Assembly: GCF_021021415.1 (NCBI RefSeq)
Contig: NZ_JAINWJ010000009.1
Coordinates: forward strand, 1-64,000
DNA: 64,000 nucleotides
Direction: 5' to 3'
Origin: Martelella mediterranea
GTDB lineage: Bacteria > Pseudomonadota > Alphaproteobacteria > Rhizobiales > Rhizobiaceae
Part shown: in pieces, positions 1 through 64,000 of the stretch
How the letters are laid out: every line of letters begins with the position of its first letter
Numbering within the stretch: position 1 is the stretch's first letter
Translations under genes and position numbers: made by a program
The notes under the pieces: model-generated
What the model saw: the letters and a program-made list of their open reading frames with translations, nothing else
Told to the model about the DNA's origin: nothing
Databases searched by the model: none

Positions 1-76
1 AAGGATAAGGGACCATCAAGAACAACAGAGTTGATGACGTCCACAAAAAGGATAGGCTTGTCAGCGGCCAAAAAAA

Positions 77-101
77 CCCTCCGAAGCGATGCCTCGGAGG
101 G
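77..101. terminator. Bidirectional intrinsic terminator
   Basis: The arms CCCTCCGA (77-84) and TCGGAGGG (94-101) form a perfect 8-bp stem with a 9-nt loop. The stem is flanked by six A on the left and six T on the right, so it can terminate transcription in both directions. On the minus strand it closes the cold-shock gene; on the plus strand it would close whatever lies left of the window. Bases 1-70 show no recognisable gene. Confidence 0.85.
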
Positions 102-131
102 TTTTTTGTATCAGCCGATGGCTTTCGCCAA

Positions 132-341
132 TCAGGCGGCGCTGAGGTTTTCAGCAGCGCTCTTGCCGGTGCGACGGTCGGCGACGACTTCGAAATTGAC
201 CTTCTGGCCTTCCGAAAGCGTGGTCATGCCGGAGCGCTCAACGGCGGAGATGTGAACGAATACGTCCTTGCTGCCGTCTTCCGGCTCGATGAAGCCATAG
301 CCCTTGGTGGAGTTGAAGAATTTTACGGTTCCGACGCTCAT
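132..341 (-). CDS. cspA: Cold-shock protein, CspA family
   Basis: A 69-residue single-domain cold-shock protein. It binds single-stranded RNA or DNA and melts RNA secondary structure in the cytoplasm. The RNP1-like motif KGYGFI (residues 13-18) and RNP2 motif VFVHI (27-31) are both present, and the length is typical of the family. The start ATG is preceded by AAAGGA about 6 nt upstream, and a strong terminator follows. Rhizobia carry several paralogs, so the symbol is generic. Whether this copy is cold-induced cannot be read from the sequence. Confidence 0.95.
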
Positions 342-611
342 AACGATTTCCTTTCAAATCGTGCGTTCAAAGATCACATGATCTACATCATGCATTTGCT
401 CGACTTTGATAGAAGATCGTTCTGGGCGCTTTCGCGCAGACGTAACTTAACAAACAAATTCGATAGCCGCTTTGTTACGCGACATTGGCGCGCTGGGCAA
501 TACGCTAATTTTCTAAATTTTGGTACGGTTGACGCGATGAGCGCGGTGGAAACACCGGCGCCTGCCGGTTCGCGCGCGCGAAGAAGGCGCATTCGTTCGG
601 CCCAAAAAGAA
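342..611. other. Intergenic region upstream of the cold-shock gene
   Basis: No convincing gene. It should hold the minus-strand promoter and 5' leader of the cold-shock gene; csp mRNAs commonly have long structured leaders. The part near 380-500 is more AT-rich than its surroundings, but I could not assign a clear -35/-10 pair. Short ORFs here lack ribosome binding sites and family resemblance. Confidence 0.4.
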
Positions 612-643
612 CGCCCCCTGCCCGGGAGGATGGGCAGAGGGCG
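612..643 (-). terminator. Terminator with a CCUCC-containing loop, after the first DUF1127 gene
   Basis: Read on the minus strand, a 12-bp stem (one mismatch; plus-strand arms 612-623 and 632-643) closes the loop ATCCTCCC and is followed by TTCTTTTT. It lies about 50 nt past the DUF1127 stop codon, so it is very likely that gene's terminator. The loop carries the same anti-Shine-Dalgarno-like CCUCC motif seen in the hairpins after the second DUF1127 gene. Confidence 0.75.
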
Positions 644-690
644 TATGGGAAAAATGTGCCGCCGGCATTGGGCGGCTGAACCGCTATCGC

Positions 691-834
691 TTACTTGACC
701 GCTTTGCGGGCAATGTTACGAATGTCTTCGCGGTTGATACCGAGATCGGCCAGCTCGCGGCTGTTCATGCGATTGAGTTCGCTGACGGTCTGACGGTATT
801 TCATCCAGCTGTTGAAGCTACGTGCCATGCTCAT
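691..834 (-). CDS. DUF1127 microprotein (first copy)
   Basis: A 47-residue protein beginning MSMARSFNSW. It contains the DUF1127 (YjiS-like) pattern: W-M-K-Y-R-Q-T near the start, then S-R-E-L-A-D-L-G-I-N-R-E-D-I and a basic tail. AGGGAG lies 6 nt before the ATG. In Rhodobacter the DUF1127 protein CcaF1 is an RNA-binding protein co-transcribed with the CcsR small RNAs; DUF1127 proteins elsewhere are linked to phosphate, carbon and stress control. That this copy binds RNA is inference from the family. A CTATAT hexamer about 75 nt upstream (908-913, minus strand) is a possible -10 element without a good -35. Confidence 0.9.
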   Translation of the reverse strand: MSMARSFNSWMKYRQTVSELNRMNSRELADLGINREDIRNIARKAVK

Positions 835-1030
835 GTCTATCTCCCTTCGTTTGAAGGTTTCTGGCGTCGCATTCCTTGCGGCGCATCCCTGTCTTTCGAC
901 AATTCCGATATAGGCGTTTCAACGGGTGCCTGGCAGATAGGCAAAAGCAACAGTCCTATGCACTGAACGCAAGGCTTGAGATTTCCGGTACGGAAGAAGG
1001 GGGCGGATCGGTCATGACGCTGCCATCAAG
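835..1030. other. Intergenic region between the DUF1127 genes
   Basis: No gene seen. It should contain the promoter and leader of the first DUF1127 gene (minus strand); CTATAT at 908-913 on that strand is the only -10-like element I can point to. The right edge abuts the poly-A/T tail of the terminator of the second DUF1127 transcript. Confidence 0.4.
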
Positions 1031-1158
1031 ACAAAAAAATAACGCTCACCGGGGGAGGAGGATCCGGTGAGCGTCATTTTGGTTGGCCGGTGATTTGGGA
1101 GGAGGAGGAGGATCACCGACCTATCGAGGGGCATTTGGGAGGAGGAGGAGGATGCCCC
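1031..1158 (-). ncRNA. Three tandem hairpins with anti-Shine-Dalgarno loops (CcsR/Cuckoo-like sRNA region)
   Basis: Read on the minus strand, three consecutive stem-loops follow the second DUF1127 gene. The first has a GGGGCAT/ATGCCCC stem (plus arms 1152-1158 and 1128-1134). The second has a CGGTGAT/ATCACCG stem (1112-1118 and 1088-1094). Both enclose the identical 17-nt loop CCTCCTCCTCCTCCCAA. The third has an 11-bp stem (1064-1074 and 1042-1052), the loop ATCCTCCTCCC and a T-rich tail, and acts as terminator. CUCCUCCC loops downstream of a DUF1127 gene are the hallmark of the CcsR RNAs of Rhodobacter and Cuckoo-type RNAs of Rhizobiales. Processing into separate sRNAs is inferred. Confidence 0.8.
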
Positions 1159-1180
1159 ACGAATTCCGAATTTTGTCGTG

Positions 1181-1330
1181 TCAGAAGGAAGCCTTGCGGG
1201 CAACCCGACGGATGTCCTGACGGCTGATGCCGAGATCGGAGAGCTCGCGGGTCGACATGCGGTCAAGCTCGGCAACAGTCTGGCGGTACTTCATCCAGTT
1301 GTTGAAAGTGCGCGTAACACCCATTGTCAT
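1181..1330 (-). CDS. DUF1127 microprotein (second copy)
   Basis: A 49-residue protein beginning MTMGVTRTFN. It is clearly paralogous to the first copy: WMKYRQTVAELDRMSTRELSDLG corresponds to the same core, in two parts WMKYRQTVAEL and RELSDLGISRQDIRR. GGAG lies only 2 nt before the first ATG but about 7 nt before the second one (1324), so translation may really start there, giving 47 residues. It is followed by the three CCUCC-loop hairpins and is probably their host transcript, the CcaF1/CcsR arrangement known from Rhodobacter. TTATAT at 1385-1390 (minus strand) is a candidate -10. Confidence 0.9.
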   Translation of the reverse strand: MTMGVTRTFNNWMKYRQTVAELDRMSTRELSDLGISRQDIRRVARKASF

Positions 1331-1551
1331 TCTCCTTCGTTCGGCAGCGTCTGATTGACGCTCATCAATTCGTCTTGACCCGGGATATAATCGATTGATC
1401 CAAACGCGAACAGAGACGTTTGAGCATTGCGCCTATGCAAAAAACGCAGGGCTCCGAAATGGGAGCAGAAAACTGCCCCGCACGGAAGCTGAGAGCCAGC
1501 GGCGTGGGCGTTGCACGGCCTTTGTCGAAAGGTACAATAAGAAGAAGTGAC

Positions 1552-1626
<75 letters not shown>

Positions 1627-1757
1627 CCGTATTTCCGACTTGCGGAAGGTTTCCGGCACCGGTCCGGTGCAGGCAAGCGGCCTATTGCCATAGCTCGACT
1701 TCGAGTGCAAGACGCTTCAAGAGAATTCTTTCGCATCCCGACCGTTTTGCCGAAACG

Positions 1758-1952
1758 ATGACAGCCATGGACGACAAGCCGAGCAAGAAAGCATCCGAGC
1801 GCGCCGCGGAAGAACGCAAGGCCCGCGCGGCGCAGAAGCTCAGGGAAAACCTGATGCGGCGCAAGCAGCAGTCGCGCGCGCGCCGCAAGGGCGCGGCCGA
1901 CGAGACCGACGGCCTGCCGGCCTCAAGTAGCCGGAAGAACACAGAGGATTAA
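1758..1952 (+). CDS. Small basic conserved hypothetical protein upstream of murA
   Basis: A 64-residue (or 61-residue, from the ATG at 1767) highly charged protein. It is a lysine/arginine/glutamate-rich helix (KASERAAEERKARAAQKLRE, then NLMRRKQQSRARRKGAADE) followed by a polar tail. No signal or membrane segment is present and I recognise no named domain. Similar short Arg-rich proteins occur just before murA in rhizobia, which supports it being real. No good ribosome binding site is visible before either ATG, so the start is uncertain. Nucleic-acid binding would fit the charge but is only a guess. Confidence 0.65.
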   Translation: MTAMDDKPSKKASERAAEERKARAAQKLRENLMRRKQQSRARRKGAADETDGLPASSSRKNTED

Positions 1953-2174
1953 CCCTGGCGGATTGACCCGACGCTTTCCGCCGTGTCCGCCACGCCCCTG
2001 CCATTTTTGGCCGGTCCCTTGGGCCTATCCCGCGCAACTCATTCAATCTCGCGCAAATCCGCCGGTTTCGGCAACGACTTGTCAACCAATGCGATTGATC
2101 ATACGGGCCGTTTCGTCTAATGCGACGCCCCATAGCTTCAAGGAGAGGCCGGGCCTGCCCCGGATTGACATCAT

Positions 2175-3467
2175 ATGGATAGAATCAGAGTAGTCGGCGG
2201 CAACCCGCTCAAGGGCGTCATCCCCATCTCCGGCGCGAAGAACGCCGCCCTGCCTCTGATGATCGCCTCGCTGCTCACCAGCGACACGCTGACGCTTGAG
2301 AATGTGCCGCATCTGGCCGATGTCGAATCGCTGATGCGCATTCTCGGCAGCCATGGCGTCGATATCTCGGTCAAGGGCCGGCGCGAGCGCCAGGGCGACG
2401 GCTATGCCCGCACCATTCATTTCTCCTGCCCGACGATTACCGACACCACCGCGTCCTATGAACTGGTGCGCAAGATGCGCGCCTCGTTCTGGGTCATCGG
2501 CCCGCTTCTGGCGCGCGAGGGCATTGCCCGGGTTTCGCTGCCCGGCGGCTGCGCCATCGGCACCCGCCCGGTCGACCTGTTCATCGAAGGCCTGAAGGCG
2601 ATGGGCGCGGAGATCGAGATCGAGAGCGGCTATGTCGAGGCGAAGGCGCCTAAGGGCGGACTTGCCGGCGGGCGCTATGTGTTCCCCAAGGTCTCGGTCG
2701 GCGCCACCCACACGCTGATGATGGCGGCAACGCTTGCCAACGGCACCACCATTCTGGAAAACGCCGCGCGCGAACCGGAAATCATCGATCTCGCCAACTG
2801 CCTGAAGGCCATGGGTGCGAAAATCGAGGGTGCGGGCACCACCACGATCACCATCGAGGGCGTCACCTCGCTTTCCGGCGCCCGCCATGCCGTGCTGCCG
2901 GACCGGATCGAGACCGGCACCTATGCCATGGCGGTCGCCATGACCGGCGGCGAAGTCACGCTTGAAAACACCGATGCCAAGCTGCTTTCGGCGGCGCTCG
3001 CCGCGCTGAGCGCCGCCGGCGCGGAGATCACCACCACCGAAACCGGCATCCATATCGTCGGCCACGGCGATGAGATCCGCCCGGTGGACGTCACCACCGA
3101 GCCCTATCCCGGCTTTCCGACCGACCTCCAGGCGCAGTTCATGGGGCTGATGACCCGCGCCAAGGGCACGGCGCGGATCGTCGAGACCATTTTCGAAAAC
3201 CGCTTCATGCATGTGCAGGAACTGGCACGCCTCGGCGCCGATATCGCGCTTTCCGGCCAGACGGCGACCATCCGCGGCGTCAAGGAGCTTCACGGCGCGC
3301 CGGTGATGGCGACCGATCTGCGCGCATCCGTGTCGCTGGTCATTGCCGGTCTTGCCGCGAAGGGCGAAACCAATGTGTCGCGCGTCTACCATCTCGACCG
3401 CGGCTTTGAGCGTCTGGAAGAAAAACTCACCAATTGCGGCGCGGAAATCGAGCGGATTTCCGACTGA
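2175..3467 (+). CDS. murA: UDP-N-acetylglucosamine 1-carboxyvinyltransferase
   Basis: Catalyses the first committed step of peptidoglycan synthesis, transferring enolpyruvate from PEP to UDP-GlcNAc in the cytoplasm. The 430-residue length fits. K22-N23 in the [11 protein letters not shown] segment and C126 in [10 protein letters not shown] correspond to the catalytic and PEP-binding residues, and a Cys there implies fosfomycin sensitivity by family knowledge. The start ATG opens [10 protein letters not shown] as in relatives. The best SD, AAGGAGAGG at 2140-2148, lies 26 nt upstream with a small CCGGG/CCCGG hairpin (2149-2163) in between, which may bring it closer. Confidence 0.97.
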
Positions 3468-3563
3468 GCCGGATAAACTGGTCCAAGGGCGGGGTCGAGC
3501 GGTTGCGGAATCCCTTCCTTGGCTCTATCTCGGTGTAAACACCAATCGCCGGGAATTTATGCA

Positions 3564-4004
3564 ATGACGACCGATCCCCTGAAGCTTATGGCGCTCGACG
3601 AGGAAGACCTCGCCGTGATTTCGGCCCATATGCAGGACGCCGTCTTTCTCTCGCCGGATGTGTCGTTCTCCAAGGTGGCGGGACAGCTTCAGCTTCTCAC
3701 CAACCGGTTCGTTTGGGAAAAGAAGCGCGGCTTCTTCAAGAAGCCCGAACGGCGGCGCGCGGCGCTGGTGTTCAAGCGGGTCACCGCGGTGCGCAGCATC
3801 GGTCTCGAACGCGATGACCGCGACGCGGTCAACAATCTTCTGTCGATTCAGTTCGAGAAGGCGGGCGAAGGCCCGGAGGGCTCGATCGTGCTGACGCTGT
3901 CGGGCGGCGGCGAGATCGTGGCGGATGTCGAATGCATCGAGGCGCTGATGAGCGATCTTTCCGGTAGCTGGGAAGCCCGCGCAAGGCCCCACCACCCCCG
4001 CTGA
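3564..4004 (+). CDS. DUF2948 family protein
   Basis: A 146-residue soluble protein without signal peptide or membrane span, matching the DUF2948 proteins that sit between murA and hisD in Hyphomicrobiales. It begins MTTDPLKLMALDEEDLAVIS and has the conserved stretch with FVWEKKRG, the basic loop KKPERRR, and VFKRVTAVRSIGL. The start at MTTD is preferred over an upstream in-frame ATG because it matches the family. The function is unknown. Its position about 45 bp before hisD suggests co-transcription. Confidence 0.88.
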   Translation: MTTDPLKLMALDEEDLAVISAHMQDAVFLSPDVSFSKVAGQLQLLTNRFVWEKKRGFFKKPERRRAALVFKRVTAVRSIGLERDDRDAVNNLLSIQFEKAGEGPEGSIVLTLSGGGEIVADVECIEALMSDLSGSWEARARPHHPR

Positions 4005-4048
4005 CCCCTTCCGCTGACCCTTTCTTCAATTGAGTGACCGAGGCAAAT

Positions 4049-5347
4049 ATGGCGATCTGGCTGAACGCGGCGGATAACGGTTTCGAGAGCGCCTTCAAGG
4101 ACCTGCTTTCGATGAAGCGCGAGGTCTCGAAGGATGTCTCCGACGTCGTCGAGACGATCCTCGCCCGCGTGCGCGTCGAAGGGGATGCCGCCCTTGCCGA
4201 TTACTCGGCCCGTTTCGACAGCATCGACTTCACCGTCACCCCTATGCGGGTCGGCGCGGACGAGATCGAAGCCGCCTATGCCGCCGTCGATCCCAAGGTG
4301 ATCGATGCTCTGACGCTTGCCGAGAAGCGCATCCGCAGCCACCACGCACGGCAATTGCCGAAGGACGATTTCTACGAAGACGATATCGGCGTCGGGCTCG
4401 GCCATCGCTGGACGGCGGTCGAGGCTGTCGGGCTCTACGTGCCGGGCGGCACGGCGAGCTATCCGAGTTCGGTGCTGATGAACGCAGTACCCGCCAAGGT
4501 CGCGGGTGTGGAGCGCATCGTCATGGTGGTGCCGGCGATGAAGGGCGCGGTCAACCCGGCCGTGCTTGCGGCCGCGAAGATCGCCGGCGTGACCGAAATC
4601 TACCGCATCGGCGGCGCCCAGGCGGTGGCGGCTCTGGCCTATGGCACCGAGACCATCGCCCCGGTCTCCAAGATCGTCGGCCCCGGCAATGCCTATGTCG
4701 CCGCCGCCAAGCGCGCCGTGTTCGGCACGGTCGGCATCGACATGATCGCCGGCCCCTCCGAAGTGCTGGTAATCGCCGACGGAGACAACAATCCGGACTG
4801 GATCGCCGCCGATCTTCTGGCCCAGGCCGAACACGATACCGGCGCGCAGGCGATCCTGATCACCACCGATGCGGCGCTGGGCCGCGCCGTTGAAGAGGCC
4901 TTGGAGCGGCAGTTGAAGACCCTGCCCCGGGCCGAGATTGCCGGCGCGAGCTGGCGCGATTTCGGCGCGATCATCACCGTGCCGGATCTCGAAGCCGCCA
5001 TGCCGATCGCAAACCGCATCGCGCCGGAGCATCTGGAGCTTGCCGTCGACGACCCGGAGGCGCTGATTCCCGCTGTGCGCAATGCCGGCGCCATCTTTGC
5101 CGGCCATTACACGCCGGAAGCGATCGGCGATTATGTCGGCGGCTCCAACCATGTTCTGCCGACCGCCCGCTCCGCCCGGTTCTCCTCCGGCCTGTCGGTG
5201 CTCGACTTCATGAAACGCACCTCGATCCTGAAACTTGGCCCCGAACAACTGAATGCGCTTGCGCCGGCGGCCGTCGAGCTTGCAGAATGCGAGGGACTTT
5301 CCGCCCACGGGCGATCGGTATCCATCCGCCTCAACCGCAAGGACTAG
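4049..5347 (+). CDS. hisD: Histidinol dehydrogenase
   Basis: Carries out the last two steps of histidine biosynthesis, oxidising L-histidinol to L-histidine with two NAD+. The 432-residue protein has the zinc-site and catalytic signatures: QAEHD (Gln and His ligands), the RIAPEHLEL Glu-His pair, an Asp in [13 protein letters not shown], and the C-terminal His in LSAHGRS. The ATG at 4049 is chosen over an in-frame GTG 15 nt upstream because GAGG lies 5 nt before it and MAIWL is the usual family start. The next gene begins 2 nt after the stop. Confidence 0.96.
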
Positions 5348-5349
5348 CA

Positions 5350-5823
5350 ATGAGCGAGGGCGAATTCAGGCTGAGCGATGTCGAACTCGACGAGAGCATC
5401 GGCCGGGCCTCGCCCGATGTCGAGCACGAACGCGCGGTCGCGATTTTCGATCTCCTGGAGGAAAACCACTTCAAGCCGGTCGGCCATAGCGGCGGGCCCT
5501 ACAAGCTGACGCTCTCGATCATCGAAAAGCGGCTGGTGTTCGACATCGCGCTGGAAAATGGCGAGAAGGTTGCGACCCATATTCTGTCGCTAACGCCGTT
5601 CCGGCGGATCGTGAAGGATTATTTCATGATCTGCGACAGCTATTACGAAGCGATCAAGTCCGCCTCCCCCGCCAAGATCGAGGCGATCGACATGGGTCGA
5701 CGCGGCGTTCACAACGAGGGCTCGCAAACGCTGCAGGATCGGCTGAAGGGCAAGATCGAAATGGATTTCGACACCGCCAGACGGCTGTTCACCCTGTTCT
5801 GCGTGCTTTACTGGCGCGGCTGA
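5350..5823 (+). CDS. UPF0262 family protein
   Basis: A 157-residue soluble protein matching the UPF0262 family found after hisD in Hyphomicrobiales. Recognisable parts are [17 protein letters not shown] near the N-terminus, [19 protein letters not shown] in the middle, and a C-terminal [17 protein letters not shown]. No catalytic motif is evident and the role is unknown. It starts 2 nt after hisD and is almost certainly co-transcribed with it. In many rhizobia a low-molecular-weight phosphatase gene follows; here it is absent. Confidence 0.9.
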
Positions 5824-6077
5824 GGGGTGAACCGCACCGAAGAGAGCCGCTCGATGGTGGCGGCATGAACAAAAAGAGCCCGCGCTGCCAAACAAGGTTC
5901 ACAAACGATGAACTATTGTGTAGGTTCCGCCGCAAATCCCGCAGTCCCGCGCGGTTTTACCGCTGCGACAAGGCTGCAACCCATTGAAACTGGCACTTCC
6001 CCGCCGGCAATTGGCCCAAGCGGGGTCGTGGCGTTTGGCGCTTCGCGCCGGCGCAGCAAAGAGAAGAAACGACATAC

Positions 6078-6296
6078 ATGGCAAAAGAAGAAGTACTTGA
6101 ATTTCCGGGCGTCGTCGTCGAGCTTCTGCCGAACGCGACTTTCCGGGTCAAGCTCGAAAACGAGCACGAAATCATCGCCCACACCGCAGGCCGCATGCGC
6201 AAGAACCGCATTCGCGTTCTCGCCGGCGACAAGGTCCTGGTCGAAATGACCCCCTATGACCTGACCAAGGGCCGCATCACCTACCGCTTCAAGTAA
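6078..6296 (+). CDS. infA: Translation initiation factor IF-1
   Basis: A 72-residue single S1/OB-fold protein that occupies the ribosomal A site during initiation with IF-2 and IF-3. The sequence [20 protein letters not shown], the stretch after it ([20 protein letters not shown]) and the end [20 protein letters not shown] are canonical. It is separated from the upstream gene by about 250 bp and so probably has its own promoter. maf follows after 24 nt. Confidence 0.98.
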
Positions 6297-6320
6297 AAGC
6301 GCCGACGCCGAGGATACGGC

Positions 6321-6941
6321 TTGACCGCACCGAACCCCAAACTCGTGCTGGCATCGGCGTCGCCGCGCAGGGTCGAGCTTCTCGCCCAGATTGGCGTGAC
6401 GCCGGACCGTGTTCTTCCCGCCGATATCGACGAAACCCCGCTTGCGAAAGAAACCCCGCGACAGCTTGCCGGCAGGCTTGCCCGCCAGAAGGCGGAAGCT
6501 GTTTGCCAGACGCTTGCCGGCGATGCCGAATGGCGCGGCGCACTGGTGATCGCGGCGGATACGGTCGTGGCCGTCGGAAGGCGGATTTTGCCGAAGGCGG
6601 AGACGGAAGAAGAGGCGAGCGCCTGTCTTGCGCTTCTGTCCGGGCGCGGGCACAGGGTCTATACCGGGCTCTGCGTTCACCCGGTCGGCGAAAACGGCCA
6701 CAAGGGGCGGGTCGTGGAAACCCGCGTCACCTTCAAGCACCTTTCGAAACAGGAAATCGCGGCCTATCTCGCCTCGCGCGACTGGGAGGGCAAGGCCGGT
6801 GGCTACGCCATCCAGGGCCCGGCGGCAGCCTTTATCAGCCGGATCGTCGGTTCGCATTCCGCCGTGATCGGCCTGCCGCTTCATGAGACCGCAATGCTGC
6901 TTTCCGGCCGCGACTTCGATGTCGCAGGAGAATGGACATGA
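6321..6941 (+). CDS. maf: Maf-type nucleotide pyrophosphatase
   Basis: Hydrolyses non-canonical or pyrimidine nucleoside triphosphates to the monophosphate and PPi (housecleaning; overexpression of relatives blocks septation). It is 206 residues long. The P-loop-like LASASPRR motif (residues 10-17), ADIDETPL, the AADTVV segment and EGKAGGYAIQG are all conserved. The start is TTG, supported by GAGGA about 6 nt upstream and by the motif position. The 3' end overlaps yacG by 10 nt, implying translational coupling. Confidence 0.95.
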   Translation: MTAPNPKLVLASASPRRVELLAQIGVTPDRVLPADIDETPLAKETPRQLAGRLARQKAEAVCQTLAGDAEWRGALVIAADTVVAVGRRILPKAETEEEASACLALLSGRGHRVYTGLCVHPVGENGHKGRVVETRVTFKHLSKQEIAAYLASRDWEGKAGGYAIQGPAAAFISRIVGSHSAVIGLPLHETAMLLSGRDFDVAGEWT

Positions 6942-7138
6942 CCACAAAAGCAAGCGTTGAACCGCTGCGCAAACCACGCAAATGCCCCGAATGCGGACGC
7001 CCCTCGACTCGCGAGGACTACCCGTTCTGCAGCAATCGCTGCCGCGAACTCGACCTGTCGCGCTGGCTGACCGGCTCCTACGCCATCCCCGTCGCCGAGG
7101 ACGAATCGAAGGCGGATGGCGATGAGGGCGAATACTGA
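6932..7138 (+). CDS. yacG: DNA gyrase inhibitor YacG (zinc protein)
   Basis: A 68-residue zinc-ribbon protein; the family binds GyrB and inhibits DNA gyrase. The four zinc ligands are in CPECGRP and the later CSNRCRELDLSRWL, the standard C-x2-C / C-x3-C pattern. The tail is acidic (ADGDEGEY). Two in-frame ATGs 6 nt apart are possible starts; both lie inside the end of maf, so the two genes are translationally coupled. Confidence 0.93.
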   Translation: MDMTTKASVEPLRKPRKCPECGRPSTREDYPFCSNRCRELDLSRWLTGSYAIPVAEDESKADGDEGEY

Positions 7139-7238
7139 GTTTCTCGAAAGCGCCGAAAAATGCCCGCTGCCCCTTGCATGAGGGGGCAAAACGGGGAAAC
7201 CATCCGGGACGTTCCGACACAACGCTCCGGTGAAAACG

Positions 7239-7913
7239 ATGGACCCCGCACCCTATATCGACATCTATTGCGAACGCACGACCGGCGCCTTCTGGGCCGA
7301 GCCGATCAACGCGCTCACGAACCTTGCCTTCATCATCGCGGCGCTCGTCGTCTGGCCCGCGGCCTGGCGCAGGCGCGAGCGTAGCCTGCTGGAACTGACG
7401 GTCATCGCGCTGGTCGGCGTCATCGGCGTCGGGTCGTTCCTGTTCCACACGCTCGCCACGCCGCTTTCGGCAGCGCTCGACGTGATCCCGATCTGGCTGT
7501 TCTTCTTCCTCTATATCCTGCTGCTGTTCGTGCGGGTGGCCGATGGCAAGACCTTCGATATCATCGGCTACATGATCGCGACGATCATGGGTTTCGCGCT
7601 CGTCGTCTATCTGGTCGGACTTATCTCGCGCGGCGGTGACGCACCGCTCAACGGATCGCTGCAATACGCCCCTGCCCTGATCGCCATGGCAGTCGCATCA
7701 GTGATCGCGGTCTGGCGCGATCACCCAGTCTGGCGCTATTTCGCGGGGGCCACCGCGATCTTCATCATGTCGCTGACATTCCGCAGCCTCGACCAGTCCA
7801 CCTGCATGGCAACGGCCGGAATCGGCACCCACTTCCTCTGGCACATCCTCAATGCCACGGTGCTCGGCCTGTTGCTGATGGGCGCGGTTCGGGAACTGCC
7901 GCCGAAGAATTAA
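7239..7913 (+). CDS. CREST/ceramidase-like integral membrane protein
   Basis: A 224-residue polytopic membrane protein with about seven hydrophobic segments. Residues matching the alkaline-ceramidase/CREST superfamily are visible: YCERTTGAFWAEPINALTN near the N-terminus, the S-F-L-F-H motif (GSFLFHTLA), the Asp of LDVIP, and the C-terminal H-x3-H (GTHFLWHILN). These form the zinc site of that family. It could hydrolyse an amide-linked lipid, but the substrate is unknown. ATG at 7239 is preferred to a GTG 9 nt upstream. It converges with xthA, overlapping it by 4 nt. Confidence 0.8.
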   Translation: MDPAPYIDIYCERTTGAFWAEPINALTNLAFIIAALVVWPAAWRRRERSLLELTVIALVGVIGVGSFLFHTLATPLSAALDVIPIWLFFFLYILLLFVRVADGKTFDIIGYMIATIMGFALVVYLVGLISRGGDAPLNGSLQYAPALIAMAVASVIAVWRDHPVWRYFAGATAIFIMSLTFRSLDQSTCMATAGIGTHFLWHILNATVLGLLLMGAVRELPPKN

Positions 7914-8713
7914 AACGCAAACGACGCCGTCACCGGCACGTGGTCAGACGGCTTTTCCCAGCCGCGCGCTTCCGTCAGGATATCGAAGCGCTGGAACGCC
8001 GGGACGAGGTCCGGCGAGGTCCAGATATGGTCCAGCCGGCGGCCGCGATTGGCGGCCTGCCAGTCCTTGGCGCGGTAGCTCCACCAGGTGTAGAGCTTCT
8101 CGTCTTCCCGCGTGACGTGGCGCATCAGGTCCACCCAGCCGCCTTTGGCGATCAGGTCCTTCATGCCCTCGGTCTCCACCGGCGTGTGGCTGACGACCTT
8201 CAGAAGCTGCTTGTGCGACCAGACGTCGTTTTCCATCGGCGCGATATTGAGGTCGCCGACCAGGATCGAGCCGATGCCGTCGCCCTGATCAGCCTTCAGC
8301 ACCTTCATCTCTTCCAGGAAATCGAGCTTGTGGCGGAATTTCGGGTTGATCTCGGGATCGGGCTCGTCGCCGCCGGCCGGCACGTAGAAATTATGCAGCC
8401 TGATCTTCCGCCCGCCGGCGTCGAACACCACCGAGATGTGGCGGGTGTCGCCCATGGCGCAGTAATCGGTCGAGAACCCCTCGCCCAGCGGAATGCGCGA
8501 GACGATGGCGACCCCGTGATAGCCCTTCTGGCCATGGACCTCGATATGCTCGTAGCCGAGTTCGCGCAGCGGCTTGTAGGGAAACTGGTCGTTCAGGCAT
8601 TTGATTTCCTGAAGGCAGAGAATATCGGGCTGATAGTCCTTCAGGAAGCGTTCGACGATCGGCAGGCGCAGGCGCACCGAATTGATATTCCAGGTGGTGA
8701 GACTGAGTTCCAC
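7910..8713 (-). CDS. xthA: Exodeoxyribonuclease III
   Basis: A 267-residue AP endonuclease and 3'-5' exonuclease of base-excision repair. It has the conserved N-terminal WNINSVR and LQEIK (catalytic Glu), YHGVAI, GDLNIAP (Asp/Asn), the end LDHIWTS, and the C-terminal SDHVPV catalytic Asp-His pair. The start is GTG. It is the third gene of the ftsK-lolA-xthA run, an arrangement shared with other rhizobia. Confidence 0.96.
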   Translation of the reverse strand: MELSLTTWNINSVRLRLPIVERFLKDYQPDILCLQEIKCLNDQFPYKPLRELGYEHIEVHGQKGYHGVAIVSRIPLGEGFSTDYCAMGDTRHISVVFDAGGRKIRLHNFYVPAGGDEPDPEINPKFRHKLDFLEEMKVLKADQGDGIGSILVGDLNIAPMENDVWSHKQLLKVVSHTPVETEGMKDLIAKGGWVDLMRHVTREDEKLYTWWSYRAKDWQAANRGRRLDHIWTSPDLVPAFQRFDILTEARGWEKPSDHVPVTASFAF

Positions 8714-8780
8714 GGGCGCGCGCCTTCCTTGCTGAACGGGGCATCAGCAATAGGCGATTCGCCCGGTGACCGGAAGGGCG

Positions 8781-9506
8781 TCAGTTGTTGCTGCCCGGGC
8801 TTGCCATGATCTGGTCGTAGGGAATGCGGAACACCGAGCGGGCGAATTTGACCCCGGTGCGCACATTGGAGAGGATCACGGTGGTGTCCTTGCCCTGGGC
8901 ATCCGTGATCGTCCACTGCCGCAGGTCGAAGGTCTTGCTGTCGAACATCATGGTGATCACCTGATCGCCAAAGATCGACTTGTCGCCGAGCACGATCACC
9001 GTCAGCCCATTCTGCTCGCGCACGTCGCGCACCATGCGGTGCTGGAGGTCGATCTGGTCGGCGAGAAGCAGCGACAGCGGCGTGCGCGACAGCGGATAGA
9101 AATCCCAGGTATCGAGATCGCCATTGCCGACGGCGACGTTGCGGCCGTCCGCGATCACCTTCAGCGTCGACGGCGGATCATAGTCGAAACGCAGCTTGCC
9201 CGGACGCTCCAGATAGAACTTGCCCCCGGATTGCTCGCCGCGCGGGCCGAACTGCATGAACTCGCCGGTCATCGTCTTGACCGAGGAAAAGTGATCGGCA
9301 ACCCGCTGAGCCGCAACGCCGGAGGAGACAGGCGCGGCCTGGGCGACCTGAACCGAACCGTCGCGCTTGGTCGGCGTCGGCACATCGGCGCCCGTCGGAA
9401 GGGTCTGCGCAACGACCGGCAGGCCGATCAGCAGCGCGGCGCCGCCGGCGAGACCGCCGAGGAACTGCCGGCGAACCAGGGACGAAGTGTTTTTAGACTT
9501 GCTCAT
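8781..9506 (-). CDS. lolA: Outer-membrane lipoprotein carrier protein, LolA-like
   Basis: A 241-residue periplasmic chaperone that carries lipoproteins from the inner-membrane LolCDE exporter to the outer membrane. The N-terminus has a twin-arginine-like signal (SLVRRQFLGG followed by a hydrophobic stretch to VVAQ), suggesting Tat export. The body shows the LolA pattern: VADHFSSVKTMTGEF, then GGKFYLERPGKLRFDYDPPS. The chosen ATG puts the signal at the N-terminus; an upstream in-frame start would bury it. It lies directly downstream of ftsK. Confidence 0.9.
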   Translation of the reverse strand: MSKSKNTSSLVRRQFLGGLAGGAALLIGLPVVAQTLPTGADVPTPTKRDGSVQVAQAAPVSSGVAAQRVADHFSSVKTMTGEFMQFGPRGEQSGGKFYLERPGKLRFDYDPPSTLKVIADGRNVAVGNGDLDTWDFYPLSRTPLSLLLADQIDLQHRMVRDVREQNGLTVIVLGDKSIFGDQVITMMFDSKTFDLRQWTITDAQGKDTTVILSNVRTGVKFARSVFRIPYDQIMASPGSNN

Positions 9507-9605
9507 ATATCCGATCCTGAAAACTGATTGCGGCCCCGTTGCGCCGCCAAAAGGGCGTTTTCGGGGCGAGGCGGCCTGCATGTCTCTGCCGGCAAAGATG
9601 GGGCG

Positions 9606-12275
9606 TCAGCGCGGGCCTTCAATGATGTCCTGCTCCGTCGGCACCAGAATTTCGCGTTTGCCGGCGTGGTTGGCCGGGCCGATGACGCCTTCCTGCTCCA
9701 TCCGCTCGACCAGGCTCGCCGCGCGGTTATAGCCGATGCCGAGGCGGCGCTGAACGTAGGAGGTCGATGCCTTGCCGTCGCGCAGAACGATCGCCACCGC
9801 CTGGTCGTAAGGATCATCCGACTTCGCCATGTTGCCAGCGCTGCCGCCGTCGCCATCATAGCCGCCGTCGCCGTCCTCATCGTCATCGGCGGTGATCGCG
9901 TCAAGATATTCCGGCGTGCCCTGGGTCTTCAGATAGGCGACGATTTCCTCGACCTCGGGGTCCGAGACGAACGGGCCATGAACGCGCTGGATGCGTCCGC
10001 CGCCGGCCATGTGCAGCATGTCGCCCTGGCCGAGAAGCTGTTCAGCCCCCTGCTCGCCGAGAATGGTGCGGCTGTCGATCTTGGAGGTCACCTGGAACGA
10101 GATACGGGTCGGGAAGTTCGCCTTGATCGTGCCGGTGATGACGTCGACCGATGGGCGCTGGGTGGCCATGATCACGTGGATACCGGCCGCGCGCGCCATC
10201 TGCGCCAACCGCTGGACGGCGCCTTCGATATCCTTGCCGGCGACCATCATCAGGTCGGCCATCTCGTCGATGATCACGACGATATAGGGCATCGGCTCGA
10301 GATCGAACTCCTCGGTCTCGTAGATTGCTTCGCCGGTCTCGCGGTCGAAGCCGGTCTGGACGGTGCGCGACAGCGTTTCGCCCTTTTCGGCCGCCTGCGC
10401 GACGCGGCTGTTGAAGCCGTCGATATTGCGCACGCCGAGCTTGGCCATGTTCTTGTAGCGCTCTTCCATCTCGCGCACGGTCCATTTCAGCGCGACGACC
10501 GCCTTCTTCGGGTCGGTCACCACCGGCGACAGCAGATGCGGAATACCGTCATAGACCGAGAGTTCGAGCATTTTCGGGTCGATCATGATCAGGCGGCACT
10601 GCTCCGGCGACAACCGGTAAAGCAACGACAGGATCATAGTGTTGACCGCGACCGACTTACCGGAGCCCGTGGTGCCGGCGATCAAGAGATGCGGCATCTT
10701 CGCAAGGTCGACCGTGACCGATTCGCCGCCGATCGTCTTGCCGAGCGCCATGGCGAGCTTGGCCTTGGAATTCTGGAAATCCTGGCTAGCGATGATCTCG
10801 CGCAGGAACACGGTTTCGCGGTGCGGATTTGGCAGTTCGATGCCGATGGCGTTGCGGCCGGGAATGACGGCGACGCGGGCAGAGATCGCCGCCATCGAGC
10901 GGGCGATATCGTCGGCAAGGCCGATGACCCGCGAGGACTTGATTCCGGGCGCGGGCTCCAGTTCGTAAAGGGTGACGACCGGGCCGGGCCGGACATGGAT
11001 GATTTCGCCCTTCACGCCGAAATCCTCGAGCACCTTTTCGAGCGTGCGGGCATTGTCCTCCAGCACCTCCTTCGACAGCGCTTTGTCGCGGGCAAGCCCC
11101 TTGGGCTCGGCCAGCAATGCTGCGGATGGCAGTTCGAAGCCGTGCGGGAAAAAAGCGCCTCGGGAGGGCCGGCGCATGGTTTCCGCGTTCACCGGTTGGG
11201 GCGGCGGCGCGGGTGCGGCGACCACCGGCGCGCGCGGCGTCTGGCGCGTGACGCGCGGCTCGGTAGGCCCGAAATCGGCGCTCAGCACGCCCTCGGGCAG
11301 GTCGTTGTCATCGTCGAAATCGTCGCCGATCCGGCCGTCGTAGTCGAAGGGCGGCGGGTCGGCGGGCCTGTAGCCCGTCTCGCGCGGACGGTCGGGATCG
11401 ACAAGGCTCGGCTCGCCGCTGCGCCGCCATGACGGATAGGCCGGCTCGTCATCGTCCAGCCGGTCGAAACCGTCCTCGTTGAAATCATAGGGCGCGTCGA
11501 AATCCTCGTCCTCGTCCCGCCGGCGGCCGAAGATCTTGTTGAAGCGGGCGCGGGAGATGTACCAGGTATGGGCGGCATAACCGATCAGCGGCGCAAGCGA
11601 GAACCAGCCTTCGCGCTCCTCCGACAGATCGGAAACCGTCGGCGCGCCGGGCTCGTTCGAATGGCGCTTGGCAGCGGGCTTTTCGGGAACGACCTTCGGC
11701 TGGCGAATAATCAGGCCCGCGGCATAGAGCTGCAGGAACAGCGCCGGCAGCGCGAAAATGCCGCCGACGATCATCGCGGCCAGCCCGGAAGGATACTGCC
11801 CGATGAACAGCGCCGGGAAACGCAGGATCAGATCGCCGGAAACCCCGCCCAGACCATTCGGCAGCGGCCATGTCGGCGGCGGCGGCACGCAGCCGAGCAC
11901 CGCGGCGGTGAGGATCGCGGCGCCGATCCAGGCGAAGAAGCGCGAGGGTTTGCGATAGATACGCTTTCCCGCCATCATCGCCAGCGACCAGGCGAGCACC
12001 GGCAGCAGCGCGAACACGCTTGCGAGCCCGAAGGCCTGCATCACGATGTCGGCGAAATCGGCGCCGGGATAGCCGAGAATATTGGTTGGCAGGCGGCCGG
12101 TGGCATGAAGCGCGCTTGGATCATCGACATTCCACGTCGCCATCGCCGCGATCGCAAGGCAGAGGACCACGAACAGCGCAAAGCCAAAAAGGGCTGCCAC
12201 ATAGCGCCGGACAAACCCGATAAGCGAGAACTCGCCGCCTCTTCCGTGTTCAAACCGCTCTGCCCGTGCAGCCAT
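9606..12275 (-). CDS. ftsK: DNA translocase FtsK
   Basis: An 889-residue membrane-anchored DNA pump that segregates the terminus region and activates XerCD at the septum. Residues about 20-195 hold four membrane spans. Residues about 200-400 are a charged, proline-rich linker with acidic tracts. The motor follows with Walker [10 protein letters not shown] (about 534-541) and Walker [13 protein letters not shown]. The C-terminal winged-helix gamma domain ([20 protein letters not shown]) reads KOPS sites. The ATG at 12275 has GAGGG 8 nt upstream; a GTG 33 nt earlier is possible but less likely. Confidence 0.96.
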
Positions 12276-12420
12276 GACCAATACCCTCATACCTTCAACC
12301 GAACGCACCCGCCCGGAAACGAAGGGTCTCCCGGCAGATTCGCAGCCGAGGCTAACAGCGATGGGTTAAAGCCTCTTTAACCATCCATGGTTGAGGCAAT
12401 GGCAGGCCTGGACACAAAAC

Positions 12421-12442
12421 GGCCGGGCGTTTCCGCCCGACC
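12421..12442 (-). terminator. Intrinsic terminator of the tct operon
   Basis: On the minus strand a 9-bp stem (one G-T pair; plus arms 12421-12429 and 12434-12442) closes the tetraloop GAAA and is followed by GTTTTGTG. It lies about 50 nt past the tctA stop codon. It is the only strong hairpin between tctA and ftsK. Confidence 0.7.
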
Positions 12443-12494
12443 GCCAACAACCGCGCGACGGTTTGATTGGCATCTGATGAGAAAGGCGATCGGC

Positions 12495-14045
12495 TCAGTC
12501 GCCCTCCGAAACCTCCTCGGTGCGCAGCTTCGAGGGGTCGATGCGGCGGTTCATCAGGCTCAGCACGATCGGCAGCATGAACCCGATGATTGCGAGAGCC
12601 CAGAGCGAGATCGACAACGGCGAGGCCCAGAGCGTGCTCCAGTCACCGTCCGAGATCGTCATGGCGCGCCGGAGATTAACCTCCATCTGATTGCCCAGAA
12701 GAACGCCCATGATCACCGGCACCAGCGGCACATCAAGCTTGCGCAACAGCCAGCCGGCCAGGCCGAACAGGACCATAACCGTCAGATCGAAGACCGAGCC
12801 GGATATGCCGTATATACCGACGAAGGAGATCATCGCCACCGCAGGCATCAGATAGCGGGTCGGCACCAACAACAGCCGCACGAATAGCCCGACCATCGGC
12901 ATGTTCAGAAGCAGGAGCATGAAATTGCCGATCATCAGCGCCGCGATCAGGCCCCACACGACATCGGGGTTCTGGGTGAACAGCAGCGGCCCGGGGGTTA
13001 TGTTCAGCGCAAGCAGCATGGCCAGCAGCACCGCCGTGGTGCCGGAACCGGGAACGCCGAGCGCCAGCATCGGCACCAGCGCGCCGCCGGCAGCGGCATT
13101 GTTGCCGGCTTCGGGGGCCGCGACGCCGCGCGGATCGCCCTTGCCGAACGTGTTCTTGCCGTTCTTCAGGCTACGTTCGGCGCCATAGGCAAGGAACGAA
13201 CCGAGCGAGGCGCCGGCCCCAGGAAGAACGCCGGCCAGAAAGCCGATCACCGTGCCGCGCGCCATCGAGCCGCTGGTTGCGCCCAGCATTTTCCACTGCG
13301 GAATGATACGACCGATCTTGATCTTCTCATCCTTGCCGCCAGCCTTGTCGACGTCGCTGCCGCGATGTTCGAGGAAGGTGAAGACTTCCGAGAGCGCGAA
13401 CAGCCCGACAATCGCGACCAGAAAATCGATCCCGTCATAGAGGTGAATCTCGCCGAAGGTGAGTCGGGGAACGCCGGTCTGCTGATCGACGCCGATCATG
13501 GCAATGCCGAGCCCGAGGGCCGCGGCAAGCGCGGATTTGGCCTGGTTGCGGCTGGTAACACCGCCAAGCGTTGCAAACGCCAGAATGTAAAGCGCAAAAT
13601 ACTCCGCCGGACCGAATAGAAGCGCCACCTTGACCAACTGCGGCGCGAGTACGGCAAGACCGCAGATCGCGAAGAAGGAGCCGATAAACGAGGCGATTCC
13701 GGACAGCGCCAACGCCTCGCCGGCACGCCCCTGCTGCGCCATGGGATAGCCGTCGAGGGTCGTCATCATCGCCGGCTCGTCGCCGGGAATGTTGAGCAGA
13801 ATCGATGAAATGCGACCGCCATACATCGCCCCGAAATAGATCGAGGTCAGCAGGATCAGCGCCGGCGTGGCGGGCAGGCCGAGCGTGAAGGCAAGCGGGA
13901 TAAGGATGGCGACGCCGTTTGAGGGGCCAAGGCCCGGCAGGGCGCCGATAATCGTTCCAAGAAAGCAGCCGAGCAGCGCCAGCGCCAGGTTCTGAAACGT
14001 AAGCGCAACGGCGAAACCGTCGGCCAGTGCGGAAATGGTCTGCAT
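12495..14045 (-). CDS. tctA: Tripartite tricarboxylate transporter, large permease TctA
   Basis: A 516-residue integral membrane protein with around 12 hydrophobic segments, the large subunit of a TTT-family secondary transporter. Family motifs are visible: GTIIGALPGLGPSNGVAILI near the N-terminus, YGGRISSILLNIPGDEPAMMT, and a repeat of the first motif as GFLAGVLPGAGASLGSFLAY. The protein likely moves a carboxylate with Na+ or H+ after delivery by TctC. It starts 9 nt after tctB and is the last gene of the operon. The substrate is not evident from sequence. Confidence 0.92.
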   Translation of the reverse strand: MQTISALADGFAVALTFQNLALALLGCFLGTIIGALPGLGPSNGVAILIPLAFTLGLPATPALILLTSIYFGAMYGGRISSILLNIPGDEPAMMTTLDGYPMAQQGRAGEALALSGIASFIGSFFAICGLAVLAPQLVKVALLFGPAEYFALYILAFATLGGVTSRNQAKSALAAALGLGIAMIGVDQQTGVPRLTFGEIHLYDGIDFLVAIVGLFALSEVFTFLEHRGSDVDKAGGKDEKIKIGRIIPQWKMLGATSGSMARGTVIGFLAGVLPGAGASLGSFLAYGAERSLKNGKNTFGKGDPRGVAAPEAGNNAAAGGALVPMLALGVPGSGTTAVLLAMLLALNITPGPLLFTQNPDVVWGLIAALMIGNFMLLLLNMPMVGLFVRLLLVPTRYLMPAVAMISFVGIYGISGSVFDLTVMVLFGLAGWLLRKLDVPLVPVIMGVLLGNQMEVNLRRAMTISDGDWSTLWASPLSISLWALAIIGFMLPIVLSLMNRRIDPSKLRTEEVSEGD

Positions 14046-14054
14046 GGTTTCCCC

Positions 14055-14486
14055 CTAGATGCCGAGCGGTCCGGTTGCCAGATGCAAGCCGAGAACGAGA
14101 TGGAAGACGACATAGATGCCAACCGAAATGCAGATGCCGGCGATCGCGGCTTTCAGCGCCGGTGCGCCGAGCCGCCAGGACAGGAAGCCCGCCGCCACCA
14201 TGGTGGCGATCACAAAACCGGCGATCGGCAGGAAATAGGCATAGGCGAAGAGCAGGCAGGCCGAGATCGCTATTTCAGCCAGTGACTTCGCCTTCGGCCA
14301 TTCAGGTTCGGCATCCGGCATGAGGATGATGAAAAGGCTCGCCAATGCCAGAACAACCCCGATAATGATGGGAAAGGTCTTTGGGCCCACCGGATCGCTC
14401 ATGAAGCTTTCCTGGGTCAACAGCGCCTGCCAGATATAGATGGCGGCGATGACGATGCCGAAACCGCCGAAAATACGATCACTCAT
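14055..14486 (-). CDS. tctB: Tripartite tricarboxylate transporter, small permease TctB
   Basis: A 143-residue membrane protein with four hydrophobic segments, the poorly conserved small subunit of the TTT transporter. Its identity rests on size, topology (segments near residues 1-20, 35-55, 70-105 and 115-140), the typical FMSDPVGPKTFPIIIG stretch, and position between tctC and tctA. A terminator-like hairpin precedes it, so tctBA may be expressed at a lower level than tctC. Confidence 0.88.
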   Translation of the reverse strand: MSDRIFGGFGIVIAAIYIWQALLTQESFMSDPVGPKTFPIIIGVVLALASLFIILMPDAEPEWPKAKSLAEIAISACLLFAYAYFLPIAGFVIATMVAAGFLSWRLGAPALKAAIAGICISVGIYVVFHLVLGLHLATGPLGI

Positions 14487-14548
14487 GGAATGCCCTCCCC
14501 GTGGGCAGATTGCTACCGGACGCTTTATGCGCCTTGCGAATGCAAAAA

Positions 14549-14576
14549 GGCCGGACGGTCTTCCAACCGGCCGGCC
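14549..14576 (-). terminator. Attenuator-like hairpin between tctC and tctB
   Basis: Read on the minus strand, GGCCGGCCGGT pairs with ACCGTCCGGCC (one bulge or mismatch) around a 6-nt loop and is followed by five T. It sits about 13 nt after the tctC stop. Partial termination would give more binding protein (TctC) than membrane subunits, a common need in binding-protein-dependent transporters. Read-through to tctBA is inferred. Confidence 0.6.
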
Positions 14577-14589
14577 CTCGACATGGAGA

Positions 14590-15570
14590 CTACTTCAAAA
14601 TGCCGATCTCGCGTGACAACTCCTGAATTTCAGCGATGGATTCCATCACGAATGCCTGGAATTCCGGACCGCTCTTGTCGAGAGGCGCCAGACCGCTCTG
14701 GGTCATGATCTGCTTCCATTCGTCGGAGGTGTAGACCGTCTGAACGGCATCGACCCAGTAATCATAGGCCTCGTCGCTGATCTTGCCGGGAGCGTAGAAA
14801 CCGCGCCAGTTAGCGCCGACAACATCGATACCCTGCTCTTTGGCGGTGGGGAAGCTCGCGAAATCGCCGGGCATGCGTTCGGGCGCGAGAACCGCAAGCA
14901 CCTTGATGTCGCCGGAGTCGACGAAGCCCTTGGCTTCGGATGCGTCGCCGGTGAAGGCCTGTACGGAGCCTGCCAGAAGCTGGGTCACGGCCTCGCCGCC
15001 GCCTTCGAAGGCGACGTATTTGATCTGGCGCACATCCTGAACGCCAGCCTTGCGAGCCGCCATCAACACCTTCAGATGATCCCAGCCGCCAACGGCGGAA
15101 CCGCCTGCGATCGCGACGCTTTTCGGATCCGCTTTGATCTTGTCAAGCAGTTCGGGAAGGGTGTTGATCGGCGAATCCTTGGCGACCGCGATGATGCCGT
15201 AGTCAGCGCCAACCGAGCCGATCCAGCGAACCTGGTCGGCATTATTGCCCGGGAATGCCCCTTGCGCCAGGCGCGTCGCGGTGGCCGAAGAGGCCGCCAC
15301 CAGCAGGTTCTCGTCGCTGTCGCGCTTGGTCACCACCGAGGCAAAAGCCACGCCGCCCGAGCCGCCGACCAGGTTGACCACCTGCATGGTGCCGGGCACG
15401 AGATCGAGATCCTGCATCACCTTGCCGACCTGACGGCAGGTGAAATCCCAGCCGCCGCCGGGTGCGGCAGGGGCGATGCATTCGCTCGCGCTCGGTTCGA
15501 ACGCCGCTGCCGGGCTAGCCACGGCAAGCCCCAGCGAGAGCGCTGCCAAAAGGTTACGTAGTTTCGTCAT
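14590..15570 (-). CDS. tctC: Tripartite tricarboxylate transporter substrate-binding protein TctC
   Basis: A 326-residue periplasmic solute-binding protein (Bug/TctC family). A signal peptide is clear (MTKLRNLLAALSLGLAVASP, then AAAF). The mature part begins with an IAPAAPGGGWDFTCRQ segment typical of the ligand-binding loop, and later shows the GGSGGVAF and GGSAVGGWDH turns. The start is fixed by GGAGG 7 nt before the ATG and by the signal peptide; longer in-frame versions have Arg-rich nonsense upstream. It binds a carboxylate and hands it to TctAB; the ligand is unknown. Confidence 0.93.
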   Translation of the reverse strand: MTKLRNLLAALSLGLAVASPAAAFEPSASECIAPAAPGGGWDFTCRQVGKVMQDLDLVPGTMQVVNLVGGSGGVAFASVVTKRDSDENLLVAASSATATRLAQGAFPGNNADQVRWIGSVGADYGIIAVAKDSPINTLPELLDKIKADPKSVAIAGGSAVGGWDHLKVLMAARKAGVQDVRQIKYVAFEGGGEAVTQLLAGSVQAFTGDASEAKGFVDSGDIKVLAVLAPERMPGDFASFPTAKEQGIDVVGANWRGFYAPGKISDEAYDYWVDAVQTVYTSDEWKQIMTQSGLAPLDKSGPEFQAFVMESIAEIQELSREIGILK

Positions 15571-15595
15571 GTTGGTCCTCCCTTTTTCGACCACT

Positions 15596-16396
15596 TCAGG
15601 AAATCGGATTGAGACCCTTGTAGGTCCACCGGTAATGCGGAGGCGTCGGCCCCTTGTTGCGGCCCCCCTGCTGCATCTGTTCATAGGCGTGCGACATGGC
15701 GCCGACCGAGCGCGACAGGCAGAACAACCCGCGCGCGAGCGGCGCCGGAAAGCCAAGCTCGCCATAGATAACGGCCGTCGCGCCATCGATATTCATGGGT
15801 ACCGGCTTGCCGCGGGCGGCATGCAGGTGTTCTCCAATCGCGCGACCGATTGCGGCGAACCTGCCGCTGACCACGCCGTTTGCCGCCGCTTCATCCACCA
15901 GCGCCAGAAGGCGCGGACTGCGCGGATCGACGGGCTTGTGAAAGCGGTGGCCGAAACCCGGAATGTACTTGCCGCGGGTGGCCTGAAACCCGGCGAGGCA
16001 ACCGGCAACCGCCTCGTCAAGCGGCATACCATCGATCGTGGCCGCATCAATCCCGCGATAAAGCTCAAGCGCCTGTTCACCGGCTCCGCCATGAACATCG
16101 TCCAGCATATTGACGGCATTGGCCATTGCGCCGTTGAGGGACAGACCGCAGGTCACCGCCATCCGTGCGGCCGCGATCGAGGGCGCCTGCGGGCCGTGAT
16201 CGACGGCGGCGACGAGGGCCGCTTCCAGCAGATCCGCCTCCGGCTTCGAAGGCAGGTCGCCGCGCGTCATCAGCCACACCATCTGCGCAAAGCTGACATT
16301 GCCGATGAGGTCCTCGATCGGCCGGCCGCGCATGCGGATCTGGCCCGGCGCCATATCGATGATTTCGGTGCTCCACCAGTCGGCAACGTCGCTCAT
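15596..16396 (-). CDS. Citryl-CoA-lyase / citrate-synthase-like protein
   Basis: A 266-residue short member of the citrate synthase superfamily (normal citrate synthases have 370-440 residues), of the type annotated as citryl-CoA lyase. The three catalytic positions look intact: H102 in DDVHGGAGEQ, H150 in IPGFGHRFHK, and D204 in MNIDGATAV. The N-terminal domain typical of full-length enzymes is reduced. Its start overlaps the CoA-transferase stop by 4 nt, implying coupled expression. It may cleave a CoA thioester made by that transferase into acetyl- or another acyl-CoA plus an oxo-acid; the actual substrate is unknown. Confidence 0.82.
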   Translation of the reverse strand: MSDVADWWSTEIIDMAPGQIRMRGRPIEDLIGNVSFAQMVWLMTRGDLPSKPEADLLEAALVAAVDHGPQAPSIAAARMAVTCGLSLNGAMANAVNMLDDVHGGAGEQALELYRGIDAATIDGMPLDEAVAGCLAGFQATRGKYIPGFGHRFHKPVDPRSPRLLALVDEAAANGVVSGRFAAIGRAIGEHLHAARGKPVPMNIDGATAVIYGELGFPAPLARGLFCLSRSVGAMSHAYEQMQQGGRNKGPTPPHYRWTYKGLNPIS

Positions 16397-17604
16397 ATGA
16401 CACCTGCATCCTTCAGTTCGGTGATCTGCTGGCCGGTAAGGCCGAGATCGGCATAGATTTCGTTGTTGTGCTGGCCGAGGATCGGCGGCGCGTCTTCAAC
16501 GGCGGGTGCCTTGCCATCGAGCTTGAAGCCGGTTCTGACGACTGTAATGTCTCTTTCGACGCCGGGCACTTGGCCAAAAGTCGCAAGCAGGCCCCGCTCG
16601 GTGATCTGCGGATGAGCGAGAACCTCCGGCACGGAAAGCACGGCGCCCGCGGGCACGCCGATCCGGTTCAGTTCCCGTGCCCATTCCCGCGCAGTCCGGG
16701 TGACCAGCACCGTCTCGATTTCGGCCTTCAGCGACAGCCGGTTCCGCTTGCGCAGCTCCCGGTTGAGATAACGCGGATCCTCGAGCAGTTCCGGCCTGCC
16801 GATGTGGCGCGCCAGCGCCTCCCACTGCTCGTCCTTGTTGGCGGCGATATTGATAGGCGCGTCTTCTGCCTGGAAGGTGCCGGACGGCGCCGATGTCAGG
16901 TTCTCATTGCCGTTGGCAGTCGGCGCCACGCCGCCGATGAGATAGTTGGATACGGCCCAGCCCATGGTGGCGATCGTTGCCTCCAGCATTGAAACATCGA
17001 TGAAGCTGCCCCGTTCCGGCGCATTGAGCGCCGCGGCGATGGCGAAGGCGGCGGTCAGTCCGCCGATCGTGTCGGCGATCGGATAGCCGACGCGCATCGG
17101 CGCGCTGTCTTGATCGCCGGTGATCGACATGACGCCGGAGCTGCCCTGAATGATCTGGTCATAGGCCGGCCGGTGCACCCAGGGGCCCTCCTGACCGAAA
17201 CCGGAGATCGCGCAGTAGACCAGCTTGGGGTTGACGGCCTTCAACACCTCGTAGTCGAGGCCGAGCCGCTTCATCACGCCCGGCCGGTAGTTCTCCACCA
17301 GCACGTCGGCGCTTGCGACCAGCTTCTTGAGCAGCGCCTTGCCGTTATCGTCCTTGAGGTTGAGGGTCACGGATTTCTTGCCGGCGTTCTGCGCGAGGAA
17401 CGAGATGCCCATGTTGCGCTTGTTCAGCTCCGGATCAACGCCGAGTTGCCGCGCCAGGTCACCGCCCCGCACATTTTCGACCTTGATCACTTCCGCTCCC
17501 ATATGGGCGAGCTGATGACAGCAGAACGGACCCGCCAGAACATTGGTGAGATCCAGCACCCTGATGCCTTCGAGGGGAGACGGTTTTTGTTGATTATGCG
17601 TCAA
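16393..17604 (-). CDS. CaiB/BaiF family CoA-transferase
   Basis: A 403-residue class III CoA-transferase that moves CoA between carboxylic acids. It has the N-terminal LEGIRVLDLTNVLAGPF nucleotide-binding segment, GAEVIKVE, ENYRPGVM, and the probable catalytic Asp149 in RPAYDQIIQG. The start is TTG with AAGGG 4 nt upstream, and the N-terminal motif spacing supports it. It is the first gene of the minus-strand operon CoA-transferase / lyase / tctC / tctB / tctA, so it probably activates the acid brought in by the transporter. It is divergent from an IclR regulator. Confidence 0.9.
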   Translation of the reverse strand: MTHNQQKPSPLEGIRVLDLTNVLAGPFCCHQLAHMGAEVIKVENVRGGDLARQLGVDPELNKRNMGISFLAQNAGKKSVTLNLKDDNGKALLKKLVASADVLVENYRPGVMKRLGLDYEVLKAVNPKLVYCAISGFGQEGPWVHRPAYDQIIQGSSGVMSITGDQDSAPMRVGYPIADTIGGLTAAFAIAAALNAPERGSFIDVSMLEATIATMGWAVSNYLIGGVAPTANGNENLTSAPSGTFQAEDAPINIAANKDEQWEALARHIGRPELLEDPRYLNRELRKRNRLSLKAEIETVLVTRTAREWARELNRIGVPAGAVLSVPEVLAHPQITERGLLATFGQVPGVERDITVVRTGFKLDGKAPAVEDAPPILGQHNNEIYADLGLTGQQITELKDAGVI

Positions 17605-17622
17605 TTTGCCCTTGCCATTCCG

Positions 17623-17674
17623 ATTCTATCGTTCTATCTATCAGAATGCCGTTTAACATAACAGAACGATGTTC
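17623..17674. promoter_or_regulatory. Candidate IclR operator/promoter region
   Basis: The short gap between the divergent CoA-transferase and IclR genes contains ATCGTTCTAT (17628-17637) and its near inverted copy ATAACAGAACGAT (17658-17670), plus GAACGATGTTC (17664-17674) with perfect 4-bp arms and ATTCT/AGAAT (17623-17627, 17643-17647). The recurrent CGTTCT half-site suggests binding by the adjacent regulator. Binding itself is inferred. Confidence 0.45.
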
Positions 17675-17702
17675 AATCGTCCAGTCTGCTGAAGGTTTCC
17701 CC

Positions 17703-18389
17703 ATGGGTCAGGACTCCGAACAAAAGGGCGTCGACGCCGTCGATCGGGCGCTCGCTATCCTCGAATGCTTCGCGACAGCGGATCAGCCGCTGTCGCTCGC
17801 GCAGATCGCCGGAGAAACGGGGCTCTACAAGAGCACCATCCTGCGGCTTCTCAACTCGCTGATACGGTTTGGCTATCTGGAGCGGGACGAGCATGGGCAA
17901 TACCGGCTGGCGAGCACGGTCTGGCGGCTCGGCGCGCAATATCGCGCATCCTTCTCGCTCGGCGACGGGATCAGGGCTGAGCTTGCACGCCTGGCGGAGG
18001 CGACGGGAGAAACGGCGTCATTTTACGTGCGCCGCGGCGACACCCGGCTGTGCCTTTATCGCAGCGAGCCGGAGCGCGCGATCCGCCACTCGGTTGCGGA
18101 AGGCGTCGAACTGCCCATCGGAATGGGCGCCTCGGGAAAGGTACTGCAGGCTTTCGACAGGGATGCCGGATCGCAGTGGGATCACATCCGCAAGGCAGGC
18201 TTTGCCACCTCGCGCGGCGAGCGCAATCCGGATGTGGCGGCGATTGCCGCGCCCGTCTTCGACCAGAGCGGCAGGCTGCGCGGCGCAATCGCGGTATCCG
18301 GGCCAGTCACGCGACTGGATGAGGCAGCCACAGCAAGGATCGCGAAACTTCTGACGGAGCGCGCCGCTGCGCTGATTATTCCGGCCTGA
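17703..18389 (+). CDS. IclR family transcriptional regulator
   Basis: A 228-residue regulator with an N-terminal winged helix (VDAVDRALAILECFATAD, then SLAQIAGETGLYKSTILRLL) and a C-terminal IclR effector domain (around residues 85-225, with ELPIGMGASGKV and the G-x-R-x-P-D-like SRGERNPDVAAIAAPVF). The ATG at 17703 has GAAGG 8 nt upstream and gives the usual length; an earlier ATG would add 19 unsupported residues. Divergent placement points to control of the carboxylate operon, with the substrate or a CoA derivative as likely effector. Confidence 0.9.
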   Translation: MGQDSEQKGVDAVDRALAILECFATADQPLSLAQIAGETGLYKSTILRLLNSLIRFGYLERDEHGQYRLASTVWRLGAQYRASFSLGDGIRAELARLAEATGETASFYVRRGDTRLCLYRSEPERAIRHSVAEGVELPIGMGASGKVLQAFDRDAGSQWDHIRKAGFATSRGERNPDVAAIAAPVFDQSGRLRGAIAVSGPVTRLDEAATARIAKLLTERAAALIIPA

Positions 18390-18407
18390 CAGACTGGATT
18401 TCGGTTT

Positions 18408-19679
18408 TCAGCCCTCTTCGCGGGCGACCGCGCGCCAGCCGATATCGCGGCGGCAGAAGCCTTCGGGCCAGTCGATGCTCTCGATCAGTTCATAGGCGCG
18501 GGTCTGCGCCTCGGTGACATTGGGGCCAAGCGCGGTGACGTTCAGCACGCGGCCGCCATTGGCCACCAGCCTGCCATCCTTGATGGCGGTGCCGGCATGG
18601 AAGGTGCGGGCGGTGGCGTCATCGGCGGGCAGCGCCTTGATCTCGCTGCCCTTCTTGTAGGCGCCGGGATAGCCCTTGGCGGCCATGACCACCGTCAGGG
18701 CGGTCTGCTCGCTCCAATCGGCGCCAACCGAATCGAGCCTGCCCTCGGCGCAGGCAATGAGGATCGGCAGCAGATCGCTCTTCAGCCGCATCATCATCAC
18801 CTGGCATTCCGGATCGCCGAAGCGGGCATTGTATTCGATCAGCTCGGGCCCCTTTTCGGTGATCATCAGCCCGGCATAAAGCACGCCCTGGAACGGATGG
18901 CCCATCTCCGCCATGCCCCGGATCGTCGGCTCGATGATTTCCTTCATTGTGCGCTCGATCATCGCCGCATCCATCACGGGCGCCGGCGAATAGGCGCCCA
19001 TGCCGCCGGTATTCGGTCCGGTATCGCCATCGCCGACGGCCTTGTGATCCTGCGCGGTGGCGAGCGGCAAAGCGTGTTTTCCGTCGGAAAGGCAGAAGAA
19101 GCTCGCCTCCTCGCCCACCAGAAACTCCTCGACCACCACTTCCGCGCCGGCCGCGCCGAACGTGCCGGAGAAGCAGTCGTCGATCGCGGCAAGCGCCTCG
19201 TCATTTGTGCGGGCGACGGTGACGCCCTTGCCGGCGGCAAGGCCATCGGCCTTGATCACGATCGGCGCGCCAATTTCGAGCACATAGGCTTTTGCCGCCT
19301 CGGCATTGTCAAACCGCTGATAGGCCCCTGTCGGAATGTTGTAGCGCGCGCACAAATCCTTGGTGAAGCCCTTGGAGCCCTCAAGCTGCGCGGCCGCCCT
19401 GGTCGGCCCAAACACCTTCAACCCGGCGGCCTGGAGATCATCCGCAAGCCCGGCGACGAGCGGGGCCTCGGGGCCGACGACCACGAGGTCGATCGACTTC
19501 TCGCGGCAGAACGCCGTGACCGCCGCATGGTCGGTGACATCGAGCGCCACGCAGACCGCATGGGCGGCAATGCCCGGATTGCCCGGAGCGGCATAGAATT
19601 CGCCGATTTCGGGGGATTGCGCGAGTTTCCAGGCCAGCGCATGCTCGCGCCCGCCAGAGCCGATCAGAAGGACATGCAT
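18408..19679 (-). CDS. purD: Phosphoribosylamine-glycine ligase
   Basis: Second enzyme of purine biosynthesis: ATP-dependent ligation of glycine to 5-phosphoribosylamine. The 423-residue protein starts [20 protein letters not shown], with the family motifs [12 protein letters not shown], the ATP-grasp segment [26 protein letters not shown], and [12 protein letters not shown]. The ATG at 19679 has GGAG 8 nt upstream and fits the motif position. It converges with the IclR gene, leaving 18 nt. Confidence 0.97.
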
Positions 19680-19863
19680 GGGGTTTGCTCCAGTTGTCAC
19701 CTGCTGGCGGTTGGGTAAGCAGGCCGGCGACAAAGGTCAAGGCCGGGACGCGTTAACATCCGGGGCAATATTGTGGAAGGCCGCGCGCGCCCTCGCCAAA
19801 GCCATTGTTTCGGCGCTATGAACGCCTAAATTCGCCTCTCCCGTGAAAGATGGAACGAGACAC

Positions 19864-22149
19864 ATGGCCGCAGAAAAAATCGCCCGCATCGTCGCAGAAG
19901 AGATCAAGGCCCGCCCCGAACAGGTGGATGCCGCGCTAAAGCTTCTGGATGAGGGCGCGACCGTGCCATTCGTCGCGCGCTACCGCAAGGAGGCCACCGG
20001 CGGGCTGGATGACGGCCAGCTACGCACGCTCGCCGAGCGCGTCGGCTATCTGCGCGAACTAGAAGCCCGGCGCGCCACCATCGTCGAATCGATCACCAGT
20101 CAGGGCAAGATGACGGATGAGCTTTCCGGCAAGATCGCCACTGTAACCACCAAATCCGAGCTCGAAGACCTCTATTTGCCCTACAAGCCGAAGCGCCGCA
20201 CCCGCGCGATGATCGCCCGCGAGAACGGCCTCCAGCCGCTGGCCGACGCGATCTTCCAGGATCGGAGTTCCGACCCGGAGAAACTCGCCGAGGCCTATGT
20301 CAACGACAAGGTCGCAGACACGCGCGCGGCCCTCGACGGCGTGCGCGATATCCTGTCGGAGGAATTCGCCGAAAACGCCGAACTCGTCGGCAGGCTCAGG
20401 CAATATATGCGCGACAATGCGATGCTCTACGCCACGGTGGTCGCGGGCAAGGAAGAGGCCGGCCAGAAATTCTCCGACTATTTCGACCATGCCGAAAAGT
20501 TCGCAACCGCGCCGGGCCATCGCGTGCTCGCCATGCTGCGCGGCTTCAACGAGGAAGTGCTGTCGGTCGCGATCGAGGCCGATCGCGACAACCCCTCCCC
20601 GGTAAAGCCGGCCCAGCAGATGATCGCGCGCTTCTTCGATATTGATGGCGAGGGCAAGGCTAATGCCTTCCTGATGCAGGTTGCCGGCTGGTGCTGGCGC
20701 GTGAAGCTGTCCACCTCGCTGTCGCTCGACCTGATGCGGGAAATGCGCGAGCGCGCCGAGGATGAGGCGATCAACGTGTTCGCCCGCAATCTGAAGGACC
20801 TGTTGCTGGCCGCACCCGCCGGCTCCCGCGTCACGCTTGGCCTCGATCCGGGCATCCGCACCGGCGTCAAGGTCGCCGCCGTCGATGGCACCGGCAAGTT
20901 GCTCGATACCGCCACGATTTACCCGTTCCAGCCGCGCAACGACATTCAGGGCGCAATGGCCGCGCTGAAGGCGCTGATCGCGCGCCACAACGTTTCGCTG
21001 ATCGCGATCGGCAACGGCACGGCCAGCCGCGAAACCGAAAAACTGGTCGCCGACGTGCTGAAGGCCGTGCCCGAACCGAAGCCGATGAAGGTGATCGTGT
21101 CGGAAGCCGGGGCCTCGGTCTATTCGGCCTCGGAGACGGCGGCGAAGGAGTTTCCCGAGCTCGACGTTTCGCTTCGCGGCGCAGTTTCGATCGCCCGCCG
21201 CCTGCAGGATCCGCTGGCGGAACTTGTGAAGATCGAGCCGAAATCGATCGGCGTCGGCCAATACCAGCACGATGTCGACCAGATGAAGCTGTCGCGCTCG
21301 CTCGATGCCGTAGTCGAGGATGCGGTCAATGGCGTCGGCGTTGACCTCAACACCGCGTCCGCGCCGCTGCTTGCCCGCGTGTCCGGGCTCGGCCCCTCGA
21401 TTGCCGAGCAGATCGTGCTTCACCGCGATGCCAATGGCGCGTTCAGGAGTCGCAAGGAATTGCTGAAGGTCGCCCGTCTGGGGCCGCGCGCGTTCGAGCA
21501 GAGCGCCGGCTTCCTGCGCATCCGCGATGGCGTCGAGCCGCTCGATTCGTCCGCGGTCCATCCGGAAGCCTATGACGTGGCGAAGAAGATCGTCGCCGCC
21601 TGCGGGCGTGATCTGCGCGCGCTGATGGGCGACAGCGCGGCGCTGAAGGCCATCGATCCGCGCGCCTTCGTCGACGATCGCTTCGGCCTGCCGACCGTGC
21701 GCGACATATTGTCGGAGCTTGAAAAGCCCGGCCGCGACCCGCGACCCGAGTTCAAGACGGCAAGCTTTGCCGACGGCATTGACGAGATTTCCGACCTGAA
21801 ACCCGGCATGGTGCTGGAAGGCACCGTCACCAATGTCGCAGCCTTCGGCGCCTTCGTCGATATCGGCGTGCATCAGGACGGCCTCGTCCACGTCTCCCAG
21901 CTCGCCGACCGCTTCGTCAAGGACCCGCATGAGGTGGTGAAAGCCGGCGACGTGGTGAAGGTCCGGGTCGTGGACGTCGACGTGAAGCGCAAGCGGATAG
22001 GCCTCTCCATGAAGAAGGACGACGGCACGCCTGCAGCCAGGGGCCCCCGCTCCGAGCGCCCGCAGGAACGCGGCAGTAATCGCGGAGGCAAGCCGCAGTC
22101 GCAGGGCGCATTCGGCGCAGCACTTGCGGATGCGATGCGGAAGAAGTGA
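19864..22149 (+). CDS. tex: Tex-family RNA-binding transcription accessory protein
   Basis: A 761-residue nucleic-acid-binding protein (Tex/YhgF). It contains the N-terminal helical region ([17 protein letters not shown]), the YqgF/RNase H-like domain ([15 protein letters not shown] at about residue 320), tandem HhH motifs ([21 protein letters not shown]) and a C-terminal S1 domain ([20 protein letters not shown]). The last 40 residues are basic and disordered. ATG at 19864 is chosen over a GTG 21 nt upstream because [13 protein letters not shown] matches family starts. Confidence 0.95.
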
Positions 22150-22453
22150 GCGCTCGGCCTCGCGGGTCAGCGCGCCTGAATGACCCGCCCGCGATCTGCC
22201 GGCAGGCGATCGCGCGCATGCGCGGAAAATCTCAAGGACCAAAGCGCCGCTTCGCGATTCGGCGTGCTATCGGAATTGATCCCTTCGCCGTTGCAAGCCC
22301 AGGGTGAAACAAAGCTGATTTCCCGCAGATGGGCGTGTCAACCGTCCAATTTACCATTGCATTGCCGCGTTTCCCCCGCCCTTGTTTCTTGCGACAGAAT
22401 GAATAATGTGCGTGAAATAATATATGACATAAGCAGGCATTCGGGGGATTGCG
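22150..22453. other. Intergenic region between tex and cfa
   Basis: The left part holds an 8-bp hairpin GCGGGTCA/TGACCCGC (22162-22169 and 22181-22188) without a T-tract, a possible tex 3' stabiliser or weak terminator. The right part (about 22395-22440) is AT-rich (AATAATATATGACATAAG) and is the likely cfa promoter region, but I could not assign a confident -35. No gene is seen. Confidence 0.4.
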
Positions 22454-23716
22454 ATGGCTTCACAGCTATTCAACCTGATCGAAAAGATCATCAATACCGG
22501 GACATTAAGGGTCAAAGACGCAACGGGGACGATCACAACATTCGGGGATGGCACTGGCGACCCGATTGCCGTCCGGTTTACCGACAGCGAAGCGGAAAAG
22601 CTGATCGCCAGAGACCCGGCGCTCGCGCTTGGCGAGATGTACATGCAGGGCCGCTTCCAGATGGAAGAAGGCAATATCTACGACTTCCTGTCGCTGGTGC
22701 GCCGCAATACGCTCGCTATCGTGTTCTCGCCGCTGATGGCGGCCAGGCTGTTCTGGCGCACCGGTCTTGCCCAGTTGCAGACGCGGCTGCCGATCAACAG
22801 GAACCGCAAAAACGTCTCGCATCATTACGACCTGACGCCGCCGCTGTTCAGCCTGTTTCTGGATGAGGATTGGCAATATTCCTGCGCCTATTTCGATCCG
22901 CCGGATATCTCGCTCGACGAGGCGCAGCTTGCCAAGAAGCGCCATATTGCCGCCAAACTGAGACTGAACGAGGGCCAGCGCGTTCTCGAAATCGGATCCG
23001 GCTGGGGCGGGCTCAGCATGTATCTCGCCGAGATGGCGGGCGTGGACATGACCGGCATCACGCTGTCGCACGAGCAGCTTGCGATTTCCGCCGATCGCGC
23101 GGCAAAGCGCGGACTTTCGGACAAGGTGCGCTTCGAGCTGCAGGACTATCGCACCATGAAGGCCAAGCCCTTCGACCGGATCGTGTCCGTTGGCATGTTC
23201 GAACATGTCGGCATCGGTCGCTACCAGAACTTCTTCGAAAAGTGTTTCGAGCTTCTGGATGATGACGGGGTGATGGTGCTGCATTCGATCGGACGTGATG
23301 TCGCGGCTCACGGCTTCAACAACCCGTTCATCGAAAAGTACATCTTCCCGGGCGGCTACATCCCCTCGCTCGCGGAAGTCTTGCCGGCGGTCGAAAAATC
23401 CGGCCTGCTGGTGCGCGACATCGAAATCCTGCAGATGCACTATGCCTATACGCTGAGAGCTTGGCGCGAGCGCTTCGTTGCGCGCAAGGAAGAGGCAATC
23501 AAGCTCTATGACGAGCAGTTCTTCCGCATGTGGGAATTCTATCTCGCCGGCTCGGAAATGGCGTTCGAGTGGGACAAGATGTTCATCTTCCAGATGCAGC
23601 TTTCAAAGAGCCAGTTTGCCACGCCCAATAACCGCCGCTATATGTTCGAGGCGGAAGACAAACTGAAAGCCGCGGAAGCGAACCGGGCGCCGCTGGAGCC
23701 GGTCGCGTTTTCCTGA
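22454..23716 (+). CDS. cfa: Cyclopropane-fatty-acyl-phospholipid synthase
   Basis: A 420-residue SAM-dependent enzyme that adds a methylene bridge to unsaturated fatty acids of membrane phospholipids, usually on entry to stationary phase or under acid stress. An N-terminal lipid-binding region (residues 1-110) is followed by the SAM motif VLEIGSGWGGLSMYLAE, the SHEQLAISADRA segment, GMFEHVGIGRY (catalytic Glu region), and FIEKYIFPGGYIPSL. Length and motif order are canonical. ubiA follows 24 nt later on the same strand. Confidence 0.95.
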   Translation: MASQLFNLIEKIINTGTLRVKDATGTITTFGDGTGDPIAVRFTDSEAEKLIARDPALALGEMYMQGRFQMEEGNIYDFLSLVRRNTLAIVFSPLMAARLFWRTGLAQLQTRLPINRNRKNVSHHYDLTPPLFSLFLDEDWQYSCAYFDPPDISLDEAQLAKKRHIAAKLRLNEGQRVLEIGSGWGGLSMYLAEMAGVDMTGITLSHEQLAISADRAAKRGLSDKVRFELQDYRTMKAKPFDRIVSVGMFEHVGIGRYQNFFEKCFELLDDDGVMVLHSIGRDVAAHGFNNPFIEKYIFPGGYIPSLAEVLPAVEKSGLLVRDIEILQMHYAYTLRAWRERFVARKEEAIKLYDEQFFRMWEFYLAGSEMAFEWDKMFIFQMQLSKSQFATPNNRRYMFEAEDKLKAAEANRAPLEPVAFS

Positions 23717-23740
23717 TCCGGCTTTGTTCAGGGCAGGCAG

Positions 23741-24694
23741 ATGAGCAATATTTTTGAGGATAACGGCCGCGTAGTCGACGCGCCGTCGGATAATTTCGTC
23801 TACCGGCTGTTGCCGCCTTCGCTGTGGCCCTATGCCCAGCTCGCCCGCTGGGACCGGCCGATCGGCTGGCAGCTCTTGTTGTGGCCGTGCCTTTGGTCGG
23901 CAGCGATGGCCGCCGGCGTGACGGCGGATGCCGGCGCCTTTCGGCCCGGCCAGTTTATCGCCCATTGTCTGCTGTTCTGGATTGGCGCGGTGGCCATGCG
24001 CGGCGCGGGCTGCACCTATAATGATCTGGTCGATCACGATATCGACAATCAGGTGGCGAGAACCCGTTCGCGTCCCCTGCCCTCCGGCCGGGTGACCCGC
24101 CGCAAGGCGAAGATTTTCATCCTGCTGCAGGCGCTCACCGGGCTTGCGGTGCTGCTCTGCTTCAACCTCTTCACGATCGTGCTGGCGATCTCCTCGCTCG
24201 CGATCGTCGCGATCTACCCCTTTGCCAAGCGCTTCACCGACTGGCCGCAATTCGTGCTGGGGCTCGCCTTCTCCTGGGGGGCGCTGGTGGGATGGGCGGC
24301 GGTGTTCGGCGCGCTGTCGGGGCCGGCGCTGCTCGTCTATGTCGCAGCGGTTCTCTGGACCATCGGCTATGACACGATCTACGCCCATCAGGACAAGGAA
24401 GATGATGCCCTTATCGGCGTGCGCTCCACAGCGCGTCTGTTCGGCGACAATACCAAGCCCTGGCTGATCGGCTTTTACGGCGTGATGCTGGCGCTGATGG
24501 CGATTGCTTTCCGGGTGGCCGGGCTTGGCTGGCCAGCCTTCGCCGGTCTCGTCATCGCGGGCGGGATGCTCCTACGCCAGATCGTGGTGCTGAATATCGA
24601 TGACGGCGATCAGTGCCTGCGGCTGTTCAAATCCAACCACCATGTCGGCATCGTGATCTTCGTCGGACTGGTGGTTTCGATCTTCCTTGGTTGA
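23741..24694 (+). CDS. ubiA: 4-hydroxybenzoate polyprenyltransferase
   Basis: A 317-residue inner-membrane prenyltransferase of ubiquinone biosynthesis. The first Asp-rich motif is in NDLVDHDIDNQVARTRSRPL and the second in YAHQDKEDDALIG; both chelate the Mg-diphosphate of the prenyl donor. Around eight to nine hydrophobic segments are visible. It follows cfa on the same strand and converges with the DUF6101 gene. Confidence 0.95.
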   Translation: MSNIFEDNGRVVDAPSDNFVYRLLPPSLWPYAQLARWDRPIGWQLLLWPCLWSAAMAAGVTADAGAFRPGQFIAHCLLFWIGAVAMRGAGCTYNDLVDHDIDNQVARTRSRPLPSGRVTRRKAKIFILLQALTGLAVLLCFNLFTIVLAISSLAIVAIYPFAKRFTDWPQFVLGLAFSWGALVGWAAVFGALSGPALLVYVAAVLWTIGYDTIYAHQDKEDDALIGVRSTARLFGDNTKPWLIGFYGVMLALMAIAFRVAGLGWPAFAGLVIAGGMLLRQIVVLNIDDGDQCLRLFKSNHHVGIVIFVGLVVSIFLG

Positions 24695-24708
24695 ATCCGG
24701 GTTGGTCT

Positions 24709-25269
24709 TCAGGCCGCGACCGCGCGACCTGCGAGCTTGAGTGCAACGCCGAGCTTGCCGTCTTCCATCCGCACTGTCAGTCGCGGGATCGGACGGGTCG
24801 CCTTGCGGCGGCGCGGGCCGGCCTCATCATTGGCGGCAGTCACGCGATGCGGCTGGAAATCGACCGCGCGGGCCGCGCCATCGGCTTCGACCATCAGCAT
24901 CGGGATATCATAGAGCAGCGCCCATTCCTGCCAGTCGGCCACGATCGCCTCGAGATCATGGGCGACCAGCAGCGGAATGCACAGTTCCGGATCGGCGTGA
25001 TGCAGTTCCAGCGTCACCGTGATCGCGCCATCGACATGGGCCACCGCACGGGCGGCAACGCCCTTGAAGGCCCGGCCCGGCAGCGCGATCGAGAACGGCA
25101 GGTTGCTCGACGGCAGGTTGCGCCTGACCACCGCGCCGCGGGTATCGAGCTTGACGGCGATGCGGGCATCGGTGCCCTTGGCCGTGTAGGAAAATTTCTG
25201 CGGAAAATATGCGGGGTCGATTCTCAGAACCGTATCATCCCGCCCCCTCAAAACTTGCGTATTCGTCAT
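24709..25269 (-). CDS. DUF6101 family protein
   Basis: A 186-residue soluble protein of unknown function resembling DUF6101 proteins found beside ubiA in Hyphomicrobiales. It has a conserved N-terminal segment (LRGRDDTVLRIDPAYFPQKF) and a later DWQEWALLYDIPMLM stretch; the C-terminus is basic. No signal peptide or membrane span. The ATG at 25269 has GGGTGACGAG upstream and matches relatives; a longer in-frame version is rejected. Confidence 0.82.
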   Translation of the reverse strand: MTNTQVLRGRDDTVLRIDPAYFPQKFSYTAKGTDARIAVKLDTRGAVVRRNLPSSNLPFSIALPGRAFKGVAARAVAHVDGAITVTLELHHADPELCIPLLVAHDLEAIVADWQEWALLYDIPMLMVEADGAARAVDFQPHRVTAANDEAGPRRRKATRPIPRLTVRMEDGKLGVALKLAGRAVAA

Positions 25270-25515
25270 CTCGTCACCCTTGATTTCTGTCCCCGGTATC
25301 CGGCGCACATTCGCGAACTTTTCCGTTCGTCTGAGGGCGATCATAGGCGAGGTTGTTACCAGCCGCCTTAACAAGCACGGTTAAGAAATTCCAACGCGCA
25401 TCAATGGTTATCAAAATCCGATTTCGAAGGGTTGAGAGAGCGTGAACGGCGTGGTGACGGGGCGTTAACCGCGAGGGCGGGCGGTTCTGACAAAAGTCGC
25501 AGAGCCCACCAAAAC

Positions 25516-25653
25516 AATCTCTCCCCTTGAGGGAGAGATGCCCCGACAGGGGCAGAGAGGGGTGAAACATTTCGGCAAGTTCGGAGCAAGCAGCTTATGC
25601 CCATTACCCCTCTCTGTCGCGTTCGCGACATCTCCCCCTCAAGGGGGGAGATT
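25516..25653. repeat. RIME-like palindromic repeat, copy 1
   Basis: The left arm (from AATCTCTCCCC at 25516 to GGGGTGA) and the right arm (TTACCCCTCTCTGTCGC to GGGGGGAGATT at 25653) are long inverted copies of each other. Each arm contains smaller palindromes (CTCCCCTTGAGGGAGAG; GCCCCGACAGGGGC; GTCGCGTTCGCGAC). This nested structure is typical of the Rhizobium-specific intergenic mosaic elements (RIME). It lies in the 460-bp gap between DUF6101 and glyS, which otherwise shows no gene. Confidence 0.8.
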
Positions 25654-25730
25654 GATGGCCGCGGACGTTTTCAGGGTATCCGAGGCGTGGCCGAAAGGTG
25701 AGGCCTGACGGACGCAGCGCCCCGGCGCCC

Positions 25731-28253
25731 TCAACCCGAAATCTTCGAGAAATCCGCCACCGTGCCGGTGGCCTCGCGGATCATGGCCAGCAGCGCCAGG
25801 CGGTTGGCGCGCACGGCCTCGTCCTCGGCATTGACCAGCACATCCTCGAAGAACCGGTCCACCGGCGCGCGCAGCACCGAGAGCGCCTCCATGGCGGCAA
25901 AATAGTCTTCCCTGTCGGAAGCGGCCTTCGCCTTGTCCTCGGCTTCCAGAATGGCAGCGTGGAGTGCCTTTTCGGCATCGAGTTCGAACAGGGCCGGATC
26001 GACCGTGTCGGCAACTCGCGTCTTCTTCTTTTCTTCCGCAGCCAGAAGCTGCCCTGCCCGCTTCTCGCCCGCCAACAGGTTCTTGCCGTCTTCGGAATCG
26101 AGGAATTTCGTCAGCGCCTCGACCCGGCGGGCGACGACTTCGAGGTCGTCGGCATCAGGCCCCAGCACCGCGTCGATCAGGTCGTGCCGCGCGCCCATGT
26201 CGCGCAGATAGACCTTGAAGCGGTCGTGGAAGAAGGAGAGGAGGTCCGCGGAGATTCTTCCGAAATGGGTTTCAAGCCAGAGAAGTTGCCGAGCCGAATT
26301 TGCGTAGGCTTCAAAGCCTCTAGGTGCGTCAGGGTTATCAAGATCATCGAAAAGGAGTTCGACTTCTAGAGCGTCGAGTTCTTCCAAGCGGCGCTCTAGC
26401 AATGAGAAGATTTCTACCCTTGCCTGTTCTTCCTGCAAATCGTCGGGCGCGCCGCCGAGATCCGGATTGCCAATTTGGTTGTTTACAATTTCCTCTTCGC
26501 GGCCACTGAACATTTGGTCGCTATTCATCATCGACCAATATGGCTCATCATTCCAACTGGGACTGGGCCCTGTTTCGTATTGAGCATCAAAACGAGATAA
26601 AAGAGATCGAAAGCCCTGTGTTGGCTTGAATTGAGAAACAAGCAATACACAAAGAGCAAACCAGAATAAGTCACTCAGCGGAAGACGGACGCCGCGCTCC
26701 AGAATAATGCGGATCACGCCCAGCGCCGCGCGGCGCAGCGCATAGGGGTCGCCGGAGCCGGTGGGCTTTTCGTCGATCGACCAGAAGCCGGTGAGCGTGT
26801 CCAGCTTGTCGGCGAGCGCCACCGTCAGCGAGACCTTGTTGCGCGGCACGACGTCGGAGGGGCCGAGGGGCTTGTAGTGTTCCTCGATGGCCGCTGCGAC
26901 ATCCTCGCTCTCGCCCTGCAGGATCGCATATTTGCGGCCCATCGCGCCCTGAAGCTCGGGGAATTCGCCGACGGCTTCGGTTCTGAGATCGGCCTTGGCC
27001 AACACCACCGCGCGGTCGACCTCTGCCGGATCGGCGCCGACGATGGTGCTAAGCTTCGCGGCAAGCGCCCGGATGCGGGCGACGCGGTCGCCCTGGCTGC
27101 CGAGCTTGGCATGGAAGGTGACGTTCAGCGCATCGAGCTTGGCCATGCGCTGGTCGAGCGGCTTGTTCAGGTCGAGGCCGAATTTCTCGGCCGATGCCTT
27201 GAGCGTGGCGAGGTCCGGCAGGTCGCGCTGGTCGATATGCCAGAAATGCAGCGCATCGGAGAGGCGCGCGCGCACGACCTTGCCGTTGCCGTGTCGGATT
27301 TCCTTGCCGCCGTCGGTGGCGGCGATGTTCGCGACCAGGATGAACTTGTTGGTGAGGCTGTTCTCGCCATGCTTCCTGACCACGAAGCATTTCTGGTTGG
27401 TCTTGATCGTCAGCCGGATGATCTCGTCCGGAATTTCGAGGAAGGCCTCCTCGAATTCGCCGAGCAGCACCTGCGGATATTCGACCAGCCCCGCGACCTC
27501 CTCCAGCAGGCCCTCGTCCTCGACCACGTCGAGGCCGTTGGCAAAGGCGAGATTGGCGGCGTCATCGCGGATGATGTCCTTGCGGCGCTCGGCATCGAGC
27601 ACCACGCAGGCCTTTTCCAGCCCGGCGGCGTAATCGGAAAAACGCTTGACGGTGAAAGGTTCCGGCGCATGGAAGCGATGGCCATAGGTGACGTTGGAAG
27701 CGACAATGCCGTCGATCTCGAAATCGATGACCTTGGTCTCCTCGATCTCGGTGCCGAAGGTGCACACGATCGACTGCAGCGGGCGCACCCAGCGCAGGCT
27801 TCCGGGCTCTGCCGAGGCCGCACCCCAGCGCATCGATTTCGGCCAGGGAAAATTGCGGATGATGCCGGGCATCACGTCGCGGATGATCTCCTCGGCGTCA
27901 CGACCCGGCTTTTCGATGATCGCGACATAGAAGTCGCCCTTCTTCGGGTCCGACTGGATCTTCGCCTCGGAAATATCGGAAAGCCCCGCGCCGCGCAGAA
28001 AACCTTCGAGCGCCTTTTCCGGCGCGCCGACGCGCGGACCCTTCCGCTCCTCGCGCACATCGGCGGAGCGCGCCGTCAGCCCGTGAATGTCCAGCGTCAG
28101 CCGGCGCGGCGTGAAATAGTCGCGCGCGCCCTCATAGGTCAGACCCGCGTCCACCAGCGCATCGGTGACGCGCTTTTTCAGCTCGCCCGCCGCCCGGCGC
28201 TGCATGCTGGCAGGGATTTCCTCTGAGCGAAGTTCAAGCAAAAGGTCAGGCAT
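25731..28253 (-). CDS. glyS: Glycyl-tRNA synthetase beta subunit, with a large insertion
   Basis: Beta chain of the alpha2beta2 glycyl-tRNA synthetase; it binds tRNA-Gly while GlyQ activates glycine. Recognisable parts are the N-terminal [51 protein letters not shown] (cut here), [15 protein letters not shown], and C-terminal [20 protein letters not shown]. At 840 residues it is about 140 longer than usual: residues about 531-668, between the HD-like and anticodon-binding regions, match nothing I know. The corresponding DNA (about 26250-26663) is clearly poorer in GC than both flanks while the frame stays open. Confidence 0.93.
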
Positions 28254-28422
28254 CGGAAAGGGCTTCTATCATTGTCAGGAACTTGGGTGTGGCGGTGTTA
28301 GCAAGCTCCGTGAAAAAAGTCATCCGGCAATACCGATTTTCGGGATTTGGCCGGAGAAGAACCTTGTTTGCGCCCATATTGGCCCGGATCATTTCGCGCC
28401 GACACACACAGGAGAACCGGAC

Positions 28423-28995
28423 GTGCACACCTTGTCGCTTTTGCCGCTTGTCATTCTGGCAAGCAATGCCGCTTACGCCGAGCCGCTTATGCCCCAGGGC
28501 AATTTTCGCACCGAATGCCTTGAGATCGGCAAGGGCGGCCGCCACGGGCTGATCGCGGAGGTATCAATCGAGGGCGACGTGATTTCGGCCAGCGCGCAGA
28601 CCTATGCGCACAATGATTGCGATGTCCCGACGGTGCGCGCCGACTATCGCGGCGTCATTACCGAGACCCGGTCAAACGGCGATCGCATAGAATTCACGCA
28701 GGAAACGGGCCCATTTCTCTACACCCTGCTCTCCGATGACGTGACCACCTATTACAACGCCAATGCGGAGTCCGCAGGCTGTGGGCTCACAGGCTGGCAA
28801 ACCGGCGTGCCGCGCGATGCGGCGGGCAAAACCTGCGCGCCCTACACCTTTCCCGAACTCGGCACGGAACTTAAGGACAGCGTCTGGGAAAACCGGAACG
28901 GCATCGAGTTCGCGCGCCTGCCTCTCATCTGGGACAGCGCTGCCGGCTACCCCGAACAGCCGTCCGGCATCCTCTTCACCCGCATAACAGACTGA
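28423..28995 (+). CDS. Secreted hypothetical protein
   Basis: A 190-residue protein with a short signal peptide (LSLLPLVILASNAAYA) and a mature part with four cysteines (near TECLEIG, NDCDVP, AGCGLTG and KTCAPY), suggesting two periplasmic disulfides. The start is GTG with AGGAGAA 6 nt upstream. I recognise no domain. It is convergent with the DUF2207 gene (5 nt apart) and divergent from glyS, so it is a single-gene transcription unit. It may be an exported binding or inhibitor protein, but nothing in the sequence decides this. Confidence 0.75.
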   Translation: MHTLSLLPLVILASNAAYAEPLMPQGNFRTECLEIGKGGRHGLIAEVSIEGDVISASAQTYAHNDCDVPTVRADYRGVITETRSNGDRIEFTQETGPFLYTLLSDDVTTYYNANAESAGCGLTGWQTGVPRDAAGKTCAPYTFPELGTELKDSVWENRNGIEFARLPLIWDSAAGYPEQPSGILFTRITD

Positions 28996-29000
28996 CCGGC

Positions 29001-31280
29001 CTACCAGCCGCCACCACCGCCGCCACCGCCGCCGCCGCCGGAAAACCCGCCGCCACCCGAAAAGCCGGAGGACGAGGTATTCTGCGTCGGCATCGACGAC
29101 GACATGGTAGAAGCCATCGAGGACGAGAAGCTGCCGATCTGGTCGGAGAGGTTCTGGTGGCGGAAATCGCCGGCATACCAGTAGGGGGAATAATAGCTGG
29201 CCGTGCCGGCCGCGACGGCGGCCACAAGCCATTTGTCGAAGGCCCGCGACCACGGCTTCTCGACGCCGAGCGCCACGGCATAGGGCAGCAGCGTCTCGAA
29301 ATGCTGCGGCGACATTTTCGGCGCGCCGGCCATATTCATGCGGTTGGCTTCCGCGAGTGTCAGATACTGTTTCAGCCCGGCGATCTCGTCCATCTTCTTG
29401 CGGCCGGTCGGGGTTGGCGCGCCCATGATAAAGAAGAACACGAGATTGGTGAGCACGATGCCGCCGACGGCGACGATCACGGCCCAGTCTTCTGCATCGA
29501 TACGGTCACTGAGCAGCGTCACCGCCATGCCGCCGGCCGCATGCAGCAGGAAGAAGCCGAGTACCCCCGCACCGACCAGCGCGCCGATCGCCGAGGAGAA
29601 GCTGCGCCCCCGCCTGCGGAAGGCCTTGGCGATCATCGTCGCGAACACGGCGACGAAGACCGAAATGAACACCGAGAAGAACAAGACCGGGATCACGGCA
29701 TTCGAAATGTAACCGAAGATCAGCAGCGCCAGCAGTGAAGCCACCGAAAGCGCAACGCCGCCGACCGTGTAACCGATATTGCGGACGAAGAACTCGCCGC
29801 GATGTTCGCTGGTGATCGCAGAGGTGAAGGCGCTGGCCATCGACGACACCTTGGTGCCGTGCGCCTTGTCGACGATGAACACGCCGCCGGCATCATCGAC
29901 CGATTTCAGCAAGGCCTTCTGTCCCGCCGGCAAAGCCGGATCGTAGGGCTTCGATGTCCGCTTCAGCGTCATGCCCTTCTTCGGCTCGTCGATGATCAGG
30001 AAGCCCTTGACGGCAAGGTCGATCGCGGTCGCCGCGATCGCGTCGAACCGGCTTGCGCCGAAACCCTGGTTCTGGACATAGGCGACAAGCGCCGGCGACA
30101 GGCCCTCCGGCGGTTCCCAGCGCGGCACGACGACGCCGGCCGGCGGATCGCGGCCGACCTTGCGCCACGACAGGAGGTAATAGACGAAGACCAGCAGCAA
30201 GCCGCCGAAGCCGATGAAATAATTGCGGTAATCGCTCAGGAACCACGACGCGCTTTCGCTGCTCGTCGGCGCGTCGATCGCGCCCTTCGGCACGGCGACA
30301 ACGACCGAAAGCCCCTCCTTGGGGCCGAGTGGGGCCGTAGTCTCGAAGGTCACCACATTGCCGTTTGTCGTCTCTCGAGCGTTCTGTTCGCGCGAGCCGT
30401 AGGCGCCGGTGTAGAAGGTGGTCCGCGTCGGCGTCACACCCTCCGGCAGCGTGATCGTCGCGGTCGCCTGCTCGATCGGGAAGGCCCAGAAATTGCCGGT
30501 GGCGTTCCAGTAGATTTCGTCGTGGTCGTCGAAATAGCGAACCTGCCGGTCGGTCTCGTAGGTGAGCTGATAGGTGTGGTTGCCGGGCGGCAGAACCGTG
30601 TCGGCGGAGCCGATATAGATGCGGATGCCGTTGGTGATGCTTTCGGTGTGGTGATCAACAGGCGCACCGTCGAGCGTGACGGATTTGAGGTCGAAAGTCA
30701 CATCGCCGGTGCGACCGTCATCCGTCTCGAAGCGCAGCGGAAAGTCGCGGAAGATCCCGCGTTTGATCTGGTCACCCTCGGCATGGACGGCAATGGTCTC
30801 GGTGACGTCGTAGACCCCGGATTTTTCGACGGTGACGTCGGAGGTGAAGCTGTTGATGACCTCGGCGGCGTGGACCGGAGCGGCGGCGAGGAGGAGCGTG
30901 GCGAGAAGCACGGCGATGCCACGCGCCCGCCGATCTCCCCCCTTGAGGCAAGTCGGTCGTGCTCGGTCTTGAGGCTTGCACCCAATATTCTCTCCCGCTT
31001 GCGGGAGAGATGCCCCGAAAGGGGCAGTGAGGGTGAAGCAGCTTTTCAGTTTCGTGAGGGCTTTCGTGAGGAGGGTCTCCCCCCTCACTGTCGCTGTCGC
31101 GACATCTCTCCCCTCCGGGGCGAGAAGACTGGGGGGCTCTGCGGCAAAGCCACCCGCACACCTCCCCTCAAGGGAGGAGATTGATGGGAGCGTGACTGCA
31201 AAGGCCGACTTAGCCGCCGAACACCACCGCATGGCGAGCGTCCGCAAATCTGACACTGTCCGGTTTGCTGTCGCCATCAT
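29001..31280 (-). CDS. DUF2207 membrane protein with a repeat-derived N-terminal extension
   Basis: The reading frame gives 759 residues. From about residue 121 it is a typical DUF2207 protein: signal-like [18 protein letters not shown], an extracytoplasmic beta-rich domain (140-330), a membrane span near 355, cytoplasmic winged-helix-like segments, two to three further spans (about 505-625), and a Gly/Ser tail ending in poly-Gly-Trp. Residues about 33-115 are the translation of a RIME-like repeat. The 5' ATG has a strong GAGGAG next to the aroA stop, but a GTG at 30911 would give the conserved part only. The true start is uncertain. DUF2207 genes commonly accompany lemA. Confidence 0.82.
30933..31181. 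repeat. RIME-like palindromic repeat, copy 2, inside the 5' part of the DUF2207 frame
   Basis: Outer arms ATCTCCCCCCTTGAGG (30933-30948) and CCTCAAGGGAGGAGAT (31166-31181) are inverted. Inner arms run from ATTCTCTCCCGCTTGCGGGAG (first 20 bases near 30987) to GGGTGAAGC, and from CCCTCACTGTCGCTGTCGCG to the GGGGCGAGA near 31125. It has the same architecture and sequence as the copy near 25.6 kb but with an extra outer layer. It leaves the reading frame of the DUF2207 gene open. Confidence 0.78.
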
Positions 31281-31288
31281 GCTTCTCC

Positions 31289-32536
31289 TCAGGTTTCGTA
31301 TTCAACGCCCAGTGACGCCAACGCATCCCAATAACCGGGATAGGTCTTGCCGACGCAGAGCGGGTCCAGAATGGTGATGCCGGATATCTTCAGGCCCGCA
31401 AGCGCGAAGCTCATGGCAATCCGGTGATCGGCGAAGGTATCGATCTCGGCGGGCAGGCGCTGGCCGGCAAGGCCCGGATCGGCATGGACGATCAGGTCGT
31501 CGCCATCTTCCTCCGCAAGCCCCTCGCGAATGGCGTTGAGGCCGAGCGACAGCGCGCGGGTGCGGTCGCATTCCTTGACGCGCAGGTTCTCGATGCCGGT
31601 GAAGCGCACGGGCGTTTCGTTGAAGGCGGCGAGCACGGCGAGCGTCGGCACGGCGTCCTGCATCTGGCTGCCGTCGATCTCGGCCGGCATGTGCGGGAAA
31701 GCGGCCATCACCGCGTAAGATTTCGCATCCGGCTGGGTGAAGCTTTCCGCGCGCGTGCCGATATCGATCTTCCCGCCCGTCAGAAGCTCGGCGGCCCAGA
31801 GATAGGTAGCGGCGGAAGCGTCGGGTTCTATGTGGAAATCGGTCGCCTGATAGTGGCCGGGCTGCACTTCCCAGGTCGCGTCATCAATCTGTGCGGCCGT
31901 CGCGCCAAAGGCGGCCATGGCGTCGAGCGTCAGCCGGATATAGCCGCGCGCGCCGATCTCCGTGCCGGTCAGCGCGATGGTGACCGGGGCGGGTGCAAGG
32001 GGCGCTGCCATCAGCAGGGCGGAGACATACTGGCTGGAAAGCCCGGCGTCGATCTCGATGCGACCGGAACCGAAACGGCCATTTCCGGTGATCGTCACCG
32101 GCGGGCAGCCGGTCGGGGCCTCGGCCTTGATGCCGAGCCGTTGCAGGGCTTTGACCAGCGGGCCGATCGGGCGTTTGCGCATATGCTCGTCGCCATCGAT
32201 GATCACCGTGCCGTCGACGCTCGCCGCCGCGGCCGTCAGGAACCGCGTCGCCGTGCCCGCATTGCCGAGAAACAGCGGGCCGGAGGGCGCTTCGAGCCGG
32301 CCACTGCCAGTGACGACGAAGCTCGTCTCATCCGGTTCCTCGACCTTGACGCCCATCGCCCTGAGCGCATTCGCCATATGTTTGGTATCGGCGCTTTTCA
32401 GCGCGCCGGTGAGCCGGCTCTTGCCCTTCGCAAGCCCGGCGAGCAGCAGCGCCCGGTTGGTGATCGATTTCGATCCGGGCGGGCTGACATGGCCCGAAAG
32501 CGCGCGGCCGGGCGGAATGATGGTGAGCTTGTCCAT
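31289..32536 (-). CDS. aroA: 3-phosphoshikimate 1-carboxyvinyltransferase (EPSP synthase), class I-like
   Basis: Sixth step of the shikimate pathway: shikimate-3-phosphate plus PEP gives EPSP. The 415-residue protein has [20 protein letters not shown] (PEP and S3P binding, K23), [11 protein letters not shown] (residues 90-100), [32 protein letters not shown] and [14 protein letters not shown]. These resemble E. coli-type class I enzymes, not the CP4-like class II usual in rhizobia. The position equivalent to E. coli Pro101 is Phe99, in the loop that affects glyphosate binding. It lies between lemA and DUF2207, genes normally adjacent, and its TGA overlaps the SD of the next gene. Confidence 0.93.
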
Positions 32537-32579
32537 GCGAGGGCACTTTCATCAGGCCGCCTGTTGCGGCGGCGAACGG

Positions 32580-33140
32580 TCAGAACGAGACGTTGGGCAC
32601 GGCGCGGTCGCCGGGTTCCTCGATCTCGAAATAGTCGCGCTTCTGGAAACCGAACTGTCCGGCGATTATATTGCTCGGGAAGCTCTCGACCTTGATGTTC
32701 AGATCGCGGGCCGCGCCGTTGTAATAGCGCCGCGCCATCTGGATTTCGCTTTCGGTCTTTTCGAGCGAGGCCTGAAGATCGGCGAAATTCTGGTTAGCCT
32801 TGAGGTCCGGATAGGCTTCCGAAAGCGCGAACAGCCGGCCGAGCGCCTGGCTGAGTTCGCCTTCCGCCTGGGCGCGGCCGGCCACATCATTGGTGGCAAC
32901 GCTCTGGGCCTTGTTGCGCTTCTCGACCACCTCTTCCAGCGTGCCGCGCTCGTGGCTGGCATAGCCCTTCACGGTTTCCACCAGATTGGGGATCAGATCG
33001 GCGCGGCGCTTCAACTGCACGTCGATGCCGGACCAGGCCTCCTCCGCCGTCTGGCGGGCGCGCACGAGGGCGTTGTAGAGCGAGACGACGAAGCCGATCA
33101 GGGCTCCGATGATGACGATGACAACGATCAGGGTAATCAT
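32580..33140 (-). CDS. lemA: LemA family protein
   Basis: A 186-residue inner-membrane protein: one N-terminal membrane anchor (residues 1-25, MITLIVVIVIIGALIGFVVS) followed by an antiparallel helical domain with the family signature AWSGIDVQLKRRADLIPNLV, LFALSEAYPDLKANQNF and RRYYNGAARDLN. Its role is unknown; LemA proteins are often encoded with DUF2207 or TPM-domain membrane proteins. GGAAGGA lies 6 nt before the ATG. It sits 50 nt after glyQ and 43 nt before aroA, apparently in one transcription unit. Confidence 0.94.
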   Translation of the reverse strand: MITLIVVIVIIGALIGFVVSLYNALVRARQTAEEAWSGIDVQLKRRADLIPNLVETVKGYASHERGTLEEVVEKRNKAQSVATNDVAGRAQAEGELSQALGRLFALSEAYPDLKANQNFADLQASLEKTESEIQMARRYYNGAARDLNIKVESFPSNIIAGQFGFQKRDYFEIEEPGDRAVPNVSF

Positions 33141-33190
33141 GCGTATTCCTTCCCGCTCCGGTCTCTCAATCGCCGGTCGAATGGCCGCCT

Positions 33191-34141
33191 TCAGGCGGCC
33201 CGGGCTTCAAAGCCCCCGGCATCGGTCAGAAGATAGGCCTCGCCGCAGGCTTTGGCCAGTGTGCGCACGCGCAGGATATAGCTCTGCCGCTCGGTCACGG
33301 AAATCACGCCGCGGGCATCGAGCAGGTTGAAGATGTGCGAGGCCTTGATGCACTGGTCATAGGCCGGGAACACGCACTTGTGCAGCATGCCAGATTCGCC
33401 GGGGTTGCCGGCTGCCAGCAGCGCCTTGCATTCGGCTTCCGCGTCGAGGAAATGCCGGTGCAGCATCTCGGTGTTGGCATATTCGAAATTGTGGCGCGAA
33501 TATTCCTGCTCGGTCTGCAGGAAGACGTCGCCATAGGTGACCTTCTCGTCGCCCTCGCGGCCGTTGAAATTGAGATCGTAAACGCTGTCGACGCCCTGCA
33601 CATACATGGCGATGCGCTCGAGCCCATAGGTCAGTTCGCCGGCGACCGGCGCGCATTCGATGCCGCAGACCTGCTGAAAATAGGTGAACTGCGAGACTTC
33701 CATGCCATCGCACCAGCATTCCCAGCCGAGACCCCAGGAGCCCGTCGTCGGGTTTTCCCAGTCGTCTTCGACGAAGCGCACATCATGCAGCAGCGGATCA
33801 AGCCCGATCGCCTTCAGCGAGCCGAGATAGAGCTCCTGCAGATCCGGCGGCGACGGCTTCAGCAGCACCTGGTACTGGTAATAGTGCTGCAGCCGGTTGG
33901 GGTTTTCGCCATAGCGGCCATCGGCCGGGCGGCGCGATGGCTGGACATAGGCAACGTTCCAGCGCTTCGGCCCGAGTGCCCTGAGGGTGGTCGAGGGATG
34001 CAGCGTACCGGCGCCCACTTCCATGTCGTAGGGCTGCAGGATGGCGCAACCCTTGTCGGCCCAATAGGCCTGCAACGTAAGAATCAGCCCCTGAAAGGAG
34101 CGGGTCGGGTGCATGTGGGGCGGTATCGTCGCTTCGGACAT
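33191..34141 (-). CDS. glyQ: Glycyl-tRNA synthetase alpha subunit
   Basis: The catalytic alpha chain, forming glycyl-adenylate and charging tRNA-Gly with GlyS. The 316-residue protein is highly conserved: [80 protein letters not shown]. Unlike the common glyQ-glyS pair, the beta-subunit gene is separated by lemA, aroA, DUF2207 and a convergent gene. Confidence 0.97.
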
Positions 34142-34207
34142 GGCAGAAGGCTTCCGTCATTCTTGGATGAGCGGTGAGTGCCACTAAAGCAGAGAAGGGT
34201 CAAGGGT

Positions 34208-34237
34208 CGGGTGGCCGCGCTTAAGCCCGGCCACCCG
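34208..34237 (-). terminator. Terminator-like hairpin after putP
   Basis: CGGGTGGCC (34208-34216) and GGCCACCCG (34229-34237) form a perfect 9-bp stem with a 12-nt loop, just past the putP stop codon. There is no clear T-tract on the minus strand, so termination would be weak or hairpin-only. Confidence 0.5.
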
Positions 34238-34245
34238 GTTGATGC

Positions 34246-35733
34246 CTATTCCGCCGCGAGCGGACGGAACTCATCCTTGGTGGGCGTTGCCAGGCTGACC
34301 AGCCAGATCGCAAGCCAGGCGACGATGAAGCCCGGGATGATTTCGTAGATGCCGGGGCCGCCCATGAAGCTCTGGTCGAGACCAAGGGAAATCCAGAGGA
34401 TGACGGTCGCAGCACCCGCCACAAGGCCAGCCACCGCGCCCGCGCCCGACATGCCGCGCCATGTCAGCGACAGGATGATCAGCGGGCCGAAGGCCGCGCC
34501 GAAGCCGGCCCAGGCGTGGGAGACGAGACCAAGCACTTCAGAATCGGGATTGTGGGCGATGAGGGCAGCGACGATCGCCACCGCCAACACGAACAACCGG
34601 CCGACATTGACGATTTCCCGTTCGCTGGCACGGCGACGCAGGAACAGCCGATAGAAATCCTCAGTCAGCGACGACGATGCCACCAGAAGCTGGCTCGAAA
34701 TCGTGCTCATCACCGCCGCCAGCAGCGCGGCCAGCAGGAAGCCGGTGATCAGCGGAATGAAGAGCTGATTGGCGAGAATGATAAAGATCGTTTCCGGATC
34801 GGGTACGTTGATATCGTTGCCGACGGTATAGGAACGCCCGAAAATGCCGACGCCGACCGCGCCCGCGAGCGAGATGATCATCCACGCCATGCCGATATTG
34901 CGCGCGGCCGGAACATCCTTGACCGAACGCACGGCCATGAAGCGCACGATGATGTGCGGCTGGCCGAAATAACCGAGCCCCCAGGCGACAGCCGACAGGA
35001 AGCCGATCACGGTCAGGCCGTGGAACATCGACAGGAAGTTCGGATCGACGCTCATCATCCGCGCCTCGGAGACGCCGAAGCCGCCGGCCTTGATGAGGAC
35101 CACGATCGGCATGATCACCAGCGCCAGCATCATGATGCAGCCCTGGATGAAGTCGGTGAGGCTGACCGCAAGGAAGCCGCCGACCATGGTGTAGATCAGC
35201 ACGATGCCGAGGGTGAGATAGATGCCGGTCTGATAGGCGCTCATGCCGCCGATATGGATCAGATCGGGAAAGGCGGTGTCGAACAGCTTGCCGCCCGCTA
35301 CCAGCCCCGAGGCGGTGTAGACCGAGAAGAAGATCACGATCACGATCGCCGAAATGCTTCTCAGCGACAGCGCCTTGCTTGGAAAGCGCTTGGACAGGAA
35401 TTCCGGGATGGTGAGGCTGTTGTCATAGCGCTCGGTCTGTTCGCGCAGCCGCGGCGCGACGATGATCCAGTTGAAGAACGCGCCGACAACGAGGCCGATG
35501 CCGATCCAGCTCTGGGTAAGCCCGGACACGAACAGCGCGCCCGGAAGCCCCATCAGCAGCCATCCGCTCATGTCGGAAGCGCCCGCCGAAAGGGCCGCAA
35601 CGCCCGGCGAAAGCTGTCGCCCGCCGAGCAAGTATTCTTCGGAATTCGATGTGGATTTCCGCCAGGCGTAAATGCCGATGCCGATCATCAGCAGAAAATA
35701 CGCCGTCAGGCTGATCGTGATACCAAGACTCAT
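34246..35733 (-). CDS. putP: Sodium/proline symporter
   Basis: A 495-residue SSS-family transporter importing L-proline with Na+. About 13 membrane segments are visible. Family markers are RQLSPGVAALSAGASDMSGWL (cut to 20: LSPGVAALSAGASDMSGWLL), the LTIPEFLSKRF segment, and LLAAVMSTISSQLLVASSSL, whose Ser/Thr residues form the Na+ site. AAGGAGAGG lies 3-8 nt before the ATG. The proline oxidation gene putA is 20 kb away in the same window. Confidence 0.94.
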   Translation of the reverse strand: MSLGITISLTAYFLLMIGIGIYAWRKSTSNSEEYLLGGRQLSPGVAALSAGASDMSGWLLMGLPGALFVSGLTQSWIGIGLVVGAFFNWIIVAPRLREQTERYDNSLTIPEFLSKRFPSKALSLRSISAIVIVIFFSVYTASGLVAGGKLFDTAFPDLIHIGGMSAYQTGIYLTLGIVLIYTMVGGFLAVSLTDFIQGCIMMLALVIMPIVVLIKAGGFGVSEARMMSVDPNFLSMFHGLTVIGFLSAVAWGLGYFGQPHIIVRFMAVRSVKDVPAARNIGMAWMIISLAGAVGVGIFGRSYTVGNDINVPDPETIFIILANQLFIPLITGFLLAALLAAVMSTISSQLLVASSSLTEDFYRLFLRRRASEREIVNVGRLFVLAVAIVAALIAHNPDSEVLGLVSHAWAGFGAAFGPLIILSLTWRGMSGAGAVAGLVAGAATVILWISLGLDQSFMGGPGIYEIIPGFIVAWLAIWLVSLATPTKDEFRPLAAE

Positions 35734-36115
35734 GGCCCTCTCCTTCGCTTGGTTTCCCCTAAAGGAAATCGCGAAAGCCCGTAGCCGCCGCGTCTTCCCT
35801 GTGGCGAGGAGCAGGCCTTGAAACGGCGCACAGCCCTACTCCGGCTGAACGGCGTCGCATCTTCAGCGCGAATCCCCGGTTACCGTTCAGGGAGAAACTG
35901 TAGCACCGGGAAGAAAGCCGGAGCAAGCGGATTGCAAAACGTCAACTTTTCAACGGAGCAAACGGAGGGGAGAAGCGCGAGGGTGGAACGGCTCCCTAGC
36001 ACATGAAGTGCGGGCACGTGATCATCCGAGGACGTCACAAAGGAACTCGTTCCGGTCGCCATTGAACGCTCAGAAACGCAAAAGATCAAGCCTGATTTCG
36101 TTGGCTGACGAGAGG
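35734..36115. other. Intergenic region upstream of putP
   Basis: No gene with support. It should contain the putP promoter (minus strand). Short ORFs here have no ribosome binding site or family resemblance. The segment around 35925-36090 is less GC-rich than the neighbours. I saw no strong palindrome or terminator. Confidence 0.4.
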
Positions 36116-36304
36116 TTAATCGGCGTTCTTGACCCGATATTCGCCGGTCACCGGGTCCTGCACCAGCGTGCCGGTGGCGCCGCTTTTCTGTTCGGCGCGT
36201 TTCTGCTCGCCGCGGGCGGAAAGCGCCTCGGCGTCGCTGACGAATTTGCGGTAGAGCATGTAGCCGCCACCGGCGATGGCTGCCAGAAACATCAGTCGTC
36301 CCAT
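36116..36304 (-). CDS. Small single-span membrane protein, hypothetical
   Basis: A 62-residue protein with an N-terminal hydrophobic segment (MGRLMFLAAIAGGGYMLYRK) and a polar tail containing TGTLVQDPVTGEYRV. The tail resembles short conserved proteins that neighbour S49 peptidase genes in rhizobia. GGAGGAG lies about 7 nt before the ATG. It begins 18 nt after the peptidase gene on the same strand, so the two are probably co-transcribed. No function is known to me. Confidence 0.72.
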   Translation of the reverse strand: MGRLMFLAAIAGGGYMLYRKFVSDAEALSARGEQKRAEQKSGATGTLVQDPVTGEYRVKNAD

Positions 36305-36322
36305 TTCACGCTCCTCCGTCGT

Positions 36323-37189
36323 CTACAGACCGTAACGGCCCCATAATGCCCGCTCTTCGGCGGTCTCGGCAAGCCCCGATGCGAAGCCTGCGGCAATTTC
36401 CGCACCGTTGAACCCGCCGGCAACGACACCCGGCAGCTTGCGCCCGAGGAAATTGGTCGGCCCGGTCACGAGTTTCAGTTCAACCTTGTCGCCATAGCGG
36501 CTTTTCAGCGTGGCGCGCATATCGCCGATACCATCGACCAGACCACGCTCGACGCCGCCATTGCCGCTCCAGAACAGGCCGGAAAACAGCTCCGGATCAT
36601 CGGCAAGCTTCGCGCCGCGCCTGTCCTTCACCATCTGGATGAAGACCTGATGAATTTCGTTCTGCAAGCCCTTCAGAAACTCGACGTCCTTTTCCTTCTC
36701 GGGCTGGAAGGGGTCGAGCATCACCTTGTTCTCGCCGGAGGTGTAGACCCGGCGCTCGACGCCGATCTTGCCGATCATCTCGGTGAAGCCGAAACCGCCG
36801 GAGACGACGCCGATCGAGCCGACGATCGATGTCGGATCGACGAGAATCTCGTCGCCCGCCAGCGCGATCATGTAACCGCCGGATGCCGCGACATCCTCCA
36901 CGAAGATCAGCACTTTCTTCTGCTTCTCCTCGGCAAGCGCCCGGATGCGCTGATAGATCAGCCGCGACTGCACCGGCGAACCGCCGGGCGAGTTGAGCGA
37001 GATCGCGACGCAGGGCGCCTGTTTCATCGAAAACGCCTTTTCAAGCGCAGGCGCCGCCGAGGCAAGGTTCAGATTGCGCCGCCCGGGCGAGCCGCTGGCC
37101 ATGATCGTGCCGGCAAGCCGGACGACGGGGATGATCGTCTTGTCCTTGCGGAACCTCTTGGGAACAAGACCGGCGACCAGGTTTTTCAT
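36323..37189 (-). CDS. sppA: S49 family signal-peptide-peptidase-like serine protease
   Basis: A 288-residue short SppA-type (SohB/36K) protease. The nucleophile Ser is in VEDVAASGGYMIALA, with the substrate-binding NSPGGSPVQSRLIYQ and GSIGVVSGGFGF loops before and after; a catalytic Lys is expected around YTSGENKVMLDPF. No obvious N-terminal membrane anchor is visible, so it may associate peripherally or act in the cytoplasm. ATG at 37189 has GAGGA 4-5 nt upstream; an earlier in-frame ATG would add 12 charged residues. Confidence 0.88.
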   Translation of the reverse strand: MKNLVAGLVPKRFRKDKTIIPVVRLAGTIMASGSPGRRNLNLASAAPALEKAFSMKQAPCVAISLNSPGGSPVQSRLIYQRIRALAEEKQKKVLIFVEDVAASGGYMIALAGDEILVDPTSIVGSIGVVSGGFGFTEMIGKIGVERRVYTSGENKVMLDPFQPEKEKDVEFLKGLQNEIHQVFIQMVKDRRGAKLADDPELFSGLFWSGNGGVERGLVDGIGDMRATLKSRYGDKVELKLVTGPTNFLGRKLPGVVAGGFNGAEIAAGFASGLAETAEERALWGRYGL

Positions 37190-37276
37190 GGCGTCCTCTG
37201 CGCGTTTCAGTTCGATTGACCGCATGTATGCGCAATCCCGCCGAAGACAAGGCCGGACAGACGAATAACGCCTTGA

Positions 37277-38083
37277 TCAGCCCGTTTTGCCGGTTTGACG
37301 GCGCGGATAGCAGGCCCGGCCATTGTTTAGATCATCGACCTCGGGCAGGAAGGCGTGACCGTCAACGTCATGCATGATGATTGGCGGGCGGAGCGCCAGC
37401 CGCGCGCGCGAGCCCTTGATGGCGCTTGTCAGGATGCGGAAGGCATCCTCGCCGGCGCGGGCATGCACCGGCGTGATCTCGATCCCGCCGAAGCGCATGC
37501 CGCAGGCGGCGATGATGTCGGCGAGCGATTGCGGGCGGGCGATCAGGGAGAGCTGGCCGCCGGGCTTCAGGATCGCGCCGGCGGTGCGGATCCAGGCTTC
37601 GAACAGCCCCTCCTCCATCGCATGGGCGACCTGCTTCAGCCGGTCCGGCGTCTTTCGGTCGCCGGCCGCGTTGAAGGGCGGATTCATGATGACGTGATCG
37701 AAGGCGTCGTCCGCAAGGCCCGCGGCATTGCGACGCACGCCGGTGAGCGCGACATCGGCCTCGAAGACCTTCATGCGGGCTTGGAACGCGGCGTTTTCCG
37801 CAAGCGCCAGCGAGCGGCGGGCAAATTCCGCCATCTCCGGCGAAAGCTCGAACAGCGAGACCTCGGCCTCGGGAATGCGGGCGGCAACGGCAAATCCCGC
37901 CGCCCCCGCCCCGGCCCCGAGATCGGCGACACGCAGCCCCCGCCCGCCCCTCGCGGCCTTCGGTTCGACCATCGCGGCGAGCAGCATCGCATCCATGCCG
38001 GCGCGGTGCCCCCTTCCTTTGGGTTGCACGAGATGGAACCGCCCGCGATGGAACGCATCGACGGTGGAAGCCTCGGCCGTCAT
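37277..38083 (-). CDS. TrmN6-like SAM-dependent methyltransferase
   Basis: A 268-residue class I methyltransferase resembling tRNA1(Val) adenine-N6 methyltransferase. SAM motif I is VADLGAGAGAAGFAVAARI, and the amino-methylating motif IV is IMNPPFNA. The N-terminal QPKGRGHRAGMDAMLLAA corresponds to the Q-x-K-x-G-x-R-x-x-D-A-x-L-L pattern of that family. Its start overlaps the DUF2007 stop by 4 nt. Assignment to tRNA is by family only. Confidence 0.85.
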   Translation of the reverse strand: MTAEASTVDAFHRGRFHLVQPKGRGHRAGMDAMLLAAMVEPKAARGGRGLRVADLGAGAGAAGFAVAARIPEAEVSLFELSPEMAEFARRSLALAENAAFQARMKVFEADVALTGVRRNAAGLADDAFDHVIMNPPFNAAGDRKTPDRLKQVAHAMEEGLFEAWIRTAGAILKPGGQLSLIARPQSLADIIAACGMRFGGIEITPVHARAGEDAFRILTSAIKGSRARLALRPPIIMHDVDGHAFLPEVDDLNNGRACYPRRQTGKTG

Positions 38084-38310
38084 TCCGGCTCCAGTTCCTT
38101 GCCGAGCCCGGCATCGATCAACAAGGCGCGGGCCTCCGCCTTCGCACTTTCTTCCACCATCAGCCGGCGCGGCAGAAGGCCGAGCGAACCCTCCATCACG
38201 CTCATCGAGCGATCCGCCACGAAATAGTGGATTCCGGCTTCTTTCATGAGGCTTTCGACAAGGCCCAGCACCACGGCGTCATTGGTCCTCAACAGATTGA
38301 CAAGGGCCAT
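38080..38310 (-). CDS. DUF2007 domain protein
   Basis: A 76-residue small protein with the DUF2007 pattern: a segment beginning ALVNLLRTNDAVVLGLVESL, then AGIHYFVADRSMSVMEG and a C-terminal LPRRLMVEESAKAEARALL. The family has a ferredoxin-like fold and is suspected to bind signalling molecules or act in protein regulation; the role is unknown. It is translationally coupled (ATGA overlap) to the methyltransferase and divergent from the polyprenyl synthase gene. Confidence 0.88.
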   Translation of the reverse strand: MALVNLLRTNDAVVLGLVESLMKEAGIHYFVADRSMSVMEGSLGLLPRRLMVEESAKAEARALLIDAGLGKELEPE

Positions 38311-38412
38311 TCTTCACTCCTGAAATTCGCGTGAAAGGAGCACATTGCCCCTTGTCGCTGCTTATGCCGCTCCCTATTGTCGGCATGAATGCATGAAAAG
38401 GAGCGAGCTCAC

Positions 38413-39429
38413 TTGGGTTCCGTCGCACCACTGGTTAAAGAGAACAAAACATCCGGCTCGGTCAAGCCCATCGTGGACCTGACCCGTTCCGACATGGAGC
38501 GCGTCAACGCGCTGATCCTGTCGAAGGCGGGCTCTGATGTCGAAATGATTCCGGAAGTCGCCAATCACCTGATTTCATCCGGCGGCAAACGGCTGCGGCC
38601 GATGCTGACGCTCGCGACCGCCGCTCTGTTCGGCTATCGCGGCGAGCATCATATCCGGCTGGCAACCAGCGTCGAATTCATGCATACCGCCACGCTGCTG
38701 CACGACGATGTCGTGGACGAGAGCGATCTGCGGCGCGGCAAGTCCAGCGCCCGGATGATCTGGGGCAACCAGGCAAGCGTTCTGGTCGGCGATTTTCTGC
38801 TCGGCCAGGCATTCCGGATGATGGTGGAAACCGGCTCCATGGAGGCCCTCTCGGTGCTCTCCGATGCCGCCGCCGTGATCGCCGAGGGCGAAGTGTTGCA
38901 GCTTTCCGTTTCCAAGAAGATGGAAACCACCGAGGACGATTATATCGCCGTCATCCGCGGAAAGACGGCCGAGCTGTTCGCCGCCGCCGCCGAAGTCGGC
39001 CCGATCATCGCCGGGGCGTCCGATGCCGACCGCAAGGCCTTGCGGGATTACGGCATGGCGCTCGGCATCGCCTTCCAGCTCGTCGATGATGTGCTCGATT
39101 ATGGCGGCGACAGCGCCGATCTCGGCAAGAATGTCGGCGACGATTTCCGCGAAGGGAAGGTGACGCTGCCGATCATCCTCGCCTATCAGCGTGGCAATGA
39201 CGACGAAAAAGCGTTCTGGCGCAATGCCATCGAAGGCGGCGAGAACGACGATGCCGCCCTCGAAAAAGCCCGATTCCTCCTCGAAAAACACGCAGCGCTC
39301 GCCGATTCCGTTGATCGTGCCCTATCTTATGGCGAGGCGGCGCGCGCGGCACTGTCCGGTCTGCCGCGTTCCGACGGCCGTCACGCCCTTGAGGAAGTGA
39401 TCGACTTCTGCATCGCGCGGATCAACTGA
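38413..39429 (+). CDS. ispB: Octa/decaprenyl diphosphate synthase
   Basis: A 338-residue trans-prenyl synthase that builds the ubiquinone side chain from FPP and IPP. The first Asp-rich motif is LLHDDVVDESDLRRG and the second QLVDDVLDYGGD; the GGKRLRP segment binds IPP. The TTG at 38413 is preferred over an ATG 24 nt upstream because AAAAGGAG (38396-38403) lies 9 nt before it and overlaps the alternative start. Rhizobial enzymes usually make decaprenyl diphosphate, but chain length is not decided here. Confidence 0.93.
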   Translation: MGSVAPLVKENKTSGSVKPIVDLTRSDMERVNALILSKAGSDVEMIPEVANHLISSGGKRLRPMLTLATAALFGYRGEHHIRLATSVEFMHTATLLHDDVVDESDLRRGKSSARMIWGNQASVLVGDFLLGQAFRMMVETGSMEALSVLSDAAAVIAEGEVLQLSVSKKMETTEDDYIAVIRGKTAELFAAAAEVGPIIAGASDADRKALRDYGMALGIAFQLVDDVLDYGGDSADLGKNVGDDFREGKVTLPIILAYQRGNDDEKAFWRNAIEGGENDDAALEKARFLLEKHAALADSVDRALSYGEAARAALSGLPRSDGRHALEEVIDFCIARIN

Positions 39430-39482
39430 TCGACCGGCACCGCCCGGACTGCCAATGCCGGACCGTCAATGAAAGGGAGCGG

Positions 39483-41270
39483 ATGACCAGCCTGAAGAAA
39501 CGTCGCCTGAAAACCATGCTTTTTGCCGCCGCGCTGGCCTTGCCGATGACGGCGGGCGCCAAGGACGCGACGGTGAACGACCCGGCCTATGATGCCCAGG
39601 GCGCGTTGAGCTTTGCAGGCGCGCTGCTGGCCGGCCAGACCGCGGCCGTGGACAATGACCTGGAACGGGCGATCGCCTATTTCCGGCGGGCGCTGCAGCA
39701 CGAACCTTATGACAGCGGCACCAACAATCAGCTGTTCGTCACCCTGATCTTCAACGGCGATCTGAAGGCCGCCGAGGCGCAGGCGGACAAGACATCCGAC
39801 GAACCGCAACTCGTGCCGGTGCGCGAGCTGGCGCTCGGGCTCGCAGCCCTTCAGGACGGACGCTTCGCGGAAGCGATTCCCCGTTTCGAAGCCTATGGCG
39901 GCGCGCCGCTCAACGACCTGGTTTCCGGCCTGCTTCAAGCCTGGGCGCTTTATGGGGAGGGCAAGACGGACGAAGCGCTGAAGACGGTCGACGCGCTTTC
40001 CGGCCCGCCCTGGTACGACCTCTTCACCAATTACAATGCCGGCGCGATTGCGGCCGCTTCCGGCGATACCGCCAAGGCGCGCAGCTATTTCAACGATGCC
40101 CTGCTCGACCGCCAGGGCTCGGCGACCTCGCCCGACACGATGCTGAAGACCGTCATCGCGCTCTCGGCGATCGAAGCCGAAGCCGGCAATACCCGCAAGG
40201 CGCTCGATACGGTCTCGACAGCGGAGACATACGGCCTGAACCCGGCCGTGCTCAACCCGGTGCGCGAACGCATCGAGGCCGGCGACCCGATCCAGTCGCT
40301 GCCGGAAACCGCGGCCGAAGGCGCCAGCGGCGCCCTGTTCGAAGTAGCGGCGGCGCTCAACCAGGGCGGCAGCGATGACATCGTTACGCTCTATTTGGCG
40401 CTTGCCGAGGCGCTGACACCGAATGATTCCGACGTGTTTTACCTGCGCGGCGTGGTTGCCGCCGCCAATGACGAGCCGGAGCGCGCGCTTAGCTATTTCT
40501 CGCGCATTCCCGAGGATGCCCCGCAATATCGCCTCGCCGAACTGCAGCAGGGGCTTGCGCTCGCCGGCCTCGATCGTTTTGACGAGGCGCGCGACCACCT
40601 GACCGCGCTGATCGAAGAAGCGCCGGATGACCGCCGCGCCTATCTGGCGCTGTCGGGCGTCTATTCGGAGCAAAAGGATTTCCAGGCGATGGCCGATCTG
40701 CTGGACCAGGCGGTTAAGCGCATCGGTCCGGTCGCGTCGGCGGAGGACTGGGGCATTTTCTACCGCCGGGGCATTGCCTATGAGCGGCTGAAGGAGTGGG
40801 ACAAGGCCGAGCCCGATTTCAAGCGGGCGCTGGAGCTCTATCCCAACCAGCCGCAGGTGCTGAACTATCTCGGTTATTCCTGGATCGATCAGGGCATCAA
40901 TCTGGAGGAAGGTCTCGACCTGATCCAGCAGGCCGTCGATCAGCGCCCCGATGACGGCTATATCGTTGATTCGCTCGGCTGGGCCTATTTCCGGCTCGGG
41001 CGCTATCAAGACGCGGTGCGCGAGCTTGAGCGCGCGGTGGTGCTCGATACCGGCGACCCGACGATCAACGCCCACCTCGGCGATGCCTATTGGCAGGTGG
41101 GACGCAAGCTCGAGGCGATCTACCAGTGGAAGAAGGCGCTTTCCGACGATCCGCCGGAGGATCTGGTGCCGGAGCTCAACGACAAGATCGCCAACGGGCT
41201 GACGCTTGAAGACGACGAGACGCCGCTTGCCAAGGCTGAGGGAGACGGAGACGCCGTCAAGACGCCGTGA
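39483..41270 (+). CDS. TPR-repeat protein, probably periplasmic
   Basis: A 595-residue protein with a signal peptide (residues 1-26, hydrophobic TMLFAAALALPMTAGA) followed by tetratricopeptide repeats throughout. Clear repeats are ERAIAYFRRALQHEPYDSG, AEPDFKRALELYPNQPQVLN, GRYQDAVRELERAVVLDTGD and a further unit at the C-terminus. Its role would be as a scaffold in the envelope; no partner is evident. AAAGGGAG precedes the ATG. The stop overlaps the ispE start by 4 nt. Confidence 0.9.
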   Translation: MTSLKKRRLKTMLFAAALALPMTAGAKDATVNDPAYDAQGALSFAGALLAGQTAAVDNDLERAIAYFRRALQHEPYDSGTNNQLFVTLIFNGDLKAAEAQADKTSDEPQLVPVRELALGLAALQDGRFAEAIPRFEAYGGAPLNDLVSGLLQAWALYGEGKTDEALKTVDALSGPPWYDLFTNYNAGAIAAASGDTAKARSYFNDALLDRQGSATSPDTMLKTVIALSAIEAEAGNTRKALDTVSTAETYGLNPAVLNPVRERIEAGDPIQSLPETAAEGASGALFEVAAALNQGGSDDIVTLYLALAEALTPNDSDVFYLRGVVAAANDEPERALSYFSRIPEDAPQYRLAELQQGLALAGLDRFDEARDHLTALIEEAPDDRRAYLALSGVYSEQKDFQAMADLLDQAVKRIGPVASAEDWGIFYRRGIAYERLKEWDKAEPDFKRALELYPNQPQVLNYLGYSWIDQGINLEEGLDLIQQAVDQRPDDGYIVDSLGWAYFRLGRYQDAVRELERAVVLDTGDPTINAHLGDAYWQVGRKLEAIYQWKKALSDDPPEDLVPELNDKIANGLTLEDDETPLAKAEGDGDAVKTP

Positions 41271-42172
41271 CCACGGCTGACGGCGCGGCTTTGACGGTCG
41301 ACGCCCGCGCCAAGATCAACCTTGCGCTTCATGTCACCGGCCGGCGCGGCGATGGCTATCACCTGCTCGACACGCTGGTGACTTTCGCCGCATTCGGCGA
41401 CCGGCTCACCTTTATGGCGGCAGACGCCGACCGGTTCACACTTTCCGGCCGCTTTGCCGACGCCGTGCCGCGCGGCGATGACCCGGACCGCGGCAATCTG
41501 GTGCTGAAGGCCCGCAACCTGCTGCGGGAATATGCCGAGGCGGAAGGGCTTTCGGCGACGCCTGTGCATATCCACCTGGAAAAGCAATTGCCGCCCGCAT
41601 CCGGCATCGGCGGCGGCTCGGCGGATGCTGCTGCGACCTTGCGCGGCCTTGCAAGGCTCTGGCGCCTGCCTGGCGAAATCCCCGCGCCGCTCGCTCTTTC
41701 GCTTGGCGCCGACGTGCCGATGTGCCTTGCCGGAATACCGTTGTTTGCGCGCGGGATCGGCGATGCGATAACGCCGGCAATCGTGTTTCCGAGGCTCTTC
41801 CTCGTGCTCGCCAACCCATTGCACCAAGTCGCGACGCCCGAGGTTTTCAAAGCGCTCGAACATCGCGACAATTCGCCAATTCTGGACGGCGATATGCCGC
41901 AACGGGCCGAGGACTGGCTTGCTCTCATCAAGGGCGCGCGCAACGATCTGCAATTTCCCGCAAGCCGGATCGCCCCGGTGATCCACGCCGTTACCGATGC
42001 GCTGGCTGCGACCGGGGCCGAACTCGTGCGCATGTCGGGCTCGGGCGCGACCTGTTTCGGGCTCTACCCCGATCTTGCGAGCGCCGAGACTGCGGCGCGC
42101 AACCTTGCGGCCGCCTATCCCGACTGGTTCGTCGTTGCCACGACCACAATTTCTTCAGGAGATGCAGCATGA
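41267..42172 (+). CDS. ispE: 4-diphosphocytidyl-2-C-methyl-D-erythritol kinase
   Basis: GHMP kinase of the MEP isoprenoid pathway, phosphorylating CDP-ME. The 301-residue protein has RAKINLALHVTGRRGDGYH at the N-terminus, the ATP loop LPPASGIGGGSADAAATLRG, and the C-terminal RMSGSGATCFGLY glycine motif. Start GTG overlaps the TPR gene and its stop overlaps moaB (ATGA both times), so three genes form a translationally coupled unit. Confidence 0.96.
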   Translation: MTTADGAALTVDARAKINLALHVTGRRGDGYHLLDTLVTFAAFGDRLTFMAADADRFTLSGRFADAVPRGDDPDRGNLVLKARNLLREYAEAEGLSATPVHIHLEKQLPPASGIGGGSADAAATLRGLARLWRLPGEIPAPLALSLGADVPMCLAGIPLFARGIGDAITPAIVFPRLFLVLANPLHQVATPEVFKALEHRDNSPILDGDMPQRAEDWLALIKGARNDLQFPASRIAPVIHAVTDALAATGAELVRMSGSGATCFGLYPDLASAETAARNLAAAYPDWFVVATTTISSGDAA

Positions 42173-42702
42173 GCGACCGCCCCTTCATTCCCGTGCGCTT
42201 TGCCGTGCTCACTGTTTCCGACAGCCGGACGCTTGCCGACGACCGCTCCGGCGATACGCTGGCCACGCGGATCGAAACCGCGGGTCATGCTCTGGCCGAT
42301 CGCCGCATCGTCGGCGACGACAGGGCTGCCATCGCCGAAACGGTGAAAGTCTGGTGCGCGGATGACGGGATCGACGTGGTGGTGACCACCGGCGGAACCG
42401 GCTTTACCGGCCGCGATGTGACGCCGGAGGCGATCGAGCCGCTGTTCGACAAGCGGATGGACGGCTTTTCCGCGGTCTTCCACCGGATTTCATTCGAGAA
42501 GATCGGCACCTCGACGGTCCAGTCGCGCGCAACCGCGGGGCTCGTCGGAAAAACCTTCGTCTTCGTGCTGCCGGGCTCACCCGGCGCCTGCAAGGATGGC
42601 TGGGACGGGATCATCGCCCAGCAGTTCGACTATCGCCACATGCCCTGCAATTTCGTGGAAATCATGCCCCGGTTGGACGAGCACCTGAAGCGGAACACGT
42701 AA
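42169..42702 (+). CDS. moaB: Molybdenum cofactor biosynthesis protein MoaB
   Basis: A 177-residue MogA/MoaB-like protein that adenylylates molybdopterin. It shows FAVLTVSDSRTLADDRSGD, the TTGGTGFTGRDVTPEAIEPL motif, FHRISFEKIGTS and the LPGSPGACKDGWD loop. Its ATG overlaps the ispE stop; longer in-frame versions run into ispE out of frame and are artefacts. A good C-terminal match to MoaB, including HMPCNF. Confidence 0.94.
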   Translation: MSDRPFIPVRFAVLTVSDSRTLADDRSGDTLATRIETAGHALADRRIVGDDRAAIAETVKVWCADDGIDVVVTTGGTGFTGRDVTPEAIEPLFDKRMDGFSAVFHRISFEKIGTSTVQSRATAGLVGKTFVFVLPGSPGACKDGWDGIIAQQFDYRHMPCNFVEIMPRLDEHLKRNT

Positions 42703-42727
42703 ACGCCTGCATTACGCCTGACTCGGT

Positions 42728-43246
42728 TCAGGTTCGAATCATCGCCCAGGCCGGGATGATCTCGCAGGAAAGTCGCCGCGTCATCTGCCGGCGGGCGAGC
42801 AGGAATGGCGAATCACCACCTGCACTGGCCTTTTCCAGGGCCATGGATTTGGGCAGAAGCACGCCGACTTCCAACGGGCAGCGTTTCGCAAAAAGCCGTT
42901 GCCAGAGCGAGCGCCGGTGCCTTTTCGAACGCGAGAACCGCGCGGGACTGTTTTCCAGCGCGATATGCTCCGATACCGTTTCCACCCAGCCGGAAAGTGG
43001 CCGCGCGCCCGGCTCCAAAACGAGCACCCAGTCGCCGCGCGACTGGCGGATGACCTCGGGCAGGTCCCAGCTCCGCATGAACCGGCAGCCGGCGGCATCG
43101 GCCACGCGCTCGACGCCCTCGCCGGCGCCGTGTTCGAGAACGATGACATCGCTGACAAGCCCCTCGACGGCGCCCGCGACCAGAGCCGAGAGCGTGTGCG
43201 CAAGCTCGGCCTCCTGATTTCTGCTTTCGATCAGAACGCTTAACAT
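42728..43246 (-). CDS. Glycosyltransferase-like protein
   Basis: A 172-residue protein starting MLSVLIESRNQEAELAHTLS, which resembles the nucleotide-sugar-binding N-terminus of GT-A family 2 glycosyltransferases. Later it shows SDVIVLEHGAGEGVERVAD, SRGDWVLVLEPGARPLSGWV (D-x-D position replaced by E-P-G), so metal-dependent catalysis is doubtful. At 172 residues it is shorter than typical GT2 enzymes. ATG at 43246 fits this motif; a longer frame is unsupported. It is convergent with moaB and divergent from the radical SAM gene. Confidence 0.72.
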   Translation of the reverse strand: MLSVLIESRNQEAELAHTLSALVAGAVEGLVSDVIVLEHGAGEGVERVADAAGCRFMRSWDLPEVIRQSRGDWVLVLEPGARPLSGWVETVSEHIALENSPARFSRSKRHRRSLWQRLFAKRCPLEVGVLLPKSMALEKASAGGDSPFLLARRQMTRRLSCEIIPAWAMIRT

Positions 43247-43320
43247 GCTGCTATCTAGGCAATTTGCACGGCTCTTGCCAAGGGCGAACGCCCATGTGAA
43301 CGAAAGCCGCGCCGTATGTT

Positions 43321-43349
43321 CTTGCTTTGTTCTAAAAGTTAACCTATAT
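43321..43349 (+). promoter_or_regulatory. Sigma-70-type promoter of the radical SAM gene
   Basis: CTTGCT (43321-43326) and CTATAT (43344-43349) are separated by exactly 17 nt. This is close to the alphaproteobacterial housekeeping consensus CTTGAC-N17-CTATAT. It is placed about 60 nt before the start codon of the plus-strand gene. Confidence 0.65.
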
Positions 43350-43410
43350 TTCCTGTCAGGTGTTGCCAAAGGGCATGAAGACCCTCCGGCAAAACAGACG
43401 GGAGATGATC

Positions 43411-44541
43411 ATGGAAGACGCATTCGATGTGGACATCGCCGACTTCACGCCGCCCCCGGCCCGTCATTTCGACCCGGTCGATCATGGCCGCCGGCGCGGC
43501 CGCGCGGCGACCGCCAACCCGTCCGGCCGGTTCGAGCCGATAAGCCGCGAGCGCTTTGACGACGGCTGGCATCTGGAGGAGGATCTGCCGGCCTTTGCCA
43601 CCGAGGTGCAGGTCGAAAAGGTGAAGTCGATCATCACCCGCAACACCTCGCCGGACGTGCCGTTCGAACGCTCGATAAATCCCTATCGCGGCTGCGAACA
43701 TGGCTGCATCTACTGCTTCGCGCGACCAACCCACGGCTTCATGGGACTGTCCGCCGGGCTTGATTTCGAAACCCGGCTGTTTGCGAAGCCCGATGCGCCG
43801 CGCCAGCTTGCCCGCGAGCTTTCCAAACCCGGCTACCATGCCAAGACCATCGCGATCGGCACCAATACCGATCCCTATCAGCCGGTGGAAAAGGAATGGC
43901 GGATCATGCGCCAGGTGCTGGAAGTGCTTGCCGATGCCAACCACCCGGTTTCCATCACCACCAAATCCGCGCTGATCCTGCGCGATATCGATATCCTGTC
44001 GCAGATGGCGGAAAAGCATCTGGTCAAGGTTTCGATGTCGGTGACCACGCTCGACCGCAAGCTTTCTCGCAGCATGGAGCCGCGCGCCGCCACGCCCCCA
44101 CGCCGGCTGGAGACGATCCGCGCGCTTGCCGGCGCCGGCATACCCGTCGGCATTTCGGTGGCGCCGATCATTCCGGTGCTGACCGATCACGAGCTGGAAC
44201 GCATTCTCGACAGCGGCGCTGCCGCAGGCGCGACCGAGGCGAGCTATATCCTGCTGCGCCTGCCGCTCGAAGTCGCGCCGCTGTTCAAGGACTGGCTGCT
44301 GGAGAACCATCCGGACCGCTACCGCCATGTGATGAGCCTGATCCGCTCGATGCGCGGCGGAAAGGATTATGACGCAGAATTCGGCAAGCGGATGAAGGGC
44401 AGCGGCCCCTATGCCTGGCAGATCGCCCGACGATTCGAAATGGCCGTCAAACGGCTGAAGCTCACCCGCCGCAGCACGGCGCTGAGGGAAGACCTGTTCA
44501 CCCCGCCCGATGGCGGCGGCGCGCAGCTCAACCTGTTCTGA
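43411..44541 (+). CDS. PA0069-family radical SAM protein
   Basis: A 376-residue member of the spore-photoproduct-lyase-like branch of radical SAM proteins. The [4Fe-4S] cluster motif is YRGCEHGCIYCFARP (C-x3-C-x2-C) with the preceding RNTSPDVPFERSINP typical of PA0069 proteins. The function is unknown; relatives are annotated as Rv2578c/SplB-like. The ATG at 43411 is chosen because GGGAG lies 6 nt upstream; other ATGs up to 51 nt earlier lack this. No obvious functional partner is adjacent. Confidence 0.9.
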   Translation: MEDAFDVDIADFTPPPARHFDPVDHGRRRGRAATANPSGRFEPISRERFDDGWHLEEDLPAFATEVQVEKVKSIITRNTSPDVPFERSINPYRGCEHGCIYCFARPTHGFMGLSAGLDFETRLFAKPDAPRQLARELSKPGYHAKTIAIGTNTDPYQPVEKEWRIMRQVLEVLADANHPVSITTKSALILRDIDILSQMAEKHLVKVSMSVTTLDRKLSRSMEPRAATPPRRLETIRALAGAGIPVGISVAPIIPVLTDHELERILDSGAAAGATEASYILLRLPLEVAPLFKDWLLENHPDRYRHVMSLIRSMRGGKDYDAEFGKRMKGSGPYAWQIARRFEMAVKRLKLTRRSTALREDLFTPPDGGGAQLNLF

Positions 44542-44669
44542 TCCCTTTCCGGCCGGGAAAGCCCTTGGACCCGGCCGAAGAGGTCCCCTTCACTGCCGCA
44601 CATGAGCGATTCTTCGAATTGCTCCGAAGGGGACTTGCGGGAGATCGGAAGGCGGTGTGAAATGACGTC

Positions 44670-45326
44670 ATGTCATCCGCGCTCCCTTCCGATTCTCCTG
44701 CCCTTTTCGATCTGCCGCCGGCAGTGCCTGATTTTTCGCTGGAAAGTGCTGCGCGTTTGCGCGGGCTTTGGCCCGTGGCCGGCTGCGACGAGGCGGGCAG
44801 AGGCCCGCTTGCCGGTCCGGTGGTGGCAGCGGCCGTGATCCTGGATCCGGACAATATTCCCGAAGGCCTGAACGATTCCAAGAAGCTCACGGCCAAGGCC
44901 CGCGAGGCGCTGTTCGAGGCGATCTTCGATAAGGCGCTGGTATCGGTCGCCTCCAGCAGTCCCGGCCGGATCGACCGGGTCAACATCCTCAGAGCCTCGC
45001 TCGATGCGATGCGCCGCGCCGTGCTCGGCCTTGCGCTGCCGCCGGCGATGGTGCTTGCCGATGGTCGCGATCAGCCGCCCGGAATCCCGTGCCGCGCCGA
45101 AGCCGTGATCAAGGGCGATGCCCGCTCGCTGTCGATCGCCGCCGCCTCGATCATCGCCAAGGTCACCCGTGACCGGATGATGGCGCAGGCCGCGACCATC
45201 TATCCCGCCTACGGGTTTGACGGCCATGTCGGCTATGGCACAGCGGTCCATCGCGCGGCGATCATCGACACCGGGCCCTGCCCGCTTCACCGCATGAGCT
45301 TCCGCCCTCTGCGGCAAGTCGAATAA
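44670..45326 (+). CDS. rnhB: Ribonuclease HII
   Basis: A 218-residue endonuclease that removes ribonucleotides and RNA primers from RNA-DNA hybrids. The active-site segment [20 protein letters not shown] holds the Asp-Glu pair, followed by [16 protein letters not shown], a later Asp in VLADGRDQP, and [20 protein letters not shown]. The C-terminal [13 protein letters not shown] is typical. The N-terminal extension of about 35 residues is variable in the family. Confidence 0.95.
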
Positions 45327-45373
45327 CAGCCCCGAGGCGCAAATTTTTCAGGATTTTTTTCGGGAAATTGCGA

Positions 45374-45450
45374 TGGTCGGAGTGGCAAGATTCGAACTTG
45401 CGACCCCCTCGTCCCGAACGAGGTGCGCTACCAGGCTGCGCTACACTCCG
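45374..45450 (-). tRNA. tRNA-Pro (anticodon CGG)
   Basis: A 77-nt cloverleaf on the minus strand with an encoded CCA. The acceptor stem is CGGAGTG/CACTCCG with discriminator A. The D-arm is AGCGCAGCCTGGTAGCGC. The anticodon stem CCTCG/CGAGG encloses TTCGGGA, giving anticodon CGG for proline CCG codons. The T-arm contains GTTCGAATC. Confidence 0.95.
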
Positions 45451-45577
45451 TGACCAGCGGCTGCTCTATAAAACAGCCTGCCTGCTTCGGCAAGCGCCCC
45501 GCGACATTTTTTTGACGCGAGGCCCGATGTTATGAACCGCCCGGGGACTCAAGGCTGAAGACGGCATGGAAAACCGT

Positions 45578-45593
45578 CGCCGGACCGCCGGCG
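45578..45593 (-). terminator. Terminator-like hairpin after iolB
   Basis: On the minus strand CGCCGG and CCGGCG pair around CGGT, followed within a few nt by GGTTTTCC. It lies about 25 nt past the iolB stop codon and would close the iol operon. The stem is only 6 bp, but all G-C. Confidence 0.5.
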
Positions 45594-45617
45594 GGGCCTT
45601 CACCGGAAGACCCGGTT

Positions 45618-46433
45618 TTACTCGGATTTGGCGTCGCGCTGATAGATCCAGTCGTGATCCGGATGATTCTCGAATCGCCACTTGCGCAGCGGGCCGGCCA
45701 TGACGTTGAGGTAGTACAGCTCATAGCCGTAGGGCGCGCCGCAGGGGTGGTGGCCCTTCGGCACCAGCACGACGTCGCCATCCGACACCGCCATGGTCTC
45801 GTCCAGCGATCCGTCCTCGGTGAAGACCCGCTGGAAGGCGAAGCCTTGGGCGGGGTTCAGACGGTGATAATAGCTTTCCTCCAGATAGGTCATGTCGGGG
45901 AAGCGACCCTCGTCATGGCGGTGCGGCGGATAGGAGGACCAGTTGCCGGCAGGCGTGAACACCTCCGTCACCAACAGGTTTTCGGCGACGTCGCGCTCTT
46001 CCATGGCGATCGGATAGATGTAGCGTGTGTTGGCGCCCTTGCCGCGTTCGGTCAGCGCGATGCCTTCCGGGCCGATCACCTGCGCCTTGCGGCCGGGCTT
46101 TGCCGGCGCAGTGCAGACCGCGAGCGTGCAATCGGTCGTGGCGGTGGCCGACCATTCGCTGCCGGCGGGAATATAGACGCAATGCGGCGGCAGGCGCTCG
46201 AACACGCTCATGCGCTCGCCAAGCGCGCCGAAGGAGACATCGCCCGACGCAATCTCGGCCTTGCCCTCGACAAGCACGAGAATCACTTCGGTGTCGCCGG
46301 TGTCTTCGTGCGCGCTTTCGCCGGGCTTCAGGCGGTAGAGACCAAAGCCGACATAGCCCCAGTTCGCGGTTTCCGGCGTGATATCGTGCACCTTGCCGGT
46401 GGCAGCGGTCGGTTTTCTGAGAAGATCGCTCAT
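45618..46433 (-). CDS. iolB: 5-deoxy-glucuronate isomerase
   Basis: A 271-residue double-cupin metalloenzyme of inositol catabolism converting 5-deoxy-D-glucuronate to 2-deoxy-5-keto-D-gluconate. It contains YVGFGLYRLKPGESAHEDTG, the metal-binding SYPPHRHDE, and GHHPCGAPYGYELYYLNVMA near the C-terminus. It is the last gene of the iolC-iolD-iolE-iolB run. Confidence 0.95.
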   Translation of the reverse strand: MSDLLRKPTAATGKVHDITPETANWGYVGFGLYRLKPGESAHEDTGDTEVILVLVEGKAEIASGDVSFGALGERMSVFERLPPHCVYIPAGSEWSATATTDCTLAVCTAPAKPGRKAQVIGPEGIALTERGKGANTRYIYPIAMEERDVAENLLVTEVFTPAGNWSSYPPHRHDEGRFPDMTYLEESYYHRLNPAQGFAFQRVFTEDGSLDETMAVSDGDVVLVPKGHHPCGAPYGYELYYLNVMAGPLRKWRFENHPDHDWIYQRDAKSE

Positions 46434-46462
46434 CGCTTGCTTTCCTTTTTCTGTCGTCCGCC

Positions 46463-47365
46463 TCAGGCGGCGGTGTCGAGACCCGCTTCCTTGGCCATCG
46501 CCTTCAGGCTTTTCAGCCCGAGCGACTGATATTCGAACGGATTGCGCACGTCCGGGTCCTGCTCGGCCTCGATCACCAGCCAGCCCTGATAGCCGGCCTT
46601 GGCCGCGATCTTCAGCACGGAGGCGAAATCGACACCGCCCTCGGCATCACCCGGCACGGTGAACACGCCGCGCCGCACGCCTTCGAGGAAGGAGAGATTT
46701 TCATCACGCACCTGCCGGGCAATGGCGGGCCGCACATTCTTGGCATGGATATGGCCGACGCGGCCGATATGCCTTGCGGCAAGCCGTTCCGGATCACCGC
46801 CGCCGAACAGGCAATGGCCGGTATCGAGCAGCAGTTTCGTCGCCGGCCCGGTGTCTTCCATCAACCGGTCGATCTCGTCTTCGGTTTCGACGATCGTCCC
46901 CATATGGTGATGGTAGACCAGCGCGATACCCTGATCGGCGGCATATTGCGCCAGCGCCTCGACGCCCGCGCCGAAACCGGCCCACTCACCGTCGGCAAGC
47001 TTCGGCCGCTCATTGACGGGTTTTAAGTCATCGCCGTGGATCGCATTCGATGTCTCGCAAACGATAATCACCTTCGCGCCCATCGCCTTCAGGAGTTCGA
47101 GCGCGGGCTGCATCGCCTTCTTCTCGTCCTCGACCGAATTTTCGAGCAGGTTGAGCGAATGCCAGCCGGAGACATATTTCAGGCCGCGCGGCTCCAGCAC
47201 CGCCTTCAGGCCCTCGGGGTCCTGCGGGAACTTGTGCCCCTTCTCGATACCGTCGAAACCGATCTTCGCGGTCTCGTCCAGGCATTGCTCGAGGCTGATA
47301 TGGGCGCCGAGGCTGCGGTCATCGTCATTGGTCCAGGCAATCGGATTTGTGCCGTAAAGGATCAT
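46463..47365 (-). CDS. iolE: Myo-inosose-2 dehydratase
   Basis: A 300-residue TIM-barrel xylose-isomerase-like enzyme that dehydrates 2-keto-myo-inositol to 3D-trihydroxycyclohexane-dione. The N-terminal [20 protein letters not shown], the later [19 protein letters not shown], and [15 protein letters not shown] with metal-ligand His and Asp residues are typical. The gap to iolD is 2 nt. Confidence 0.95.
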
Positions 47366-47367
47366 GC

Positions 47368-49191
47368 TCAGCTTCTCTTCTTGAGCGCGGCCTCATAGCC
47401 GGCGCGCGCTTCGTTGACTTCGTTCCGTTCGGAGACTTCCGGCACCGCGACATCCCACCAGTGGCCGCCGGCATCCGGCGTCGGATAGGGATCAGTGTCG
47501 ATCACAATCACGGTCACCACGCTCGCCTCGCGCGCCGCCGCCAGCGCTTCGTCAAGTTCCGCGATCGAGGCGACCTTGGTGGCGTTCGCGCCCATTGCCG
47601 CAGCGTGAGCGGCGAAATCGATGGCGATCGGGTTTTCGTGATTGGAATGGGCGTAGAGGTTGTTGAACTCCGCGCCGCCGGTCGCCATCTGCAGCCGGTT
47701 GATGCAGCCATAGCCGCGATTGTCGGTGATCACGACGGTGATCTTGACGCCCATGGCGACGGCGCTCGCGAGTTCGGAGTTCGCCATCATGTAGGAGCCG
47801 TCGCCGACCATGACGATCACGTCGCGCTCCGGCTCCGCCATCTTGATGCCGAGCCCGCCGGCGATCTCGTAGCCCATGGTCGAGAAGCCGTATTCCATGT
47901 GGTAGGAGAGCGGCAGCTTCGCCTTCCAGAGCTGGTGCAGTTCGCCCGGCATGGTGCCGGCGGCGCACATCACCACTGTGTTGTCGCGCGCGGCGCGCTG
48001 AACGGAGCCGATCACCTGCATGTCGGTCGGCAGCGCGTTGGTGTCCTCGGGCTTCGCGGTATAGGCGTCGGCCTTCGCAAACCATTCGGCCTTCAGCTTC
48101 GCATCGGGTGCCGCAAAGCGTTTGTCGCCCAGCGCCGCGCTCAGCTTTTCGAGCCCGACGCGGGCATCGGCCACCAGCGGGATCGCATCGTGCTTGGCGC
48201 TGTCGAAGGGCTGCACGTTGAGCGCCAGGATCCGGCGATCGGGATGGCTGAACAGCGACCACGAGCCGGTGGTGAAATCCTGAAACCGCGTGCCGACGCC
48301 GATCACCAGATCGGCCTTTTCGGCAACCGCGTTGGCGCTTGCCGTGCCGGTAACGCCAACCGCGCCGAAATTCAGCTCATGATCCCACGCCAGCGCGGAT
48401 TTCCCGGCCTGCGTCTCGACAACGGGAATGCAATGCCGCTCGGCGAATGCCGCGAGCGTCTCCGTCGCGCCGGAAAAATGCACCCCACCGCCGGCGACAA
48501 TGACCGGGTTCTTCGCCGCCTCGATCGCCGCGACAGCGGCTTCGAACTCGGCCGCATCCGGCTCCGGCCGGCGCTGGCGCCAGACCTTCTTCTGAAACAG
48601 CGTCTCGGGAAAATCAAAGGCCTCCGCCTGCACGTCCTGGCATAGCGACAGCGTCACCGGGCCGCATTCGGCCGGATCTGTAAGCACCCGCATGGCGCGT
48701 GGCAAGGCTGTGATCAGCTGTTCGGGGCGCATGATGCGGTCGAAATAGCGGCTCACCGGACGGAAGCAGTCATTGACGGTCATGGTGCCGTCGCCGAAAT
48801 CCTCAAGCTGCTGCAGCACCGGGTCGGGTCCGCGATTGGCGAACACATCGCTCGGCAGCAACAGCACCGGCAGGCGGTTGACATGGGCAAGGGCGGCCGC
48901 CGTGACCATGTTGAGCGCGCCCGGGCCGATGGAGGAGGTGACCGCCATCGCGCGTGTGCGCCGTAACTGCTTGGCATAGGCGATCGCGGCATGGGCCATG
49001 GTCTGCTCGTTCTGGCCGCGATAGGTCGGCAGCGTGTCGCGCATGCCGTAAAGCGCCTCGCCCAGCCCCGCGACATTGCCGTGGCCGAAGATCGCCCAGA
49101 CGCCGGCGATGAAGGGCTCGCCATCCTCGTTATACTGGTTGGCGAGATAGCGGACGGTTGCCTGCGCCGCCGTAAGCCGGATGGTTTTCAT
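47368..49191 (-). CDS. iolD: 3D-(3,5/4)-trihydroxycyclohexane-1,2-dione hydrolase
   Basis: A 607-residue ThDP-dependent enzyme that hydrolytically opens the cyclohexane ring, forming 5-deoxy-glucuronate. Domain order is the usual Pyr (residues 1-180, [18 protein letters not shown]), central (200-330) and PP domain (380-600). The ThDP/Mg motif is [18 protein letters not shown], with a Gly-Asp-Gly-Ser start and the Asn further on. It overlaps iolC by 4 nt. Confidence 0.95.
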
Positions 49192-51098
49192 GCTGCATTC
49201 TCCTTGCGCGCGCGGTCCCAGACTGCGGCGAGACTGCGATATTTTTCCGCCATTTCGGCAATGGCGGTATCATCGTCAATGCGGCCGGCGAGCCATTTGC
49301 GCGCGGTTTCTCCGAATATGGTGCGGCCGACGGCGAAGCCCTTGACCAGATCGAATTTCGCGGCGGTCGCGAAGCTTTCCTCCAGTTCGGCGGCGGGCGC
49401 GTCGAGCCCCAGCACGACGATGCCGCGCACATAGGGGTCGTGGCGGTTGATCGCCGCGCATGCCTTTTCCCAGGCCGCTCCAGACTTCATCGGCTCCAAC
49501 TTCCACCAGTCGGGATAGACGCCGATCTCATAAAAGCGGTCGATGATGGCGGCCGTGGTGTCGTCATCCGTGCCGGCGACCTTGGACGGGATCACCTCCA
49601 ACAGGAATTCAAGCCCGTTGCGGCGCGCCGCGGAAAACAGGCGCGACACCGTCGCCTCCTGATCGGCACGCATGGCGGCATCATCATCCGGGTGATAGAA
49701 GCAGAGCACCTTGACGACATTGTCGACCGGCCATTCGCCGAGCCCGCCGAAATCCGGGCCGATCTCGGCCTCGGTCTCAAGCGGGCGGGAGCCGGGCAGT
49801 TCCACCGGACGACCGATCCAGAGCCCCGTGCCGGTGGCGGCATAGAGCGCATCGCGCCCGAGCCGGCCATCACAGAGAATGCCGTAGCCGGGCCTGCCAT
49901 CGGCAACGCGCAGCGCCGCCTTCAGGCAGAGTTCCTTGAACGGGCCGAGTCTGTCATGCGCAACGCCCGCCTCGTCCGCCATCTCCTCAAGCTGGATGCG
50001 GTGGTCGAAGGCGAAGACGCGCATTTCCGGCCAGTCGCCCGTGCGGTTGGTCGACCAGTGCACCTGCTCGAGCGCCTTGTCCTTGCGCAACGCCTTGTCG
50101 CGAATGCCGGTGCGGAAGAAATACTGCAGCTCCTCCCAGCTCGGGTAAGCCGGCGTACAGCCGTGGCGCGAGACGGCGAACGCCCCGCAGGCATTGGCGT
50201 ATTTCAGGCTTGTCGGCCAGTCCTCGCCGGTCAGCCAGCCTTTCAGCAGGCCGGACATGAAGCCATCGCCGGCGCCGAGCACGTTGAACACCTCGATCGG
50301 GAACCCTTCGCCGGTCTGGCCATCATCGAGGCTCGCCGGAATATCGCCATCAAACACCACCGCGCCCATCGGGCCACGCTTGCACACCAGCGTTGCCTTG
50401 GAGACCTTCCGCACCGCCTTCAGCGCCGCAAGCGTATCGGTGCTGCCGCCGGCGATGTGGAACTCCTCCTCCGTGCCGACGATCAGATCGAACAAGCCGA
50501 GCGTGGATTGCAGCTTGGCGGTAACGGCATCCGATTCGATGTAGCGGCTTTCGCCCGCGCCATGGCCGGCAAGGCCCCAGAGATTGGGGCGGTAGTCGAT
50601 GTCGAGCGCGGTCCGCGCGCCGTTTTCGCGCGCCAGCCGCAGCGCCTTCAGCACGGCGGCCTCGGTGCGGGGATGGGAAAGATGCGTGCCGGTGGCGCAG
50701 ATGCAGCGCGCCTCGGCGATATAGGCCGGATCGATATCGTCTTCCGACAGCGCCATGTCGGCGCAGTTCTCGCGGTAGAAGATCAGCGGAAACTGTTCCT
50801 GGTCGCGGATGCCGAGCAGAACCAGCGCCGTCAGCCGCTCCGGATCGGTCTTCACGCCGCGCACATCGACGCCCTCGCGCACCAGCTGTTCACGGATGAA
50901 GCGGCCCATATGCTCGTCGCCGACGCGCGTCAGCAGGCCGGACTTGAGGCCGAGACGCGCCGTGCCGGCCGCGATGTTCGTGGGCGAACCGCCGATATAT
51001 TTGTTGAAGGAGGCCATGTCCTCCAGCCGCCCGCCAACCTGCGCGCCATAAAGATCGACCGACGACCGGCCGATGGTGATCAGGTCAAGTGACGACAA
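49188..51098 (-). CDS. iolC: Fused 5-dehydro-2-deoxygluconokinase / 2-deoxy-5-keto-6-phosphogluconate aldolase-like protein
   Basis: A 636-residue two-domain protein. Residues 1-320 are a PfkB-type kinase (DLYGAQVGGRLEDMASFNKY; anion hole and base in NVLGAGDGFMSGLLKGWL). The remaining residues are a DUF2090-type domain (from WPEMRVFAFDHRIQLEEMAD) thought to supply the aldolase (IolJ) activity. The start is TTG: AGGGAGG lies 5-6 nt upstream and the frame before it spells unrelated sequence. Two upstream ATGs are rejected. Products would be DHAP and malonic semialdehyde; iolA is not in the window. Confidence 0.93.
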   Translation of the reverse strand: MSSLDLITIGRSSVDLYGAQVGGRLEDMASFNKYIGGSPTNIAAGTARLGLKSGLLTRVGDEHMGRFIREQLVREGVDVRGVKTDPERLTALVLLGIRDQEQFPLIFYRENCADMALSEDDIDPAYIAEARCICATGTHLSHPRTEAAVLKALRLARENGARTALDIDYRPNLWGLAGHGAGESRYIESDAVTAKLQSTLGLFDLIVGTEEEFHIAGGSTDTLAALKAVRKVSKATLVCKRGPMGAVVFDGDIPASLDDGQTGEGFPIEVFNVLGAGDGFMSGLLKGWLTGEDWPTSLKYANACGAFAVSRHGCTPAYPSWEELQYFFRTGIRDKALRKDKALEQVHWSTNRTGDWPEMRVFAFDHRIQLEEMADEAGVAHDRLGPFKELCLKAALRVADGRPGYGILCDGRLGRDALYAATGTGLWIGRPVELPGSRPLETEAEIGPDFGGLGEWPVDNVVKVLCFYHPDDDAAMRADQEATVSRLFSAARRNGLEFLLEVIPSKVAGTDDDTTAAIIDRFYEIGVYPDWWKLEPMKSGAAWEKACAAINRHDPYVRGIVVLGLDAPAAELEESFATAAKFDLVKGFAVGRTIFGETARKWLAGRIDDDTAIAEMAEKYRSLAAVWDRARKENAA

Positions 51099-51172
51099 TA
51101 ATGCCTCCCTGCCGGACATGCCTGCCGGCCTGCGCGCCATGTAGGGTCATGGCGTCCGTTTCGCTCATTTTT

Positions 51173-51186
51173 GGATTATAAATTCT
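51173..51186. promoter_or_regulatory. Possible second IolR-type site upstream of iolC
   Basis: GGATTATAAATTCT has the GGAA-N6-TTCC form reported for rhizobial IolR sites with two mismatches. It lies in the AT-rich 130-bp gap between iolR and iolC, together with a perfect 12-bp AATATTAATATT palindrome just to its right. It is weaker than the site in front of iolG. Confidence 0.35.
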
Positions 51187-51226
51187 ATTTTTTGGTATTT
51201 CAATATTAATATTCGGATTTCGAGGC

Positions 51227-52036
51227 TCACGATCCGTTGCGCGCGGTGCCGACGGCGACCGTCAGGGCAATCGCCAGACCGAGCGTGGCGGACAGAGAAC
51301 GGAAGGCGCCGAAATCGACCTCCGAGACCGAAAGCGTCGTCGCCGAAAACGGTCGCAACGGGCTGACGACAGTGTCGGTAATGCCGATTACCGGAATGTC
51401 GTTGCCTGCCGCCTGCTCGGCGAAGGCCACCGTCTCGGCGGTATAGGGCGCGAAGCTGATGGCGATCACGACATCGCCCGGCCGCACCGCCTGATAATTG
51501 GCAAGCCCGCCGACCGCGCCGTGCAGCATGGCCGGCACATTCATCCGCTCGAAGGCATAGGCGATGTAGGTCGCCACCGAAAACGCGCGCCTGAGGCCGA
51601 TGATGTGGATCATCGCCGCGCCGGAGAGCAGTTCCACCGATTTTTCAAGCTCCGCCGGTTCCACCGTCTTCAGCAGGCCTTCAAGCGAGGTCCTCCCGGC
51701 ATCGGTGAATTCGGCAAGCAGCGCCACCGGGCTTCCGGCCGCCGTTTCGCGCAGATGCTTGAGCCGGGTGCGATAATCCGGCCAGCCGCCGACATAGGAA
51801 TCGCGAAACAGTTTCTGCATTTCCGAAAAGCCGGAAAAGCCGATGATCTGGCAGAATCGCATGAAGGCCGAGGGCTGAACGCCCGCGCCATCGGCCATTT
51901 CCGCCACGGTCGAAACCGCGATCCTGTCCTGGTTGGCGGCCACGAAATCGGCGCATTGGCGCAGCCTCTTCGGCATTGTGCCGGCAAGCTCCGCCAGTCG
52001 TTCCTCGAATTCCCTGATCGTGGCCGGCGCCGTCAT
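51227..52036 (-). CDS. iolR: RpiR/MurR-type repressor of inositol catabolism
   Basis: A 269-residue regulator with an N-terminal RpiR helix-turn-helix (MPKRLRQCADFVAANQDRIA, then AEMADGAGVQPSAFMRFCQ) and a C-terminal SIS sugar-phosphate-binding domain (about 125-260, with MIHIIGLRRAFSVATYIAYA). GAGGGG precedes the ATG. It lies between iolC and the divergent iolG, like the rhizobial IolR repressor released by an inositol-derived sugar phosphate. The assignment rests on family and context. Confidence 0.9.
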   Translation of the reverse strand: MTAPATIREFEERLAELAGTMPKRLRQCADFVAANQDRIAVSTVAEMADGAGVQPSAFMRFCQIIGFSGFSEMQKLFRDSYVGGWPDYRTRLKHLRETAAGSPVALLAEFTDAGRTSLEGLLKTVEPAELEKSVELLSGAAMIHIIGLRRAFSVATYIAYAFERMNVPAMLHGAVGGLANYQAVRPGDVVIAISFAPYTAETVAFAEQAAGNDIPVIGITDTVVSPLRPFSATTLSVSEVDFGAFRSLSATLGLAIALTVAVGTARNGS

Positions 52037-52088
52037 GAATTCCCCTCAACAATGATATTGACATAAACCATGCTGCAAACTAGCAAAA

Positions 52089-52104
52089 TGGAATATATAT
52101 TCCA
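52089..52104. promoter_or_regulatory. Probable IolR operator
   Basis: TGGAATATATATTCCA is a perfect 16-bp palindrome in the gap between iolR and iolG, and contains exactly GGAA-N6-TTCC, the motif described for IolR in Sinorhizobium. It would allow repression of iolG and autoregulation of iolR. Binding is inferred. Confidence 0.7.
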
Positions 52105-52154
52105 ACAAGATTTACGCCGCCGGCATGGCCGGCAGCGCTCACGGGGAGGATAAC

Positions 52155-53147
52155 ATGGTCACGACGATAGCGCTGCTGGGCGCAGGCCGCATCGGCAAGG
52201 TACATGCAAAGGCGATCGCCGAGGACAAGCGCGCCCGGTTGGTGGCGGTCGCCGACGCCATGGCACCGGCCGCCGCCGCGATCGCCGAGGCGACCGGTGC
52301 CGCGGTGATGACCATCGACGCGATCGAGGCCGATGGCAGCATTGACGCGGTGATCATCTGCACCCCCACCAACACCCATGCCGACCTGATCGAGCGCTTT
52401 GCTCGCGCCGGCAAGGCGGTCTTCTGCGAAAAGCCGGTGGATCTCGATGTCGCCCGCGCCCGCGCCTGCGCCGATGTGGTGAAACAGGTGGGCGGGCGCG
52501 TCATGCTCGGCTTCAACCGCCGCTTCGATCCGCATTTCCTGGCAGTGCGCAAGGCGATCGACGATGGCCGGATCGGCGATGTCGAGATGGTGACGATCGT
52601 GAGCCGCGACCCCGGCCCGCCGCCGGCGGAATACATCAAGGTCTCGGGCGGCATGTTCCGCGACATGACCATCCATGATTTCGACATGGCCCGCTTCCTG
52701 CTTGGCGAGGAGATCGCGACCGTTTCCGGCACGGCGTCCGTGCTGGTGAACCCGGAAATCGGCGAACTCGGCGATTACGACAGCGCCAGCCTGGTGCTCG
52801 CCACCGCAAGCGGACGCCAATGCGTGATCTCGAATTCGCGCCGCGCGGCCTATGGCTATGACCAGCGCATCGAGGTGCTGGGATCGCTCGGCTCGGTGTC
52901 GGCCGAAAACCAGCGCCCGGTCTCGATCGAGATCGCCAACAAGGACGGATACACCCGCCCGCCGCTGCATGATTTCTTCATGACCCGCTACACCGCCGCC
53001 TATGCTGCGGAAATCTCCGCCTTCATTGACAGTATCGAAAACGACACCGCCCCCTCGCCCTCGATCGAGGACGGATTGATGGCGCTGGCGCTTGCGGATG
53101 CGGCCGTGCGGGCGGTGAAGGAGAAGAAGACGATCGCGGTCGGCTGA
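52155..53147 (+). CDS. iolG: Myo-inositol 2-dehydrogenase
   Basis: A 330-residue Gfo/Idh/MocA oxidoreductase, NAD-dependent, oxidising myo-inositol to 2-keto-myo-inositol. It has the Rossmann motif IALLGAGRIGKVHAKAIAED, the CEKPVDLD catalytic Lys motif, and GGMFRDMTIHDFDMARFLLG with the Asp/His pair. The ATG at 52155 has GGGAGG 5 nt upstream; a 10-residue longer version is unsupported. It is transcribed away from iolR. Confidence 0.93.
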   Translation: MVTTIALLGAGRIGKVHAKAIAEDKRARLVAVADAMAPAAAAIAEATGAAVMTIDAIEADGSIDAVIICTPTNTHADLIERFARAGKAVFCEKPVDLDVARARACADVVKQVGGRVMLGFNRRFDPHFLAVRKAIDDGRIGDVEMVTIVSRDPGPPPAEYIKVSGGMFRDMTIHDFDMARFLLGEEIATVSGTASVLVNPEIGELGDYDSASLVLATASGRQCVISNSRRAAYGYDQRIEVLGSLGSVSAENQRPVSIEIANKDGYTRPPLHDFFMTRYTAAYAAEISAFIDSIENDTAPSPSIEDGLMALALADAAVRAVKEKKTIAVG

Positions 53148-53285
53148 ACGTCGGACGCTCCGCACTGCCGCCATCAAATAGGAGCAACGCAGGGAACACG
53201 GCACACGCCGCTGCAAAGGCGTGCACCATGCGCTTTGGCCGCTCTCGAAAGTCAATGCTCTGTCGCAAAAACTTCATAAAGGCTT

Positions 53286-53297
53286 TGTTGCACAACA
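53286..53297. promoter_or_regulatory. Candidate operator of the LacI-type gene
   Basis: TGTTGCACAACA has 5-bp inverted arms (TGTTG/CAACA) around CA, about 40 nt before the LacI start codon. Short odd or even palindromes of this form are usual LacI-family sites. Autoregulation is a guess. Confidence 0.35.
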
Positions 53298-53336
53298 GTG
53301 CATTCCAAAGCAGAATGAGGTTGTCGAGGGGGAACG

Positions 53337-54344
53337 ATGGCCGAGAAAGAATTTGTCAGCGCGCAGGAAGTCGCTCGCCGCGCCGGTGTTTCCCGATCCG
53401 CCGTCTCGCGCACCTTCACGCCGGGCGCCAGCGTTTCGGCGGAAACGCGCCGCAAGGTGATGGCGGCGGCCGAGGAGCTTGGCTACCACGTCAATCATCT
53501 CGCCCGCGGGCTGATGCGCAATGAAAGCGGGATCGTCTGCCTGATCGCCTCCGAGGTCGCCACCCCCTACCGTTCGGCGCTCGTCAGCGCCATTACCCAG
53601 AAACTGCAGGATCGCGGCAAGATCGCCATGCTGGTCAACACCGACCGTTCCGACGGCAGCGCCGACAAGGCGTTGCGCCAGGCGATCAGCTACCGGGCGG
53701 ATGCCTCCATCATTCTCTCGGGCCTGCCGGACAAGTCGATCGTGCAGCTCTGCCTACGCAACGGCCAGCGGCTGGTGCTGATCAACCGCGATGACGACCA
53801 GGAAGGCCCGCTCAGGATCAATTTCGACAATGACGAGGCCGCGCGGCGGATCCTGACCGCCTTCCTGCGCGCCGGCTGCCGCCGCCTCGCCTTCGCCAAT
53901 TCGGCCTCGATGACGCCGAGCCTGTTGGCGCGCGAGCGTGGCTTCCTGGCCGCGGGACAGGCCGAGGGCATCGAGGTGATCGTCGAGCGCTACGGCCAGA
54001 CGGCCTATGCGTCAGGCCGCACGCTCGCCCAGCGCATGCTGACCCGCAAGGACCGGCCAGACGGGGTGTTCTGCGCCACCGACCTGCTCGCCTGCGGCTT
54101 CATGGATGCCGCGCGCAACCAGTTTTCGCTGTCGATCCCCGATCAGCTTTGCGTCGCGGGCTTCGACAATATCGAACAGGCCGGCTGGGAATCCTATGAT
54201 CTCACGACCTTCGACCAGCCGGTGGACCAGATCGCCCAACAGGCGGTCGACTGGCTCTCCGCCCCGCTTTCCGCGCCCGCTGCCGACCCGACCGTGACGC
54301 TGCATGCCGAGCTCGTATGGCGCTCGTCGATCCGCGGCGGATAA
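53337..54344 (+). CDS. LacI family transcriptional regulator
   Basis: A 335-residue LacI/GalR-type regulator: an N-terminal HTH (SAQEVARRAGVSRSAVSRTF, hinge helix near HLARGLMRNESG) and a periplasmic-binding-like effector domain (residues 60-330; CATDLLACGFMDAARN, CVAGFDNIEQAGWESYDLTT). Its target is not obvious: the neighbours are iolG (same strand, 190 bp upstream) and the Lrp gene (convergent). A carbohydrate or its phosphate is the likely ligand by family. Confidence 0.9.
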   Translation: MAEKEFVSAQEVARRAGVSRSAVSRTFTPGASVSAETRRKVMAAAEELGYHVNHLARGLMRNESGIVCLIASEVATPYRSALVSAITQKLQDRGKIAMLVNTDRSDGSADKALRQAISYRADASIILSGLPDKSIVQLCLRNGQRLVLINRDDDQEGPLRINFDNDEAARRILTAFLRAGCRRLAFANSASMTPSLLARERGFLAAGQAEGIEVIVERYGQTAYASGRTLAQRMLTRKDRPDGVFCATDLLACGFMDAARNQFSLSIPDQLCVAGFDNIEQAGWESYDLTTFDQPVDQIAQQAVDWLSAPLSAPAADPTVTLHAELVWRSSIRGG

Positions 54345-54345
54345 A

Positions 54346-54447
54346 GCGTCGGGCGGAAAAGTGGTCACCGGTTTTCCGCTAACCCGACGCGCCAAAAGAA
54401 CGACTCTGGAGCATCGGGCGATGCCGACCAATCGCCCGATGCTCCAG
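54346..54447. repeat. Double palindromic intergenic repeat, possible bidirectional terminator
   Basis: Two stem structures abut. The first has GCGTCGGG/CCCGACGC (54346-54353, 54383-54390) with an inner CGGAAAA/TTTTCCG pair. The second is a perfect 17-bp stem (54406-54422 and 54431-54447) with an 8-nt loop. GCGTCGGGCGGAAAA-type sequences with GCATCGGGC modules recur between genes in rhizobial genomes. It lies between the convergent lacI-type and lrp genes, so it probably ends both transcripts. Confidence 0.75.
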
Positions 54448-54452
54448 CGCCA

Positions 54453-54929
54453 TCAGCCATCCTCTGAAATGCCGTTTTCCTTGATCGACTGCATCGCCAT
54501 ATAGGTCGAGGTCGAGGCCACATGCGGGAGCGTCGAAATCCGCTCGGCGAGCACCCGGCGATAGGATCGCATCGAGGCGGTGCGGATTTTCAGCAGGTAA
54601 TCGAAGCGTCCCGCGATCATGTGCACCTGCTCGACCTCCACAAGCCCGACCACCGCCTTGTTGAACTCCGACAGCGCCTTTTCGCGCGTATCCGACAGCT
54701 TCACCTCGACAAAGGCGACATAGTCGAGCCCCAGTTGAATGGGATCGAGAATGGCGCGATATCCCCTGATGATGCCCGCCTCCTCCAGATGGCGCACCCG
54801 CGCCTGGGTCGGCGATTTCGACAGGCCGATGCGTTTGGCGAGATCCGTGATCGAGATGCGGCCGTTCTCGGCCAGCGTGTTCATGATGGCGCGGTCGAAT
54901 CGGTCGAGATCGGCACTGCTCTCATTCAC
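54453..54929 (-). CDS. putR: Lrp/AsnC-type activator of proline catabolism (PutR-like)
   Basis: A 158-residue regulator: N-terminal HTH (LDRFDRAIMNTLAENGRISI then TDLAKRIGLSKSPTQARVRH) and C-terminal RAM domain (70-155; VEVEQVHMIAGRFDYLLKI). GTG at 54929 has GAGGAG 7 nt upstream; the TTG 15 nt earlier would place that SD inside the gene. Divergence from putA, 105 bp away, matches the PutR arrangement of Agrobacterium and Rhodobacter, where it activates putA in response to proline. Confidence 0.9.
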   Translation of the reverse strand: MNESSADLDRFDRAIMNTLAENGRISITDLAKRIGLSKSPTQARVRHLEEAGIIRGYRAILDPIQLGLDYVAFVEVKLSDTREKALSEFNKAVVGLVEVEQVHMIAGRFDYLLKIRTASMRSYRRVLAERISTLPHVASTSTYMAMQSIKENGISEDG

Positions 54930-55005
54930 TGAAAAACTCCTCAAATTCAGACGAAACGATAATATTTTTCATATCAATCAGGCAAAACGCCTGCCGTCTA
55001 CCGAT

Positions 55006-55011
55006 TATAAT
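55006..55011 (+). promoter_or_regulatory. putA -10 element
   Basis: A perfect TATAAT lies 24 nt before the putA start codon. No matching -35 is found (CAAAAC at the right spacing), which fits a promoter needing activation by the divergently encoded Lrp-type protein. Confidence 0.5.
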
Positions 55012-55034
55012 AGGGTAATCCAGAGGGAATTGTC

Positions 55035-58000
55035 ATGACAGAAAACACTGAGGCAGACCTGCGCAACGCTATCGACGCGGGAACCTATGCCGACGAATCG
55101 CAGCTGATCGAGCGGCTGCGCGATGAGGCCCGGCTCTCCGCCGAGGATCGCGCCCGCATCTCGGAAAACGCGGCCGATCTGGTGCGCGCCATCCGCAACC
55201 ACGCCAAGCCCGGCATGATGGAAGTATTCCTCGCCGAATACGGCCTTTCCACTGATGAGGGCATCGCGCTGATGTGTCTGGCCGAGGCGCTGCTTCGGGT
55301 GCCTGACGCCGAAACCATCGACGCGCTGATCGAGGACAAGATCGCGCCGTCGGACTGGGGCCGGCATATGGGGCATTCCACCTCGCCGCTGGTCAATGCC
55401 TCGACCTGGGCGCTGATGCTGACGGGCCGGGTTCTCAAGGAAGAAAACAAGGGCGTGGTGAGCACGCTGCGCGGCGCGGTCAAGCGCCTCGGCGAACCGG
55501 TGATCCGCACCGCCGTCGGCCGCGCGATGCGCGAGATGGGCTCGCAATTCGTGCTCGGCGAGACGATCGCATCCGCCCTCAAGCGCGCCTCCAACATGGA
55601 GGCAAAGGGCTATACCTACAGCTACGATATGCTGGGCGAGGCCGCTCGCACCGAGGGCGACGCCAGGCGCTATCACCTCGCCTATTCCCGGGCGATCGGC
55701 GCGATCTCCGAGGCCGCGACCGCCGACGATATCCGCAACAATCCCGGCATATCGGTCAAGCTCTCCGCGCTCCACCCGCGCTATGAGGAGGCCCAGCATG
55801 ACACGGTGATGGACCATGTCGTGCCGCGGCTGCGCACGCTCGCCCAGCTTGCCCGCTCCGCCGGCATCGGGCTCAATGTCGACGCCGAGGAGGCCAACCG
55901 GCTCAGCCTGTCGCTGGACGTGATCGAGGCCGTGCTTTCCGAGCCGTCGCTTGCCGGGTGGGACGGGTTCGGCGTGGTGGTGCAGGCCTATGGCAAGCGC
56001 GCCGGGCCGACCATCGACTGGCTTTATGACCTTGCGACGCGGCTTGACCGCAAGATCATGGTGCGGCTCGTCAAGGGCGCCTATTGGGACACCGAAATCA
56101 AGCTTGCCCAGGTGGAAGGCATCGACAGCTTCCCGGTGTTCACCGCCAAGCCCGCCACCGACATTTCCTATATCGCCAATGCCCGCAAGCTGCTCGGCAT
56201 GACCGACCGGATCTACCCGCAATTCGCCACCCACAACGCCCATAGCTGCGCGGCGATCCTGGATATGGCCGGCGACAACCAGTCCTGGGAATTCCAGCGC
56301 CTCCACGGCATGGGCGAGGCGCTGCATTCGATCCTGAAGGAGCGCCACAACACCCATTGCCGGATCTACGCCCCGGTCGGCGCGCATCGCGACCTGCTGG
56401 CCTATCTCGTGCGCCGCCTGCTGGAAAACGGCGCCAACTCCTCCTTCGTCAACCAGATCGTCGACGAGGACGTGCCGCCGGAAACGGTCGCCGCCGATCC
56501 ATTCGACAAGGTGAAGCCGACGAAGCTTCGCACCGGCACGACCCTGTTTGCGCCGGAACGACGGAACTCCACCGGCTTCGATCTCGCCCACCGGCCGACG
56601 CTGGCTATGATCGACGAGGCGCGCGGCCGGTTCGAAACGCACCAGTGGCACGCGGCCCCGCTGATTGCCGCAGAGGCCCCCGCCGGCGAAACCGCGTCCG
56701 TGCCCAACCCGGCCCGCACTCATGATGTCGTGGGCTCGGTCACCTGGGCGACGGCTCAGACGGTTGACGCCGCCTGCGCTGCCGCACGGCCCTGGGATGC
56801 CGATGCCGCAACCCGCCGCGCGGTGCTGGAAAAGGCCGCCGATCTCTACGAACAGAATTTCGGCGAGATTTTCGCGCTCGTCGCCCGCGAGGCCGGCAAG
56901 ACGCTGCCGGACGCGGTTGCCGAACTACGCGAGGCGGTGGATTTCCTGCGCTACTATGCCGGGCAGGCCGAGGGCGCGCCACCGATCGGCGTGTTCGCCT
57001 GCATCAGCCCGTGGAACTTTCCGCTGGCGATCTTCACCGGCCAGATCGCGGCAGCGCTCGCCGCCGGCAACGCGGTGCTTGCCAAGCCCGCGGAGCAGAC
57101 CCCGCTGATCGCGTGGCGCGCCTGCCAGCTTCTCCATGAGGCTGGCGTGCCCGAAACCGCGCTTCAGCTTCTGCCCGGCGCCGGCGATGTCGGCAAGGCG
57201 CTGACCTCCAACCCGGCCGTCGGCGGCGTCGCCTTCACCGGATCGACGGAGACGGCACAGATCATCCACCGCGCCATGGCCGAGAACCTCGCGCCCGGCG
57301 CACCGTTCATCGCCGAAACCGGCGGTCTCAACGCGATGATCGTCGACAGCACCGCGCTGCCGGAACAAGCGGTCGCGGCAATCGTCCAGTCGGCCTTCCA
57401 GTCGGCCGGCCAGCGCTGCTCGGCGCTGCGCTGCCTCTATGTCCAGAAGGACATTGCCGAGCACTTCCTGCGCATGCTGACCGGCGCGATGGATGCGCTG
57501 AGGATCGGGCGGCCATGGCAGATTTCCACCGATGTCGGTCCGGTCATCGATGCCGAGGCCAAGGCGGGCATTGCCGAATATCTCGCCGTCGCCGAGGACG
57601 AGGGACGCATCCTCAAGACGACGACGACGCCGGATACCGGCCATTTCATCGCCCCGACCCTGATCAGGATCGGCGGCATCGCGGATATGGAGCGCGAAAT
57701 CTTCGGCCCGGTCCTGCATGTCGCGACCTTCGAGGCGGACGAGATCGATGCGGTGATCGATGCCATCAACGGCTCCGGCTATGGCCTGACCTTCGGCCTC
57801 CAGACCCGGATCGACGACCGCGTGCAGCACGTTTCCGACCGCATCCAGGCCGGCAATATCTACATCAACCGCAACCAGATCGGCGCGATCGTCGGCAGCC
57901 AGCCCTTCGGCGGCGAAGGCCTGTCCGGCACCGGCCCGAAGGCGGGTGGCCCGCGCTATCTCGACCGCTTCCGCAAGCACGCGGCCGAGAGCGTCGACGA

Positions 58001-58463
58001 AGCCTGGGACACCGAAATGTCGCCGGCAGCGCTGAGGGATGAAATTTCGCGCGCCGCCCTCGAGTCGGGCCGGGTGTTCCGCGACACGCTGCCGGGACCG
58101 ACGGGCGAATCGAACGTGCTCACCGCGCTGCCCCGCGCGCCGTTGCTCTGCCTCGGCCCGGGCAAGGAGGCCGCCAGAAAACAGGCGATCATGGTCGGCG
58201 CGCAGGGCGGTCGCCCCGCCGTCGCAACCGGCGCGATCGCGCCGGAAAGCCTTGCCGATCTGGAAGGCGTTTCAGCCGTTCTCTGGTGGGGCGACGAGGA
58301 GACCGCGCGGGCGCTCCGCAAGGCACTCGCCAGCCGCAAGGGCCCGATCCTGCCGCTGGTAACGGGCGCGCCCGATGCCGGCCATGCGCTCAAGGAACGC
58401 CATGTCTGCGTCGACACCACGGCGGCGGGCGGCAACGCCAAGCTGCTTGGCGGCGTGAGCTGA
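55035..58463 (+). CDS. putA: Bifunctional proline dehydrogenase / P5C dehydrogenase
   Basis: Oxidises proline to glutamate in two linked active sites. Of 1142 residues, about 1-120 are the helical arm, 130-450 the FAD-dependent PRODH barrel (YDMLGEAARTEGDARRY, VRLVKGAYWDTEIK, FATHNAHS), 530-1000 the NAD-dependent aldehyde dehydrogenase with the catalytic Cys795 (GQRCSALRCLYV) and the IAETGGLNAMIVDS Glu. The rest is the C-terminal ALDH-like flap domain (QPFGGEGLSGTGPKAGG before it). No N-terminal ribbon-helix-helix, so it is not a self-regulating trifunctional PutA. GAGGG precedes the ATG. Confidence 0.96.
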   Translation: MTENTEADLRNAIDAGTYADESQLIERLRDEARLSAEDRARISENAADLVRAIRNHAKPGMMEVFLAEYGLSTDEGIALMCLAEALLRVPDAETIDALIEDKIAPSDWGRHMGHSTSPLVNASTWALMLTGRVLKEENKGVVSTLRGAVKRLGEPVIRTAVGRAMREMGSQFVLGETIASALKRASNMEAKGYTYSYDMLGEAARTEGDARRYHLAYSRAIGAISEAATADDIRNNPGISVKLSALHPRYEEAQHDTVMDHVVPRLRTLAQLARSAGIGLNVDAEEANRLSLSLDVIEAVLSEPSLAGWDGFGVVVQAYGKRAGPTIDWLYDLATRLDRKIMVRLVKGAYWDTEIKLAQVEGIDSFPVFTAKPATDISYIANARKLLGMTDRIYPQFATHNAHSCAAILDMAGDNQSWEFQRLHGMGEALHSILKERHNTHCRIYAPVGAHRDLLAYLVRRLLENGANSSFVNQIVDEDVPPETVAADPFDKVKPTKLRTGTTLFAPERRNSTGFDLAHRPTLAMIDEARGRFETHQWHAAPLIAAEAPAGETASVPNPARTHDVVGSVTWATAQTVDAACAAARPWDADAATRRAVLEKAADLYEQNFGEIFALVAREAGKTLPDAVAELREAVDFLRYYAGQAEGAPPIGVFACISPWNFPLAIFTGQIAAALAAGNAVLAKPAEQTPLIAWRACQLLHEAGVPETALQLLPGAGDVGKALTSNPAVGGVAFTGSTETAQIIHRAMAENLAPGAPFIAETGGLNAMIVDSTALPEQAVAAIVQSAFQSAGQRCSALRCLYVQKDIAEHFLRMLTGAMDALRIGRPWQISTDVGPVIDAEAKAGIAEYLAVAEDEGRILKTTTTPDTGHFIAPTLIRIGGIADMEREIFGPVLHVATFEADEIDAVIDAINGSGYGLTFGLQTRIDDRVQHVSDRIQAGNIYINRNQIGAIVGSQPFGGEGLSGTGPKAGGPRYLDRFRKHAAESVDEAWDTEMSPAALRDEISRAALESGRVFRDTLPGPTGESNVLTALPRAPLLCLGPGKEAARKQAIMVGAQGGRPAVATGAIAPESLADLEGVSAVLWWGDEETARALRKALASRKGPILPLVTGAPDAGHALKERHVCVDTTAAGGNAKLLGGVS

Positions 58464-58476
58464 GCCAAAAAGACTG

Positions 58477-59115
58477 TTAGCCAACCGGCCGGAAGACGAT
58501 ATCCGCCGGGCGGCTGCGGTCAATGACGGTCTTCGCATTGGGGAGGTCGTTTTCATACGCCTTGGCATGCGCCGCTTCCGGCGCAAAACCCATGTCCTTC
58601 CAGCGCTGCAGCAGCCGGCGCTCCAGAACCTCGAAGGGCACATCCAGGCTGATGGTCAGGTCGAAAATGGCGCGAAGATCGCGCCAGCCCGGCTCATCCA
58701 GCAACAGATAATTGCCCTCGACCACCAACAGCGGTATCGAAGCGGGAACGGCGCGCGCGCCTGCCCGCGAGATTTCAAGCTTCCTGTCGAACAACGGAAC
58801 GACAACCTCGTCTTCCTCATTGGCGCTCAGGCGCCGCAGCATCGCCGCGAGCCCACCGACATCGAACGTATGGGGCGCGCCCTTGCGCGACAGCGCCCCG
58901 CGCGCCTCCAGTAACCCGTCATCGAGATGAAACCCGTCCATCGGAATGACCGCGGCAGAACCCGGCGTCCGCCGGTTGAGGCGGGCAACGAGATCGTCCG
59001 CGACCGTGGACTTGCCGCTGCCGGGCGCCCCCGCGATTGCCACCAGCCGGCGACCACCCGACAAGGCTGAAAGCACATCAAGCAGCTCTTCGACCCTGGT
59101 TATTGTCTTCGGCAT
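58477..59115 (-). CDS. FrcK-like P-loop sugar/nucleoside kinase
   Basis: A 212-residue P-loop kinase of the uridine/pantothenate kinase type. Walker A is AGAPGSGKSTVADDLV, followed by PMDGFHLDDGLLEARGALSR (acceptor-binding loop) and LLVVEGNYLLLDEPGWRDLR. This matches the FrcK protein associated with the fructose ABC transporter of Sinorhizobium. GGAGGG lies 3-4 nt before the ATG; a longer frame is unsupported. It diverges from an ABC transporter operon and may phosphorylate an imported sugar; the substrate is unknown. Confidence 0.82.
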   Translation of the reverse strand: MPKTITRVEELLDVLSALSGGRRLVAIAGAPGSGKSTVADDLVARLNRRTPGSAAVIPMDGFHLDDGLLEARGALSRKGAPHTFDVGGLAAMLRRLSANEEDEVVVPLFDRKLEISRAGARAVPASIPLLVVEGNYLLLDEPGWRDLRAIFDLTISLDVPFEVLERRLLQRWKDMGFAPEAAHAKAYENDLPNAKTVIDRSRPADIVFRPVG

Positions 59116-59237
59116 GGTCCCTCCCCCGGCGCAGTTTTGCCAGGCACCCGTCTTGAAGCGCTGCCGGCAATAATGGGGCCGACTGTCCCTCAGAAAGCGC
59201 GACAAAACAAGCGAATAGGCCGGCCCCGCCGCCCCGC

Positions 59238-59323
59238 TGGACACAACTTGTCCACATACCGGCTTTAAAAATGTCAGAACACGTTTGACATACGCAAAGC
59301 GATGCCATTAAAAGACAATTGTC
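59238..59323. promoter_or_regulatory. Promoter and operator region of the polyol ABC operon
   Basis: Three palindromes lie in the divergent gap: TGGACACAACTTGTCCA (59238-59254), ATGTCA/TGACAT arms (59271-59276, 59286-59291), and the perfect GACAATTGTC (59314-59323). TTGACA (59285-59290) plus TTAAAA 17 nt further (59308-59313) make a plausible promoter, which puts the third palindrome at the transcription start. No regulator gene is adjacent. Confidence 0.5.
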
Positions 59324-59372
59324 GAGCATAATTTTACATTAGTTCGATAGACTGAGAATGGGAGGAATTGTC

Positions 59373-60851
59373 GTGACGGCTTTGCTTGAGGTGCATGGGC
59401 TCGGAAAATCGTTTTCCGGGGTGCCCGCGCTGATAGACGGCGCATTCCGGCTGATGCCGGGATCTGTCCACGCGCTTTGCGGCGGCAATGGCGCCGGCAA
59501 GTCGACATTCCTCAAGATCGTCATGGGCATCCAGCCGCGCGACCGCGGCACAATCAAGCGCAATGGCGAGACCGTGCAGTTCTCCTCTCCCGGCGAGGCG
59601 CTCGCCAACGGCATCTCGATCATCGAACAGGAACTGAGCCCCGTGCCGGCGATGACGGTGGCCGAAAACATCTTTCTCGGGCGCGAGCCGAGCGGCGCTT
59701 TCGGCCGGATCGATTTCAAGTCCATGAACGCCAAGGCGCAGGACCTGCTCGACGGGCTGAAATTCACCATCCGCGCGACCGACATGATGATGGATCTGAC
59801 GGTCGCCCAGACCCAGCTCGTCGAGATCGCCAAGGCGCTCTCTTACGATGCCGAAGTCATCATCATGGACGAGCCGACATCGGCGCTCGGCGAGGCCGAG
59901 GCCGACCAGCTTTTCGAGGCGGTGAAGACGCTGAAGGCGCGCGGCAAGGGCGTGATCTATGTCAGCCATCGCCTCTCCGAAATCTTCACAATCTGCGACA
60001 GCTATACTGTTTTCCGCGACGGCCGCTTCGTCGAGGACGGCGCGATGGCCGATATCGACAAGGATCGCCTGATCAGCCTGATCGTCGGGCGTCCGCTGAC
60101 GGAGGAATTCGTCAAGGACAACACCGCCGGAACCGAGCCAACCCTGCGCGTCGAGGGTCTGGCCGCCAATCATGGCGTGCGCGACGTTTCATTCGAGGCC
60201 CATCGCGGGGAAATTCTGGCGCTATACGGGTTGATGGGCTCCGGGCGCAGCGAGATTTTCGACAGGTTGTTCGGCCTGTCGGACGAGACCGCCGGCACGA
60301 TCGAGATCAATGGCGTTCGCCAGCAGATCACCCGCCCCGCCCAGGCGATCGCGGCGGGCCTCGCCTATGTTACCGAGGACCGCAAGGTCTCGGGCCTCGT
60401 TCTCACCGGCGATGTCCGCGAAAACCTTTGCCTCGCGACCCTCGACCGGATGTCGACCCCGCTGATGATGAACGGCAAGGCCGAAACCGAAGCCGCAGGG
60501 CGCATGGTCGAAACGCTCAACATCAAGACCGCATCGCTGAAGCTCGGCGTTTCCAACCTTTCCGGCGGCAACCAGCAGAAGGTGGTGCTCGGCAAATGGT
60601 TCCTGACCGAGCCGAACGTGCTGCTTCTGGATGAGCCGACCCGCGGCGTCGATGTCGGCGCCAAGCGGGAAATCTATCGCGTCATGTCCGATTTCGCCAA
60701 GGGCGGCGGGACCGTGATCATGATCTCTTCCGAAACCGACGAAGTGCTCGGCATGGCCGACCGCGCCATCGTGATGCGCGATGGCCGCGTCGCCGGAACC
60801 CTGGATCGGGCGGAAATGTCCGCCGAAAAACTGCTGCATCTCGCGGCGTAA
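59373..60851 (+). CDS. CUT2-family sugar/polyol ABC transporter, ATP-binding protein
   Basis: A 492-residue double-NBD subunit of an RbsA/MglA-type importer. The first NBD has Walker A GGNGAGKST, a degenerate signature (LTVAQTQLVEIAKALS) and Walker B VIIMDEPTSAL. The second has an altered Walker A (GLMGSGRSE), signature LSGGNQQKVVLGKW and Walker B VLLLDEPTRGV; this asymmetry is normal for the family. GTG at 59373 is preferred: GGGAGGA lies 7 nt before it and directly after an ATG at 59358. It is the first gene of the transporter operon. Confidence 0.93.
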   Translation: MTALLEVHGLGKSFSGVPALIDGAFRLMPGSVHALCGGNGAGKSTFLKIVMGIQPRDRGTIKRNGETVQFSSPGEALANGISIIEQELSPVPAMTVAENIFLGREPSGAFGRIDFKSMNAKAQDLLDGLKFTIRATDMMMDLTVAQTQLVEIAKALSYDAEVIIMDEPTSALGEAEADQLFEAVKTLKARGKGVIYVSHRLSEIFTICDSYTVFRDGRFVEDGAMADIDKDRLISLIVGRPLTEEFVKDNTAGTEPTLRVEGLAANHGVRDVSFEAHRGEILALYGLMGSGRSEIFDRLFGLSDETAGTIEINGVRQQITRPAQAIAAGLAYVTEDRKVSGLVLTGDVRENLCLATLDRMSTPLMMNGKAETEAAGRMVETLNIKTASLKLGVSNLSGGNQQKVVLGKWFLTEPNVLLLDEPTRGVDVGAKREIYRVMSDFAKGGGTVIMISSETDEVLGMADRAIVMRDGRVAGTLDRAEMSAEKLLHLAA

Positions 60852-60932
60852 AAACGTGACGCAGGGCGGGACGCCGCGACGAGCGCGCGTTTTTCACCTG
60901 CCGATAACCCGTCAATCGGGGAGGACCATACG

Positions 60933-61958
60933 TTGACTGACACTGAGAATGCCAAAACCCCGGCGGGCGCCGGAACCGAGCAGAAGCGGCCGATGACCGA
61001 GCGGCTGGGGCCGATCGCCCAGCGCTACGGGATATTGATCGCGCTGATCCTGGTCTGCATCGTGCTCTCGATCGTCAGCGAGAATTTTTTAAGCCCGCGC
61101 AATATCGTCAACGTGCTGCGCCAGACCTCGATCAACGGCATCCTCGCCATCGGCATGACCTTCGTCATCCTGACGCGCGGCATCGATCTGTCGGTCGGCT
61201 CCGTGGTCGCCCTTGCCGGCGTGGTCTCGGCCTCATTCGCCACGACATCTTCCAGCGCCTTCATTCCCGGCACGCCCTATATCGCGCCGATCGCGATCGT
61301 CATCGGCCTTGCCGCCGGCATCGCCATGGGCGCGATTTCCGGCACGGCGGTGGCACGGTTTTCCGTACCCGCCTTCGTCGCCACGCTCGGCATGCTGTCG
61401 GCAGCGCGCGGGCTGACGCTGATCTATTCCGGCGGTCGTCCGATCCCGGCGCTGACCGACGGCTATCGCTGGATCGGCACCGGCGATGTGTTCGGACTTC
61501 CGATCCCGATCATCCTGTTCGCCCTGGTGTTCCTCGTCGCCCATTTCGTGCTGACCAACACAAGGTTCGGCCGCCACATCTATGCCGTCGGCGGCAATCC
61601 GCATGCGGCCAAGGTCTCCGGCCTCAGCGTCAACCGCATCCGCTTCATGGTCTACGTCATTTCCGGCGCGCTGGCCGGGCTCGCCGGCATGGTGCTTGCC
61701 GCCCGCACGGGTTCCGCGCTGCCGCAGGCCGGCGTCGCCTATGAGCTTGACGCAATCGCTGCGGTGGTGATCGGCGGCACCAGTCTTTCCGGTGGCATCG
61801 GCCGGGTCAGCGGCACCGTCATCGGCGCGCTGTTGATCGGCGTGATGAATAACGGCCTCGATCTGCTGGGCGTCGAATCCTACTACCAGCAGGTCATCAA
61901 GGGCGCGCTGATCGTCGCCGCCGTCATGCTCGACCGCTCGCGCAAGAGCGAAGCCTGA
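60933..61958 (+). CDS. CUT2-family sugar/polyol ABC transporter, permease
   Basis: A 341-residue RbsC-like inner-membrane permease with about ten hydrophobic segments. Conserved parts are the NVLRQTSINGILAIGMTFVI segment, LTRGIDLSVGSVVALAGVVS, GRHIYAVGGNPHAAKVSGL, and DAIAAVVIGGTSLSGGIGRV, the last being the conserved cytoplasmic coupling region. The start is TTG with GGGGAGG about 8 nt upstream. Single permease gene, so probably a homodimer. Confidence 0.93.
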   Translation: MTDTENAKTPAGAGTEQKRPMTERLGPIAQRYGILIALILVCIVLSIVSENFLSPRNIVNVLRQTSINGILAIGMTFVILTRGIDLSVGSVVALAGVVSASFATTSSSAFIPGTPYIAPIAIVIGLAAGIAMGAISGTAVARFSVPAFVATLGMLSAARGLTLIYSGGRPIPALTDGYRWIGTGDVFGLPIPIILFALVFLVAHFVLTNTRFGRHIYAVGGNPHAAKVSGLSVNRIRFMVYVISGALAGLAGMVLAARTGSALPQAGVAYELDAIAAVVIGGTSLSGGIGRVSGTVIGALLIGVMNNGLDLLGVESYYQQVIKGALIVAAVMLDRSRKSEA

Positions 61959-62054
61959 AATCCGGCTCTGCCGGTTCTTCCGCGCCGCAAATTCGCAGTC
62001 CGTTTTAACAAGCTGCGCGGCACCCACCATGTCACCAAAGGGAGGAAACCCGAC

Positions 62055-63050
62055 ATGAAACTTCGTAATATCCTGGCAACCACAGCCCTGGTCGGCGCCG
62101 CATTCGCCGCCACCACCGCCAGCGCACAGGACCCGCTGAAGATCGGCGCCGCCGTTTACGGCCTCAACGCCGAATTCATGCAGCTCTGGGCCAATGCCGC
62201 AGAAAACCACCCCTCGGTGAAGGACGGTTCCGTCGACCTGACCATCTTCGACGGTCGTTATGACGCGCTGGTCCAGCAGGAACAGTTCGAAACCATGATC
62301 ACCCAGGGCTATGACGCCATCGTCTTCGTCCCGATCGACATCGAAGCCGGCGCAACGGCCGTCGAATCCGCCTCCGATGCCGGCATTCCGGTGGTCGGCT
62401 CCAACACCCAGGTCAACTCCGATCTGCTGACCTCCTATGTCGGCTCCGACGACGTCGAAGCAGGCTATCTCGAAGCCAAGGCCGTGCTCGATGACATCAG
62501 CTGCTCCGGCGATGTCGTCATCATCGAAGGCCCGATCGGCCAGTCCGCGCAGATCCAGCGCGGCGAAGGCAATGAGAAGGCAATCGCCGAATGCGGCGAC
62601 GGCGTCAGCGTTGTCGAACAGCAGACCGCCAACTGGAGCCGCGCGGAAGCGCAGTCGCTGATGGAAAACTGGCTGACCGCCCATGGCGGCGACATCAAGG
62701 GCGTAATCGCGCAGAATGACGAGATGGCGCTCGGCGCGATCGAGGCGATCAAGGCCGCTGGCCTCAACGTCAGCGATTTCTCGATTGCCGGCGTCGACGG
62801 CGTCACCGATGCGCTGGAAGCCGTCAAGCGCGGCGACATGCATTCGATCCTGCAGGATGGCCAGGCCCAGGCGCTCGGCGCAATCGACGTCGCCATCAAG
62901 GCCGTTAACCCGGACTATCAGCCGACCTCTGGCATCTGGGAAAAATACCCGGAAATGCAGTGGAACAACGGCGAATCCAAGCAGTACAATGTGCCGTGGA
63001 CGCCGGTGACCGCCGACAATGTCGACGAACTCCTGCAGCAGCGTCAGTAA
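62055..63050 (+). CDS. CUT2-family sugar/polyol ABC transporter, substrate-binding protein
   Basis: A 331-residue periplasmic binding protein of the RbsB type. The signal peptide is MKLRNILATTALVGAAFAAT up to ASA-Q. The mature sequence has GLNAEFMQLWANAAENHPS, TQGYDAIVFVPIDIEAGATA, and VIAQNDEMALGAIEAIKAAG, which is the hinge/ligand region of the fold. Two Cys (SCSG, AECG) could pair. GGGAGG lies about 8 nt before the ATG. The ligand is likely a sugar or polyol, given the dehydrogenase and kinase genes that follow. Confidence 0.93.
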   Translation: MKLRNILATTALVGAAFAATTASAQDPLKIGAAVYGLNAEFMQLWANAAENHPSVKDGSVDLTIFDGRYDALVQQEQFETMITQGYDAIVFVPIDIEAGATAVESASDAGIPVVGSNTQVNSDLLTSYVGSDDVEAGYLEAKAVLDDISCSGDVVIIEGPIGQSAQIQRGEGNEKAIAECGDGVSVVEQQTANWSRAEAQSLMENWLTAHGGDIKGVIAQNDEMALGAIEAIKAAGLNVSDFSIAGVDGVTDALEAVKRGDMHSILQDGQAQALGAIDVAIKAVNPDYQPTSGIWEKYPEMQWNNGESKQYNVPWTPVTADNVDELLQQRQ

Positions 63051-63060
63051 ATCCGAATAC

Positions 63061-63088
63061 CGCCTGCGGCCGATAGCGGCCGCAGGCG
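63061..63088. repeat. Perfect 12-bp hairpin between the binding-protein and dehydrogenase genes
   Basis: CGCCTGCGGCCG (63061-63072) and CGGCCGCAGGCG (63077-63088) are perfect inverted repeats around ATAG, 10 nt past the binding-protein stop. There is no T-tract. Such hairpins after a binding-protein gene usually stabilise its mRNA or slow read-through, which would favour binding protein over downstream enzymes. Confidence 0.7.
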
Positions 63089-63136
63089 ACCCGTCGCGGC
63101 ACGGCCGTTACAGCAGCCAGAAGAAAGGACGTTTCG

Positions 63137-63892
63137 ATGGCGTCTTCCCCTGAATTTTCACTTGCCGGCAAGGTCGCGGTCGTCACCGGCGCGGCATCCG
63201 GCATCGGCGCGGCGATTGCCCGAGCGTTTGCTGCCAAGGGCGCGCGCGTCGCCATTCTCGACATGAACCGCGATGCGGCCGATGCCATGGCCGCCGAGCT
63301 CGACGGCGCGAAGGCGTTTTCCTGCAACGTCACCGACAGCGACAGCATTGAAACCGCGGTCGCCGACGTCAAAGCCGCGCTCGGCGAGATCGATATCCTC
63401 GTCAATTCGGCCGGCATCGTCGACCTCGCCCCCGCCGAAGAGCTTTCGAAGGCCGCCTGGGACCGCACCATCGCCGTCAACCTGACCGGCACCTATCTGA
63501 TGTGCCAGTCCGTCGGGCGCGCGATGATTTCCGCCGGCAAGGGCGGGCGGATCGTCAACCTCGCAAGCCAGGCCGGCTCGGTCGCCATCGAAGGCCATGT
63601 CGCCTATTGCGCCACCAAATTCGCCGTCATCGGCGTCACCAAGACGCTGGCGCTCGAATGGGGCAAGCACGGCATCACCACCAATTCGATTTCGCCCACC
63701 GTGGTGATGACCGATCTCGGCCGCAAGGCATGGGAAGGCGAAAAGGGCGACGCGATGAAGGCCCAGATCCCGAGCGGCCGCTTTGCCGAGCCGGAAGAAA
63801 TCGCCGCCGCCGCCGTGTTCCTCGCTTCCGATGAGGCGGCGATGATCAACGGCGCCGATCTTCTGGTCGATGGCGGCTACACCGTCCGGTAA
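63137..63892 (+). CDS. SDR-family polyol/sugar dehydrogenase
   Basis: A 251-residue short-chain dehydrogenase. The coenzyme loop is VTGAASGIGAAIARAFAAKG, with an Asp at the end of beta-2 (ILDMN) indicating NAD(H). The catalytic residues are Ser in VNLASQAGS, and Tyr-x3-Lys in YCATK. AAAGGACG precedes the ATG. Coupling with a CUT2 transporter and a DhaK-like gene suggests oxidation of a tetritol or similar polyol to a ketose (as in threitol/erythritol pathways); the substrate is inferred only. Confidence 0.88.
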   Translation: MASSPEFSLAGKVAVVTGAASGIGAAIARAFAAKGARVAILDMNRDAADAMAAELDGAKAFSCNVTDSDSIETAVADVKAALGEIDILVNSAGIVDLAPAEELSKAAWDRTIAVNLTGTYLMCQSVGRAMISAGKGGRIVNLASQAGSVAIEGHVAYCATKFAVIGVTKTLALEWGKHGITTNSISPTVVMTDLGRKAWEGEKGDAMKAQIPSGRFAEPEEIAAAAVFLASDEAAMINGADLLVDGGYTVR

Positions 63893-63916
63893 ATGATGAA
63901 CGATAAGGTCGCTTCA

Positions 63917-64000
63917 ATGCAGAGATTTATCAACAACCCCGACGATCTTGTCGACGAGACCGTGGCCGGTTTCGTCCGGGCCCACCGCGATCTGGTGCGG
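63917..64000 (+). CDS. Dihydroxyacetone-kinase-like protein, DhaK N-terminus (cut by the window edge)
   Basis: Only the first 28 residues are in the window: MQRFINNPDDLVDETVAGFV then RAHRDLVR. This is the recognisable start of DhaK-type kinases (K/R-x-I-N-x-P-x-D-x-V-x-E-x-x-x-G-x-x-x-A-H). AAGG lies 8 nt before the ATG at 63917; two in-frame ATGs at 63893 and 63896 would add up to 8 residues. It would phosphorylate a ketotriose or ketotetrose produced by the preceding SDR. Confidence 0.72.
   Translation, partial: MQRFINNPDDLVDETVAGFVRAHRDLVR

Follow-up and report, generated by a model that had tools for sequence, protein, structure and literature searches.

Two DUF1127 genes lie in tandem on the minus strand within the first 1.4 kb of the window (the whole 64-kb stretch of Martelella mediterranea DNA analysed here), and both score above the Pfam cut-off (Table 1). 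The nearest named relatives of the first DUF1127 protein likewise come from Martelella (M. limonii, 96% identity). Its stop codon is followed, after a gap of 13 nt, by an RNA of three hairpins. Beyond the second gene, the minus-strand segment 68-387 holds a cold-shock protein gene at 132-341 and a strong hairpin at 71-107, and gives a match to the cspA thermoregulator that stays below cut-off (49.5 of 78 bits).

Table 1. Features of the two DUF1127 genes and their surroundings, in coordinates of the window
Feature	Position	Strand	Basis or remark
LsrB-type box TGCGTTTTTTGCAT	1435..1448	minus	TGCR-N6-GCAT; one base from the published TGCA-N6-GCAT
Putative -10 element TTATATC	1384..1390	minus	TATA begins 45 nt past the box; no consensus -35
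DUF1127 microprotein, 49 aa	1181..1330	minus	PF06568, 61 bits
ar14 (NfeR1/cuckoo) sRNA, three anti-SD hairpins	1037..1167	minus	RF02344 match, model 1-123 of 123
Hairpin 1, 17-nt loop 1135-1151	1124..1162	minus	RNA fold; covariation
Hairpin 2, 17-nt loop 1095-1111	1085..1121	minus	RNA fold; covariation
Hairpin 3, intrinsic terminator, loop 1053-1063	1036..1080	minus	RNA fold; orthologue conservation
Second LsrB-type box TGCGTTCAGTGCAT	958..971	minus	Box before second DUF1127 in 11/11 orthologous loci
Second DUF1127 microprotein, 47 aa	691..834	minus	PF06568, 55 bits
Single terminator hairpin behind second DUF1127, loop AUCCUCCC	611..644	minus	Fold

Folding of the RNA, computed on 1034-1180 of the minus strand, returns the three hairpins that the earlier note had described behind the DUF1127 stop codon, with loops and coordinates exactly as given there, and also bears out its observation that one 17-nt loop is carried on two unlike stems: loops 1 and 2 both read CCUCCUCCUCCUCCCAA. 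Loop 3 reads AUCCUCCUCCC, and its hairpin leads into a run of seven T (1033-1039). The folding energy of the whole region has a z of -8.02, with none of 200 shuffles equally low, and hairpins 2 and 3 taken singly reach z values of -4.80 and -8.85. Hairpin 1 taken singly has a z of only -1.32, and 23 of 200 shuffles fold equally low.

Along its full length, the RNA scores 84.2 bits against the Rfam family ar14 (RF02344), for which the cut-off is 58.8. This family comprises the NfeR1, SmelA075 and cuckoo sRNAs with their anti-Shine-Dalgarno (anti-SD) loops, and the arrangement by which ar14/cuckoo RNAs are recognized, adjacent hairpins with CCUCCUCCC loops on variable stems, is present here in three hairpins. 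The CcsR1 model (RF02791) gives 26.1 bits, below its cut-off of 65.3. We conclude with high confidence that the hairpins form one RNA of the known ar14 family and not a new kind of RNA, and the proposal of a cuckoo-type anti-SD RNA beside a DUF1127 gene is thereby confirmed by a full-length family member above cut-off. The likeness to the ar14/NfeR1 family extends to the presence of several copies per genome and to an upstream box that resembles the published LsrB site with one base changed, but NfeR1 of S. meliloti lies directly behind its promoter, whereas the Martelella RNA lies behind a DUF1127 ORF. The same genome encodes two copies of the AbcR1/2 sRNAs (ar15, RF02345), which differ from ar14 in Rfam family; AbcR sRNAs are reported to use anti-SD motifs as well (PMC8844928).

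Comparison of 11 orthologues indicates which parts of this structure are maintained. CCTCC is present in 33 of 33 loops and CCTCCTCCC in 32 of 33, counts that are not independent trials because the orthologues share descent, and loop 1 has TCCTCCTCCTCCC as its invariant part, loop 2 CTCCTCCTCCC. The earlier note argued that identical loops on different stems betray selection on the loop. The CCTCC core is kept throughout, but exact identity of the 17-nt loops 1 and 2 is not conserved, being seen in 2 of the 11 orthologues (this genome and G007), so that long loops of identical sequence are peculiar to those two genomes in this comparison. In the orthologue alignment, which contains 9 distinct rows, 11 of 37 pairs have changed on both sides, as many as in none of 500 shuffles, and slid controls give 0 to 3. 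Paired cells amount to 96.1% of the alignment, compared with 91.9 in shuffles, while further pair types (15) are no more numerous than in shuffles (14.8). Hairpin 3 is invariant at 29 of its 34 stem columns. These patterns support selection that would act both on the loops and on pairing.

The same comparison bears on whether the hairpins are merely a strong terminator in which the CCU repeats are incidental. Hairpin 3, with its T run, is indeed a terminator, and hairpin 1 lacks significant stability of its own, as such an explanation would have it, yet CCTCC is retained in every orthologous loop while the stems covary, and CCTCCTCCC is rare genome-wide and concentrated in ar14-type loci; a terminator and nothing more is highly improbable. 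The 5.4-Mb genome contains 49 occurrences of CCTCCTCCC on both strands (73 for the reversed-pattern control), 11 of them within four ar14-type loci, namely three ar14 copies and a two-hairpin RNA on contig C44. Each of the 11 sits in a loop whose closing stem runs for 6 or more pairs without a break, G-U pairs included; among the other 38, such stems occur in 7, and stems of 7 or more pairs in 4. The RNA on C44 (a 26.6-kb contig), at C44:7612-7696 (L004:1501-1585), is a stand-alone two-hairpin anti-SD RNA that scores 45.7 bits against ar14 and has TGCATTGACCGCAT upstream.

Across the 11 orthologous loci, hairpin 1 carries three CCU units in nine and four in two; hairpin 2 carries two, three and four units in one, six and four loci, respectively; and the terminator loop carries two in ten and one in one. 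Loops 1 and 2 have (CCU)4 at this locus, whereas (CCU)2 is found in 32 and 37, respectively, of 45 copies elsewhere in the order. The suggestion of a local version with a longer repeat thus stands as regards the longer (CCU)n at this locus, but the difference is a modest, genus-level trait, with 3-4 and 2-4 units in the two loops of the orthologous loci. Duplex energies were computed for the 17-nt loop and for a (CCU)2 loop with its own flanking bases at four perfect-match ribosome sites. The 17-nt loop pairs more strongly at the genes for a LuxR-type regulator (-25.8 versus -21.2 kcal/mol) and an IclR-type regulator (-23.7 versus -21.2 kcal/mol), equally at phaR (-20.1 kcal/mol for both loops) and more weakly at the gene for an ABC binding protein (-23.6 versus -25.3 kcal/mol), so stronger binding by longer loops was rejected as a rule.

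Candidate targets with a perfect GGGAGGAGG at the start encode PhaR, a sugar ABC binding protein, a LuxR-type response regulator and an IclR-type regulator; the four were hand-picked from a list that includes many ORFs that are possibly not genes. GGGAGGA at 4-9 nt before ATG has 162 matches in the genome (some sites counted twice) versus 6 for the reversed control, and such sites are too common to permit a specific genome-wide target prediction. The gene ntrB, a target of NfeR1 in S. meliloti, was considered as a conserved target and rejected: its presumed start, placed by its position ahead of ntrC, reads AAAGGAAAGCGGCATG, without GGAGG. Plasmid records were also searched and gave no match.

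In all 13 Martelella genomes ar14 is present above cut-off, in 40 copies (three in twelve genomes, four in one) from which 13 of 53 matches under the family cut-off are excluded. Every one of the 40 is flanked by a DUF1127 ORF, which lies upstream in 27 and only downstream in 13. Eleven copies have the DUF1127-ar14-DUF1127 arrangement of this locus, 16 have DUF1127 upstream only, and the 13 with none upstream all have a downstream DUF1127 ORF within the 700 nt scanned. Where DUF1127 lies upstream, the gap from stop codon to RNA is 1-37 nt in 26 of 27 copies and 122 nt in one copy of genome G010. At that copy (L060), about 100 extra bases with the look of an inverted repeat, perhaps an inserted repeat element, separate the DUF1127 stop from ar14.

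Across the order, 19 of 120 sampled genomes are above the ar14 cut-off under stricter filters. Among 45 copies from 18 other genomes (20 sub-cut-off matches and 3 own-genome copies are left out), 29 have DUF1127 within 450 nt upstream, as scored with a custom profile of own-genome and Martelella proteins, with tandem ar14 copies sharing one DUF1127 gene. The linkage of DUF1127 to anti-SD RNAs is itself already described: in the CIN1 locus, anti-SD hairpin RNAs adjoin a short DUF1127 gene (PMC10253847), a layout that is present here too. Genome G001 also contains tandem units of about 445 bp, each with DUF1127 and two anti-SD hairpins, at L072:25-1021 and L073:173-280 (contigs C54 and C48); three stand in a row at one contig end and one near another, and they score 47-50 bits against ar14, below cut-off.

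Similar regularity is seen upstream. In S. meliloti, LsrB binds TGCA-N6-GCAT in PnfeR1 (PMC10746234, section 5). The pattern TGCR-N6-GCAT occurs upstream of all 40 Martelella ar14 copies, with or without an intervening DUF1127 ORF, and takes the form TGCG-N6-GCAT at this locus; five matches fall within the window on both strands, two of which precede the two DUF1127 genes. The first TATA-like match comes 44-45 nt after the box in 36 of 40 copies; of the remaining four, three are stand-alone copies in which an earlier TATA was caught, and one, of the DUF1127-ar14-DUF1127 type, has none. Box and TATA at 40-48 nt occur together in 39 of 40 copies, as against 0 of 40 in the downstream control and 1 of 2000 mononucleotide shuffles, the corresponding control figures for the box alone being 8 of 40 and 30 of 2000. 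Among the 45 copies from outside the genus, 16 have the box upstream when it is scored without TATA (control 2 of 45) and only 2 have it at the TATA spacing, which counts against an LsrB-type unit. Sixty-six distinct DUF1127 ORFs were compared at Martelella loci, after ORFs that agreed in their last 35 residues and in the 60 nt immediately downstream had been collapsed as repeats and ORFs with less than 200 nt downstream left out. Box and TATA precede 51 of the 52 ORFs of the RSFNNW kind, among which one RSLSNW ORF (L063) is counted, and none of the 14 others.

Scanned strictly for sigma-70 promoters, 580-1500 yields no consensus match, at neither DUF1127 gene; this counts against the proposed unit, though it would fit an activator-dependent promoter. 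The published Brucella VtlR motif CAATGCAGCCATGCA fits this promoter at 11 of 15 positions, with 13 of 200 shuffles as good. A genome-wide search with a box pattern gives 16 matches versus 1 in the control, and two of these are DUF1127-ar14 promoters (this locus and one on contig C41); the pattern does not catch the second DUF1127 box or the stand-alone copy on C52. As for the regulator, a LysR gene adjoins two tandem AbcR (ar15) RNAs in this genome, and its protein matches chain 9HH1, LsrB of A. tumefaciens, at 600 bits over 298 of 298 residues. Judged by this match, an LsrB orthologue is present. In Brucella, DUF1127 genes are under positive control by VtlR (PMC12595884), and atu1667, a homologue of BAB2_0512, is among three promoters bound by VtlR in Agrobacterium (PMC7486931). 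The VtlR/LsrB regulon thus has the same kinds of targets, AbcR sRNAs and DUF1127 small proteins in Brucella and Agrobacterium and NfeR1 in S. meliloti, together with a similar box and, here, an LsrB orthologue beside the AbcR genes. It differs in Martelella in that DUF1127 and ar14 belong to one presumed unit and that the regulator is assigned from sequence. DUF1127 and ar14 probably answer to the same LsrB-type regulator, and we hold with moderate confidence that LsrB would control the putative box.

The ar14 RNA could instead be made from a promoter of its own inside the DUF1127 ORF, in which case the linkage would be mere synteny. In S. meliloti, NfeR1 is transcribed from a promoter of its own as an RNA of 123 nt (PMC10746234), and 13 of the 40 Martelella copies stand alone behind the box. 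However, in none of the 27 copies that follow a DUF1127 ORF do the 190 nt ahead of the RNA contain a box, and the short distance from the stop codon, kept here and in all of those copies except that of G010, likewise argues against this origin. The lack of a consensus sigma-70 promoter in 580-1500 points the same way but weakly, as the scan misses the DUF1127 promoters too. An independent promoter therefore appears unlikely.

The second DUF1127 gene would repeat the plan of the first with its own box and one loop. CCTCCC is found in the terminator loop behind this gene at 9 of 11 loci and, as read from the sequences, immediately ahead of the terminator at the other 2; the single hairpin scores 25 bits against ar14, below the family cut-off. 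Conceivably, DUF1127 of the RSFNNW kind and anti-SD hairpins constitute a modular LsrB/VtlR unit whose number of hairpins changes in evolution (0, 1, 2, 3), and the terminator at 611-644 might then be a minimal one-loop anti-SD regulator, a reading that we put forward as a tentative one. If the reading is true, a one-loop terminator regulator has fewer hairpins than the form with two that PMC3927594 describes (section 2.7). Of the 52 RSFNNW-type genes, 12 have a box but no CCTCC-loop hairpin behind them, in a set whose loci were mostly fetched for ar14, so that hairpin counts are biased upward; these 12 count against the reading of the locus as one LsrB-driven DUF1127-ar14 unit. Hairpins of this sort are also seen in other settings. 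At L046 and L057 (genomes G011 and G001), a hairpin with a CCUCCCUGC loop stands at the end of DUF1127 genes that are not of the RSFNNW kind, and no LsrB-type box with TATA was found for them within the 420 nt scanned. At L071, L074, L077 and L079 (G012, G009, G010 and G005), CUCCC/CCUCC hairpins with C/U-rich loops lie directly behind a gene that we take, from its C-terminal residues, to resemble an outer-membrane porin of the Omp25 kind.

For the microprotein, the ccaF1-CcsR1-4 operon of R. sphaeroides (CIN1) offers a comparison, as it too combines a small DUF1127 gene, anti-SD hairpin RNAs and a terminator. CcaF1 has 71 aa as opposed to 49 aa in Martelella, and an RpoHI/RpoHII promoter is reported for the operon (PMC10253847), whereas the Martelella locus has an LsrB-type box 44-45 nt before TATA; the sub-cut-off score with the CcsR1 model is a further difference. 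By analogy, the DUF1127 protein might bind the hairpin precursor and steer its maturation by RNase E. The order of DUF1127 followed by anti-SD hairpins matches ccaF1-CcsR (PMC10253847) and recurs in the 27 Martelella copies with DUF1127 upstream, but in the other 13 no DUF1127 intervenes between promoter and RNA. RNA binding is reported for Rhodobacter CcaF1 and was not found for Salmonella YjiS, and DUF1127 proteins of Agrobacterium act on PhoR by protein contact (PMC12501420). A Rhodobacter-like module is accordingly possible but doubtful, and confidence in RNA processing by the Martelella microprotein is low.

Overall, we consider it likely that the locus is one LsrB-type unit, composed of a promoter, a DUF1127 ORF and an ar14 RNA with its terminator, that acts through anti-SD silencing. 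Its observed elements are the family membership of the RNA, the structure with compensatory changes, the DUF1127 linkage, the box at a fixed distance from TATA and the LsrB orthologue. LsrB/VtlR would activate a transcript from the LsrB-type promoter, and this transcript, on which ar14 is presumably carried along, would be translated into the DUF1127 microprotein. Its 3′ part, from 13 nt past the stop, would probably be cut out as a 3′-UTR-derived sRNA, an origin suggested by the stretch from the DUF1127 start to the RNA, in which neither a box nor a consensus promoter was found. The three CCUCCU loops could then pair redundantly with the AGGAGG-rich ribosome binding sites of predicted targets and block translation. 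NfeR1 uses its redundant anti-SD loops to silence mRNAs (PMC10746234, PMC7143759), and by this precedent the loops should occlude ribosome binding sites here as well. Only one of the six S. meliloti NfeR1 copies was reliably detected (PMC7143759), and so this Martelella copy may be silent.

The published parts of this scheme come from different bacteria: LsrB with NfeR1, VtlR with DUF1127 proteins, and DUF1127 beside cuckoo RNAs. Within the accessible portions of the open-licence literature, we found no account that joins the three. In Martelella all three come together in what is presumed to be a single transcription unit, whose promoter layout is conserved. The contribution is a useful one at the level of regulon wiring, as this arrangement makes it directly testable whether one LsrB signal gives rise to both the microprotein and the anti-SD RNA.
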